DNA from: an uncultured Pelagibacteraceae bacterium
GTDB lineage: Bacteria > Pseudomonadota > Alphaproteobacteria > Pelagibacterales > Pelagibacteraceae
Assembly (NCBI GenBank): GCA_902527265.1
Contig: CABZNY010000008.1
Coordinates: 1-46,772, forward strand
Length of the DNA stretch: 46,772 bases
Reading direction: 5' to 3'
In this document: piece by piece, positions 1 to 46,772 of the stretch
How the letters are laid out: every line of letters begins with the position of its first letter
Position numbering within the stretch: the first letter of the stretch is position 1
Position numbers and translations under genes: made by a program
The notes under the pieces: model-generated
Seen by the model: only the letters and a program-made list of their open reading frames with translations
The model's database searches: none
What the model was told of the DNA's origin: nothing

Positions 1-664
1 ACGTAGAATTATTATTTTTATCCAAAATCTCATATCTTGTCTCAGCTTTTTCAATAATTTTTTTCTTTTCATCATATCTTATAAGATTATTTTTAATTGA
101 ACCTTTGTTCCTCAAAGTTATTTCTCCATGGCAAATTGCTATATATGTTTTATAAACTTTTCTTAGTCTAAAAAGTGTTGTCAGTTGTTGTGCTGCTGGT
201 CTATTTTTAGCTATCAAAAAAACTCCGGAGGTTTCTTTATCTAATCTATGAACTGAATATGGTTTATCATCTTTAAAAATCACACTGTTAGAAAATATAT
301 CAATCAAGTTTTTTTTTGATTTTGTTCCACCTTGTACAGATATTCCAGCTTGCTTATTAAGAACTATAAAATCTTCATTGTTATCTATGATAAAATCTTC
401 ATTTTCTTTTATTATTGTATTTGTAGGTTTAAACTTTACCTTTTTGTTAATAATTTCTTTTTTAAACTCAAAATTATGAAGTTCAATTACATCATTCATC
501 TCAAGCTTAGCTGAATTTTTAATTTTTTTTTTATTTAGCTTTATTTTCCCACTTCTTAGACTTCTCTCTATTAAACTTTGAGGAATTGAGCCAAAATATT
601 TTCTTATAAATCTATCAATACGCATACCAACAGACGTAGAGTCTACGTTGATATTTTTTTTCAT
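1..664 (-). CDS. RluC/RluD-family 23S rRNA pseudouridine synthase (3' end beyond window)
   Basis: Converts uridines in 23S rRNA to pseudouridine. Reading from the ATG at 664, 221 codons are visible before the window edge. The N-terminus is S4-like (about residues 10-75, Lys-rich). The catalytic motif HRLDKETSG follows, with its Asp at about residue 142, where RluC-type enzymes carry theirs. Downstream residues NRPAAQQL and VYKTY also fit the family. It begins 12 nt after the rplQ stop, so it is probably read through from the ribosomal operon. RluC fits better than RluD by the N-terminal form, but the missing C-terminus prevents a firm choice. Confidence 0.85.
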   Translation of the reverse strand, partial: MKKNINVDSTSVGMRIDRFIRKYFGSIPQSLIERSLRSGKIKLNKKKIKNSAKLEMNDVIELHNFEFKKEIINKKVKFKPTNTIIKENEDFIIDNNEDFIVLNKQAGISVQGGTKSKKNLIDIFSNSVIFKDDKPYSVHRLDKETSGVFLIAKNRPAAQQLTTLFRLRKVYKTYIAICHGEITLRNKGSIKNNLIRYDEKKKIIEKAETRYEILDKNNNST

Positions 665-676
665 AACAATTGTAAT

Positions 677-1123
677 TTAAGCAGTGGCTTCTTTAGGGGT
701 ATCTAATTTTTTTTCTTCTACTTTGGATTTATCTATTTTCTTTTTATCTACTTTCTTTGCCTCTACATCCCTATCTACAAATTCTATTACTGCCATAGGT
801 GCGTTATCTCCGTATCTAAATCCTGCTTTAATTATTCTTGTGTATCCACCTTTTCTATCTTGATACCTTTTAGATAATGTTTTTCTAATTTTACTTGCTG
901 AGGCTTCGTCTTGAAGTTTGGATATTAAAGTTCTCGTGTTTTGTAGTGTATCTTTCTTCCCTAAAGTAATTAATTTATCTGCTTGTGGTTTTAAAACTTT
1001 AGCTTTAGGCAATGTTGTTGTGATTTGCTCATACTTTACAAGAGAATTTAGCATATTTTTAATTAAAGCTTTTCTATGTTCGGATGTTCTATTTAATTTT
1101 TTATAACCAAATTTATGCCTCAT
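677..1123 (-). CDS. rplQ: 50S ribosomal protein L17
   Basis: Structural protein of the large subunit near the exit tunnel. The N-terminus [20 protein letters not shown] is the L17 signature. The globular part ends near residue 118 ([17 protein letters not shown]). A tail of about 30 residues rich in Lys, Glu and Asp follows, as is common in alphaproteobacteria. Its ATG overlaps the rpoA stop by one base (TAATG), so translation is probably coupled. It is the last ribosomal gene of the operon. Confidence 0.97.
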
Positions 1124-2151
1124 TAAATTGCTTCCTCAAGTTTTTTTGATAATTCAGCTATATTGTCTGGTGGCCAATTTGGTATTTCCATGCCTAAATA
1201 TAATGACATGCCTGTTAAAACCTCTTTTATTTCATTCAAGGATTTTCTTCCAAAATTTGGAGTTCTTAACATCTCTCCTTCGGATTTTTGAACTAAATCT
1301 CCAATATAAATTATATTATCATTTTTTAGACAATTCATTGATCTCACTGAAAGTTCGAGCTCATCAACCTTTCTAAGAAGATTTTTATTAAACTCAGGCT
1401 CAGTTGGTTGTTCTCTTACAATCACTTCTTGGGGTTCATCAAAGTTAACAAACATTCCTAGTTGATCTTGAAATATTCTAGCAGAGTATGCTACAGCATC
1501 CTCAGCAGAGATAGATCCATTTGTTTCAACTTCCATAGTTAATTTATCATAGTCTAAAGCCTTTCCTTCTCTTGCTGTACTTACTGAATATGAAACTTTT
1601 TTTACAGGACTGAATAAGGAATCTATAGAAATAAGCCCTAAAGGTGGTTCTTCAGGCTTATTCATATCTGCTGAAACATAGCCTTTACCATTACTCACTG
1701 TCATTTCCATATGAAAATTAGTGTTTTCATCTAAATTACATATTACTAAATCTGGATTTAATATTTCAATATCTGCTGATGTTGTGATATTTGATGCTTT
1801 AATCTCACCTGGACCTTTAGCATCCAAAACAAGCTTATTTGTTGTCTCAGAATTGCTTTTTAATGCTAAAGACTTCACATTCAAAACTATATCTGTTACG
1901 TCTTCTCTAACTCCTTTAATTGATGTAAATTCATGCAGAACTCCATCTATCTGTATTGCGGTAACTGCTGTTCCTCTGATTGATGACAAGAGAATTCTTC
2001 TTAAAGAATTTCCAAGTGTAAGACCATAACCTTTTTCTAACGGCTCAGCTACAATTTTTGCATAAGTCTTATCATCACTCAAATTAACATCGAGTTTTGG
2101 TGGTTTAATAAGTGACTTCCAATTTTTTATATTTACCTCTGATGTTTCCAT
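1123..2151 (-). CDS. rpoA: DNA-directed RNA polymerase subunit alpha
   Basis: Assembly platform of RNA polymerase and contact point for upstream promoter elements and activators. At 342 residues it is close to the usual length. The N-terminal dimerisation domain (about 1-235) contains [18 protein letters not shown] linker leads to the C-terminal domain (about 265-330) with [15 protein letters not shown] and [16 protein letters not shown], which include the DNA-binding residues. The gene sits between rpsK and rplQ as in most bacteria, with no gap on either side. Confidence 0.98.
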
Positions 2152-2592
2152 TTATACTCTCCTTTTTTTAGGTGGTCTGGCACCATTATGTGGCATCGGT
2201 GTTGTATCTTTTATTGATATAATTTTAAAACCTCTAGCCTGTAACGCTCTTAGAGCTGTTTCTCTTCCTGAACCTGGTCCTTTAACTTCAACAGATAGAA
2301 TTTTCATTCCAACATCCAAAGCTTTTGCAGCTGCAGAGTCTGCTGCTACTTGAGCAGCATAAGGTGTTGACTTTCTTGATCCTTTAAAACCCTTTTGACC
2401 TGCAGATGCCCATGAAATTACATTACCATTTGTATCTGCAATTGTAACAATAGTATTATTAAATGTTGATTGAACATATGCTATACCATTCAAAATATTT
2501 TTTTTATTTTTTTTCTTTTTTGAATATGAACTTTTTTTGGACTTTTGCGATGTCTCTTTTAATTGATCTTTATTTTCTTTATCTTTAACCAT
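2152..2592 (-). CDS. rpsK: 30S ribosomal protein S11
   Basis: Small-subunit platform protein. Its core begins near residue 36 with [20 protein letters not shown] and ends with [13 protein letters not shown], both diagnostic. The first 35 residues are a Lys/Ser extension that is longer than in E. coli S11 (129 residues) and likely disordered. The stop directly abuts the rpoA start, and it lies one base after rpsM. Confidence 0.97.
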
Positions 2593-2593
2593 A

Positions 2594-2977
2594 TTATTTT
2601 TTTAGTGGTGTTAATTTTTTACCTGCAATAGCTATAGCTTTTCCTTTACGTGTCCTTGCATTACATCTTGTTCTTTGTCCTCTAACAGGTAATTTTTTTC
2701 TATGTCTTGAGCCTCTGTATGACGCAAGGTCTATTAATCTTTTAATATTCAATGAAATATCTCTTCTTAGGTCTCCTTCAACAGTAAATTTTTGGTCAAT
2801 AAACTCTCTAATTTTTAAAATTTCTTCATCTGTAAGTTCATTAACCCTTTTATTTTTGGGTATATCTAATGAGTTACAAATATCTTTAGAATTCTTTTCC
2901 CCAATACCATAAATATAGGTTAGACCAATACGAACTAATTTATTTTGTGGTATATTTACACCTGCTATACGAGCCAT
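2594..2977 (-). CDS. rpsM: 30S ribosomal protein S13
   Basis: Small-subunit head protein that contacts the P-site tRNA and bridge B1. The start [15 protein letters not shown] and the C-terminal [16 protein letters not shown] are diagnostic. The 56 nt gap to adk is one of the few in the operon and contains a candidate promoter (3002-3029). rpmJ, which precedes rpsM in many other bacteria, is not here, as is normal for alphaproteobacteria. Confidence 0.97.
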
Positions 2978-3001
2978 AATATTGAGATAAAAATTTAGAC
3001 T

Positions 3002-3029
3002 TTTATATAATAAGTTTTTTTAAAGTCAA
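3002..3029 (-). promoter_or_regulatory. Candidate internal promoter for rpsM-rpsK-rpoA-rplQ
   Basis: On the minus strand TTGACT (3024-3029) is separated by 16 nt from TATAAA (3002-3007), a good sigma70-type match placed 25 nt upstream of the rpsM ATG. In such AT-rich DNA a TATAAA alone would mean little; the combination with a near-consensus -35 in one of the few real gaps of the operon gives it weight. No expression evidence is available. Confidence 0.5.
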
Positions 3030-3033
3030 TGTC

Positions 3034-3597
3034 TTAAACTGATAGAATATGCTCTATTTTGCTTGAAATTACTGGTATTTCCTCATCTCCATTGATTTCA
3101 TAAAAATTTCTATTTTTAGAATAGAAATCTAAGACTGGTCTAGTAGTTTCCATGTAAGTATCATATCTTTTAAGAATAGTATTTAAATTATCATCAGACC
3201 TTTTTTCTAAAATTTTCCTTTTTTCAATTCTTTTAATAATTGTTTCTTTATTTACATTTAGAAAAAAAATATAATCTATTTTTTGATTAGAATTACTTAA
3301 TAAAAAGTCTAGATTTTTTGCTTGGTTTAATGATCTAGGATATCCATCAAATATTAATTTATTCTTTTTATTAGGATCAAATATTGCTTTTTTTATTAGC
3401 TCATTTACTATTTCGTCAGTTGCAAAATCTCCTTTTGAAATAATATTTTCAATATCTTTACCTAAGTCTGTTTGATTTTTAACTTCATTTCTTAAAAGAT
3501 CACCAGTTGAGATTTGATACAAATTAAATTTTTTTACAATATTGTTAGATTGTGTACCTTTACCTGCCCCTGGTGGTCCAAATATTATTACATTCAC
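3034..3597 (-). CDS. adk: Adenylate kinase
   Basis: Cytosolic enzyme interconverting ATP + AMP and 2 ADP. The P-loop GPPGAGKGTQ lies at residues 7-16, the AMP-binding part contains STGDLLRNEV, and FDGYPRSLNQA carries the conserved Arg. At 187 residues it is the short form: the LID is reduced to a few residues (after IEKRKILEKRSDDN), with no zinc cysteines. It sits six bases after secY, the standard alphaproteobacterial arrangement. Confidence 0.96.
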   Translation of the reverse strand: MNVIIFGPPGAGKGTQSNNIVKKFNLYQISTGDLLRNEVKNQTDLGKDIENIISKGDFATDEIVNELIKKAIFDPNKKNKLIFDGYPRSLNQAKNLDFLLSNSNQKIDYIFFLNVNKETIIKRIEKRKILEKRSDDNLNTILKRYDTYMETTRPVLDFYSKNRNFYEINGDEEIPVISSKIEHILSV

Positions 3598-3603
3598 TTT
3601 GAA

Positions 3604-4884
3604 TTATCTTCCAAATTTTGTTTTCTTAATCAATTGTTCATATTGAGAACTCATTAACCTAGTTTGAACTTGTGTAACTGTATCAATAGCTACAACAACA
3701 ACTATTAAAACTGAGGCTCCACCTAGATAAAAGGGGATAGGATAGTTTGCAATTAAAAATTCTGGCATTAAACAAACTAAGGTAAGATATAAAGCACCTA
3801 TGGTTGTTAATCTTGTTAATATTGTATCTATATAAAAAGCTGTACTTTCACCTGGTCTTATTCCTGGAATAAATCCTCCATATTTTCTTAAATTCTCTGC
3901 AGTTTCATTTGGATTAAATGTTATAGATGTATAGAAAAAAGTAAAAAAGATTATACCTGATGCATATAAAAGCATATATAAAGGTTGTCCTTGTGAAAAA
4001 TAAGAAGAAATATTTAAAAAAGTTTCATTTTGAGAAACATTAAAATTTGAAAAAGTAACTGGCAACAACAAAAGTGCAGATGCAAAAATTGCTGGTATTA
4101 CTCCAGCAGAATTAATTTTAAGAGGTAGATGTGATGACTCTCCTCCATACATTTTATTTCCCATTTGTCTTTTTGGGTAATTAATTAGAATTTTTCTCAA
4201 TGCTCTTTCCATAAAAACAATAAATAAAATTGTTAAAATCAATAGAATAAATATAAATATAATCATCATTGTTGAGATGGCACCTGTTCTACCTAATTCA
4301 AATGTTGTAACTAAAGCCCTTGGAATTTCTGCAACTATTCCAGAAAATATTATTAATGATATTCCATTACCAATACCTCTTTGTGTTATTTGCTCACCCA
4401 ACCACATTAAAAATATAGTTCCAGCTACAATTGTAGTTACTGTTGATATTTTAAAAAAAAATCCAGGATTTATCACTAAGTCAGCTGAAGATTCTAGTCC
4501 TACTGCAAGACCGTAACCTTGCACAGTAGCTAAAAGAACTGTACCATATCTTGTTATTTGTGTAATTTTTTGTCTACCAATTTCACCTTGGGCTTTTAGG
4601 TTCTTAAAATAATCTGTAACACCTGTTAGTAGCTGTATAATAATTGATGATGATATATATGGCATTATTCCTAAAGCAAATATTGCCATTCTACTGACTG
4701 CACCACCAGCGAATACATTAAACATTCCAAGCAATCCTTTTTGATTACTATCCATCATAATCTGCAATTGTTCAGGATCTATTCCTGGTAATGGAACAAA
4801 AGTTCCCAATCTATAAACAGCTAAAATTAATATAGTAAAAAGTATTCTATTTCTTAAATCATTTTTTTGAGATGATTCACTCAT
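3604..4884 (-). CDS. secY: Preprotein translocase subunit SecY
   Basis: Channel-forming subunit of the Sec translocon in the inner membrane. At 426 residues it has about ten hydrophobic segments. Diagnostic stretches are RLGTFVPLPGIDP near the N-terminus, ALGIMPYISSSIIIQLLT in the plug region, RGIGNGISLIIFSGI, and FNPNETAENLRKYGGFIPGI with RPGE. It follows rplO by two bases. It would export the many signal-peptide proteins encoded at 32-47 kb. Confidence 0.98.
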   Translation of the reverse strand: MSESSQKNDLRNRILFTILILAVYRLGTFVPLPGIDPEQLQIMMDSNQKGLLGMFNVFAGGAVSRMAIFALGIMPYISSSIIIQLLTGVTDYFKNLKAQGEIGRQKITQITRYGTVLLATVQGYGLAVGLESSADLVINPGFFFKISTVTTIVAGTIFLMWLGEQITQRGIGNGISLIIFSGIVAEIPRALVTTFELGRTGAISTMMIIFIFILLILTILFIVFMERALRKILINYPKRQMGNKMYGGESSHLPLKINSAGVIPAIFASALLLLPVTFSNFNVSQNETFLNISSYFSQGQPLYMLLYASGIIFFTFFYTSITFNPNETAENLRKYGGFIPGIRPGESTAFYIDTILTRLTTIGALYLTLVCLMPEFLIANYPIPFYLGGASVLIVVVVAIDTVTQVQTRLMSSQYEQLIKKTKFGR

Positions 4885-4886
4885 TT

Positions 4887-5345
4887 TTATTTAAGATTTT
4901 TTAATTTTAAATTACCACCTAATTTCTCAATTTTTTCTTTTGCTGAAGCAGAAGAAAAGTCAGCCAGTATATCAATTTTTGATTTTAGATTACCATTTCC
5001 AAGAACTTTGTATTTTAAATAAGATTTGTTGACTATATTACTTTTTTTTAAAACATCTAAATTAATTTGAGTTGCAGAATTAATTCTTTTCTTGTCTACA
5101 AATGTTTGAATTTGTTCAAGGTTAATTTTTGCCACTTTCGTTGTTCTAATTGGATTAAAACCTCTTTTTGGAAGTCTTCTATACAAAGGCATTTGACCAC
5201 CTTCAAAACTTTTAATTGCTACACCAGATCTAGATTTTTGACCTTTCACACCTCTTCCTGACGTCTTTCCCTTCCCTGAACCAATACCACGACCAAGTTT
5301 TTTTTTGGGAATTTTAACCTTTAATGTGTTATTTAGAATGTTCAT
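4887..5345 (-). CDS. rplO: 50S ribosomal protein L15
   Basis: Large-subunit assembly protein. The Gly-rich N-terminus KLGRGIGSGKGKTSGRG, then GQKSRSGVAIKSFEGGQMPL and RLPKRGF, identify it. The ATG overlaps the rpsE stop by one base (5345). That leaves no room for rpmD (L30), which normally lies between rpsE and rplO. Confidence 0.97.
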   Translation of the reverse strand: MNILNNTLKVKIPKKKLGRGIGSGKGKTSGRGVKGQKSRSGVAIKSFEGGQMPLYRRLPKRGFNPIRTTKVAKINLEQIQTFVDKKRINSATQINLDVLKKSNIVNKSYLKYKVLGNGNLKSKIDILADFSSASAKEKIEKLGGNLKLKNLK

Positions 5346-5845
5346 TACCCTCTTTTCTCAATTATTTCTGAAATTTTTTTATTTCTTATTAATGAAATAT
5401 TTTTTGGAGAATTCTGCTTTGTTAATGCTTTCATACAAGCTCTGATTACATTGTGAGGGTTTGCTGTTCCAAGTGATTTTGCAACAATATCTTTTATCCC
5501 AAGTACTTCACATACTGCTCTCACAGCTCCTCCTGCTATAATGCCAGTTCCTTTTGGTGCGGCTCTTAATTTAATTTTGCCAGCACCATCTTTTCCAAAA
5601 ATATCATGATGAATTGTTCTTCCCTCTCTCAATGGGATTTGAACAAGGTTTCGTCTTGCAAGTTCATTGGCCTTTTTAATTGCATCTGGAACTTGTTTTG
5701 CTTTTGCATGAGCAACACCTATTTTACCATTTTGATTGCCAACAACTACTAAAGCAGAAAATCCAAATCTTCTACCACCTTTCACTACTTTAGTTATTCG
5801 ATTTATATGAACTAATTTTTCTACAAATTCAGTATTTTTTTCCAT
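5345..5845 (-). CDS. rpsE: 30S ribosomal protein S5
   Basis: Small-subunit protein important for decoding accuracy. The S5 fold shows as [20 protein letters not shown] followed by [16 protein letters not shown], and the C-terminal domain as [19 protein letters not shown]. The 166-residue length is normal. Two bases separate it from rplR upstream. Downstream it couples directly to rplO rather than to rpmD. Confidence 0.97.
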
Positions 5846-5847
5846 TA

Positions 5848-6201
5848 TTAAAATTCCATTCCATTCTTTCTCAACTGCTCTGCTAGCAATTTTACTCTTC
5901 CATGATATTTGTAAATACCTCTATCAAAAAAAACTTTAGTTATTTTCATATCTTTTGCTTTTTTTGCAAGTTGTTCAGCTACTATTGCAGATAATTCTTT
6001 CTTACTTATTTTTTTAGATTTTATTTCTTTTGTATTTGATGTAGCAGAAACAAGTGTAATTTTTTTTTCATCATCAATTATTTGTGCACTTATATTTCTC
6101 GAAGATCTACTTACGGTTAGTCTTAATCTCTCATTAGAAGATACTTTTTTAATTTTATTTCTTATCCTGAATTTTTTTCTATCTGATGTTGATAAATTCA
6201 T
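5848..6201 (-). CDS. rplR: 50S ribosomal protein L18
   Basis: 5S rRNA-binding large-subunit protein, 117 residues. [20 protein letters not shown] and the C-terminal [20 protein letters not shown] are typical L18 features. Its start overlaps the rplF stop by one base, in the usual rplF-rplR-rpsE order. Confidence 0.96.
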
Positions 6202-6740
6202 TATTTCTTTTTTCCTTCTTTTCTTAATATGTATTGACCTTGTTCTTTGATGCCTTTTCCTTTGTAGGGCTCTGGTGGTCTTATACTTTGAATTTCTGCT
6301 GCTATCATGCCAACCTGTTGCTTATCCGTCCCTGAGATTTTTAAAATAACTTGCTTCTCTACCTGAATTTTTACACCATCAGGAATATCAAAATTTATAT
6401 CATGACTAAATCCTAACTGTAGATTAAGTACGTTTCCCTTTAAGGCTGCTCTATAACCAACACCTGAGAGTTCGAGAATTTTTTCATATCCCTTACTAGT
6501 TCCAATTATTGCATTATTTATTAGACTTCTGTTCATTCCCCATAATCTTTTGGTGTCTTGATTATTTAGCTTAGGTTTAATTGAAACATTTTTTCCATCA
6601 TTTATTTTTAAATCAAAAATATCTAAATCAATATTTATAGACTTTTTACCAAGTGGTCCTTCAATATTAATCATATTTCCACTCAATAGCACCTTCACTT
6701 TTTCAGGTATAGATATATTTATTTTTCCAATCTTTGACAT
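6201..6740 (-). CDS. rplF: 50S ribosomal protein L6
   Basis: Large-subunit protein near the factor-binding site. [17 protein letters not shown] and the late [20 protein letters not shown] are hallmarks. At 179 residues it carries the usual tandem of two L6 domains. Single-base overlaps link it to rpsH upstream and rplR downstream. Confidence 0.97.
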
Positions 6741-7135
6741 TAAAATACCTTACAAATTATTTCACCACCAACTTTTTGCTTTCTTGCATCTATATCAGTC
6801 ATAACACCCTTTGGTGTAGATATTATTGCGATGCCTAATCCATTATTTACTTTAGGCAAACTTTCGGCGCTAGAAAATATTCTTCTTCCTGGTTTTGATA
6901 TTCTTTCTATGGAACTTATAACTGGATTTCCTGAATTATATTTTAAATTTATATGTAAATTTGTTTTGTTTTGATTTGATTTTACCTCATAATCAATTAT
7001 GTACCCCTCTGATTTTAAAATTTCAGCAATTTTTGTTTTAAATTTTGATGATGGTAGTTCAATTTTCTTATGATTTCTCTTTTGAGAATTCTTTAATCTA
7101 GCTAACATATCACCTATTGGATCACTTAAACTCAT
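6740..7135 (-). CDS. rpsH: 30S ribosomal protein S8
   Basis: Small-subunit assembly protein binding 16S helix 21; in E. coli it also represses the spc operon. Identified by MSLSDPIGDMLARLKNSQKR, RISKPGRRIFSS and the C-terminal STPKGVMTDIDARKQKVGGE. It is 131 residues, ten bases after rpsN. I did not identify a mimic of the S8 translational repressor site in this run of overlapping genes. Confidence 0.97.
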   Translation of the reverse strand: MSLSDPIGDMLARLKNSQKRNHKKIELPSSKFKTKIAEILKSEGYIIDYEVKSNQNKTNLHINLKYNSGNPVISSIERISKPGRRIFSSAESLPKVNNGLGIAIISTPKGVMTDIDARKQKVGGEIICKVF

Positions 7136-7145
7136 AATATCCTTT

Positions 7146-7451
7146 CTACCAACTCGATTTCACCAGACCGGGAATTTTACCTTCAAGACCTAATTGTCTT
7201 AATGCAATTCTCGATATTTTTAATTTACGATAAACACCGTGTGGTCTACCTGTTATTTGACATCTATTTCTTACTCTAATTTTTGCAGAGTTTCTTGGCA
7301 GTTTTGAAAGCTTTTGCTGCGCTTTAAATCTATCTTCAAAACTTAATTTTTTGTTCATTATTATTTTTTTTAAACTTTCTCTTTTTTTATAAAATTTATC
7401 AGAAAGTTTTATTCTTTTATTATTTTTGTTTATTGCGCTCAATTTAGCCAT
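7146..7451 (-). CDS. rpsN: 30S ribosomal protein S14 (long, zinc-free form)
   Basis: Small-subunit head protein. It is 101 residues and lacks the paired CxxC motifs of the short zinc-binding form. The C-terminal block [20 protein letters not shown] with [11 protein letters not shown] is diagnostic. Only one S14 gene is visible here, between rplE and rpsH. Confidence 0.97.
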
Positions 7452-8005
7452 TAATTGTTCCTGCTTTCTTTAAATGGGAAATTTAATTTTTTAAGAAGTT
7501 CAAAACTATGTTTTTTATCCATTGATTTGATAACAATAGTAATATCTAAACCTCTAATTTTATCAACTTTATCAAAATTAACCTCAGGAAAAACAATTTG
7601 CTCTTTGACACCAAAAGTATAATTTCCAAATTTATCAAATGCATTTGCATTTAAACCTCTAAAATCTTTAATCCTTGGAAGTGCAATATTAACAAGTCTG
7701 TCAATAAATTCATACATTTTATTTTTTCTAAGGGTAACCTTTAAACCTGAATTTGTATTTTTTCTGGTTTTAAAATTTGCAATAGATTTTTTAAATTTTG
7801 TAACAATCGGCTTTTGTCCACTTATGCTTGCTAAATCATCTTGGCATGAACTTACTATTTTTGTATCATTACCATCTAGACCTAAGCCCATATTTAATAC
7901 AACTTTTTCAATTCTTGGTCCCATATATTGGCTTTTATATCCAAATTTTTCTTTTAAACTTGGGTTTATTTCATTTATTATTAAATTCTTAAGTCTTGGT
8001 TCCAT
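7451..8005 (-). CDS. rplE: 50S ribosomal protein L5
   Basis: 5S rRNA-binding protein forming the intersubunit bridge with S13. [13 protein letters not shown], the central [10 protein letters not shown], and the C-terminal [20 protein letters not shown] identify it. Length is 184 residues. It overlaps rplX upstream and rpsN downstream by one base each. Confidence 0.97.
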
Positions 8006-8244
8006 TATTTTTTAGCCTCTATTTTTTTTTTGTCTTCTAAAATCATTAAATTAGACAAATGTACAAAATTTTCTTTAGAAACAATACCGCCTTTTTTTTC
8101 TTTGGTTGTTTTAACATGTTTTTTTATAATATTTATTCCTTTAACTTTAGCTCTTTTGTTTTTTCTATCTATTTCTATAACTTCACCTTCTTTTTTTTTA
8201 TCTTTTCCAACTAACACTTTGACTTTTATTCCCTTTTTAATCAT
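8005..8244 (-). CDS. rplX: 50S ribosomal protein L24
   Basis: Assembly-initiator protein of the large subunit. The KOW motif begins at [20 protein letters not shown], and [12 protein letters not shown] follows. At 79 residues it is shorter than E. coli L24 (104), lacking most of the C-terminal part, in line with a streamlined genome. It overlaps rplN and rplE by one base each. Confidence 0.95.
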
Positions 8245-8612
8245 TACAAAACCTCTGGAGCTAATGAAATTATTTTCATCTGTCCCCTATTTCTCAATTC
8301 TCTAGTTACAGGACCAAATATTCTTGTACCGATAGGTTCTCCTTTATCGTCTGTTAAAACCGCTGCATTATTATCAAACCTTACTTTGGAACCATCATTT
8401 CTATGGATTCCTTTCCTTACTCTAACAACTACAGCTTTATGTACTGCACCTTTTTTAACTTTTCCTTTTGGTATTGCTTCCTTTACAGCTACAACTATAG
8501 TATCTCCTATACTCGCATATCTTCTTTTAGATCCTCCTAAAACCTTAATACACTCAATCTTCTTTGCTCCAGTATTATCTGCTACCATTAACTCTGTTTG
8601 TACTTGTATCAT
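8244..8612 (-). CDS. rplN: 50S ribosomal protein L14
   Basis: Large-subunit protein at the interface with S12 and h14. [20 protein letters not shown] and [26 protein letters not shown] (final 26 residues) are nearly invariant in the family. It is 122 residues and starts inside the end of rpsQ with a four-base overlap. Confidence 0.98.
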
Positions 8613-8845
8613 TTTGCTTCCTCGATCACTTCAAATTTTTTATTTTTTGAAAAAGGTCTACTTTCTATTATTGAAACTTTATCACCTATTTTAAATTTAT
8701 TATTTTCATCGTGTGCATTATATTTTTTTCTAGCTTTCATTACTTTTTTTAGCATAGGGTGTTGGTATTTTCTCTCAACTAAAACCGTAATAGTTTTGTT
8801 TGGTTTGTCACTCACAACAACTCCATTTAATACTTTTTTAGGCAT
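8609..8845 (-). CDS. rpsQ: 30S ribosomal protein S17
   Basis: Small-subunit primary binding protein with an OB fold, 78 residues. [20 protein letters not shown] and [20 protein letters not shown] mark it. It begins within the last eight bases of rpmC and ends in a four-base overlap with rplN, so translation of the three genes is likely coupled. Confidence 0.96.
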
Positions 8846-9026
8846 TACTGGCTCCTATAAGTGTTTTTAATCTAGCTATATTTTTTTTTGTTTCTGTAAT
8901 TTTAGATGGACTTTTTATTTGACCATTAACTTTTTGAAATCTAAAATTAAAGAGATCTTTTTTTAGCTTATCTAGATTTTCTAACATTTGTTTTTTTGTT
9001 AATTTTTTAATTTCTTTTTTTTTCAT
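8838..9026 (-). CDS. rpmC: 50S ribosomal protein L29
   Basis: Small helical hairpin protein at the tunnel exit, a docking site for nascent-chain factors. It is 62 residues, with [20 protein letters not shown] and [14 protein letters not shown], the usual L29 pattern. One base separates it from rplP, and its end overlaps rpsQ by eight bases. Confidence 0.95.
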
Positions 9027-9027
9027 T

Positions 9028-9435
9028 TTAGATTCTTTTTATAAATTTACATTTAATTGGTAATTTTGCTGATGCTTTATAAAGTGCCTCTTTTGCTATT
9101 GCCTCTGAAACACCGTCAACCTCAAATAGTATTCTACCTGGCTTCACTCTACATGCCCAAAATTCAGGTGAACCTTTGCCTTTTCCCATTCTTACCTCTG
9201 TTGGTTTTTTTGATACTGGTATATTTGGAAACATTCTTGTCCATACTCGACCTTGTCTCTTCATATGTCTTGTTAATGCAACTCTCGCTGCCTCTATTTG
9301 CCTAGATATTATTCTCTCTGGTTGAATTGCTTTCAAACCAAAAGAGCCATAATTCATTAGATTGCATCTAGAAGCATTACCATGAATTCTTCCTTTATGG
9401 GCTTTTCTAAATTTTGTTCTTGTTGGTTGTAGCAT
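9028..9435 (-). CDS. rplP: 50S ribosomal protein L16
   Basis: Late-assembly protein near the A site. [37 protein letters not shown], and [19 protein letters not shown] are diagnostic. It is 135 residues, two bases after rpsC. Confidence 0.98.
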
Positions 9436-9437
9436 TT

Positions 9438-10097
9438 TTACGCTTTATTCCTTTCTTGACTAAATTCTTTTGTAAATATTTCACCTTTGTAGATCCATAT
9501 TTTAATACCAATAATTCCATACGTCGTTAAAGCTTCAGCCTCAGAATAGTCAATGTCTGCTCTAAGTGTATGTGAAGGGATACTTCCCTCTCGCAACCAT
9601 TCAGTTCTTGCAATTTCATTTCCACCTAATCTTCCACTAATAGATACTTTTATTCCTTTTGCTCCTAATCTAAGAGCTGATTGCATTGCTCTTTTCATTG
9701 CTCGTCTGTATGAAACTCTTTTAACTAATTGCTGAGCTATATTTTCCGCAACTAAATAACTATTTGTTTCAGGTTTTTTAACTTCTTTAATATTAAGAAC
9801 AACTTCATTAGAAGTAATTTTTGATAAACTACTTTTAATTTTTTCAATATCGGATCCTTTTTTTCCAATTACAAATCCAGGTCTAGATGTATAGATTGTT
9901 ACAAAACATTTTTTAGAGGTTCTCTCAATCATTACTTTTGATACTCCAGAGTTTACAACGTTTTTTTTTATGTACTCTCTTATTCTAAAGTCCTCGATCA
10001 GATTATTACCAAAATCCTTCTTTTTGGCATACCAGACAGAGTCCCATCCTCTATTGATTCCTAATCTTAGACCTACTGGATTAACTTTTTGTCCCAT
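9438..10097 (-). CDS. rpsC: 30S ribosomal protein S3
   Basis: Head protein lining the mRNA entry channel. It starts [20 protein letters not shown]. The KH domain contains [17 protein letters not shown], and the C-terminal domain contains [20 protein letters not shown]. At 219 residues it lacks most of the variable tail of E. coli S3. The start lies 17 nt inside the end of rplV. Confidence 0.97.
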
Positions 10098-10476
10098 GCT
10101 TCTCCGTTTGTTTCTCTTTTTCAGTAAGAATTATTGTTAAATTTGAATATGGTTTCATAATTTCTGCAGCTCTCCCTTTTGCTCTTGCTCTAAATCTTTT
10201 CATAACAACTTGTTTTCCACAGTAAGCCTCCTTAACTACTAATTTATCTATATCATACTGATAATTATTTTCTGCATTTGCAATTGCTGAGGAAATTGTT
10301 TTTCTTACATCTTTTGATATTCTTTTATCTGAGAAAGTTAAATCCCTTATTGCTATATCGACTTTTTTTCCAACGATTGATTTTAAAATTGGATTAAGTT
10401 TCCTTGTGCTTGATCTCACATTCTTATTAATAGACTTGACTATTTTAGTATCAATTTTTTTTTTTATTTTTGACAT
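10081..10476 (-). CDS. rplV: 50S ribosomal protein L22
   Basis: Protein whose extended loop lines the exit tunnel. The family pattern shows as [20 protein letters not shown], then [20 protein letters not shown]. At 131 residues it has an N-terminal Lys-rich extension. A one-base overlap joins it to rpsS, and its 3' end overlaps rpsC by 17 nt, the largest overlap in the operon. Confidence 0.96.
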
Positions 10477-10775
10477 TATTTTTTGCCTGCTCCACCTTCA
10501 ACTTTAGCTTTTTTATCAGCTGGTGTATGACCAAAAAATTGTCTGGTTGGTGCAAACTCTCCAAACTTATGTCCCACCATATCTTCTGATATTGTTATTG
10601 GTATAAATTTTTTTCCATTATAGATTAAGAAACTTATTCCTACAAAATCTGGGATAATTGTAGATTTACGTGACCAAGTTTTAATTGGTTTTTTCACAGC
10701 TTCATTTTTCAATTTATTTACTTTTTTAATCAAGCTTTCCTCAACAAATGGTCCTTTCCAAACTGATCTAGTCAT
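10476..10775 (-). CDS. rpsS: 30S ribosomal protein S19
   Basis: Head protein next to S13. [34 protein letters not shown] and [15 protein letters not shown] are diagnostic. It is 99 residues, slightly longer at the C-terminus than E. coli S19. Three bases separate it from rplB. Confidence 0.98.
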
Positions 10776-10778
10776 ATT

Positions 10779-11612
10779 TTATGTTCTCTTTTTCTTTTTT
10801 CTTCTAATTATAAATTTATCTGTTCTTTTGTTGTCTCTAGTTTTTAATCCTTTTGCAGATTGACCAGTTGGTGAAACTGGATGTCTACCACCTGCAGATT
10901 TTCCTTCACCACCACCATGAGGGTGATCAACAGGATTTTTTACTACACCTCTTGTATGAGGTCTACGTCCCAACCATCTTGATCGACCAGCTTTTCCTAT
11001 TTTTATATTTTTTTGATCAGGATTTGATAAAACACCAATAGTTGCGAGAGAATTAGAATTGATTTTTCTGACCTCACCAGAAGTCATTTTTATAATTGAA
11101 TAATTTCCATCTATACCCGATATCGAAACAGATGTTCCTGCTGATCTTGCAATTTTTCCACCTCCTCCTGGATTAATTTCAACATTATGTATATCAACAC
11201 CCACAGGTATATCCTTTAAGGGTAGGCAATTTCCAATTTTAATTTCTGAGCTTGATCCATTCTGGATCTTATCACCAATTTTAATATCTTTTGGTGCTAA
11301 ATAATAAAATCTTTCTCCATCCTCAAATTTAACTAACATTATATGGCATGATCTATTAGGATCATATTCAATTCTCTCTACCTCTGCTATTGACGTTAAT
11401 TTTTTTCTATAAAAATCAATCTGTCTATATTTATGCTTATGACCTCCACCATGATTTCTGGATGTTATTCTTCCATAATTATTTCTACCTTTAGAGGAGT
11501 TATTAGGTGCAGTTAAATTCTTGAAAGGTTTGCCTTTCCAAAGATCTTTTCTGCTGACTAGAATTGTTCCTCTTGTAGATTTTGTATATGGTTTAAATGT
11601 TTTTAATGCCAT
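10779..11612 (-). CDS. rplB: 50S ribosomal protein L2
   Basis: Large-subunit protein next to the peptidyl-transferase centre. MALKTFKPYTKSTRGTILVS starts it. NHGGGHKHKYRQIDF lies near residue 53, and the C-terminal GVVKNPVDHPHGGGEGKSAG contains the functionally important His. It is 277 residues, normal for the family. Confidence 0.98.
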   Translation of the reverse strand: MALKTFKPYTKSTRGTILVSRKDLWKGKPFKNLTAPNNSSKGRNNYGRITSRNHGGGHKHKYRQIDFYRKKLTSIAEVERIEYDPNRSCHIMLVKFEDGERFYYLAPKDIKIGDKIQNGSSSEIKIGNCLPLKDIPVGVDIHNVEINPGGGGKIARSAGTSVSISGIDGNYSIIKMTSGEVRKINSNSLATIGVLSNPDQKNIKIGKAGRSRWLGRRPHTRGVVKNPVDHPHGGGEGKSAGGRHPVSPTGQSAKGLKTRDNKRTDKFIIRRKKKKRT

Positions 11613-11616
11613 TTAT

Positions 11617-11910
11617 TTAAATTCCTGTGGTTAGATCTATATTTTGACCTTTTTTCAATGTTATTATTGCTTTTTTGAATCCTTTAACTCTAACTTTTTT
11701 TCCTCTTGTAGTTTTAATTCTAGATTTTTTATTTATTATATTTATTTTAGTTACATTAACTTTAAATATTTTTTCAATATTATTTTTTAAATTTTTTTTA
11801 TTTGCTTTTTTATTTACTTTAAATATGATTTTATTTTGCTCTGAAAGATTTGTTGATTTTTCAGTTACAAGTGGTGATAATATTTTATCGTATAAATGTA
11901 ATTTTTCCAT
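11617..11910 (-). CDS. rplW: 50S ribosomal protein L23
   Basis: Tunnel-exit protein and docking site for trigger factor and SRP. LYDKILSPLVTEKSTNLSEQ opens it and GKKVRVKGFKKAIITLKKGQ closes the fold. It is 97 residues with strong Lys and Ile bias, typical of this AT-rich genome. It lies between rplD and rplB with gaps of two and four bases. Confidence 0.96.
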   Translation of the reverse strand: MEKLHLYDKILSPLVTEKSTNLSEQNKIIFKVNKKANKKNLKNNIEKIFKVNVTKINIINKKSRIKTTRGKKVRVKGFKKAIITLKKGQNIDLTTGI

Positions 11911-11912
11911 GA

Positions 11913-12533
11913 TTAATATCTTTTTTCTAATTCCTTTATTGAAGTTTCAGTAAATATAATTTTTTTAAATTTAGCTAAATCATAAGCACTAAAGTGATTT
12001 ACGTCTGTTATTTTTACATTGGGAATATTTCGTATTGATTTAATAATATTGTTTCTTGATTTTATATCAGCAATTATTATTGAATTTTTTGCTTCAAATT
12101 TAATTAATATGTTATTCATTTCTTTTGTTTTTTGTATTTCTTTTTGAATATCGTCTATGATAATTAAGTCGTTTAGTTTATTTTTTTTACTTATAAGGGA
12201 TGCTATACTTAGTTTCTTTTCGCTTTTATTGAGTTTTCTTTTTTTATAACTTAGTTCACCTTTTGGACCATGTGCAACTCCACCTCCAACAAATATTGGT
12301 GCTTTTTTACTTGCATGTCTTGCATTTCCTGTCCCTTTTTGTGCATATATTTTTGATGTAGATCCAGTAATTTCATTTTTTTGCTTAGTTTTTGCTTTTC
12401 TGCCCTTATAGTTAGCATTTGTTTTATATAATACGATACTCATTAGTTTATTATTAATTTTGGATCCAATTAATTTATCTGAAACTTCAATTGAATCTTT
12501 TTTTCCTTCAAAATTAATTTTATTTACTTTCAT
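11913..12533 (-). CDS. rplD: 50S ribosomal protein L4
   Basis: Tunnel protein; in gammaproteobacteria it also represses the S10 operon. The tunnel loop contains GSTSKIYAQKGTGNARHASK followed by FVGGGVAHGPKGE. At 206 residues it is normal. The rpsJ gene lies two bases after fusA, so there is no room for an S10 leader of the E. coli kind. Confidence 0.96.
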   Translation of the reverse strand: MKVNKINFEGKKDSIEVSDKLIGSKINNKLMSIVLYKTNANYKGRKAKTKQKNEITGSTSKIYAQKGTGNARHASKKAPIFVGGGVAHGPKGELSYKKRKLNKSEKKLSIASLISKKNKLNDLIIIDDIQKEIQKTKEMNNILIKFEAKNSIIIADIKSRNNIIKSIRNIPNVKITDVNHFSAYDLAKFKKIIFTETSIKELEKRY

Positions 12534-12536
12534 CTA

Positions 12537-13244
12537 TTATTTTTTCTTTTCTTTTGTTTTTTTTGATTTTTGTAATATTTCTATTTTTTCTTGAATAGTT
12601 AGTTTATTTATATTTTTTACAGCTTTTTTAAGTAAAACTTCGCAGTTTTTGGATCCAGGTATTGATCCTTTTAAATAAATAAGTTCGTTATCTACATCAG
12701 TTTTTATAATTTCTAGATTTTGCATGGTTCTAGTTTTATCACCCATATGGCCGGCCATTTTTTTCCCCTTAAAAACTTTTCCTGGATCTTGATTTTGCCC
12801 TGTTGATCCATGCGCTCTATGGGATATTGATACACCATGTGATGCTCTCAAACCTCCAAAGTTATGTCTTTTCATGGCACCAGCAAATCCTTTTCCAATA
12901 GTTTTTGATTTTACATCTAAAAATTTGATGTCTTTAAAAATTTCAATTCCAAATTCGTTACCCTCTTTGTACTGCGCAGTATCATTTACTCTAAATTCCT
13001 TTAAAGTTTTTTTTGCCTCTGTATTTTTTTTTGAAAAAAATCCTTTCATTGATTTAGATAATTTTGAATTTTTAATTTTACCAAATCCTACTTGTATCGC
13101 GTTATACCCTCTATGATCCTTATCAATTATTTGTATTACTCTTCCTTTTTCAACTTTTAGAACTGTTACTGGTACAGACTGTCCAGTTTTAAAAAACTCT
13201 CTTGTCATACCTATTTTTTTTCCAATTAATGCAATTTCACTCAT
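12537..13244 (-). CDS. rplC: 50S ribosomal protein L3
   Basis: Early-assembly large-subunit protein. IALIGKKIGMTREFFKTGQS at the start, then GTGL-type region GFAGAMKRHNFGGLRASHG and HRAHGSTGQNQDPGKVFKGK, including the Gln that is N5-methylated in many bacteria, are clear. It is 235 residues with a Lys-rich C-terminal tail. A one-base overlap joins it to rpsJ. Confidence 0.97.
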   Translation of the reverse strand: MSEIALIGKKIGMTREFFKTGQSVPVTVLKVEKGRVIQIIDKDHRGYNAIQVGFGKIKNSKLSKSMKGFFSKKNTEAKKTLKEFRVNDTAQYKEGNEFGIEIFKDIKFLDVKSKTIGKGFAGAMKRHNFGGLRASHGVSISHRAHGSTGQNQDPGKVFKGKKMAGHMGDKTRTMQNLEIIKTDVDNELIYLKGSIPGSKNCEVLLKKAVKNINKLTIQEKIEILQKSKKTKEKKK

Positions 13245-13552
13245 TATATTTTTATTTCCACATCTACACCTGATGCTAAATCTAATTTCATTAAAGCCTC
13301 TACCGTAGCTGGTGTTGGTTCTATAATATCTATTAATCTTTTGTGAGTTCTTGTTTCAAACTGTTCTCTACTTTTTTTATCAATATGAGGAGATCTTAGT
13401 ACAGTGTATCGCTCCTTTTTTGTTGGTAACGGTATTGGACCTTTAATGTTTGCGCCTGTTCTTTTAACTGTATTAACAATTTCCTCTGTTGACTGATCTA
13501 ATACCTTATTATCGTAAGCTCTTAATTTTATTCTAATATTTTGTTTTTCCAT
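13244..13552 (-). CDS. rpsJ: 30S ribosomal protein S10
   Basis: Head protein and NusB/NusG partner in antitermination. [39 protein letters not shown] and [20 protein letters not shown] are diagnostic over 102 residues. It starts two bases after the fusA stop. The tuf copy usually found between fusA and rpsJ is absent. Confidence 0.98.
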
Positions 13553-13554
13553 AT

Positions 13555-15630
13555 TTATCCTGTTTTTTTAGTCACTTCGTCTTGAACATTTTGTGGAACT
13601 TTGTCATAATGATCAAAGAACATTGAGTACTGAGCTCTGCCCTGTGACATAGATCTTAAATTGTTAATATATCCAAACATGTTAGCCAATGGTACCATGG
13701 CTGTTATTACTGTTGCATTTCCTCTTTGCTCCTGAGTGCTAATTTGACCTCTTCTACTATTCAAATCTCCAATTACATCACCCATATAGTCCTCAGGTGT
13801 AACTACTTCAACTCTCATAATAGGTTCTAGTAATTTAAGTGTAGCTTTAGTGCACGCTTCTTTAAAACATTGTCTTGATGCTAATTCAAATGCTAAAACA
13901 CTTGAATCAACATCATGATGTAATCCATCAATTATTGTTACTTTATAATCTATTAATGGGAATCCAGCCAAAATTCCTCCATCTGCAACTGTTTCCACTC
14001 CTTTTTCTACACCTGGTATAAACTCTTTTGGAATTGCTCCTCCTTTAATTTTACTTTCGATCTCTCTACCCTTTCCAGGCTCAAGTGGTTCTACTGTCAA
14101 CTTAACTCTTGCGAATTGTCCAGCACCTCCGCTTTGCTTTTTATGAGTATAGTCATTTTCTGCTGGAGATAATATTGTTTCTCTATATGCTACTTGAGGA
14201 GCTCCTACATTAGCTTCCACTTTAAATTCTCTTTTCATTCTATCAACAATTATATCTAAATGTAATTCTCCCATTCCCTTAATAATGGTTTGTCCTGACT
14301 CTTCATCAGAGGTAACGCGAAAAGATGGATCTTCTTTCGCTAATCTTCCTAAAGCTTCTCCCATTTTTTCTTGATCTGCTTTAGTTTTAGGTTCAACTGC
14401 AATCTCAATTACAGGATCTGGGAATTCCATAGGTTCTAATAATACGGGTGTTTCTTTATCTGCAAGTGTGTGTCCTGTAATAGTATTTTTTAAACCTGCT
14501 AATGCAACTATATCTCCAGCATTTGCCTCCTTAATATCTTCTCTTGAATTAGCATGCATCAATAACATACGTCCGACTCTTTCTTCTTTATCCTTAGATG
14601 TATTATAAATTCCAGTACCAGATTTAACAGTGCCTGAATAAATTCTAATAAATGTTAGACTGCCAACGAATGGGTCATTAGCAACCTTGAAAGCTAAAGC
14701 TGAAAATGGTGCATTATCATCAAATTTCATTTCAATTTCATCCTCAGAGCCAGGTTTTGTTCCTTTAATAGAACCAATATCTTTAGGACTTGGTAAATAG
14801 TTTACAACCGCATCTAATAATGGTTGAACTCCTTTATTTTTGAATGCTGATCCAGTTAAAACTGGGACAAAATCAAATCCTAAACAACCTTTTCTTATAC
14901 ATTTTTTTAGATCATCTTCAGAAATGTCTTTTCCACCCAAATAATCTTCCATAAGTTTTTCATCTTGCTCTACCGCGGTTTCAACTAATTCTTGGCGATA
15001 CTTTAAAGAAATTTCTTTTAATTCTTCTGGTATGTCAGTTAGTTCCCAAGCTGCACCTAAATCTTCATTTTTCCAAACTATAGCTTTCATCTGCACAAGA
15101 TCTACAACACCTTTTAAGCTTGCTTCGACACCAATAGGAATTTGCATTACAAGAGGTTTTGCTCCTAAACGGTCTTTAATCATACTGACACATCTAAAAA
15201 AATCTGCACCAGTTCTATCTAATTTATTTACAAAGCAGATTCTAGGTACCTTATATTTATCAGCTTGTCTCCAAACTGTCTCTGACTGCGGTTCAACGCC
15301 AGCAACTCCATCAAACACAGCCACAGCACCATCTAGTACTTTTAAAGATCTCTCAACTTCGATTGTAAAATCAACATGTCCAGGTGTATCGATAATATTA
15401 ATTCTATGATCATTCCAAAAACAAGTTGTTGCTGCAGAAGTTATAGTTATACCTCTCTCTTGTTCCTGTTCCATCCAGTCCATAGTTGCTGCACCGTCAT
15501 GAACTTCTCCAATTTTATGGCTCTTACCAGTGTAATAAAGTATTCTCTCTGTAGTAGTAGTTTTTCCAGCATCAATGTGTGCCATGATACCAATATTTCT
15601 ATATTTATCTAATGTATGAGTTCTAGACAT
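13555..15630 (-). CDS. fusA: Elongation factor G
   Basis: Ribosomal translocase GTPase. The P-loop [19 protein letters not shown] lies at about residue 17, switch I has [11 protein letters not shown]3 is DTPGHVDF and G4 is NKLD. Domains II-V follow, with the domain IV region [20 protein letters not shown] and the C-terminal [10 protein letters not shown]. At 691 residues it is full length. It lies between rpsG (six bases away) and rpsJ. Confidence 0.98.
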
Positions 15631-15636
15631 AATAAA

Positions 15637-16107
15637 TTACCACCTAAAATGAGCAAAAGCTTTATTTGATTCAGCCATTTTATGAGTATCCTCTTTTTTT
15701 TTTATAGCTGAACCACGATTTTGATACGCATCATATATTTCATTAAATATTTTATCTGACATTTTTTTATCTTTACGCTTTCTTGATGCATCAACTAACC
15801 ATCTCAATGCAAGAGCTTGAGATCTTTTTGATTTTACTTCCACTGGAACTTGATAAGTTGCACCACCTACTCTTCTTGATCGAACTTCGACTGTGGGTCT
15901 TATATTATTAATTGCATCATTAAAAACGTTTAAAGGTTCATCTTTTGATTTACTTTTGATTTTTTCAATAGCATCATAAATTATTTTTTCAGCAATAGTT
16001 TTTTTACCATCGTACATTATTGAATTTATTAATTTTGGTATTATTGTTGATTTATATTTTGGATCTATTACAGCTAATTTCTTTGGAGCTTTTCTTTTTC
16101 TTGACAT
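15637..16107 (-). CDS. rpsG: 30S ribosomal protein S7
   Basis: Primary head-assembly protein. MSRKRKAPKKLAVIDPKYKS, NAINNIRPTVEVRSRRVGGA-like residues and RWLVDASRKRKDKKM identify it. Length is 156 residues. Three bases separate it from rpsL, forming the str segment rpsL-rpsG-fusA. Confidence 0.98.
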   Translation of the reverse strand: MSRKRKAPKKLAVIDPKYKSTIIPKLINSIMYDGKKTIAEKIIYDAIEKIKSKSKDEPLNVFNDAINNIRPTVEVRSRRVGGATYQVPVEVKSKRSQALALRWLVDASRKRKDKKMSDKIFNEIYDAYQNRGSAIKKKEDTHKMAESNKAFAHFRW

Positions 16108-16110
16108 TTG

Positions 16111-16482
16111 TTATTTACCTTTTTTCGTTCCGTATAAAGAACGTCTTTGTTTTCTATTGGCAACTCCTTGTGTATCTAGATTGCCCCTAAGGATATGATA
16201 ACGTACCCCTGGTAAATCTTTAACTCTTCCTCCTCTTATTAAAACTACAGAGTGTTCCTGTAAGTTATGACCTTCACCTGGTATATAGGCAGTTACTTCA
16301 AAACCGTTTGACAGTCTAACTCTAGCAACTTTTCTTAAAGCTGAATTTGGTTTTTTCGGTGTAGTCGTATAAACTTTTACACATACGCCTCTTTTTAAAG
16401 GTTGCTTTTGCAACGCTGGGACCTTATTTCTAGTGACTTGTTTATCTCTACTTTTTCTAACTAACTGGTTAATCGTTGGCAT
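16111..16482 (-). CDS. rpsL: 30S ribosomal protein S12
   Basis: Decoding-centre protein. [20 protein letters not shown] begins it. [18 protein letters not shown] includes the Lys whose change gives streptomycin resistance in other bacteria, and [14 protein letters not shown] holds the second such loop; both look wild type. At 123 residues it opens the operon behind the promoter at 16584-16611. Confidence 0.98.
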
Positions 16483-16583
16483 AAAAATTTTGTTTAAATT
16501 ATATTTTTGATGAAAATAACTGACATGTTATTTGTGGCAGCGTTTAGTGAACTAGTCACTACATTCCAACCAAAAACATGGCC

Positions 16584-16611
16584 AAAATACATTAGAAATT
16601 GTATTTGTCAA
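16584..16611 (-). promoter_or_regulatory. Promoter of the rpsL-led ribosomal operon
   Basis: On the minus strand a perfect TTGACA (16606-16611) is followed after 16 nt by TATTTT (16584-16589). The predicted start near 16577 leaves a leader of about 95 nt before rpsL. This is the only sizeable gap (157 bp) between rpoC and rpsL. I see no clear GC stem plus T-tract terminator for rpoC in it. Confidence 0.7.
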
Positions 16612-16639
16612 ACTAAATAAAGGAAAAAAAGGGTTTATT

Positions 16640-19600
16640 TTATTGGTTTATTTGAGCTTCAGATGAATCTGAACTTTCTTGCTCAGATAAAAATTTCTGG
16701 TCATCATCAATTGCTTTTTTATTCCAAGTATTTTTAATTGATCCTGTCCCTGCTGGAACTAGTCTACCAACAATTACATTTTCTTTTAGACCTGTTAGTT
16801 TGTCAACTTTGCCCTTGATTGCAGCATCTGTTAAAACTCTTGTTGTTTCTTGGAATGATGCTGCTGAAATAAATGACTCTGTTTGTAATGATGCTTTAGT
16901 TATACCCATTAACACTCTTTCACCTACTGCAGGTTTTTTGCCTTCTGCAACCAATTCTTCATTCATTGTTTCAAATTTAATTCTATCTACTACTTCACCT
17001 GGTAATAATTTACTATCACCCGTTTCTTTTACCTCTATTTTTTTCAACATTTGTCTTAAAATAGTTTCAATATGTTTATCATTAATTATAACTCCCTGAA
17101 GTCTATAAACATCTTGAACTTGATTTACAAAGTATTCAGTTAATTCCTCTATTCCTAAAATTCTTAAAATATCATGTGGTAAAGGTTGTCCATCAAGTAA
17201 ATATTCACCTTTTTTAATTTTTTCACCTTGGTTAAAATTAATATGCTTTCCTTTTGGAATTAAATAACTTGAAGTGTCTCCATCTTCTGACTCTATTGTT
17301 ACCCTCTGTTTTCCTCTAACTTCTTTTCCAAAAATAACGCTTCCATCATTTTCTGCAATAATTGCGCTATCTTTGGCTTTTCTTGCTTCAAATAATTCTG
17401 CTACTCTAGGTAATCCTCCAGTAATATCTTTTGTTTTTGTAGTTTCCTTAGGCAGTCTTGCTATTACGTCACCTGCAGAAATTTTCGCTCCATCTTTTAC
17501 AGATAAAATAGAATCTGGTACAAGATAATATCTTGCTTCGTTATCGTCTGCTTTCTTGATTACATTTCCTTTTGAATCTCTTAGAGTTATTCTAGGCTTA
17601 AGATCAGTATTTTTAGATTGTGTTTTCCAATCAACAACTGCTTTTGTAGAAATACCTGTTGCATCATCAACAGTTTCGGCAATTGAAACACCATCTATTA
17701 AATCAACATAGTTAGCAATACCATCTTTTTCTGCAATTACTGGTGTAGTGTATGGATCCCACTCACAAATCTTTGCACCTTTTTTTACTTTTTGGTCATT
17801 TTCAAAATATAATTTAGACCCATATGGCACTTTGTAAGATGCAACTTGTAATCCATTATCATCTTGAATTGATATCTCTGTATTTCTTCCCATAACAATT
17901 TGATTGTTTTTTGAGTCTTTAATTAAATTTGTATTTACAATTTTAAGAGTTCCCTCAGAATTAGATACTATTTGTGACTCTTGCTTCACAGAAGCTGTAC
18001 CACCTACGTGGAAAGTTCTCATAGTTAGCTGTGTCCCTGGCTCACCAATAGACTGAGCTGATATCATTCCAATAGCTTCACCTACGTGAACCATTTTTCC
18101 TCTTGATAAGTCTCTTCCATAACACATTGCACAAACACCATCTTTAGAGCTACATGTCATTACGGAGTATACTTTTAATACTTTAACTCCTGCTGCATCA
18201 ATTTTTTCACAAGCAGCTTCGTCTATCATTTCCTCTTTTTTAATTATTACATCTCCCGTTAAAGGATTTTTGACATCTAGGGCAGTAACCCTTCCTAGTG
18301 CACGTTCTGAAAGGCTTACCATGATATTTCCACCTTCTAGAACTTCCGAAAGTTCAATTGATCCTGGGCTCTCACATTTGTATTTTGTTACTGTTAAATC
18401 CTGAGCAACATCACAAAGTCTTCTTGTTAGATAGCCTGAGCTCGCAGTTTTCAGTGCTGTATCTGCCAAACCCTTTCTAGCACCATGTGTTGAATTAAAA
18501 TATTCTAATGCCGTTAGACCTTCTTTAAAATTTGATGTAATTGGAGTTTCAATAATTTCACCCGACGGTTTAGCAATTAAACCTCTCATTCCAGCTAATT
18601 GTTTCATTTGAGCCGCTGAACCTCTGGCACCACTATCGGCCATCATAAATACAGAATTGATTTTTAATCCATCCTCTGTAACTTCTGTTGCTGAAATTCT
18701 CTTCATCATTTCAGATGCAACTCTATCCGTACATTTAGACCAAGCATCAATAACTTTATTATACTTTTCACCTCTTGTTATAAGTCCTTCAGCATACTGG
18801 CCTTCATAGTCAGCAATAAGTTTTTTTGTTTCATCAATTAATTGTTCTTTATTATCTGGTATTAAAAGATCGTCTTTTCCAAATGAAATTCCAGCTTTAA
18901 ATGCATGTTTAAATCCAATATCTTTCAATTTATCACAAAAAATTACTGTGCTTTTTTGGCCTGAAAACCTAAATACATGGTCAATTACTTCAGAAACTAT
19001 TTTTTTTGGTAGCAATCTATCTATTAAAGAAAATTTATTATTTACATTTTTTGGTATTATACTCGATAATAAAAATCTTCCAGCTGTGCTTATATGCTTT
19101 TCAAATTTAGCATTTCCTTTTTCATCAACAGTTTCAAATCTAGAAACAATTCTTGAATGCACTTTAATTTGTCCTGTTTCTAATGCATGTTCTATTTCTG
19201 ATGTGTTTATAAAATATCCTTCAATTCTATCAGTTTGAACTGGCGGTTGAGATAAATAATATATCCCTAATATCATATCCTGACTTGGTACAATTATTGG
19301 TTTACCATTAGAAGGACTCAAGATGTTGTTTGTTGACATCATCAATACTCTAGCCTCTAATTGTGCCTCTAAACTTAATGGCACGTGTACTGCCATTTGA
19401 TCTCCATCAAAATCTGCATTAAATGCAGCACATGTTAATGGATGAAGCTCTATGGCATTACCTTCTATTAGTTTTGGTTCGAAAGCCTGAACACCTAGTC
19501 TGTGAAGTGTTGGTGCTCTATTTAATATTACTGGGTGTTCTCTCACTATAAGTTCTAGTGCATCCCAAACTTCGGTTCTTTCCTTTTCAACTAATTTTTT

Positions 19601-20803
19601 TGCTTGTTTTATAGTAGATGCTAATCCTAATTTATTTAATCTGGCATATAAGAACGGTTTAAATAACTCTAAAGCCATTTTTTTTGGTAATCCACATTCG
19701 TGTAATTTTAGATCTGGACCCACAACTATTACAGATCTTCCTGAATAATCTACTCTTTTTCCTAATAAATTTTGTCTAAACCTTCCTTGCTTTCCTTTTA
19801 GCATTTCCGCAAGTGATTTAAGGGGTCTCTTACTAGTTCCTGTTATAACTCTTCCTCTTCTACCATTATCAAACAGTGCATCTACAGATTCCTGCAGCAT
19901 TCTTTTCTCATTTCTGACAATTATATCAGGGGCTTTTAAATCAATAAGTCTTTTTAATCTATTATTTCTATTTATTACTCTTCTATATAAATCATTTAAA
20001 TCAGATGTAGCGAATCTGCCTCCATCTAATGGTACTAAAGGTCTTAATTCAGGTGGTATAACTGGTACAGTAGTTAATATCATCCACTCTGGTTTATTTC
20101 CAGTTTCAATGAAAGACTCGATTAGTTTTAGTCTTTTTATTGATCTTTCTTCTGATACTTTGGATTTAGTTTCTTTAATACTTTTTATAAGAGTTTCTCT
20201 CTCTTCTTCTAAGTTTATGGATTTTAAAATTTCTAAAATTGCCTCTGCCCCTATTCCTGCAGTAAATGCTTCTTCGCCATAATCATCTTGATATTTTATT
20301 AATTCTTCCTCTCCCAATAATTGATTCTTTTTTAAACCAGTTAAGCCAGGTTCAATAACTATAAAATTTTCAAAATATAAAACCCTTTCAACCTCCTTTA
20401 GTTTCATATCAATTGCTAATGATATTCTACTAGGCAAAGATTTTAAAAACCAGATATGGGCAACAGGTGTTGCAAGATTAATGTGACCCATTCTTTCTCT
20501 ACGAACATTCGATTTTGTTACCTCTACACCACATTTCTCACAAATTATTCCTCTAAATTTCATCCTCTTGTATTTACCGCATAGACATTCATAGTCCTTT
20601 ATAGGACCAAATATTCTAGCACAAAACAGACCATCTTTTTCAGGTCTAAAAGTTCTATAATTTATTGTTTCAGGTTTCTTAATTTCACCAAATGTCCATG
20701 ACTTTATTTTTTCAGGACTTGCTAATGTAATCTTTATACTGTTAAAATTTTGTGCTTCAGAAATTTCTGAGGATTTAAATAAATCTGATAATTCTTTACT
20801 CAT
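16640..20803 (-). CDS. rpoC: DNA-directed RNA polymerase subunit beta'
   Basis: Catalytic subunit of RNA polymerase, 1387 residues. An N-terminal zinc-binding region contains [20 protein letters not shown] (about 70-90). The active-site NADFDGDQ with three Mg-binding Asp lies near residue 461. The second zinc site includes [19 protein letters not shown] (about 885). The trigger-loop region [17 protein letters not shown] is intact. It lies five bases after rpoB. Confidence 0.99.
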
Positions 20804-20808
20804 ATATT

Positions 20809-23800
20809 TTAGTTAAGCTCCACATTTAAAGCTAGTGATTTAATTTCTTTTACTAATACGTTGAACGACTCTGGTATTCCCGACTCAAAATTCTCTTCAC
20901 CTTTAACAATCGTTTCATAAACTTTTACTCTACCTGCAACATCATCAGATTTGACCGTTAAAATTTCTTGAAGTGTATAAGAAGCACCATAAGCTTCTAA
21001 AGCCCAAACTTCCATTTCTCCAAATCTTTGACCACCTAATTGAGCTTTTCCTCCAAGTGGTTGTTGTGTAACTAAACTATATGGACCTGTAGATCTTGCA
21101 TGTATTTTATCCTCTACAAGATGGTGTAATTTAAGCATATAAATTATTCCTACTGTAACAGGTCTATCAAATTTTTCTCCTGTTCTACCATCCCACAATG
21201 TGGTTTGCCCCGAATTTGGTAATTTTGCTAAATCTAGCATTTTTGTAACGTCTTGTTCTTTTGCACCATCAAATACTGGAGTTGAAATTGGAACACCGCT
21301 TTGAATGTTTTGACACAAATCTTTAAATTCAGTATTTGTTAATTTGTCAATATTATCAGCATATATATCATCTCCATAAATTGATTGTAAAAACTTAGTA
21401 ATTTTCTCATCTTTTTCTATTTTTTTTTGATTTTGATTAATTATATCTGTTAACTGTTCACCTAATTCCTTGCAAGACCACCCAAGATGGGTTTCCAAAA
21501 TTTGACCTACATTCATCCTACTTGGTACACCTAAAGGGTTTAAAACTATATCAACAGGTTTTCCATTTTCTCTGTATGGCATATCTTCCACTGGAACAAT
21601 TTTACTTACTACACCCTTGTTACCATGTCTTCCTGACATTTTATCTCCAGGCCTTAATCTTCTTTTAATAGCAACAAATACTTTAACCATTTTCATTACG
21701 CTTGGCAAAAGGTCGTCACCTTGTCTGATTTTGAGAACTTTGTCCTCAAATCTTTCTTTGATATCTTCTCTAGCTCTCTCAAATTGAGATCTTAGCTGAA
21801 GCAATGCTTCTGTTTTTTTTGTATCTTGAACAGTGATTTTAAAAAGATCAGAAACTGATAAATCAAAAATTGTTTCCTCTGTTAAATTTGAACCTATTTC
21901 ATAATTTTTAATTTTTTTTATGAGTTTTGTATTATTTAATATTGATGATGCTCTTTGTTTAATACTTCTTTCTAAGATTTCCTCTTCTACATTTTTATCT
22001 TGTTGAACGCTCTCAATTTCTGCTCTTTCGATTGTTATTGATCTTTCATCTTTTTCAATTCCATGTCTGTTAAATACTCTTACATCTACAACAATACCAC
22101 CACTTCCACTTGGCATTTTAAGAGACGTATCAGTTACATCGATAGCTTTTTCTCCAAAAATAGATCTTAGCAATTTTTCCTCTGGTCCAGAAGCTGAATC
22201 TCCTTTTGGAGTAACTTTACCTACTAAAATATCTCCTGGCTTTACTTCAGCACCTATATAAACAATTCCAGACTCATCTAAATTTTTTAGCGCTTCTTCA
22301 TTTATATTTGGTATGTCTCTTGTTATATCCTCCTCACCTAATTTTGTATCACGTGCCATCACCTCGTATTCCTCTATATGAATTGAGGTAAATACATCAT
22401 CTGTTACGCATCTTTCTGATATAAGTATTGAGTCCTCAAAATTATATCCCTGCCAAGGCATAAAGGCTACAGTTACATTTTTTCCTAAAGCTAGTTCTCC
22501 AGTTTTAGTCGATGGTCCATCAGCTATAATATCACCTGATTTTACACTATCTCCAACTCTTACAAGAGGTTTTTGGTTTATGCATGTGTTCTGATTTGAT
22601 CTCTTAAATTTTTGCAAATTATAAATATCAACTCCAGACTCTGAATAATCTTTTTCATTTGAAGCTTTAATTACAATTCTTTTACCATCAATTTTATCGA
22701 CTATTCCATCTCTTTTAGCAACAATAGTTACTCCTGAATCTAATGCTACATCGCTTTCTATGCCTGTTCCAACTAAAGGTGCCTCTGGTTTAAGAAGTGG
22801 CACTGCTTGTCTCATCATATTTGAACCCATTAAAGCCCTATTAGCATCATCATTCTCTAAAAATGGTATTAATGATGCCGCAACAGATACAAGTTGTTTT
22901 GGTGATACATCTATATAATCTATATTTTCAGGTTTCGACAGAATAAAGTCTAAGTTTGCACGACTTGAAATTAATTCTTCAATAAATTTTCCATTTTTAT
23001 CTAAAACTGAATTAGCTTGGGCGATAGTAAATTTTGTTTCTTCCATCGCCGATAAATATTCAATTTTGTCCTGAACAACACCATTTTCAACTTTTTTATA
23101 AGGGCTTTCAATAAAACCATACTTGTTAATTTTTGAGTAAGTAGATAAACTATTTATTAGTCCAATATTAGGACCCTCGGGGGTCTCTATTGGACATATT
23201 CTGCCATAATGTGTAGGATGAACATCTCTAACTTCAAATCCCGCTCTCTCTCTTGTTAGTCCGCCTGGACCTAATGCTGATACTCTTCTTTTATGAGTTA
23301 TTTCAGATAGTGGATTAGTTTGATCCATAAATTGAGAAAGTTGCGAGGTTGCAAAGAAATCTTTTAATGAAATTGTTAAGGGTTTTGCATTGATAAGATC
23401 TTGCGGCATTGCAGACTCAACATCTAAAGTTGTCATCTTTTCTTTTATGGCTCTTTCCATTCTATAAACGCCAATTCTTGCCTGATTTTCAACTAACTCT
23501 CCAACTGATCTAACTCTTCTATTTCCAAGATGGTCAATATCATCAACTTCGTCCTTTCCATCACGTAGATCTAGCATTTTTTTAATTATTGCTAAAATAT
23601 CATCATTTCTTAAGATTGTAATTTTATCTGAACAACTTAATTCAAGTCTCGAGTTCATTTTTACTCTACCAACATCGGATAGATCATACCTATCAGAACT
23701 AAAAAATAAGTTATTAAAGATTTGCGTTGCTATTTCAATAGTTGGTGGTTCTCCTGGTCTTAAAATTTTATAAATTTCTGTTATCGCATCATTTTTATTT

Positions 23801-24891
23801 TCATTTTTATCATTTAGGATTGTCTGGAGAAGATAAGGTCCTTTTGAAATAGAATTTGTTTTTGAAAAATTGATTGTCTTTAAATCGGAATCTAATATTT
23901 TATTAATAATTGTTTCATTAATTTCGGTTCCAATTTTAAAAGTATCCTCACCAATTACTAGATCATTGTGCAAGAACTTGCCATACAAAAACTCGTTTGA
24001 AACCAATATTTCTTTTAGACCTTCGTTTTCTAATTTTTTTGCTTTCAAAAAGTTAATTTGATCTCCAATTTTAATTAAAGTTTTATTAGTTTTAGCATCT
24101 ATTATTTCTTCAGAAAAATTTTTAGATTTATAATTCTCAGGATCAAACTTTGTTTTCCATTTTTTTGTATTTTGATCGAATGTATAAGTTTCTTTTTCAT
24201 AAAATTCGTTTACAATATCCGATTTTGAATACCCTAAAGCTTGCAATAAAGTCGAAACAAATATTTTCTTTTTTCTATCGATCCTGAAGTATAAATAATC
24301 TTTTACATCAAATTCAAAGTCTAACCATGAACCTCTATTTGGTATTACTCTACAATTAAATAAAAGTTTACCACTTGCATGTGATTTTCCTTTATCATGA
24401 TCAAAAAATACTCCAGGGCTCCTGTGCATTTGATTAACAACGACTCTTTGAACACCGTTTGTTATAAAAGTTCCACTATTAGTCATCATAGGAACTTCAC
24501 CCATATATACTTCCTGTTCTTTTGCCGAAAGAATATCTTTTGTATTATTTTCTTGGTCTATTTCATATACAACTAATCTAAGAACACATTTTAAGGCTGC
24601 AGAATAAGTTAAACCTCTTGTAATACATTCATCAACATCAAATTTTGGTTTTTCTAATCTATAAGAAATGTACTCTAAGGTAGCTTTATCATTTAGATCC
24701 TCAATAGGAAAAATACTTTTAAAAACTCTATGAAAACCTTTTACTAAGTTCTGATCCACATCACCTTTAAATTCTGTTAATTCCTTATAAGAATTTTTTT
24801 GAACTTCTATTAAATTTGGTATTGAAAGACTTTCTTTTAGTTTTCCAAAAGATTTTCTAATATTTTTTTTCTCAGTAAAAGATAGTTGCAT
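20809..24891 (-). CDS. rpoB: DNA-directed RNA polymerase subunit beta
   Basis: Second large RNA polymerase subunit, 1360 residues. The rifampicin region is seen as [20 protein letters not shown] then [20 protein letters not shown], with no evident resistance-type change. [13 protein letters not shown] and the C-terminal [20 protein letters not shown] are the other landmarks. A 22-bp perfect palindrome lies just upstream, between rplL and this gene. Confidence 0.99.
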
Positions 24892-24900
24892 ATCTATTGT

Positions 24901-24922
24901 ATTACTGAATTAATTCAGTAAT
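24901..24922. promoter_or_regulatory. Perfect 22-bp palindrome between rplL and rpoB
   Basis: ATTACTGAATT is followed directly by its exact reverse complement. In RNA this gives a stem of nine pairs closed by a TTAA loop. There is no T-tract after it in the rpoB direction, so it does not look like a full terminator. In E. coli the same junction holds a partial attenuator and an RNase III site, so a role in lowering or processing rpoBC message relative to rplJL is a reasonable inference. Confidence 0.55.
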
Positions 24923-24943
24923 TAAATTCTTTCTAATTAATAT

Positions 24944-25318
24944 TTACTTAAGTTCTACTTTTGCGCCTGCAGCTTCTAATTTAGCTTTTATTTCTTCAGC
25001 CTCTTTTTTATTTACACCAGATTTTACTTCTTTAGGTGCACCTTCAACTAAATCCTTTGCCTCTTTTAAACCTAGTTCAGTAACTGCTCTTACTTCTTTA
25101 ATGACATTAATTTTCTTTTCACCAGCAGATGTAAGCATAATTGTGAAATCATCTTTTTCCTCAGTAGCTACTTCACCTGCTGCTGCTGCTGCTGGTGCAG
25201 CGGCGACTGCTGCTGCAGCTGTTACACCCCATTTTTCTTCTAATTGTTTTGAAAGCTCAGCTGCTTCTACAACAGTTAAGCTAGATAAATCTTCTATAAT
25301 TTTATTTAAGTCAGCCAT
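24944..25318 (-). CDS. rplL: 50S ribosomal protein L7/L12
   Basis: Stalk protein that recruits translation GTPases. The N-terminal dimerisation part is followed by an Ala-rich hinge (about residues 36-50). The C-terminal domain has [20 protein letters not shown] and [20 protein letters not shown]. At 124 residues it is normal. It follows rplJ by 20 nt and is followed by the palindrome before rpoB. Confidence 0.98.
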
Positions 25319-25338
25319 AATAATAATTTTGTCCCAAG

Positions 25339-25848
25339 TTATTTTTTTGATTTTTCGAGCGCTAAAATAGCGATTTTTGACGCTGGTGCAAGCAAAATAC
25401 TTGCAATTTTTTGAGCTGGAGACCTTAAAATACCTACTATTTTGGCTCTTGCCTCTTCTAATGAAGGTAATGTCGCAACATTTTTTACTCCAGCAACATC
25501 TAAAATGTCAGTTCCCATGATTCCACCTAAGATTTTTAAATTTTCATTTTCTTTTGAAAATTTTGTTAAAATTTTAGCTGAAGTTATTGCATCTTTTGAT
25601 AGTGCAACTGCCGTGGGTCCTGAAAACAATTCAGATAATTCTTTACACTTTGTTTTCTCTAGAGCCAATTTAGTAATTCTATTATTAGTAATTTTAAATT
25701 TTATACCATGCTCTCTCATTTTTTTCCTAAGATCATCTAATTGTGTAACAGTTAAACCTTGATAATGAGTAACAATAACAGCTTCAGTGGTATCAAATTT
25801 TGAAGCCATATCTTCAATATACAGTTTTTTTTGGTCTTTGTTCATCAT
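25339..25848 (-). CDS. rplJ: 50S ribosomal protein L10
   Basis: Stalk base that anchors L7/L12 dimers. [33 protein letters not shown] and [10 protein letters not shown] fit the family, and the C-terminal helix ends [19 protein letters not shown]. It is 169 residues. Only four bases separate it from rplA, so an E. coli-like L10 autoregulatory leader would have to lie inside rplA. Confidence 0.97.
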
Positions 25849-25852
25849 AATA

Positions 25853-26542
25853 TTATATGCTCTTTTCTAATTTAATCTTATATGAAACACCCATACTAGA
25901 AGTAATATAAACTTGATTTACCAAATCACCTTTAGTGGTTAAGTTAGATTTTTCTTTTTCTAAAGCATCTATAACAGCATTAAAATTTTTAATTAGCTTT
26001 TCATCATCAAAAGATTTTTTTCCAATACTTAATCCAATATTACCATCCTTATCATTTCTTATTTCGACTTGACCTGCTTTTGCATCAACTACTGCTTTTT
26101 TTATATTGTTGGTTACTGTACCTAATTTTGGATTCGGCATTAATCCTTTAGGACCTAAAACTTTACCCAACTTTGATAATTTAATCATCATTGATGGAGT
26201 GCAGATAAGTTTTTCAAAATTTAATTCACCATTTTTAATTTTTTCTACTAAATCATCAGATCCTACTATATCTGCATTTGCTTCTTTAGCCTCGTTAATT
26301 TTATTTTCCTCACAAACAACTGCAACTTTAATAAATTTTCCTATTCCTCCAGGTAAATTAACTACAGTTCTTAGATTTATTTCGCTCTTTTTTTGTTTGT
26401 TGTTAATTCTAAAATTTAAATCTATAGACTCATCAAATTTAGTGGTGCAATTTGTCTTTATAGAACTCAATAAATTTTCTACTTTTTCTGATGGCAATTC
26501 TTTAGTATTTTCTGGTAAATTTTTAAATCTCTTGGATTTCAT
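25853..26542 (-). CDS. rplA: 50S ribosomal protein L1
   Basis: L1-stalk protein moving deacylated tRNA out of the E site. FDESIDLNFRINNKQKKSEI, RTVVNLPGGIGK and LGKVLGPKGLMPNPKLGTVT are diagnostic over 229 residues. One-base overlap with rplK. Confidence 0.98.
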   Translation of the reverse strand: MKSKRFKNLPENTKELPSEKVENLLSSIKTNCTTKFDESIDLNFRINNKQKKSEINLRTVVNLPGGIGKFIKVAVVCEENKINEAKEANADIVGSDDLVEKIKNGELNFEKLICTPSMMIKLSKLGKVLGPKGLMPNPKLGTVTNNIKKAVVDAKAGQVEIRNDKDGNIGLSIGKKSFDDEKLIKNFNAVIDALEKEKSNLTTKGDLVNQVYITSSMGVSYKIKLEKSI

Positions 26543-26970
26543 TATTCTTTTACCTCTATACCCATCGATCTCGCTGACCCTGCTATAATTTTAGCAGCTT
26601 CATCTAAGTCATGTGCATTTAAATCTTCCATTTTTTTTTCTGCAATATCTTTAAGTTGTTGCTGAGATATAGATCCAATAATATTTCTTCCTGGCTCTTT
26701 TGATCCACTTTTAAGTTTCATTGCTTCTTTAATGAAATGTGACGCAGGAGGTGATTTTATTACAAAATCAAATTTTTTATCCTTATATACTGTAATAATT
26801 ACAGGTACAGGTTTGCCTGCAAATGATTTTGTTTTATCATTAAAGGCTTTACAAAATTCCATTATATTTATACCTCTTTGGCCAAGAGCAGGTCCTACTG
26901 GTGGTGCAGGATTAGCCTGACCTCCTTTAATTTGTAATTTTACATATCCACTTATCTCTTTTTTTGCCAT
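26542..26970 (-). CDS. rplK: 50S ribosomal protein L11
   Basis: GTPase-centre protein involved in factor binding and stringent response. [20 protein letters not shown] and [19 protein letters not shown] open it, and [10 protein letters not shown] closes it. It is 142 residues, overlapping nusG and rplA by one base each. Confidence 0.98.
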
Positions 26971-27500
26971 TAACTTGCCTTTTCAACTTGGTTATATTCT
27001 AAATCGACTGGAGTTGGTCGTCCAAAAATTGATACAGAAACTTTAAGTCTTAATTTATCTTCATCTATATCCTCAACTAAACCACTAAAAGATGCAAATG
27101 GGCCGTCGATTACTTGTACCTTTTCACCTATATTATATTCCACACCTGATTTAGGTACGGCAACTCCATCTTTTATTTGACCTAGAATTTTTTCAATTTC
27201 TTTATCAGAGACTGGTATAGGTGTTCCTTTTGATCCTAGAAACCCACTAACCTTTTTTAAATTTTTAATCATATGGTAGATATTGTTGTCCATTTCACTT
27301 TTAATTAGCACATATCCTGGAAAATATTTTTTTTTTCTTTGAACCCTTTTCCCTCTCTTTACTTCAGTTATATCATGAGTTGGAACAATTATTTCCTCAA
27401 TTTTTTCCTGTATTTTTGCTTTTTCAGCTTCTTCTTTGATTAATTGTGCAACTTTGTTTTCAAAACTTGAGTGTGATTGTACAATATACCAATTTTTCAT
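26970..27500 (-). CDS. nusG: Transcription termination/antitermination protein NusG
   Basis: RNA-polymerase-associated elongation factor, 176 residues. The NGN domain starts [19 protein letters not shown] and holds [14 protein letters not shown]. The KOW domain at the C-terminus contains [20 protein letters not shown]. It begins at the secE stop with a one-base overlap. Confidence 0.98.
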
Positions 27501-27691
27501 TATATGCTCACTTTAAGAATTATATCTAAAAAAAACTTCAAAATTTGATCCAATAATAAAAAAAATAATGATGCTAACACGGCCATTGCAAAAACCATTA
27601 ATGCTCCCTGAACAGTTTCTTTAGCAGTTGGCCATGTAACTTTAAAGGCTTCTTGTTTAACATCTTGAATAAATTTTAAAGGGTTTTTCAT
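27500..27691 (-). CDS. secE: Preprotein translocase subunit SecE (short form)
   Basis: Essential single-span translocon subunit. PLKFIQDVKQEAFKVTWPTA with KETVQGALMVF is the conserved amphipathic helix, followed by one membrane segment (about residues 30-57). At 63 residues it is the short form without the two extra N-terminal spans found in E. coli. It starts 16 nt after the tRNA-Trp 3' end. Confidence 0.96.
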   Translation of the reverse strand: MKNPLKFIQDVKQEAFKVTWPTAKETVQGALMVFAMAVLASLFFLLLDQILKFFLDIILKVSI

Positions 27692-27707
27692 AAATATTTT
27701 AAATGTT

Positions 27708-27783
27708 TGGCAGGAGCGAAGGGAATCGAACCCCCAACCTCCGGTTTTGGAGACCGGCGCTCTACCAATTGAGCTACACTCCT
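27708..27783 (-). tRNA. tRNA-Trp (CCA)
   Basis: A 76-nt cloverleaf with acceptor AGGAGTG pairing CGCTCCT, an encoded 3' CCA, D-loop AGCTCAATTGGTAGAGC, anticodon arm CCGGT-CTCCAAA-ACCGG (anticodon CCA) and TTCGATTC T-loop. It lies seven bases after the tuf stop and before secE, a conserved alphaproteobacterial position; it is probably cut out of the shared transcript. Confidence 0.97.
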
Positions 27784-27790
27784 ATTGAGT

Positions 27791-28981
27791 TTACTCTAAT
27801 ATTTTTGTTACTACTCCAGCTCCTACTGTTCTACCACCTTCTCTAATTGCAAAATTAAGTTTTTCATCCATAGCAATTGGTGTAATTAATTTAACTGTAA
27901 ACTTTGCATCATCGCCTGGCATTACCATTTCTGTACCCGAAGGTAATTCAACTTCACCTGTTACATCGGTAGTTCTAAAGTAAAATTGAGGTCTATATTT
28001 GGTAAAAAAAGGTGTATGTCTTCCACCTTCTTCTTTTTTTAATACATAAGCCTGAGCTTCAAATTTAGTATGAGGTTTAATAGATCCTGGTTTACATAAA
28101 ACTTGTCCTCTTTCAACATCAGTCCTCTCAACACCTCTTAATAGTGCTCCAATATTATCACCTGCTTCGCCTGAATCTAAAAGTTTTCTAAACATTTCTA
28201 CTCCAGTACAAACTGATTTTTTGGTCTCTCTGATACCAACTATTTCAATTTCTTCTCCAGTTTTTATTACACCAGACTCTACTCTTCCAGTTACAACTGT
28301 TCCTCTTCCTGAAATTGAAAAAACATCTTCAACTGGCATAAGGAAATCTTTATCTTTAGGTCTGTCCGGTTGTGGAATAAATTCGTCAACAGCTTTCATC
28401 AAATCCATAATAGAATTTTTTCCAATTTCATCATCTCTACCCTCAACTGCAGCTAGAGCTGAACCTTTAACGATTGGAGTTTTGTCACCTGGAAATTTAT
28501 AAGATGTTAATAAATCTTTAATTTCTTCTTCAACCAAGTCTATCATTTCTTTATCATCAACTTGATCAACTTTATTTAAGTAAACAACAATAGCAGGAAC
28601 TCCAACTTGACGAGCGAGTAGAATATGTTCTCTTGTTTGTGGCATCGGACCATCTGCTGCATTCACAACCAAAATTGCACCATCCATTTGTGCGGCTCCA
28701 GTTATCATATTTTTAACATAGTCTGCGTGACCTGGGCAATCTACATGAGCGTAATGTCTGTTAGCCGTTTCATATTCAACGTGAGCAGTTGAGATAGTTA
28801 TTCCTCTTTCTTTTTCCTCTGGAGCTTTATCAATCTGATCATAAGCAACAAAGTTTGCTCCACCTCCTTCTGCCAATACTTTTGTTATAGCTGCTGTTAG
28901 AGTTGTTTTACCATGATCAACATGTCCGATTGTTCCAATGTTACAATGCGGTTTATTTCTTACAAATTTTTCCTTCGACAT
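27791..28981 (-). CDS. tuf: Elongation factor Tu
   Basis: Delivers aminoacyl-tRNA to the ribosome. G1 is GHVDHGKTT (from residue 19), switch I has [14 protein letters not shown]3 is DCPGHADY and G4 is NKVD. Domains II and III follow, with [13 protein letters not shown] and the C-terminal [19 protein letters not shown]. It is 396 residues. It is the only tuf in the window, placed ahead of secE rather than after fusA. Confidence 0.99.
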
Positions 28982-29020
28982 TACTTTTTTTCCTCACTTT
29001 ATATTTAATATTTTAATTTT

Positions 29021-29094
29021 TGGAGCGGGTGATGAGAATCGAACTCACGCAACCAGCTTGGAAGGCTAGTGTTCTACCACTGAACTACACCCGC
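29021..29094 (-). tRNA. tRNA-Gly (TCC)
   Basis: A 74-nt cloverleaf with acceptor GCGGGTG pairing CACCCGC, encoded CCA, anticodon arm CTAGC-CTTCCAA-GCTGG giving anticodon TCC, and T-loop TTCGATTC. It lies between tRNA-Tyr and tuf in the same direction, the usual tRNA-Tyr/Gly-tuf cluster. Confidence 0.96.
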
Positions 29095-29137
29095 GTACCC
29101 AAGTGTACACTCCAAAGTTAAATAAAGTTTTATTAAA

Positions 29138-29223
<86 letters not shown>

Positions 29224-29231
29224 CTAATAGC

Positions 29232-29247
29232 AGGGGAAGCGTCCCCT
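29232..29247. other. GC-rich hairpin just upstream of tRNA-Tyr
   Basis: AGGGGA, a four-base loop and TCCCCT form a six-pair stem with mostly G-C pairs, eight bases from the tRNA-Tyr 5' end. It stands out against the AT-rich flanks. On the minus strand it would be in the leader of the tRNA transcript. No T-tract follows in either direction, so I do not call it a terminator; a 5'-processing role is possible. Confidence 0.4.
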
Positions 29248-29276
29248 TGTTCAATAAAGCTTTAAACAACAAGCGT

Positions 29277-29304
29277 TTTATATATTTTTATTGTACAAAT
29301 GCAA
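29277..29304 (-). promoter_or_regulatory. Candidate promoter for tRNA-Tyr/tRNA-Gly/tuf/secE/nusG/rpl-rpo operon
   Basis: On the minus strand TTGCAT (29299-29304) precedes TATAAA (29277-29282) by 16 nt. Transcription would start near 29270, about 47 nt before tRNA-Tyr. It lies in the divergent gap with the plus-strand methyltransferase gene. No other gap in the run down to rplL is larger than about 100 nt once tRNAs are counted. Confidence 0.55.
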
Positions 29305-29354
29305 TACGTGAATTTCAGGAAAAATAGTATAAAAACCTATAAAATTCATAAATT

Positions 29355-30092
29355 ATGACACAAAAATCATCCTTTTTCATAGCAGGTCGCCATGCAGTAG
29401 TAGAGGCTTTAAAAAACCAAAAAAGAAGAGTTTTAAAAATTTTCTTAACTGAAGATAGTAAAAAAAATATTCATAAACAAAACCCAAATAGAAACTTACT
29501 AAAAGACATAAAAGTTTTTTTTAAAACAAAAAAAGAACTTGATAAATATTGTAGGAGTGAAGGTATTCTTCATCAAGGTTATGTTGCTGAAATCGAACAT
29601 TTAGAAATCCCCAAATTAAAAGAATTTATTAAAGAAAAAAATGATTTAACATTTGTATGCTTGGATGAAGTTACAGATCCAAGAAATATTGGTTCATTAA
29701 TAAGAAGTGCAGCATCATTTAATATTGATGGCCTCATAGTCAAAGATCGTCATTACCCTAGCGAAAGTAAATTATTATATAAATCTGCAAGTGGCTGTGT
29801 AGAACACTTAAATATTTTTCAAGTATCAAATATCAACACTACTTTAAAATTTTTAAGGGAAAAAAATTTTTGGGTTTATGGCTTCACGGCAAATAGTGAT
29901 AAAAATTTTACTGAAGTAAAATGGAGAGGAAATAATATTCTTCTTTTTGGTTCAGAAGGACATGGTTTAAACAAACACACTGAAAAATACACAGACTTTT
30001 CCGTAAAGATTGACATAAATAAAAATATTGAGAGTTTAAATATATCTAATAGTGCTGCAATTGTTTTTCACTATATAAATCAACAAAAATAA
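29355..30092 (+). CDS. rlmB: TrmH/SpoU-family 23S rRNA (guanosine-2'-O-)-methyltransferase RlmB-like
   Basis: SAM-dependent ribose methyltransferase, probably modifying a guanosine of 23S rRNA. The N-terminal substrate-binding part starts FFIAGRHAVVEALKNQKRRV. The SPOUT domain shows motif 1 with VTDPRNIGSLIRSAASFNID, motif 2 LLFGSEGHGLNKHT, and motif 3 ESLNISNSAAIVFHYI. At 245 residues it has RlmB length. It is divergent from the tRNA-Tyr operon. TrmH (tRNA Gm18) is less likely given the N-terminal domain. Confidence 0.85.
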   Translation: MTQKSSFFIAGRHAVVEALKNQKRRVLKIFLTEDSKKNIHKQNPNRNLLKDIKVFFKTKKELDKYCRSEGILHQGYVAEIEHLEIPKLKEFIKEKNDLTFVCLDEVTDPRNIGSLIRSAASFNIDGLIVKDRHYPSESKLLYKSASGCVEHLNIFQVSNINTTLKFLREKNFWVYGFTANSDKNFTEVKWRGNNILLFGSEGHGLNKHTEKYTDFSVKIDINKNIESLNISNSAAIVFHYINQQK

Positions 30093-30133
30093 TTTCTTGA
30101 TAATAAAATAAATGATATTAAAAAACTCTTTAT

Positions 30134-30209
30134 GCCCTTGTAGCTCAGCTGGTAGAGCAATTGATTTGTAATCAATAGGTCCGCGGTTCGAGTCCGTGCG
30201 GGGGCACCA
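30134..30209 (+). tRNA. tRNA-Thr (TGT)
   Basis: A 76-nt cloverleaf with acceptor GCCCTTG pairing CGGGGGC (two G-T pairs), encoded CCA, D-arm GCTCAGCTGGTAGAGC, anticodon arm ATTGA-TTTGTAA-TCAAT (anticodon TGT) and T-loop TTCGAGTC. It lies 41 nt after the methyltransferase gene and ends three bases before the convergent dmdA stop. Confidence 0.96.
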
Positions 30210-30212
30210 CTT

Positions 30213-31361
30213 CTACTTTAAAGATTTAGATGTAATTTTTTTTTTTGGATCAAAAAAAGGTTTTTCAATAACTTCACATTTAAAATTCTTTTCCTGAATT
30301 GAAACTTCAATTTCTAAACCGATTTTAGAATATTCAATGTCAACCATAGCTAAAGCAATATTCTTTTTTAAGCGTGGAGAATAAACAGCTGATGTAATTT
30401 TTCCTATAGTATTATTATCAACAATTAAGGGCCAAAATGTAGTGTTGGGTCCACTTAACTTTTCACATTTAATTTCTAAACCAACTTGTAATCTTTTAAC
30501 TCCTTCTGCTTTAATTGTTTTAAGTGCATCTTTGCCTATAAAATTAATATCTCCATCTAAGTTAATTAAACGATCTAAACCTAATTCAAATGGATTTGTA
30601 TTTATATCAGCATCAGCATGGTAAGAGAGCATCCCACCTTCTATTCTTCTTATAGAAGAAGTATGACCTGGTTTAAGTCCAAATTCCTTTCCTGCTAACA
30701 TAATTTTTTCATATAGTTCATTTCCTTTTGAACCATCTCTTAAAAACAATTCATAACCAAATTCACTTGACCAGCCGGTTCTTGAAACAATTAATGGTAT
30801 TCCGTCTAAATCTAATTCTCTAAACCAATAATATTTTAAATCTTTTATGCCTTTTCCAAATAATTTAATCATTATTTCAGCAGACTTTGGTCCTTGTAAT
30901 TGTAATGGCGAAACATCTGGCTCAGTTATTTTCACATCTAATCCAGAGTTAATTGCAACTCCTTGAGCCCATAATAAAATATCACTATCGCCCAAAGATA
31001 ACCAAAAATGATTTTCTCCCAAGCGTAAAAGAACTGGGTCATTTAGCACTCCACCTTCTGCGTTTGTAATTAAAACATATTTGCATTGTCCAACAGATAA
31101 TTTTGATAAATCTCTTGGGGTTAATAATTGAATAAATTTAAAAGCATCTGGTCCAGTTATTTCAACTTGTCTTTCAACAGCAACGTCACATAAAATTGCT
31201 GTTTCAATCAAATTCCAAAAGTTTTGCTCAGGATCACCGAAATCACGAGGTATATACATATGGTTATAAACAGAAAAACCTGTTGCGCCCCACCTGACTG
31301 TTGCATCAAAATATGGAGATTTTCTTATTTGAGTTCCAAACCCAAAGTTTTTGTTACTCAT
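30213..31361 (-). CDS. dmdA: Dimethylsulfoniopropionate demethylase DmdA (GcvT family)
   Basis: Probably transfers a methyl group from DMSP to tetrahydrofolate, giving methylmercaptopropionate. At 382 residues it has the aminomethyltransferase fold: ERQVEITGPDAFKFIQLLTP, GGVLNDPVLLRL, SRTGWSSEFGYELFLRDG and GHTSSIRRIEGG. Glycine-cleavage GcvT normally has GGxxDD where this has GGVLND. From memory of SAR11 DmdA, the opening KSPYFDATVRWG and the ending YSPRLKKNIALAMVDIEYS agree with that branch. The start overlaps the nadK stop by one base. A different GcvT-like demethylase remains possible. Confidence 0.75.
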   Translation of the reverse strand: MSNKNFGFGTQIRKSPYFDATVRWGATGFSVYNHMYIPRDFGDPEQNFWNLIETAILCDVAVERQVEITGPDAFKFIQLLTPRDLSKLSVGQCKYVLITNAEGGVLNDPVLLRLGENHFWLSLGDSDILLWAQGVAINSGLDVKITEPDVSPLQLQGPKSAEIMIKLFGKGIKDLKYYWFRELDLDGIPLIVSRTGWSSEFGYELFLRDGSKGNELYEKIMLAGKEFGLKPGHTSSIRRIEGGMLSYHADADINTNPFELGLDRLINLDGDINFIGKDALKTIKAEGVKRLQVGLEIKCEKLSGPNTTFWPLIVDNNTIGKITSAVYSPRLKKNIALAMVDIEYSKIGLEIEVSIQEKNFKCEVIEKPFFDPKKKITSKSLK

Positions 31362-32131
31362 TAATTTGTTTCTTTTCTGATTTGCTCTATTTTAATTTTT
31401 TTTTGAAGACTTCTGTTTGAATCATATAAAAGATTAAATTTAACTTTTTTATTAATCTTAATAGATATTATCTTTGCATTTCTAACTTCGTAATTGTCAG
31501 CAACCGCACTTATTGGTCTTTTATTGATATTTAGATTTTTGATTGTTATTTTTGATTTATCGCTCACAATTCTTCCCTTCCATCTTCTAGGTCTGAAAGC
31601 GCTAATGGGCCTAATAGAAAGTTTTTTAGAGTCTAAGTTTAATATTGGTCCATAAACTGACATATTATATGCAGTGCTTCCTGCAGGTGTTGAAATTAAT
31701 ACACCATCAGAAACTAATTTTTTAATAATTTTTTGCGAACCGTTAGAAATTTCAAGTGATGCAGTTTGTCTACTTTGTCTTAAAATAGATACTTCATTGA
31801 TAGCAATAGACTTTTTAGTTTTATTAAACTTATTCTTTACACTCATTTCTAAAGGCGAAATCGAAACTTGTTTTGCTTTAGATAAATTTCTAATGGTATT
31901 TTTTGACGAAAACTTATTCATTAAAAAACCATAACTACCAGCATTAATTCCATAAAAGGGTTTTTTGTATTTATTATACTTTTTCAATGACGAGAGCATA
32001 AAACCATCACCCCCAACAACAATTATTAGATTGCATTTACCTAATGATATATTTTTGATTTTATGATCTAGAAAATTTTTAATTTTTTTTGATGTTTTTG
32101 TATGATCAAAAAGTATGTGTGGCTTTAACAT
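31361..32131 (-). CDS. nadK: NAD kinase
   Basis: Phosphorylates NAD to NADP. The GGDG motif is at residues 40-43 in IIVVGGDGFMLSSLKKY, followed by GINAGSYGFLMN. AINEVSILR and SDGVLISTPAGSTAYNMSVY are the other family motifs. It is 256 residues, on the short side. It begins four bases after the 3' end of tRNA-Leu and overlaps dmdA, so both may be read from the tRNA-Leu promoter. Confidence 0.92.
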   Translation of the reverse strand: MLKPHILFDHTKTSKKIKNFLDHKIKNISLGKCNLIIVVGGDGFMLSSLKKYNKYKKPFYGINAGSYGFLMNKFSSKNTIRNLSKAKQVSISPLEMSVKNKFNKTKKSIAINEVSILRQSRQTASLEISNGSQKIIKKLVSDGVLISTPAGSTAYNMSVYGPILNLDSKKLSIRPISAFRPRRWKGRIVSDKSKITIKNLNINKRPISAVADNYEVRNAKIISIKINKKVKFNLLYDSNRSLQKKIKIEQIRKETN

Positions 32132-32135
32132 TTAG

Positions 32136-32221
32136 TGGTGCCCTCGGCCAGACTCGAACTGGCACTCCATAAATGGCAAGGATTTTAAGTCCTTTGTGTC
32201 TACCAATTTCACCACGAGGGC
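32136..32221 (-). tRNA. tRNA-Leu (TAA), intact, integration target
   Basis: An 86-nt class II tRNA with acceptor GCCCTCG pairing CGAGGGC, encoded CCA, anticodon loop CTTAAAA (anticodon TAA), a long variable arm, and T-loop TTCGAGTC. Its 5' half up to the anticodon loop (32183-32221) is repeated at 35072 and 39072. I infer that its 5' half and promoter now come from the adjacent cassette, while the 3' half is ancestral. Confidence 0.96.
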
Positions 32222-32223
32222 AT
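32183..32223. repeat. att-like core copy A (within intact tRNA-Leu)
   Basis: First of three identical 41-bp copies. It covers tRNA nucleotides 1-39 (5' end through anticodon loop) plus two bases upstream. Identity with the other copies stops abruptly at the anticodon-loop side and fades gradually on the promoter side, which places the inferred crossover in or near the anticodon loop. Confidence 0.85.
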
Positions 32224-32239
32224 TAGTTATTTTCATGAG

Positions 32240-32268
32240 TGTTTATGCCAATATTTATAATTGAACAA
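32240..32268 (-). promoter_or_regulatory. Candidate tRNA-Leu promoter carried by cassette 1
   Basis: On the minus strand TTGTTC (32263-32268), 17 nt, then TAAACA (32240-32245), ending 18 nt before the tRNA. The equivalent block after copy B keeps TTGTTG-17-TAAATA. Copy C keeps the -10 but not the -35, since the phosphatase gene begins there. This is consistent with cassettes bringing a standard promoter for the rebuilt tRNA. Confidence 0.45.
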
Positions 32269-32305
32269 GAGTAATAAGTAAAATTTTTTTATTTTATCTC
32301 CCTGG

Positions 32306-32323
32306 CTTCTAGTTAGCTTCTAG
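32306..32323. promoter_or_regulatory. Cassette 1 left direct-repeat box (CTTCTAG x2)
   Basis: CTTCTAG at 32306 and again at 32317, a 7-bp repeat with a 4-bp spacer (11-bp period). It starts 83 bp from the end of core A, the same distance as the corresponding box in cassette 2. On the minus strand GAGATAA follows the box by five bases. Confidence 0.65.
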
Positions 32324-32325
32324 TT

Positions 32326-32341
32326 ATCCTATAAAATCCTA
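32326..32341. repeat. Cassette 1 left arm repeat (ATCCTA x2)
   Basis: ATCCTA at 32326 and 32336, 10 bp apart (TAGGAT on the minus strand). The stop codon of the last cassette gene lies directly beside the array, exactly as in cassette 2 (35215 and 35225). The right arm holds related TAGGAT repeats in inverted orientation. Confidence 0.6.
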
Positions 32342-32342
32342 T

Positions 32343-33017
32343 TTAATAAATTTCCTCACACTCATAAAGGTTATCTGTATCAATTACCGAACCATATTTT
32401 TTAATACTTTTTGCATCATATTTTGCTTTAGTAGTTTCTAGGTAAAGCTTATTTATTTTTTCAAAGTCATTTTGTAATTGTATAAGAATTCCCTCACTAT
32501 ATGAGCTATGTTTAAATTGAGTGTCGTATACTTTGAATTGAGCTTTAGCTACTTTTTCTAATTTTTTTGTAGTTTGTAAAGCTGTATCTGCAAGAAAGTA
32601 TTTTTTTAAGTCGTTATCATAATAAAAAACTCTATGAGACCAAATTGACATTACTCTATTATCAATCACAAAGAATCTATACCAGACATAAACATCGCTT
32701 AAAGAAAATAACTCATCTTGTAAATTTTCAAAGTAAAATGGAACAGTTTCAAATGGTGGCATAAATGCTGCTTCATCTTGATCGTACATCATTGTCAATC
32801 TTAATTCTTGATCTTCAAAAAAACCCACATAATCATAATCAACAGTTGCTTTTCCTTCAAGATGTTTACAAGCGAAACCTAGAGTAGCATAACCAATTGA
32901 AGGTTCTTTTGAGTTTGTCTTCTGTGTAATTAAAAAAATAAAGGAAAAGAAAAATAAAAGTTTTATCAAAGTAACAAATTTAATTTCTAGTTTGTATGTG
33001 AAATTCTCTTGCCTCAT
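32343..33017 (-). CDS. Exported or membrane-anchored protein of unknown function (cassette 1)
   Basis: I do not recognise a family. It has 224 residues with a hydrophobic stretch at about 16-31 (TLIKLLFFFSFIFLIT) that looks like a signal peptide or anchor. The mature part is rich in aromatic and acidic residues, has Cys near the start (GFACKHLEG) and two residues before the end (YECEEIY), and a helical Lys-rich region after residue 150. The ATG at 33017 overlaps the preceding gene by 38 nt, so a later non-ATG start nearer the hydrophobic stretch is possible. It is last in a three-gene unit, and its stop abuts the left arm repeats. Confidence 0.7.
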   Translation of the reverse strand: MRQENFTYKLEIKFVTLIKLLFFFSFIFLITQKTNSKEPSIGYATLGFACKHLEGKATVDYDYVGFFEDQELRLTMMYDQDEAAFMPPFETVPFYFENLQDELFSLSDVYVWYRFFVIDNRVMSIWSHRVFYYDNDLKKYFLADTALQTTKKLEKVAKAQFKVYDTQFKHSSYSEGILIQLQNDFEKINKLYLETTKAKYDAKSIKKYGSVIDTDNLYECEEIY

Positions 33018-33915
33018 TAAATTTAGAATATAGTAATTCTAACTCATCTTTTGACGGAAGTCTTTTATAAAATTCATCTACAAATTTTTCATCGCTATAT
33101 CTAATTTCGTTATCATTTAATAAATCAAGTATTCGTTTTCTATAATTATCAAGAAAACTAGCAAATTTACCATTCGGATTAACCGGCATATACTTTGATC
33201 TTTTTATAACTTGCTCTTTTAAAAAAGTTTTATAATTAAATGTAGCCCAAAAATATAATCTTTGACCAGTTGTATCTCCAGTTTTTCGTTTGATTTTTAT
33301 AAAAGATATTTCTTTCTTGTTGCTTAGGGCAATTGTGCTGAAATGAGCAATTATGTCGATATTTTTCTTCTCAATAGGAAGATACAAATTTGTTGAGTCT
33401 CCATCTTCTGTAAAGCCAAGGCTGCCCCGGTTAGTGATCCCCTCCGCAACAGAATTCCTATAAATATCTGAAAATGAATATAAATTTAAAGGGCAAAAAC
33501 CTGAGGTAGACACTTTTGAATATCTATTCTCTACTCCGCAAGGAACGCAAGCATTTACTTGCACAACGTTTAAAAGTTTATTTTTATTTTTATTTTTAAG
33601 TATTGTAAAACTTGACAAAGGTTTACACCATGAATTTTTTACCCAGATATCTTTTTTATTTCGATAAAATTTTTTTTGTTTTTTTTTTTTATTTTTAATA
33701 ACATTATAAGAAATTTGTTCACTTTTAATTTTATCTAAAAAATAAATTTCGTCTCTACATAATCCTCTACAAGTGTGATCTCCTGGTTTATGATTACCTG
33801 ATAGAAATTTCTCTTTATGTTTTTTTAAATATTCTTCGTAGGCTTTTCTCTCTTTTTCTCCAGCGAGGCTAATATTGTTTATCATTATTATAAAAAGTAT
33901 TAAGATAATTTTCAC
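32980..33915 (-). CDS. Exported Cys-containing protein of unknown function (cassette 1)
   Basis: No family recognised. It has 311 residues. The N-terminus MKIILILFIIMINNISLAG is a signal peptide with likely cleavage after SLA. Seven cysteines follow in pairs (TCRGLC, NSWC, NACVPCG, GFCPLN), suggesting disulphides in the periplasm or outside the cell. A Lys/Arg-rich segment (about 70-90) contains a run of A on the plus-strand complement. The C-terminal part (about 230-311) is helical and charged. It starts at the last base of the upstream stop, so translation is coupled. Confidence 0.75.
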   Translation of the reverse strand: MKIILILFIIMINNISLAGEKERKAYEEYLKKHKEKFLSGNHKPGDHTCRGLCRDEIYFLDKIKSEQISYNVIKNKKKKQKKFYRNKKDIWVKNSWCKPLSSFTILKNKNKNKLLNVVQVNACVPCGVENRYSKVSTSGFCPLNLYSFSDIYRNSVAEGITNRGSLGFTEDGDSTNLYLPIEKKNIDIIAHFSTIALSNKKEISFIKIKRKTGDTTGQRLYFWATFNYKTFLKEQVIKRSKYMPVNPNGKFASFLDNYRKRILDLLNDNEIRYSDEKFVDEFYKRLPSKDELELLYSKFNEAREFHIQTRN

Positions 33916-34898
33916 TAAAAACCTCTCAATGTTCTTGTGACACCATACTTAAACCATTTTCTATGCATAAAACTATTTGAAGGTGCATATTTAAACATAT
34001 TTCTCATAAAAAGAGGCTGAGATTTTACATTTGCAAGAGACCCTGCTTGTTGAGTTGTTAAACCAGATGAAGTTGAGGCACTTGATCCTGAGGAAGAAAA
34101 TGTACTTTTTGAAAATGTTTTAAAAATTCCTTTGGCAACCATGCCTACGACAGCAGCTATTATTATAAACTTAATAACTTTTTGCCAATTTGTTTGATTC
34201 TTTGTCCAGTTTTTTTCTTTTTGAACTTTATATTCTGGTTTTGTGAAATACTCTGTACCTAGAGCATTCATTAAAGTGAAAAAGAAATCAAAACCATCAC
34301 CTTTTTGGTACATTTTATCCAATTCACTTTGACCCCATATATTTTCTTTTTTAAGGGTATACACTAGTCCTCTAGGCTTAGTCAGTATAAATGAATTAAA
34401 AACTATATGTTCTATTCTCTCTTTTGTTTTAATACTAGAAAATTGATAAACATCATACGATCTAAACTCTTTATTAAAACAATCGATAAAATTATTATAA
34501 TTTTTTAAGTTTTTGCACTTTGTATTTTTAAGAATGTTGTTAATTTCTGTTTTTGCCGATTCAATTTTATAGCTAGAATTCAAAAAATCATTCCAATTTT
34601 CAATTGCAACTTCATTATTTATAAAGCCCTCATCAATACTTTCATTAAAAATATTTGCTACAGATATAATATCAAAAATTTCTTTTTTTCTCTCAATATT
34701 TAATTTACCTATTTCTTTGGAAATAATACTTTCCTCTTCTATACAACCTACAAATTCTTTAAAATTTTTTAAATACTTATTACAATTTATGAATTCGTAA
34801 AAATTTGTCTCATTTTCAATAGTAATAGAATTAGAATATGATAGTGTTGGGTTTAAGATCAATACTGTTGATACAATAATTATTAAAATTTTCTTCAC
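33915..34898 (-). CDS. Exported protein with C-terminal membrane segment, unknown function (cassette 1)
   Basis: No family recognised. It has 327 residues. The signal peptide MKKILIIIVSTVLILNPTLS ends near residue 22. The exported region has four regularly placed Cys (INC, FVGC, TKC, FIDC) in two similar blocks: NFYEFINCNKYLKNFKEFVGC and KCKNLKNYNNFIDC, hinting at an internal repeat. A transmembrane segment lies at about 241-259, followed by a Ser-rich stretch and a basic C-terminus. It is the first gene of the cassette, and the CTTCTAG box lies 28 nt upstream of the ATG. Confidence 0.72.
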   Translation of the reverse strand: MKKILIIIVSTVLILNPTLSYSNSITIENETNFYEFINCNKYLKNFKEFVGCIEEESIISKEIGKLNIERKKEIFDIISVANIFNESIDEGFINNEVAIENWNDFLNSSYKIESAKTEINNILKNTKCKNLKNYNNFIDCFNKEFRSYDVYQFSSIKTKERIEHIVFNSFILTKPRGLVYTLKKENIWGQSELDKMYQKGDGFDFFFTLMNALGTEYFTKPEYKVQKEKNWTKNQTNWQKVIKFIIIAAVVGMVAKGIFKTFSKSTFSSSGSSASTSSGLTTQQAGSLANVKSQPLFMRNMFKYAPSNSFMHRKWFKYGVTRTLRGF

Positions 34899-34926
34899 AA
34901 TTTTACTACAATAACTTATCTCTTAA

Positions 34927-34944
34927 CTTCTAGTCTACTTCTAG
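34927..34944 (-). promoter_or_regulatory. Cassette 1 right direct-repeat box upstream of first gene
   Basis: CTTCTAG at 34927 and 34938 (CTAGAAG on the minus strand), same 7-mer and same 11-bp period as the cassette's left box. On the minus strand the box is followed by TTAAGAGATAAG, a possible -10 region, and then the gene start. The layout resembles operators where an activator replaces the -35, or an excisionase/arm site overlapping a promoter. It starts 145 bp before core B. Confidence 0.6.
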
Positions 34945-35004
34945 TTTGTAAGAATTTATTATTCATATTTTCCAATAAAAATAATTAAAGGTTTTTATAA
35001 AGTG

Positions 35005-35048
35005 TAGGATTTAATGGGATTTAAGACTGCATGAGACTGTGTGAGACT
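35005..35048. repeat. Cassette 1 right arm: TAGGAT-type pair and three AGACT iterons
   Basis: TAGGAT (35005) and TGGGAT (35015) are followed by AGACT at 35024, 35034 and 35044, all at 10-bp steps within each group. The iterons lie 48, 38 and 28 bp before core B, the same offsets as in cassette 2. This resembles the arm-type sites of tyrosine-recombinase attachment regions. Confidence 0.65.
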
Positions 35049-35071
35049 ATAAAATATCTCTACCCTATGTT

Positions 35072-35112
35072 TTTTAAGTCCTTTGTGTCTACCAATTTCA
35101 CCACGAGGGCAT
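35072..35112. repeat. att-like core copy B (tRNA-Leu 5'-half fragment)
   Basis: It is identical over 41 bp to copies A and C. It is not a tRNA gene: the sequence on the anticodon side is cassette 1 right arm, not a 3' half. Similarity with the block after copy A continues for roughly 80 bp, including the tRNA promoter, then into the boxes by architecture rather than sequence. Confidence 0.85.
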
Positions 35113-35194
35113 GAGTTAATTTCATGATTATTTATGCTAATATTTATAATTCAACAAGTTTAATAAGTAAATTTTTTTTATTTTATCTCTCTGT

Positions 35195-35212
35195 ATACGA
35201 GGCTTGTACGAG
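35195..35212. promoter_or_regulatory. Cassette 2 left direct-repeat box (ATACGAG/GTACGAG)
   Basis: ATACGAG at 35195 and GTACGAG at 35206, 11 bp apart. It begins 83 bp after core B, exactly as the CTTCTAG pair in cassette 1. On the minus strand GAGATAA follows by five bases. Confidence 0.65.
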
Positions 35213-35214
35213 AC

Positions 35215-35230
35215 ATCCTATATTATCCTA
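35215..35230. repeat. Cassette 2 left arm repeat (ATCCTA x2)
   Basis: ATCCTA at 35215 and 35225, 10 bp apart, offset 103 bp from core B as in cassette 1. The stop codon of the last cassette gene lies directly beside it. Unlike the box next to it, this sequence is shared by both cassettes. Confidence 0.6.
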
Positions 35231-35231
35231 T

Positions 35232-36197
35232 TTAAAATCCTTTTTTGGTCCATTTTTTATAAATTGTTTTTTCTTTTTTTTGATCTTTGGGAGGTATACA
35301 CATATCACTTCTAAAATCATAATCTAATATTTGTGAACCACTTTTGACATAGGTTGTCGCTAAAAATGTATAATTATCATAGCCTTCGTTCTTATAAAAA
35401 TTTCCGTTGGAGGATAAATTAAATTTATCACTTATTATTGTATTTCCATCTTCTTGCCTGATTTCAAATTCTACGTTTTTTTTACCTTGGTAATCCACTT
35501 TTACAGATCCAATTTTTTCAGGTTTTGAGTCATAAGTTTGTGAATGAACAGTAATTTCAGATTTATCACTATTTAGTTTAAAGTATTGAAAACCGAATTC
35601 TTCACCACTTTTTATTTTTTCAACACCCACAGACCTATCTTCAATCATAACATTTAAACAAGCAAAATATATTTCCTCCTTAACAGCAGGTTTAATTTCC
35701 TCAGAAATATTAGATTTTTTTGCTACTGATGAAGACTCTTCGATAAAATTATATTTTATTAATATTTCTAATATATCATTATCACTTATACTCTTTTTTA
35801 TACCTTCGCCTTTTGGATCACTATTCCAACTAATATATCTAAAGTCACCCTCCGGAAATCTATAATCTATTTTATTCCATCGAATTACTTTTTGCTTACT
35901 TTTTGTTTGAGCGAATATAAAGCATTTATCTCCAGTCTCTTTTTTGCATTTACGTAATAAAGTTGAGGTTGCACCAGGACCACCACTACAATTTCCTGAC
36001 GGACAAATTCCGTAATATCCAATACTACCATCTTTTGATATAACAAATGATGTTGAAAATTCATTTCTTAGATATGCAATTAAATCATCTAAAGCTTTAT
36101 CGCTAATTTTTAAATCACCTTTTCCAATTTTTGCATAGGAATTTACGTTTATAAAAAAGCTAAATAATATAATGAGATACACTAATAATTTTTTCAT
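35232..36197 (-). CDS. Exported Cys-motif protein, caspase-module partner (cassette 2)
   Basis: 321 residues of unknown function. A signal peptide (about 1-22, ending NSYA) is followed by a domain of about 110 residues: GKGDLKISDKALDDLIAYL, then DGSIGYYGICPSGNC, KCKKETGDKCFIFAQ and KVIRWNK. The gene at 45931 encodes the same pattern (LS..A, DGS, CP..C, C..TG..C..FA, RW). The C-terminal region (about 175-321) is a separate beta-rich part with two more Cys, one in YFACLNV and one in SDMCIPP. It lies 41 nt after the small exported gene and ends at the left arm repeats. Confidence 0.75.
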   Translation of the reverse strand: MKKLLVYLIILFSFFINVNSYAKIGKGDLKISDKALDDLIAYLRNEFSTSFVISKDGSIGYYGICPSGNCSGGPGATSTLLRKCKKETGDKCFIFAQTKSKQKVIRWNKIDYRFPEGDFRYISWNSDPKGEGIKKSISDNDILEILIKYNFIEESSSVAKKSNISEEIKPAVKEEIYFACLNVMIEDRSVGVEKIKSGEEFGFQYFKLNSDKSEITVHSQTYDSKPEKIGSVKVDYQGKKNVEFEIRQEDGNTIISDKFNLSSNGNFYKNEGYDNYTFLATTYVKSGSQILDYDFRSDMCIPPKDQKKEKTIYKKWTKKGF

Positions 36198-36238
36198 ACT
36201 TTATTTTTTCTAATTACTCTTCAAATATAAAGATTAAT

Positions 36239-36829
36239 TTAATAAGCTTCATTATCAATGAAATATAAATAATTTTTTGAGCTAATACTAACATTAAGCG
36301 TATCATACCAATTGTTTTTAATTACAGTTTTATCGTTTTTGTCCCAATTAGCACACCATACTCTAACACTACCGTCATTAAGATTAAAATCTGTCAAATA
36401 AGCTTTAGAATTCCCATAAGTATAATTATAATAATTTTCGTATTCATTTTTTTTTACTCCATAAAAGATTTTTTCTAATTCATTTACTACGACTTTCTTT
36501 TTTTTTAAACATTCATTTAATGAAATTTTAAGTCTCCCTTTAACAGATTGAATTTTATAATTTGGATCATTATCGAGAATATGAAAATCATAAGCTTCGT
36601 ACGAACTATTAATTTCTGGAAGTAATAAAATAATTTTCATTTTTTTTGATCCTGGATAATAAATAACATTTTTTAATGCGTTAGTAATTTTAGTTTTGCT
36701 AAAGTATTTTAATAAGCTATCTCCAATACTCATTTCATCAATTTCAAAATCTCTAATATCGTCAGCTTTAATATGATTATTTAATATTAAGAAAAAAAAA
36801 ATTAACAGATATGTTTTTATTTGTTTCAT
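36239..36829 (-). CDS. Small exported protein of the DIRDFEI type, unknown function (cassette 2)
   Basis: 196 residues. The signal peptide MKQIKTYLLIFFFLILNNHI ends near residue 22. The mature protein begins DDIRDFEIDEMSIGDSLLKY, a start I associate with uncharacterised SAR11 exported proteins. The C-terminal segment DGSVRVWCANWDKNDKT to YFIDNEAY is matched by the partial gene at 46630 (DRFIIACYDWAEKTGY to FLNEEAYK). It lies 17 nt after the caspase gene. No enzymatic motif is visible. Confidence 0.75.
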   Translation of the reverse strand: MKQIKTYLLIFFFLILNNHIKADDIRDFEIDEMSIGDSLLKYFSKTKITNALKNVIYYPGSKKMKIILLLPEINSSYEAYDFHILDNDPNYKIQSVKGRLKISLNECLKKKKVVVNELEKIFYGVKKNEYENYYNYTYGNSKAYLTDFNLNDGSVRVWCANWDKNDKTVIKNNWYDTLNVSISSKNYLYFIDNEAY

Positions 36830-36846
36830 ATAATTAATTATCTTTT

Positions 36847-38904
36847 TTATCTGTAACTCATCAATACATTATCAGGGTCACCTGCAAGCATCGGATCTTG
36901 TTGTCTGTTTTGTGTAAAAGCCTCTTGTGAAACATTATCTTTTAAGTAAGCAATGAGTTCACCATTAGTAATCTTCTTATCCTCATTCTCATCTGCCTTA
37001 CCTTCTAGCCCTTTCATTAAATAATAAGAGAACATTCCATGTTTAGCTTCTTCGATACTGCCTGACGTTTGATCATAATTTGAGGCGGTAAATATCGTAA
37101 AATTAGTTGGTGTATCTTGTTCATCAGCAACAATTCTAATAGGTCTTAAACTTGCAACTAACATTCTCTCATCTCTTGTTTGGCCGCTATAACAAGTATC
37201 AAAGAACATTGTTACTGATCTTGGACTAACTTTGTTTATAAGAGATATTAATTCAACTCTAGAAATAGCTGTATCTTCTAATAAAGACGACTCTCCATCT
37301 TGTGGTAATATATATAAATCTTCACCATTATCAGATGCTAGTCCATGACCGGCAAAAAATAAATGTATGTCCTTACCACCATCACCTGCAATCTTTGGTA
37401 ACCATAGTTTGAAGGCTTTTAATACTTGTGATCTTGTAGCCTTATCATCAATTAATATTTTAAGGTTTGATGGTTTAATGCCTAAAGCACGTGTAGCGTA
37501 AGCTCTAAAGGCTTTTGCATCTCTATTAGCGTATTTAGCATCTAAATTGTTAAGGTTTTCGTATTTCTCAATTCCTATAATAATAGCTATTTTATTTTTA
37601 TCAGTTTTAACCTTTACATTATTAGGATTTAAATCTTCGTAAACTTTAGCAGTATCAGTTGATTGTAAATCAATAGTTACTTTAATAGTTTTCTCAGCTC
37701 TATTATTCCATTTATCAATTGCAACAATTTTAATTTCTTCTGCAACATCTGGATCAATATTAAATCTTTCTAACTCGAACTTCCCTTTTTTAACCTGGAC
37801 TTGTCTTCCATCTATAGTTAAATAGATCTGACTTTTATCCCTAACCTTCCCTTTCAAAGTATATGCTTGACTATCAACAGTAATAGCTTCTGCTATCTCT
37901 ATTACAGGTGCATCGTTATCAATATCATTATTTTTTGGTTTAAACTCATTTTGCTCAGATTTGTTTGCTATTGCTGTATTAGTTCTTACTCCCTTGTATT
38001 TTCCTTTTTTAGGAAGTTCTCTATTGTTTTTAATAAAGCCCCAATCTCCATCTAACTTTGCAAAATTTTCTTGGAACTTAAATTTAAACCATCCATTTGT
38101 TTCACCTTCTGTCCAAAATATTTTTAAGGTTTGGTCATCTAATAGTTTACCATCATACAATGGTCCTCCATAAATTTTATTATTCACTTCGTAGGTATAG
38201 TTTCCTATTATTTCACCATATTTATTTGTATTAATATTTAATTTGAAAGGGTCTCCCTGACTATTTTTACCTTCATATGAACCAATTAAATTTTTTGGTA
38301 TACCTTTATCCTGTGCTTCGGTTGGTTCTGCTTTAGCAATTTGGGTGTTTATGTCTGAACCACAAAGCCATTCCCACTTTTGAGGATCATATACATGCAT
38401 TTTGGCATTTTTGGCTTTGAAACAATATAAGCTTTTTGAAACAGTTGTGCCGTTCCAATTATAATTACTATTTTCTTTTTGACTTAGTTCTGCTTTGGCA
38501 ATTTGGGTATCAGTATTTAAAAATTTTATTTTAGCTATTTTAGATTTTGATATAAAACGTTTTTTTTTACCATTAATATATAGATTGCCATATTCTCTTT
38601 TTCCTTTAAAAGAATTTTTTTTTATTTTTATCTTATATGTTGTGTTGTTAAATTTAATCGAATATTTTTTGCCTCTAATATTTTTCCAAGTACACGAAGA
38701 TTCATCATAATAAGCTCTATTAATTAATGCATTTATATCTATGGTATGTAAACAAGTATTATTTTCTAGAAAGACAATATGGTTAGCTGAATCATTTAAT
38801 TTCCAAACAGTGTTCACAAGTTTGTCTTGGGCTGACTGAGCATTAACACTGAACGTCAACCCCAAACCGATAACTATAAATAGATATGCCAGTAAGCGTT
38901 TCAT
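36847..38904 (-). CDS. Exported caspase-like (C14) peptidase with Ig-like domain (cassette 2)
   Basis: Predicted exported cysteine peptidase, 685 residues. Order: signal peptide (1-22, ending SVNA); an N-terminal unknown region; a short WNG...SLYC...WEWLC motif (about 149-185) shared with the protein at 43407; a beta-rich part; an Ig-like domain (about 331-410, from DNDAPVIEIAEA); and a caspase domain (about 430-640). Catalytic His520 is in FFAGHGLAS and Cys571 in FFDTCYSGQ. An EF-hand-like loop D638-E649 (DENEDKKITNGE) sits near the C-terminus, suggesting calcium control. It is the first gene of the cassette, behind the GTACGAG box. Substrate unknown. Confidence 0.88.
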   Translation of the reverse strand: MKRLLAYLFIVIGLGLTFSVNAQSAQDKLVNTVWKLNDSANHIVFLENNTCLHTIDINALINRAYYDESSCTWKNIRGKKYSIKFNNTTYKIKIKKNSFKGKREYGNLYINGKKKRFISKSKIAKIKFLNTDTQIAKAELSQKENSNYNWNGTTVSKSLYCFKAKNAKMHVYDPQKWEWLCGSDINTQIAKAEPTEAQDKGIPKNLIGSYEGKNSQGDPFKLNINTNKYGEIIGNYTYEVNNKIYGGPLYDGKLLDDQTLKIFWTEGETNGWFKFKFQENFAKLDGDWGFIKNNRELPKKGKYKGVRTNTAIANKSEQNEFKPKNNDIDNDAPVIEIAEAITVDSQAYTLKGKVRDKSQIYLTIDGRQVQVKKGKFELERFNIDPDVAEEIKIVAIDKWNNRAEKTIKVTIDLQSTDTAKVYEDLNPNNVKVKTDKNKIAIIIGIEKYENLNNLDAKYANRDAKAFRAYATRALGIKPSNLKILIDDKATRSQVLKAFKLWLPKIAGDGGKDIHLFFAGHGLASDNGEDLYILPQDGESSLLEDTAISRVELISLINKVSPRSVTMFFDTCYSGQTRDERMLVASLRPIRIVADEQDTPTNFTIFTASNYDQTSGSIEEAKHGMFSYYLMKGLEGKADENEDKKITNGELIAYLKDNVSQEAFTQNRQQDPMLAGDPDNVLMSYR

Positions 38905-38926
38905 AACATTTATATTATCTCTTTAT

Positions 38927-38944
38927 GTACGAGGTGTGTACGAG
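38927..38944 (-). promoter_or_regulatory. Cassette 2 right direct-repeat box upstream of caspase gene
   Basis: GTACGAG at 38927 and 38938 (CTCGTAC on the minus strand). GAGATAATATAAATG follows on the minus strand and may include the -10, giving a very short leader before the ATG at 38904. It starts 145 bp before core C, the same offset as the box in cassette 1. No -35 consensus is visible, so an activator or a recombination protein may bind here. Confidence 0.6.
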
Positions 38945-39003
38945 AATTTGATCATTTTTATCTATTGATTTTACTATTTAATTTAAGAGTGTAATTAATT
39001 TTA

Positions 39004-39048
39004 TAAGATTTTATAGGATAAATAGACTGCACTGGACTAACACAGACT
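39004..39048. repeat. Cassette 2 right arm: TAGGAT-type pair and three RGACT iterons
   Basis: TAAGAT (39004) and TAGGAT (39014), then AGACT, GGACT and AGACT at 39024, 39034 and 39044. The iterons have the same 48, 38 and 28 bp offsets from core C as in cassette 1; the TAGGAT pair is shifted by one base. The intervening bases differ between cassettes, so spacing is better conserved than sequence. Confidence 0.65.
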
Positions 39049-39071
39049 CACTTTAATCTTTACCCATCGTC

Positions 39072-39112
39072 TTTTAAGTCCTTTGTGTCTACCAATTTCA
39101 CCACGAGGGCAT
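39072..39112. repeat. att-like core copy C (tRNA-Leu 5'-half fragment)
   Basis: Third identical 41-bp copy. I take it as the original chromosomal 5' half of tRNA-Leu, displaced by the insertions. Similarity with the other tRNA flanks continues to about 39147 (TTTCATGAGTATTTATG and AATATTTA) and then ends at the phosphatase gene. Confidence 0.85.
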
Positions 39113-39151
39113 TTGTGAATTTCATGAGTATTTATGATAATATTTACTTTA

Positions 39152-39955
39152 ATGAAACAAAAAAAACAAATTATAATTTTCACTGATCTAGACGGATCTC
39201 TATTAGATAAAGAGACATTTAAGTTTGATGAAATCAAGGATTATTTCAAAGAATTAATTTCAAAGGGTATTAAAATAATTCCAAACTCAAGTAAAACAGA
39301 ATCCGAATTAACAGATTTTAATGAACAGTATAAACTAAATTTAACTTTTATTTCAGAGAATGGATCATCAATTCATGGACTTAATTTTATAAATAAAGAC
39401 TTACCAGACAAAATATCACTAAGTAGACCTGTTGATCAAATTATTTCAATTTATAATGAAATTATTCCGAATGATTTAAAACAGAAAATTAATTTTATCT
39501 TAAAATTAAATGTTAAAGAACAAAAAAAAATTTTTGGACTACCGCAGGATAAAATGATTTTAGCTAAAAATAGAAACTATTCATTACCAATTCAATTCAA
39601 AGGAAATGAAATTGAGAAAAATGAATTTGTTAAAATTATAAATGATGTTGGATTAACTGTTCAAACTGGGGGTAGAATAATGAATATTTGTGATAATGTT
39701 AATAAATCAAAAGCTATGCTCAAAACACTTCAGCTAATTAGAAAAGAATTAGATGACGAGATAATAACAATTGGTGTTGGAGACAATGAAAATGATATAG
39801 AAATGATAAAACAGTCTCATTACCCATGTTTGGTGATGAATGAAAATTTTAATAGTTCATTGATAAATATAGATAATTTAATTAAATCTACTGAGCCATC
39901 TCCTAAGGGATGGGCTGATGTGATCAAAACGGCTATACAAAAAATTGAAACTTAA
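39152..39955 (+). CDS. Mannosyl/glucosyl-3-phosphoglycerate phosphatase (HAD family)
   Basis: Probably removes the phosphate from glucosyl-3-phosphoglycerate to give the compatible solute glucosylglycerate. HAD motif I is FTDLDGSLLD with nucleophile Asp12. NSSKTESEL and ISENGSSIHGL match the MPGP type, and GVGDNENDIEMI carries the late acidic motif. An in-frame ATG at 39134 exists, but it lies in sequence shared with the tRNA-Leu flanks, so I prefer 39152. The product is then 267 residues. The synthase gene follows after 14 nt. Confidence 0.82.
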   Translation: MKQKKQIIIFTDLDGSLLDKETFKFDEIKDYFKELISKGIKIIPNSSKTESELTDFNEQYKLNLTFISENGSSIHGLNFINKDLPDKISLSRPVDQIISIYNEIIPNDLKQKINFILKLNVKEQKKIFGLPQDKMILAKNRNYSLPIQFKGNEIEKNEFVKIINDVGLTVQTGGRIMNICDNVNKSKAMLKTLQLIRKELDDEIITIGVGDNENDIEMIKQSHYPCLVMNENFNSSLINIDNLIKSTEPSPKGWADVIKTAIQKIET

Positions 39956-39969
39956 GATAGGTTCCCGCC

Positions 39970-41190
39970 ATGAGTGATTTCTATCAGGATGGAACTATAT
40001 CAACACTTCATGATTTTGGAACAAAGTCAACCAAAGATCTAGAAAAAGATCTATTAAAATTTTCCAAAGAAAGAAAAATGGAACTTATTTTACCTTGTCT
40101 TTATTCAGAATTAAAAGGTGATGCTTTACCTAAAATTGTTAGTGAGATAAGTAAAACGAATTATTTAAATCATATAATTATTGGTTTAGATAAAGCTACC
40201 GAAGCACAAGCGCGAAAGGCTTGGACATTTTTTGAAAAATTAGAAACTCCTTTTACAATTCTCTGGAATGACGGTCCTAACCTTAAAAAATTGGACAAAG
40301 AATTAAAAAAATTAGGACTTGCTCCAAATGAATACGGAAAAGGTAGAAATGTTTGGTATTGTATTGGAATGTCTATAGCAAGAGATAGTGCAAGGTCTGT
40401 AGCACTACATGATTGTGATATAAAAACATATGACAGAAGAATGTTGGCTAAATTGTTCTATCCAGTTGTAAATCCATTATTTAATTTTGAATTTTGCAAA
40501 GGCTATTACCCAAGAGTTGCAGATAATAAAATGAATGGAAGGGTTGCAAGATTACTAGTTTTTCCACTCTTGAATGCATTAGAAAAAACGATAGGAAATA
40601 GCGATTACTTAAACTTTATGAAATCATTTAAATATCCTTTGGCAGGGGAATTTTCATTTAGAAGAAATATTTTACCTGAATTAAGAATTTCATCAGACTG
40701 GGGTATAGAAATTGGAATTTTATCTGAAATGCAAAGAAATTTTTCTCCTCAAAATATATGTCAGGTAGATTTAGCAGATACCTATGATCACAAGCATCAA
40801 AATTTATCTATAAATAACGAAAAACAAGGTTTATCAAGAATGTCGCTTGATATCATCAAAACATTTATAAAAAAATTAGCAACTCAAGGTCACTCATTTA
40901 GCAAAGAGCAGTTTAGATCTCTTAAAGCAACTTATTATAGAGCTGCATTAGATTTGATAGATGCATATAGGAATGATGCTCAAATGAATGGATTAAAATT
41001 CGACTCTCATACAGAAGAAAAAGCTGTTGAATTATTTGCTGCAAATATCATGAAAGCAGGTGATGCTTTCTACCAAAATCCTATGGATACACCTTTTATT
41101 CCAACATGGAGTAGAGTTAAAAGTGCAATACCAGATTTTTTAATACGATTAGAAAAAGCAGTTAACGAAGATAATATGCGCTACATTTAA
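39970..41190 (+). CDS. gpgS: Glucosyl-3-phosphoglycerate synthase (GT-A fold)
   Basis: Probably joins a nucleotide-activated glucose to 3-phosphoglycerate, the first step of glucosylglycerate synthesis. At 406 residues it shows a GT-A fold with the metal-binding D148-C149-D150 (VALHDCDIKTYD), the acceptor region FEFCKGYYPRVADNKMNGRV, and SSDWGIEIGILSEM. These fit GpgS-type glycosyltransferases. The adjacent phosphatase completes the pathway. A mannosyl version is the alternative. Its stop overlaps the convergent hydratase stop by four bases. Confidence 0.75.
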   Translation: MSDFYQDGTISTLHDFGTKSTKDLEKDLLKFSKERKMELILPCLYSELKGDALPKIVSEISKTNYLNHIIIGLDKATEAQARKAWTFFEKLETPFTILWNDGPNLKKLDKELKKLGLAPNEYGKGRNVWYCIGMSIARDSARSVALHDCDIKTYDRRMLAKLFYPVVNPLFNFEFCKGYYPRVADNKMNGRVARLLVFPLLNALEKTIGNSDYLNFMKSFKYPLAGEFSFRRNILPELRISSDWGIEIGILSEMQRNFSPQNICQVDLADTYDHKHQNLSINNEKQGLSRMSLDIIKTFIKKLATQGHSFSKEQFRSLKATYYRAALDLIDAYRNDAQMNGLKFDSHTEEKAVELFAANIMKAGDAFYQNPMDTPFIPTWSRVKSAIPDFLIRLEKAVNEDNMRYI

Positions 41191-41969
41191 ATAAATGTTG
41201 AGTTTACATCTCCAAAAGCTGATGAAGTAACTTCGATCAACTTCTTCTCATTAATTGGAACAGGAAATCCATATGCTCCTGTTAAAATTAAATCATTTTT
41301 TTTCAAAATATTATTTGTTTTTGCCTTATCTTTAACAAGCCACTCTATTTCTCCAAGCACATCAAAGGGCCATTTTTTATCCATCCATTTATCAACCACT
41401 TCATTGTCATAGACTAATTTTAAATCTGTGATTTCATTGCTTTTTGGAACCATGTTTTTTTCACCTAAAATAACTCCAGCATGAATTGCATTATTGGCTA
41501 AAAGTTCTGCACCATTTGGGGCATCTCCATTAAAAACTAAATTATGTATTTCTATTAAGGGATAAATTGATTGAACAGACTCCAATATATAATTAAATGA
41601 TACTAAATCAGGATTGATATCTCTATTAAGTGTAATTCCAAATTCAGCTTCCATTGCAGGATTAGAGTAATCTTTTTTATTTAGTTCGACTCCAGTTTGA
41701 TGAAGTTCACTATTCCAAAGAAATCCACTTGCTGGATGAGTAAATCCCATTTTTTTTTGTGTATCTTTTGAAACACATCCTATTTTATAACCAATAATTT
41801 CCTCACCTCTTTTTAATCTCAAATCAGCAACCTTAGACTGAATTAGTAAGGCGTTTTCATTGGTTATCTTAACTTTGTCTTTAAATAACTGACTAGGGTT
41901 TTTTGCATCGTAATCTTCAAGTATTTTGTTGGAATATAGATCTAAATCTTTTGAGGATAAGTTGGTCAT
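41187..41969 (-). CDS. 2-keto-4-pentenoate hydratase-like protein (MhpD family)
   Basis: Member of the small fumarylacetoacetase-fold hydratase/decarboxylase group, which act on 2-oxo-4-enoates from aromatic breakdown. At 260 residues, family features are GEEIIGYKIGCVSKDTQKKM, GFTHPASGFLW, PAMEAEFGITL (metal-binding acidic residues) and NNAIHAGVILG. No other aromatic-degradation gene is nearby, so the true substrate is open. Its ATG overlaps the stop of the upstream membrane protein gene by one base. Confidence 0.75.
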   Translation of the reverse strand: MTNLSSKDLDLYSNKILEDYDAKNPSQLFKDKVKITNENALLIQSKVADLRLKRGEEIIGYKIGCVSKDTQKKMGFTHPASGFLWNSELHQTGVELNKKDYSNPAMEAEFGITLNRDINPDLVSFNYILESVQSIYPLIEIHNLVFNGDAPNGAELLANNAIHAGVILGEKNMVPKSNEITDLKLVYDNEVVDKWMDKKWPFDVLGEIEWLVKDKAKTNNILKKNDLILTGAYGFPVPINEKKLIEVTSSAFGDVNSTFI

Positions 41970-42358
41970 TAAATTAGTAAAACTAATAAAAATATCATCT
42001 GAATAAAATTAATCACAACAGATATAAAGTGTGAATATTTAAACTTTTTATCCTGCTTTTCGTCTCTATATTTATTTATCAAAGGCATTAATAAGTAATT
42101 TGAGGTAGCAAATAAAAGTGTGATTGCTAAAATTAAATAGAAATCAATTCCTAACTTACTTAAGAATAAAAATGATAATAGAACAATAAAACTTATTCCT
42201 AAATTAACATTATAATAAAATGGAAATATTCTTCTTATGAACTTTCGAGCATTCTCTTCATCTAAACTGGTAAATACAACTGGAGCAATAACAAAGGAAA
42301 AAAATAACATTATTCCCAAAATCATTGCTGTTAAGTAAATACTAATTTGTTCAATCAT
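41969..42358 (-). CDS. DUF4149-like integral membrane protein
   Basis: 129 residues with four hydrophobic segments (about 5-25, 48-68, 72-90 and 108-128). SFVIAPVVFTSLDEENARKF then IRRIFPFYYNVN fits the DUF4149/TMEM205-like pattern. Function unknown. It is coupled to the MhpD-like gene downstream and lies three bases after the 61-residue ORF. Confidence 0.65.
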   Translation of the reverse strand: MIEQISIYLTAMILGIMLFFSFVIAPVVFTSLDEENARKFIRRIFPFYYNVNLGISFIVLLSFLFLSKLGIDFYLILAITLLFATSNYLLMPLINKYRDEKQDKKFKYSHFISVVINFIQMIFLLVLLI

Positions 42359-42361
42359 AAT

Positions 42362-42547
42362 TTAATTTTCTATTGAATTTTCTTCTTTCATTAAAATCGG
42401 TCTACCATCATGCGCGGTGTTAAGAGGTATAATTTTGCCTTTATATTTCGCGCATAAAGTTGGTGCGCTTCTAACTTCTTCTCCTAATCTAACTTCCAGA
42501 TCAACAATTACTAATTTTACATCTTCTAATTCCTTTAATATTCTCAT
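42362..42547 (-). CDS. Small conserved-looking hypothetical protein (61 aa)
   Basis: Not recognised. The sequence runs MRILKELEDVKLVIVDLEVR, then LGEEVRSAPTLCAKYKGKII, and ends in a polar tail. Its beta-alpha pattern and tight packing between two membrane-protein genes (3 and 27 nt gaps) support a real gene. One Cys and no obvious metal or nucleotide motif. It may be a cut-down thioredoxin-like fragment, but I cannot show that. Confidence 0.5.
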   Translation of the reverse strand: MRILKELEDVKLVIVDLEVRLGEEVRSAPTLCAKYKGKIIPLNTAHDGRPILMKEENSIEN

Positions 42548-42574
42548 TTTAGTCCTTTTGTTAATTAATAAAAT

Positions 42575-43018
42575 TTAATGACAGGCTTGATTATGTTTTT
42601 TTAATCTCCAATAATTATATGGCCATGGAGTAACAAACCCAACTGATAACATTATTGGTACTACCCACCAGGTAAGCATTGCACCACCTGTTAATACATA
42701 ATCAGTTATATTCATAGCAACTTCCATGCTAATCATAGAAATAAAGCTCATTCCTAATGCAGTCTTTAATGCTTTTTGAAAAGTAAAACTTTGTTTAATT
42801 AAAATAAATGTCTCTAAAATTACACTTGTAATCAAACCATTTATTATTGCTAAAATCATAATACTTAAAACTGGGAAAGGAATTTTGGTTAATTGAAAAA
42901 ATAATATAGTTCCAAAATCTCCAATAGCACAGCCAAACAAGCACCAAGCTGTATTCTTGGCACTTCTTCTCCAGGTGTGTTTACATTTCCAATTAAAACT
43001 TATTGTTTCAGCACTCAT
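42575..43018 (-). CDS. DUF4396-like integral membrane protein
   Basis: 147 residues. It opens with WKCKHTWRRSAKNTAWCLFG and then CAIGDFGTILFF, with paired Cys early, and has four hydrophobic segments. MSFISMISMEVAMNITDYVL and the end VGFVTPWPYNYWRLKKHNQA fit the DUF4396 pattern. Function unknown. It is probably the first gene of the 43018-41187 minus-strand unit. Confidence 0.65.
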   Translation of the reverse strand: MSAETISFNWKCKHTWRRSAKNTAWCLFGCAIGDFGTILFFQLTKIPFPVLSIMILAIINGLITSVILETFILIKQSFTFQKALKTALGMSFISMISMEVAMNITDYVLTGGAMLTWWVVPIMLSVGFVTPWPYNYWRLKKHNQACH

Positions 43019-43029
43019 TTATTAAATAT

Positions 43030-43098
43030 TTAAAGTATGTATTTATCACCAAGATACATTGCAAATGCAATTGCAGCACCTAATAAAATATATCTCAT
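43030..43098 (-). CDS. Possible 22-residue membrane peptide
   Basis: ATG at 43098, stop at 43030-43032, encoding MRYILLGAAIAFAMYLGDKY plus IL. It is one hydrophobic helix with a charged end, just upstream of the DUF4396 gene. Such single-span peptides do occur in streamlined genomes, but in AT-rich DNA short ORFs also arise by chance. No clear ribosome binding site. Confidence 0.35.
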   Translation of the reverse strand: MRYILLGAAIAFAMYLGDKYIL

Positions 43099-43162
43099 AT
43101 ATTAATCTTATACCTAAAATAATCTGTGTTTAAAATGTGATATTTTTTCATATTCGTAACTA

Positions 43163-43177
43163 AATTAGGACCTAATT
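43163..43177. promoter_or_regulatory. Operator-like palindrome
   Basis: AATTAGG-A-CCTAATT, a perfect 7-bp inverted repeat around one base, in the gap between the minus-strand DUF4396 unit and the plus-strand small ORF. Its size and symmetry suit a dimeric regulator. No regulator gene is nearby. Confidence 0.35.
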
Positions 43178-43207
43178 AAAACAAATCAATACATTAGAAA
43201 TAGAATC

Positions 43208-43351
43208 ATGAGATTATCATTATTCTTTTTTCTTCATTTAGTTGCTTTCGTGATCCTCTTAATTGTCCATCCACATGCTCGAGCTGAGAGTGTTGGGTGG
43301 ACAATTGAAATTAATAATAAAAACTTAACAAACATAACACGTAAAAATTAA
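43208..43351 (+). CDS. Possible small exported peptide (47 aa)
   Basis: Encodes 47 residues: a hydrophobic N-terminus (MRLSLFFFLHLVAFVILLIV), then HPHARA, which would suit signal-peptidase cleavage, and a short polar end. It is the only plus-strand gene candidate in a 390-bp gap. The second half of the ORF coincides with a 46-nt hairpin and its stop lies in the loop of another, so the stretch may instead be a structured RNA. Confidence 0.35.
   Translation: MRLSLFFFLHLVAFVILLIVHPHARAESVGWTIEINNKNLTNITRKN
43261..43306. other. Strong 46-nt hairpin
   Basis: The left arm AATTGTCCATCC (43261-43272) pairs with GGGTGGACAATT (43295-43306) over 12 positions with one G-T. The loop is GC-rich for this genome and can extend the stem (CTC/GAG). 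No T-tract follows on either strand, so it is not a plain terminator. It may be part of a small RNA or a leader. Confidence 0.5.
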
Positions 43352-43362
43352 TTATGTTTGTT
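43327..43362. other. Second hairpin, perfect 11-bp stem
   Basis: AACAAACATAA (43327-43337) is the exact reverse complement of TTATGTTTGTT (43352-43362), with a 14-nt loop; wobble and C-G pairs can add three more. It lies 20 nt after the first hairpin. On the minus strand it is downstream of the caspase gene end at 43407, so it could act as its 3' boundary. It also covers the start of an 18-codon hydrophobic ORF (ATG 43354). Confidence 0.5.
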
Positions 43363-43406
43363 GGGATGGAAGCTTTATTAATACTGAGTTTACTTGGTTT
43401 AATTTT

Positions 43407-45389
43407 TTAATTAAATTTAATTAAAACTTTATTAGGATCGCCTAATAGGGAAGGATTTTGTTGTCTACCAAGCTCTGCTGCTTTCATTGCAACTTGTTCA
43501 TTCATATAATTAAGAAGCTCACCGTTAGTAATTTTTTTGTCACTATTTTGGTCAGCCTTACCCTCTAAACCTTTCATTAGATAATAACTGAAGATCCCAT
43601 GCTTAGCTTCTTTTAAACCTGACGACATCTGTGAAATTTGTGAAGCAGAAAATACTGTAAAGTTGGATGGAATATCCCCTTCTGATTCATCAGTTAAAAG
43701 TCTTAGAGGACGAGCTGATGCGAGTAGGGTTTTTTCATCTCTAGATATACCACTGTAACAAGTGTCCATAAACATAACTACTTTTTTGGGTTTAAGTTTA
43801 ATTATTTCTTTATACAATCTTGATCTTGATATAGCTGTATCCTCTAATAAATCAGTATCTGTTTCATGAGGTAAAATATAAAAATTTTTACCATCATTTG
43901 AAGCCAATCCATGACCAGCAAAAAATATTATTAATTCTGTGTTTCTATTAACTTTTGATGGTAGCCATTTTTTAAGAGCTTTTAAAATTTCTTTTTTACT
44001 TGCGCCCTCATCACGTAAAAGTGTTGTGTTTGACTTAGATACTCCAAACACTTTTCTTGAGTATTCATAAAAAAAGTCAGCATCATTTTTAGCATAACTT
44101 GCAACTGGAGAGTCTTCATATTTCTCAATCCCAATTATTAAAGCAACTCTATTCTTATTTGCTTTAGTCTTTATCATTGATGGATTTAAAGGTTCTAGCT
44201 TTTCAGCTATTTCAGTATCTTTTGAGTCAACAATAATCTTAACAGTTTTTGGTTTTGATTTATTTCCATATTTATCAATCGCAACTAATTTTACAGTTTC
44301 ACCCAATGGATTAAATCTTTTAATGGCAAATTTTCCATCCTTAACTTTAATTTCTTTTCCACCAACTATTTTAACATATATTGTATCGGAGCTATCTGTT
44401 GCTGTACCTTTTATAAAATAAAAACTATCATCTACTGTAATAGTGCTTGCTATTTTAATGACAGGTGGATCGTTATCTTCTCCAACATTAGAAGGTTTAT
44501 ATTCTTCCTGTTTATTTTGATTTTTAGCAATTAATGTTTGATTATTTTTATAAAAATTATTTACAAAATTAACTGTAGTATATTTTGAAGTAGAAAAATA
44601 TGCAGTAATTACATCTCCATCATCTGTTAATGCTTGACCTACCCCAGGACTTTTAGAGGTTTGCTGAACCCATGTACCCTCAAGATAAAAAGATGGTCTA
44701 CAATTAAAGCTAAAATCTCCTCTAAATGGAGAATAATTTGTTTTTTGTTTTGAGATTATTGGGCAAGAGTATCCATTTGATGAATATACAACACCAATTT
44801 GTGATTTACCTTTTTTTACTGTTGATCCAAAAAATTTTTCACCATCGGTTGAATAAGCAAAAACATAATAATCTCCTTGCATATCATTTTTGAGTTTGTT
44901 GATTATTTCATCCTGTGTGTAAGATTTATCTTTTGCAACAAAAACTTTTTCATCTTCTTTTTTATCTTTTTTCTTTTTTGTGATGTATGATTTTTTATTT
45001 GGATTTTCACCTTTACATTTTAACTCAAATTGTTCAGTGAAATATTTAGGCATTCCTGCATCGATTGCTTTTCTACAATAAAGTTCTTTTGAAACAATTT
45101 TTCCATTCCACCTGTAAATTCCATCCCATTCATCAATATTTTCATCAGATGAAAAAGAAGATACTACTTGAATGTTATCACAATTAATTTTAGCTCTATC
45201 TTTTGTTTTAAGAATTTTAGACTTAGCTTGCTCACATTCAGGTTTGCTCAGATAGCCTTCGCTATACATGTTTTCAATTTCAGTAATTTTTTCGTATTTA
45301 TTTGATTTTTTAGTTATCCATTCTGCAGATGAGAATGTTTGGAATAATAAAAAGAATATAATATTTAAATATATAAATAACTTATTCAC
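43407..45389 (-). CDS. Exported caspase-like (C14) peptidase with SHOCT-like and Ig-like domains
   Basis: Predicted exported cysteine peptidase, 660 residues, homologous to the cassette 2 caspase. Order: signal peptide (1-22); SHOCT-like motif (about 34-60, ITEIENMYSEGYLSKPECEQ); WNG...ELYC...FELKC motif (about 91-125); Lys-rich linker; unknown beta-rich region; Ig-like domain (about 305-385, from DNDPPVIKIAST); caspase domain (about 402-615) with His493 in FFAGHGLAS and Cys544 in FMDTCYSGI. The spacing of 51 residues between them equals that in cassette 2. EF-hand-like loop D613-E624 (DQNSDKKITNGE). Its start overlaps the lipoprotein gene by eight bases. Confidence 0.88.
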   Translation of the reverse strand: MNKLFIYLNIIFFLLFQTFSSAEWITKKSNKYEKITEIENMYSEGYLSKPECEQAKSKILKTKDRAKINCDNIQVVSSFSSDENIDEWDGIYRWNGKIVSKELYCRKAIDAGMPKYFTEQFELKCKGENPNKKSYITKKKKDKKEDEKVFVAKDKSYTQDEIINKLKNDMQGDYYVFAYSTDGEKFFGSTVKKGKSQIGVVYSSNGYSCPIISKQKTNYSPFRGDFSFNCRPSFYLEGTWVQQTSKSPGVGQALTDDGDVITAYFSTSKYTTVNFVNNFYKNNQTLIAKNQNKQEEYKPSNVGEDNDPPVIKIASTITVDDSFYFIKGTATDSSDTIYVKIVGGKEIKVKDGKFAIKRFNPLGETVKLVAIDKYGNKSKPKTVKIIVDSKDTEIAEKLEPLNPSMIKTKANKNRVALIIGIEKYEDSPVASYAKNDADFFYEYSRKVFGVSKSNTTLLRDEGASKKEILKALKKWLPSKVNRNTELIIFFAGHGLASNDGKNFYILPHETDTDLLEDTAISRSRLYKEIIKLKPKKVVMFMDTCYSGISRDEKTLLASARPLRLLTDESEGDIPSNFTVFSASQISQMSSGLKEAKHGIFSYYLMKGLEGKADQNSDKKITNGELLNYMNEQVAMKAAELGRQQNPSLLGDPNKVLIKFN

Positions 45390-45921
45390 TTAAAATCTGT
45401 TTTTTCTTAGTTTCAAATTGTTCTTTTGAAATCTTACCAGATTTATAATCTTCAATCAAACGTCCCAAATCAGAGACCACAGACTTATTTTCATCTCCAG
45501 ATGGAATTTCTTCAACTTTCCCATTTTGCTCAATCGAAATAGTCTTTTTAGGTTCTTTATTTTCTCCTGTCACAAATTTTACTGCTTTAGTGTAATTACT
45601 AAAAGTTCTTTCTAAAGTTCCATTTCCTTCTTTACACAAGATCCATCCACAAGTTACGGGCTGATAAACATTTTTAAATACGTAATAGATATCTTTATTT
45701 TTCTTATCTGGAGCGAGAATTTCTTTTCTTTGATCTTTAAAATACTCTCTATAAGCAGTTGGGACAGTTATTTGATCCCAAAATGATCTATATGAAAGTT
45801 CAAAATTTACGTCTAATTTTGTCATACCCGGTTTAATTACATTTTTTTCAACAAGTTTGCTTCCAGTTGAACATGCATTGAGTAAAATGAAAACAAAAAA
45901 TATTGAGAAATATTTTCTCAT
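45382..45921 (-). CDS. Lipoprotein with C-terminal SHOCT-like motif
   Basis: 179 residues. MRKYFSIFFVFILLNACSTG is a lipoprotein signal with lipobox LNAC and lipidated Cys17. VIKPGMTKLDVNFEL resembles the start of BamE/SmpA-type outer-membrane lipoproteins. Two further Cys occur in VTCGWILCKEG. The last 29 residues, with LIEDYKSGKISKEQFETKKK, match the SHOCT pattern seen also at the end of the 45931 protein and the start of the 43407 protein. It overlaps the caspase gene, so the two are likely co-produced at the envelope. Function unknown. Confidence 0.8.
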   Translation of the reverse strand: MRKYFSIFFVFILLNACSTGSKLVEKNVIKPGMTKLDVNFELSYRSFWDQITVPTAYREYFKDQRKEILAPDKKNKDIYYVFKNVYQPVTCGWILCKEGNGTLERTFSNYTKAVKFVTGENKEPKKTISIEQNGKVEEIPSGDENKSVVSDLGRLIEDYKSGKISKEQFETKKKQILSE

Positions 45922-45930
45922 AAAATTATT

Positions 45931-46518
45931 TTAATTAAGTAATTTTTTTTTGGCTGCAATAAATTCTGCCTCTGTAATTGATCCATTGTTAAATAAATCA
46001 GTTAACTCTTTTAATTGGTCGACAATACTTTTATCTTTTGAGCTTAATTCAATATTAGAATTATTGTTTTTAGTATCTACATTCTTTTTGTTTTTATAGA
46101 ACCCTAACTTTGTTAATTTAGCTCTAATCTCACTATCAGTCATTTTACTGTTGAATTTTGCTTTTTTTCCTTTTGGATTAATGCCATTGTCCCACCTTAC
46201 ATATCTACCTCTTGCAAATCTTGAACATTCTTGGCCAGTTGCTTGCAAACAGGCTTTTTTATCTGCCGATGTACTAGAAGCTGCGCAGCTTGTGTAGGGA
46301 CAATACCACCAAAAAGTACGGCTACCATCATTAGTAATATAAAATACTAATGGCTTATTAATAAGTGTTTTTCCACTTTTGGTAGCATCACCTTTTATAT
46401 ATCTAGTAAATTCATTAACCGCATGTTCCGACAATTGAAGCTCACCTCTACCGTCTCCAGAATATGCTTTCGTAGAAATTATTAAAATGAAACTCAATAA
46501 AAGTAGGATTTTTTTCAT
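45931..46518 (-). CDS. Exported Cys-motif protein with C-terminal SHOCT-like motif
   Basis: 195 residues. The signal peptide MKKILLLLSFILIISTKAYS is followed by GDGRGELQLSEHAVNEFTRY, NDGSRTFWWYCPYTSC, ACLQATGQECSRFARGRYVR and WDN, the same domain as in the cassette 2 protein at 35232. A linker with Asn and Lys leads to a SHOCT-like tail (DQLKELTDLFNNGSITEAEF). It lies nine bases ahead of the lipoprotein gene. Function unknown; a conserved disulphide-stabilised fold is likely from the four Cys. Confidence 0.8.
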   Translation of the reverse strand: MKKILLLLSFILIISTKAYSGDGRGELQLSEHAVNEFTRYIKGDATKSGKTLINKPLVFYITNDGSRTFWWYCPYTSCAASSTSADKKACLQATGQECSRFARGRYVRWDNGINPKGKKAKFNSKMTDSEIRAKLTKLGFYKNKKNVDTKNNNSNIELSSKDKSIVDQLKELTDLFNNGSITEAEFIAAKKKLLN

Positions 46519-46629
46519 GCTTTAACCTATCATTTTCTAAAATTTGGATCAATATTTCTAGTAGGTTGTAACTAATATTCAGAATTTAGTTGATTATACA
46601 ACTAATGCATCACTATAACCCTGAAACTT

Positions 46630-46772
46630 TTATTTATAAGCTTCTTCATTAAGAAATTTTCTAAATTCATTACTCCTTACAGATATTCTTAAATGGTCTG
46701 TATAACCTGTTTTTTCTGCCCAATCGTAACATGCTATTATAAAACGATCACCATTACTAAATTCATAAACAA
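46630..46772 (-). CDS. C-terminal end of a second DIRDFEI-type exported protein (partial)
   Basis: An open frame enters at the right edge and ends at 46630. The visible 46 residues include VYEFSNGDRFIIACYDWAEK, TGYTDHLRISVRSNEF and FLNEEAYK. They line up with the last part of the cassette 2 protein at 36239 (DGSVRVWCANWDK, NWYDTLNVSISSKNY, FIDNEAY). The start lies outside the window. A 111-bp gap separates it from the 46518 gene, so it may be in a separate unit. Confidence 0.65.
   Translation of the reverse strand, partial: VYEFSNGDRFIIACYDWAEKTGYTDHLRISVRSNEFRKFLNEEAYK

Follow-up and report, generated by a model that had tools for sequence, protein, structure and literature searches.

Tandem cassettes in a SAR11 tRNA-Leu gene carry paired tags that may address them to traveling tyrosine integrases

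The window, that is, the whole 46,772-nucleotide (46.8-kb) stretch of uncultured Pelagibacteraceae DNA analyzed here, contains two tandem elements, E1 (32187-35075, 2889 bp) and E2 (35076-39075, 4000 bp), inserted in the 5' half of a tRNA-Leu(UAA) gene. Each supplies a new tRNA-Leu 5' half, and the tRNA is restored: the complete gene lies at 32139-32221 on the minus strand (ARAGORN; Rfam tRNA, 58.6 bits), with its 5' half, the core, now part of E1. Core copies at 32187 and 35076 delimit E1, and E2 is documented by its core copies, ORFs, and Pfam matches. The 5' half carried by E2 (core TTTTAAGTCC) occupies 35072-35146 (-) together with a conserved upstream stretch, a putative promoter, and the outermost displaced half with its upstream stretch (39072-39146, -) forms the right end of the array. 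The ORFs of E1 (32343-33017, 32980-33915, and 33915-34898; ORF list and Pfam) and of E2 (35232-36197, 36239-36829, and 36847-38904) are all on the minus strand. The first gene of E2 (36847-38904) encodes a 685-aa caspase-domain protein (Peptidase_C14, PF00656, E = 2e-14; PADLOC caspase). A Pfam search of both elements detected no integrase, and Rfam returned nothing besides the tRNA over 31500-41500.

Short repeats are set into both arms of each element. In the left arm of E1, a TTATCTC box read from the sequence (32294-32300, +) is followed by two copies of CTTCTAGT at an 11-bp step (32306-32324, +), a tag pair that we regard as putative integrase arm sites, and by a TAGGAT pair (32326-32341, -). 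On the right side, a further TTATCTC box (34916-34922, +, likewise read from the sequence) precedes a second CTTCTAGT pair with the same step and a 7-mer identical to that on the left (34927-34945, +), a TAGGAT-like pair matching TAGGATN4WRGGAT exactly (35005-35020, +), and three GACT boxes at 10-bp steps (35025-35048, +), a putative directionality-factor array. E2 repeats this arrangement, with TTATCTC boxes read at 35183-35189 and 38915-38921 (both +), identical TACGAG pairs with an 11-bp step at 35196-35212 and 38928-38944 (both +), a TAGGAT pair at 35215-35230 (-), a TAGGAT-like pair with one mismatch at 39004-39019 (+), and three GACT boxes at 10-bp steps at 39025-39048 (+). A preliminary description of this DNA had placed a TAGGAT-like pair and three RGACT repeats at 10-bp steps in the right arm of each cassette, and two TAGGAT copies on the opposite strand in the left arm; both placements hold for E1 and E2, the left-arm pairs showing 0 mismatches.

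We assembled a set of 82 elements in 61 arrays, comprising the window's two elements and 80 from relatives. The elements are not independent, as 67 pairs share more than half of the shorter member. L041, which overlaps L040, was excluded, so that one G182 core pair is uncounted, and 73 of 102 cassette protein representatives were used, the 29 omitted being from L042, L044 (all but one), L082, and L083. As in attL and attR sites, an identical core is found at both ends, with the crossover within the tRNA gene, and phased arm repeats lie at fixed distances from the core across the 82 elements. In 58 of 61 arrays the first core has the complete tRNA 3' half on its left; this is so for 0 of 82 later cores. 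No fewer than 81 of 82 elements have TTTT ahead of the core, and TATCTC occurs at the offset matching the E1 left-arm box in 34.

When GACTN6GACTN6GACT was searched with up to one mismatch, the window contained exactly two matches (35025-35048 and 39025-39048), both perfect, against an expected count of 0.02 from 100 shuffles. Among the 82 elements, GACT starts at -41 in 64, -31 in 62, and -51 in 54. The positional conservation on which the preliminary description had staked its reading thus extends to many more ends, with three boxes in register in 50 of 82 elements, two in 18, one in 2, and none in 12; random 250-bp windows from the same loci (n = 20,000) had three in 13 cases and two in 26. 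GACT is confined to the right arm and stays constant while the tags of elements differ. Integrase-bearing elements at this site have the array as well, with three boxes in 3/7 and two in 4/7. In more distant helpers (L172-L174 and L184), a GTGTGA-type 10-bp repeat takes its place, while paired tags beside TATCT are retained at a step of 11 bp in L172 and 12 bp in L173, L174, and L184.

The TAGGAT pairs are inverted at the two element ends. The preliminary description had spoken of inverted groups of repeats, which is accurate for TAGGAT and not for GACT, found in the right arm alone. With two mismatches allowed, TAGGATN4WRGGAT occurs about as often as chance predicts (17 matches versus 17.4), which leaves only near-exact matches and their places as meaningful. 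Similarly, TAGGATTTTATAGGAT with up to two mismatches matches only the four arms in the whole draft genome, a count that is not unusual by itself since a reversed control pattern gave six matches. TAGGAT pairs are absent from 7/7 integrase-bearing elements at this site; they are cassette-only boxes.

Near both ends of the elements lies a pair of 7- to 8-bp boxes spaced by 11 bp, which varies between elements and matches within an element. These tag pairs were absent from the preliminary list of repeats, and we consider them the most telling feature of the locus. In 57 of 82 elements, both fixed places show a repeat of at least 7 of 8 letters with an 11-bp step; the same test at five shifted places yielded 0 to 5 of 82 on the left and 0 on the right. 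A full pair at both places is lacking in the other 25 elements. Among 38 unique elements, left and right tags agree in 6.95 of 8 letters, compared with 4.89 for shuffled partners (sd 0.16; maximum 5.5 in 5000 shuffles). Tags are unequal at the two ends in 6 of these 38, and such mixed-tag elements contained no convincing inner arm, with two weak matches in L083_0. The window's own tags are CTTCTAG (E1) and GTACGAG (E2).

Some relatives carry a candidate recombinase for E1 and E2. Six helper elements of 7.7-8.9 kb with a tyrosine integrase of ~545 aa occupy the same tRNA-Leu site. Three (L049, L164, and L182) are integrated, and three (L116, L145, and L152) are contigs with end overlaps of 99, 123, and 99 bp that retain a single core once the overlap is removed, in keeping with circular contigs. 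End overlaps of contigs may also arise from tandem copies. L156 bears an integrase and has no end overlap; L170, L171, L185, and L186, with partial or interrupted integrases, were excluded. R379, K406, R491, H514, and Y524, which we take to be the catalytic residues, are invariant in 13/13 integrases. An integrase with this R-K-R-H-Y set on the same core occurs in relatives, with none in the window's own draft genome; that draft is 84.7% complete and may therefore have missed a helper. Phage satellites combine an integrase with a primase, lack capsid genes, and are packaged by a helper phage; the genes of the L116 helper include the integrase, an AEP primase/DUF5906 protein, and a RusA-like protein. 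Helper integrases are infrequent in chromosomes, with 4/397, 6/399, and 1/169 genomes in overlapping draws. In viral contigs, the GACT triplet with the core gave three matches (L116, L145, and L156), all integrase-bearing. A tblastn search of 50,697 phage records with the L164 integrase gave no match at 1e-5, and scanning viral sequences with only the L182 integrase likewise found none. The tRNA query is matched by Pelagibacter phages HTVC119P and HTVC200P and by the uncultured phage KM23-C739. Within them, the 18-base core (up to 3 substitutions) has a copy in KM23-C739 only, with no adjoining GACT array, and neither two GACT boxes in register nor an exact 11-bp pair lies within 350 bp of the BLAST match in HTVC119P or HTVC200P.

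All six helpers have a tag pair in the left arm. Three further tag copies, at least one exact and the others degenerate, lie within the first ~25 codons of their integrase genes. For example, the L182 element has the tag TGTGCTGG and the L164 element GGTACTGG. L184, a distant helper, has a left tag that equals none of the three copies within its integrase gene. The tRNA-Leu helpers have six distinct tags, four of which recur among the 22 distinct cassette 7-mers; these 4/22 7-mers account for 14 of 59 cassettes. The commonest cassette 7-mer (15/59) has no matching helper, and among the helpers identified none matches CTTCTAG or GTACGAG.

The N terminus of the integrase is a candidate reader of the tags. 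A model of the arm domain (pLDDT 82, one member; L179, whose site was not identified, was used in it) had as its three best PDB matches the arm-type binding domains of HPI and HAI7/P4-like integrases (Z 9.3, 9.0, and 8.4; next 4.6; Foldseek E 0.02-0.05). Profile PF13356 matched 4 of 14 arm domains (best E = 0.0054), member 1 scoring 13.8 bits against a cut-off of 27. A first integrase fold (five rows) was poor (pLDDT 44.7) and was used only to suggest the strand order and to set one residue window. When catalytic distance was controlled for, tag distance tracked arm-domain residues 93-108 (partial r 0.51, p 0.0005, n = 12), in a sheet window picked partly after the alignment had been seen and with the tags of L173, L174, and L168 read by eye. 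It also tracked residues 28-72 (0.39) and 109-140 (0.38). Residues 73-83 and 84-92 alone were not significant (p 0.11 and 0.10), and residues 141-259 showed no association (n = 12). The L041 integrase did not enter this test, as its tag, GTGTGGAAC, was incompatible with the shared frame. L116 and L145, 90% identical with unequal tags, differ at 13/25 sheet positions versus 28/440 elsewhere; for L116 and L156, the one same-tag pair, the figures are 3/25 versus 25/440. L152 and L049, with unequal tags, showed no sheet excess (7/29 versus 199/515). Given the post hoc window, the eye-read tags, and the single same-tag pair, the domain may evolve fast for other reasons.

From the sequences compared, we document a tandem layout, a restored tRNA, fixed arms, integrase-bearing relatives at the same site (circular contigs among them), nearly identical cassettes on diverged host flanks, and element-specific tag pairs that usually agree between the two ends. 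The preliminary proposal that these are tyrosine-recombinase attachment sites gains support from the repeated tRNA-Leu core, the fixed arms, the one-core circular contigs, and the integrase in relatives. Our preferred reading, to which we give a probability of about 75%, is that E1 and E2 are cassettes mobilized in trans, with the 11-bp pairs as the arm-type address of the integrase and the GACT boxes as a directionality-factor array. A tyrosine integrase from the 7.7- to 8.9-kb satellite-like elements would act in trans on the nonautonomous E1 and E2, inserting cassettes at the anticodon-loop half of tRNA-Leu(UAA) and later excising them. The 11-bp pairs are best read as element-specific arm sites, presumably recognized by the N-terminal three-stranded sheet of the integrase, in which case the tag would be an address pairing each cassette with integrases whose arm specificity matches. 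A cassette's tag seems to specify which traveling integrase may move it. The one-sided GACT triplet is probably an excision array, as suggested by its position and by the weak matches of a ~97-aa helper protein, a candidate directionality factor, to AlpA (1/7 members, E = 0.03) and a resolvase HTH (1/7, E = 0.004); that this protein binds the array is a more tentative part of the scheme. A broader proposal, to which we give slightly less than even odds, is that SAR11 has an addressed cassette system, with one tRNA-Leu dock, many interchangeable cassettes of one to a few genes, and fast-diverging satellite integrases whose sheet and tag change together, each cassette being loyal to one integrase type. 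In that scheme, with right-hand tag copies in the first codons of the integrase gene, enzyme and address would partly be one piece of DNA, inherited as a unit.

The preliminary description had assigned the role of integrase arm sites to the TAGGAT and GACT boxes themselves. They are phased 10-bp direct repeats at fixed places near the core, and GACT occurs in integrase-bearing elements too. Yet GACT is found in one arm only and does not vary with the tags and integrase arm domains, it gives way to a GTGTGA-type array in L172-L174 and L184 where paired tags persist, and TAGGAT is missing from all seven helpers at this site; this assignment is not supported, and we consider it unlikely. A different reading is that the 11-bp pairs are bound by some other element-specific protein, such as a replication initiator or repressor. 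Iterons are carried by P4 ori and crr, helpers encode a primase/DUF5906 protein, and the right pairs of E1 and E2 sit 24-29 bp upstream of each element's first gene, a possible place for an operator. On either side of the recombination core, the boxes nevertheless keep a set position with respect to it, copies fall inside the integrase gene, and the arm domain both has a predicted fold like that of known arm binders and covaries with the box, all of which makes another binding protein improbable.

Cassettes could also owe their movement to a host Xer-like recombinase, since the window's own genome yielded a single PF00589 protein, whose best matches, below cut-off, are XerD/XerC models. This protein is ~305 aa, and its Pfam matches are SAM-like and catalytic only, with no arm domain among them, so the phased arm sites would lack a reader; with an integrase at the same core in relatives, we give this idea hardly any credence. 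Alternatively, the array could be an ancient remnant that no longer moves and has been reshuffled by homologous recombination of its tRNA halves, which would fit the rarity of helper integrases in chromosomes and the existence of mixed-tag elements. This is very unlikely in view of the circular integrase-bearing contigs and of near-identical cassettes beside diverged host flanks, one case consisting of 4991 bp of 100% identity adjoining a flank of 77.8% identity.

P4-type integrases target tRNA genes, and integron arrays hold small tandem cassettes at one site. The predicted fold of the helpers' N-terminal domain (one member) is that of the arm-binding domain of P4-type integrases from the HPI and HAI7 islands. 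Unlike in P4-type attP, arm sites here vary by element, those on the right fall within the coding region of the integrase, and integrase-less cassettes have the same core. Compared with integrons, a tRNA core and arms apparently replace attC, each cassette has its own arms, and no resident integrase was found: no integrase gene adjoins the array, and the draft's sole PF00589 protein is on another contig. Tandem small cassettes with a recombinase elsewhere are likewise seen in CALINs, as outlined in PMC11389934. In the KplE1 prophage (IntS/TorI), according to PMC2951348, the attachment region and the integrase promoter overlap, and sites for the directionality factor TorI are grouped with arm and core sites in front of the integrase gene; in the SAR11 elements, tag copies run on into the integrase gene itself, and cassettes lacking an integrase share the same arms. 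Dehalococcoides ssrA islands are tandem at one RNA gene, with an integration module in some only, and mobilization together with neighbors has been proposed; they differ in using a serine recombinase and the 3' end of tmRNA, and the sections of PMC3146451 available contain no mention of element-specific arm tags. Tycheposons of marine streamlined bacteria, as defined secondhand in PMC10872708, have a tRNA at the border, their own tyrosine recombinase, and a large cargo (4-200 kb); by that definition E1 (2.9 kb) and E2 (4.0 kb), in which Pfam detects no recombinase, do not qualify, and our 57 fully tagged cassettes have a median of 2.7 kb. Integrating T7-like cyanophages and pelagiphages, as portrayed in PMC8776855, are phages with their own integrase, unlike E1 and E2. 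No description of SAR11 arrays of this kind or of variable arm tags was found in the literature searched, which lay mostly outside subscription papers.

SAR11 bacteria rank among the ocean's most abundant cells, with streamlined genomes; to our knowledge, little is understood of how they acquire and exchange genes. If the tag is the address of an integrase, the pairing of cassette and mover could be read directly from sequence, and natural pairs of tag and arm domain would constitute a set of integrases differing in arm specificity on one core. At least two copies of the tRNA-Leu 5' half occur in 63 of 297 sampled family genomes (a hand count, with a few genomes having copies on separate contigs). 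The cassettes between these copies carry diverse genes, including restriction and other defense-like genes, and 19 of the 57 fully tagged ones hold a single gene of at least 100 aa.

The window comes from a 1.14-Mb draft assembly (contig G000:C8) in which, at 84.7% completeness, an Xer-like recombinase was the only recombinase found. tRNA searches place a complete tRNA-Leu(UAA) on its minus strand at 32139-32221. The 5' half of this gene, together with about 36 upstream bases, recurs at 35072-35146 and 39072-39146, and we therefore read two elements in tandem, E1 (32187-35075) and E2 (35076-39075). Displaced 5' halves like these are what elements usually leave when they recombine within the anticodon loop, each bringing its own 5' half. 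Pfam identified a caspase-domain protein in E2 and no recombinase in E1 or E2.

At least one copy of the tRNA-Leu 5' half (the core) was present in 209 of 297 family genomes searched. We retrieved 80 stretches, added the window, and omitted the overlapping L041, leaving 80 loci: 61 arrays with at least two cores and 19 single-core loci. The arrays hold 82 elements in all, including E1, E2, and one integrase-bearing element, L049_0. A complete tRNA 3' half adjoined the first core in 58 of the 61 arrays and none of the 82 later cores.

Our analysis reveals a new feature of these elements, a tag of 7-8 bp in two copies at an 11-bp step, located at about +118 and about -150 from the core. It reads CTTCTAG at both ends of E1 and TACGAG at both ends of E2. 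The pair was present at both fixed places in 57 of 82 elements and almost never at shifted places. Tag sequence varies between elements (22 distinct 7-mers in the 59 cassettes whose left pair is canonical), yet left and right ends agree far beyond shuffled partners. Ends carried differing tags in 6 of 38 unique elements, which may be hybrids; a search for inner arms within them gave nothing convincing.

Several lines of sequence evidence support the tag as a putative integrase arm site, one that would serve as an address for mobilization in trans by integrase-bearing helper elements. The IMG/VR contigs L116, L145, and L152 have terminal overlaps of 99, 123, and 99 bp and a single core once these are removed, and would most simply be circles with a joined site. 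Each encodes a tyrosine integrase of about 545 aa, accompanied in L116 and L152 by a primase/DUF5906 protein and in L116 by a RusA-like protein; L049, L164, and L182 are integrated relatives. All six helpers carry a tag pair in the left arm and three tag copies within the first ~25 integrase codons, at least one exact and others degenerate. Chromosomal helper integrases were rare (4/397, 6/399, and 1/169 genomes in overlapping draws). A helper is known for 4 of the 22 cassette tags; none found so far carries the tag of E1 or E2. A distant group with related integrases and another target (L172-L174 and L184, 8.9-9.1 kb; end overlaps in L172-L174, a whole contig in L184) follows the same plan, with a left-pair step of 11 bp (L172) or 12 bp and a GTGTGA-type 10-bp repeat in place of GACT. 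The left tag of L184 is identical to none of the tag copies in its integrase gene.

A model of the integrase N-terminal domain built on 14 sequences (pLDDT 82) had three best solved-structure matches, each an arm-type DNA-binding domain from a P4-like integrase (Z 8.4-9.3, next match 4.6; Foldseek probability 0.99-1.00, E 0.02-0.05). Across 12 integrases, tag distance correlated with arm-domain distance after catalytic-domain distance was removed. Covariation was strongest at residues 93-108 (partial r 0.51, p 0.0005). Residues 28-72 and 109-140 likewise covaried with the tag; residues 73-83 and 84-92, taken singly, and 141-259 did not. In close pairs with different tags (L116/L145, L182/L164, L173/L174), changes concentrate in the sheet region; this excess was not seen in L152/L049, and the sole same-tag pair, L116/L156, showed no pile-up there. 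Numbers are small throughout, and the residue window was partly picked after inspection.

The repeats in the preliminary description proved real. The window has two copies of the phased GACT triplet, more than chance would give, and near-exact TAGGAT pairs lie at all four arms, in the opposite orientations proposed (left arms minus strand, right arms plus strand). The arms are fixed relative to the core across the 82 elements: GACT starts at -41 in 64, -31 in 62, and -51 in 54. Of the 82, 34 have a TATCTC box at +108 in the left arm and 23 have one at -160 or -159 in the right arm. The proposed tyrosine-recombinase attachment sites are well supported, and the confirmed observation leads to integrase attachment biology in a new variant. 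Among the 57 cassettes tagged at both ends, 48 had GGAT in the right arm and 54 had TCCYA in the left. Because GGAT was absent from all seven integrase-bearing elements at the tRNA-Leu site and their sole TCCYA, in L145, is that element's own tag, the TAGGAT pairs are confined to cassettes. The GACT array occurs on one side only, between core and integrase gene. In the KplE1 prophage, sites for the directionality factor TorI are reported to lie within the attachment region, ahead of the integrase gene (PMC2951348). Within the trans-mobilization reading, we infer at about even odds that GACT is a directionality-factor array. The helpers' ~97-aa protein gave a weak helix-turn-helix match in one of seven members and a weak AlpA match in one of seven.

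The cassettes look mobile from sequence comparison. L105_0 and L106_0 share 4991 identical bp beside host regions only 77.8% identical, and L089_0 and L102_0 are 99.4% identical against 67.8% for the host region. In the 57 cassettes, 147 of 161 genes are directed toward the tRNA, and 19 cassettes hold a single gene of at least 100 aa. Counting ATG starts only, 38 of 80 elements have a first gene that starts 165-200 bp from the core; the distance is 171 bp in E2 (window 38904) and 178 bp, with a GTG start, in E1 (window 34898). By eye, first-gene N-termini are often signal-peptide-like (e.g., MKKLL-IVLGLL) and common to otherwise different proteins. Could such starts be a built-in expression and export leader? 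In a set of 73 cassette proteins, the cargo comprises, among others, restriction proteins (type I, type IIG, and McrBC-like), methylases, trypsin-like peptidases, and the caspase.

The cassette system may use other tRNA genes too. In L183 (G661), an integrase relative at 10693-12369 adjoins an apparent tRNA-Ser 5' half; the left arm is cassette-like (a CTTCAAG pair plus TCCTATAAAATCCTA), and one gene has an N-terminus resembling that of the E2 caspase protein. Four elements of 1.5-2.0 kb (L053_0, L057_0, L060_0, L061_0) have ACTACACTAG pairs at +98 and -81 without a GACT array and make up a putative second family of cassettes at this tRNA gene. The IMG/VR viral contigs L146 and L150 carry the tRNA-Leu core and, beside it, pairs of GGGCAACT or GGGTAACT stepped by 11 bp, without GACT. 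Finally, window 39134-41190, after the array, encodes a HAD phosphatase and a 406-aa neighbor, both of which lie between two cores, without GACT arms, in L046_0 and L075_1.
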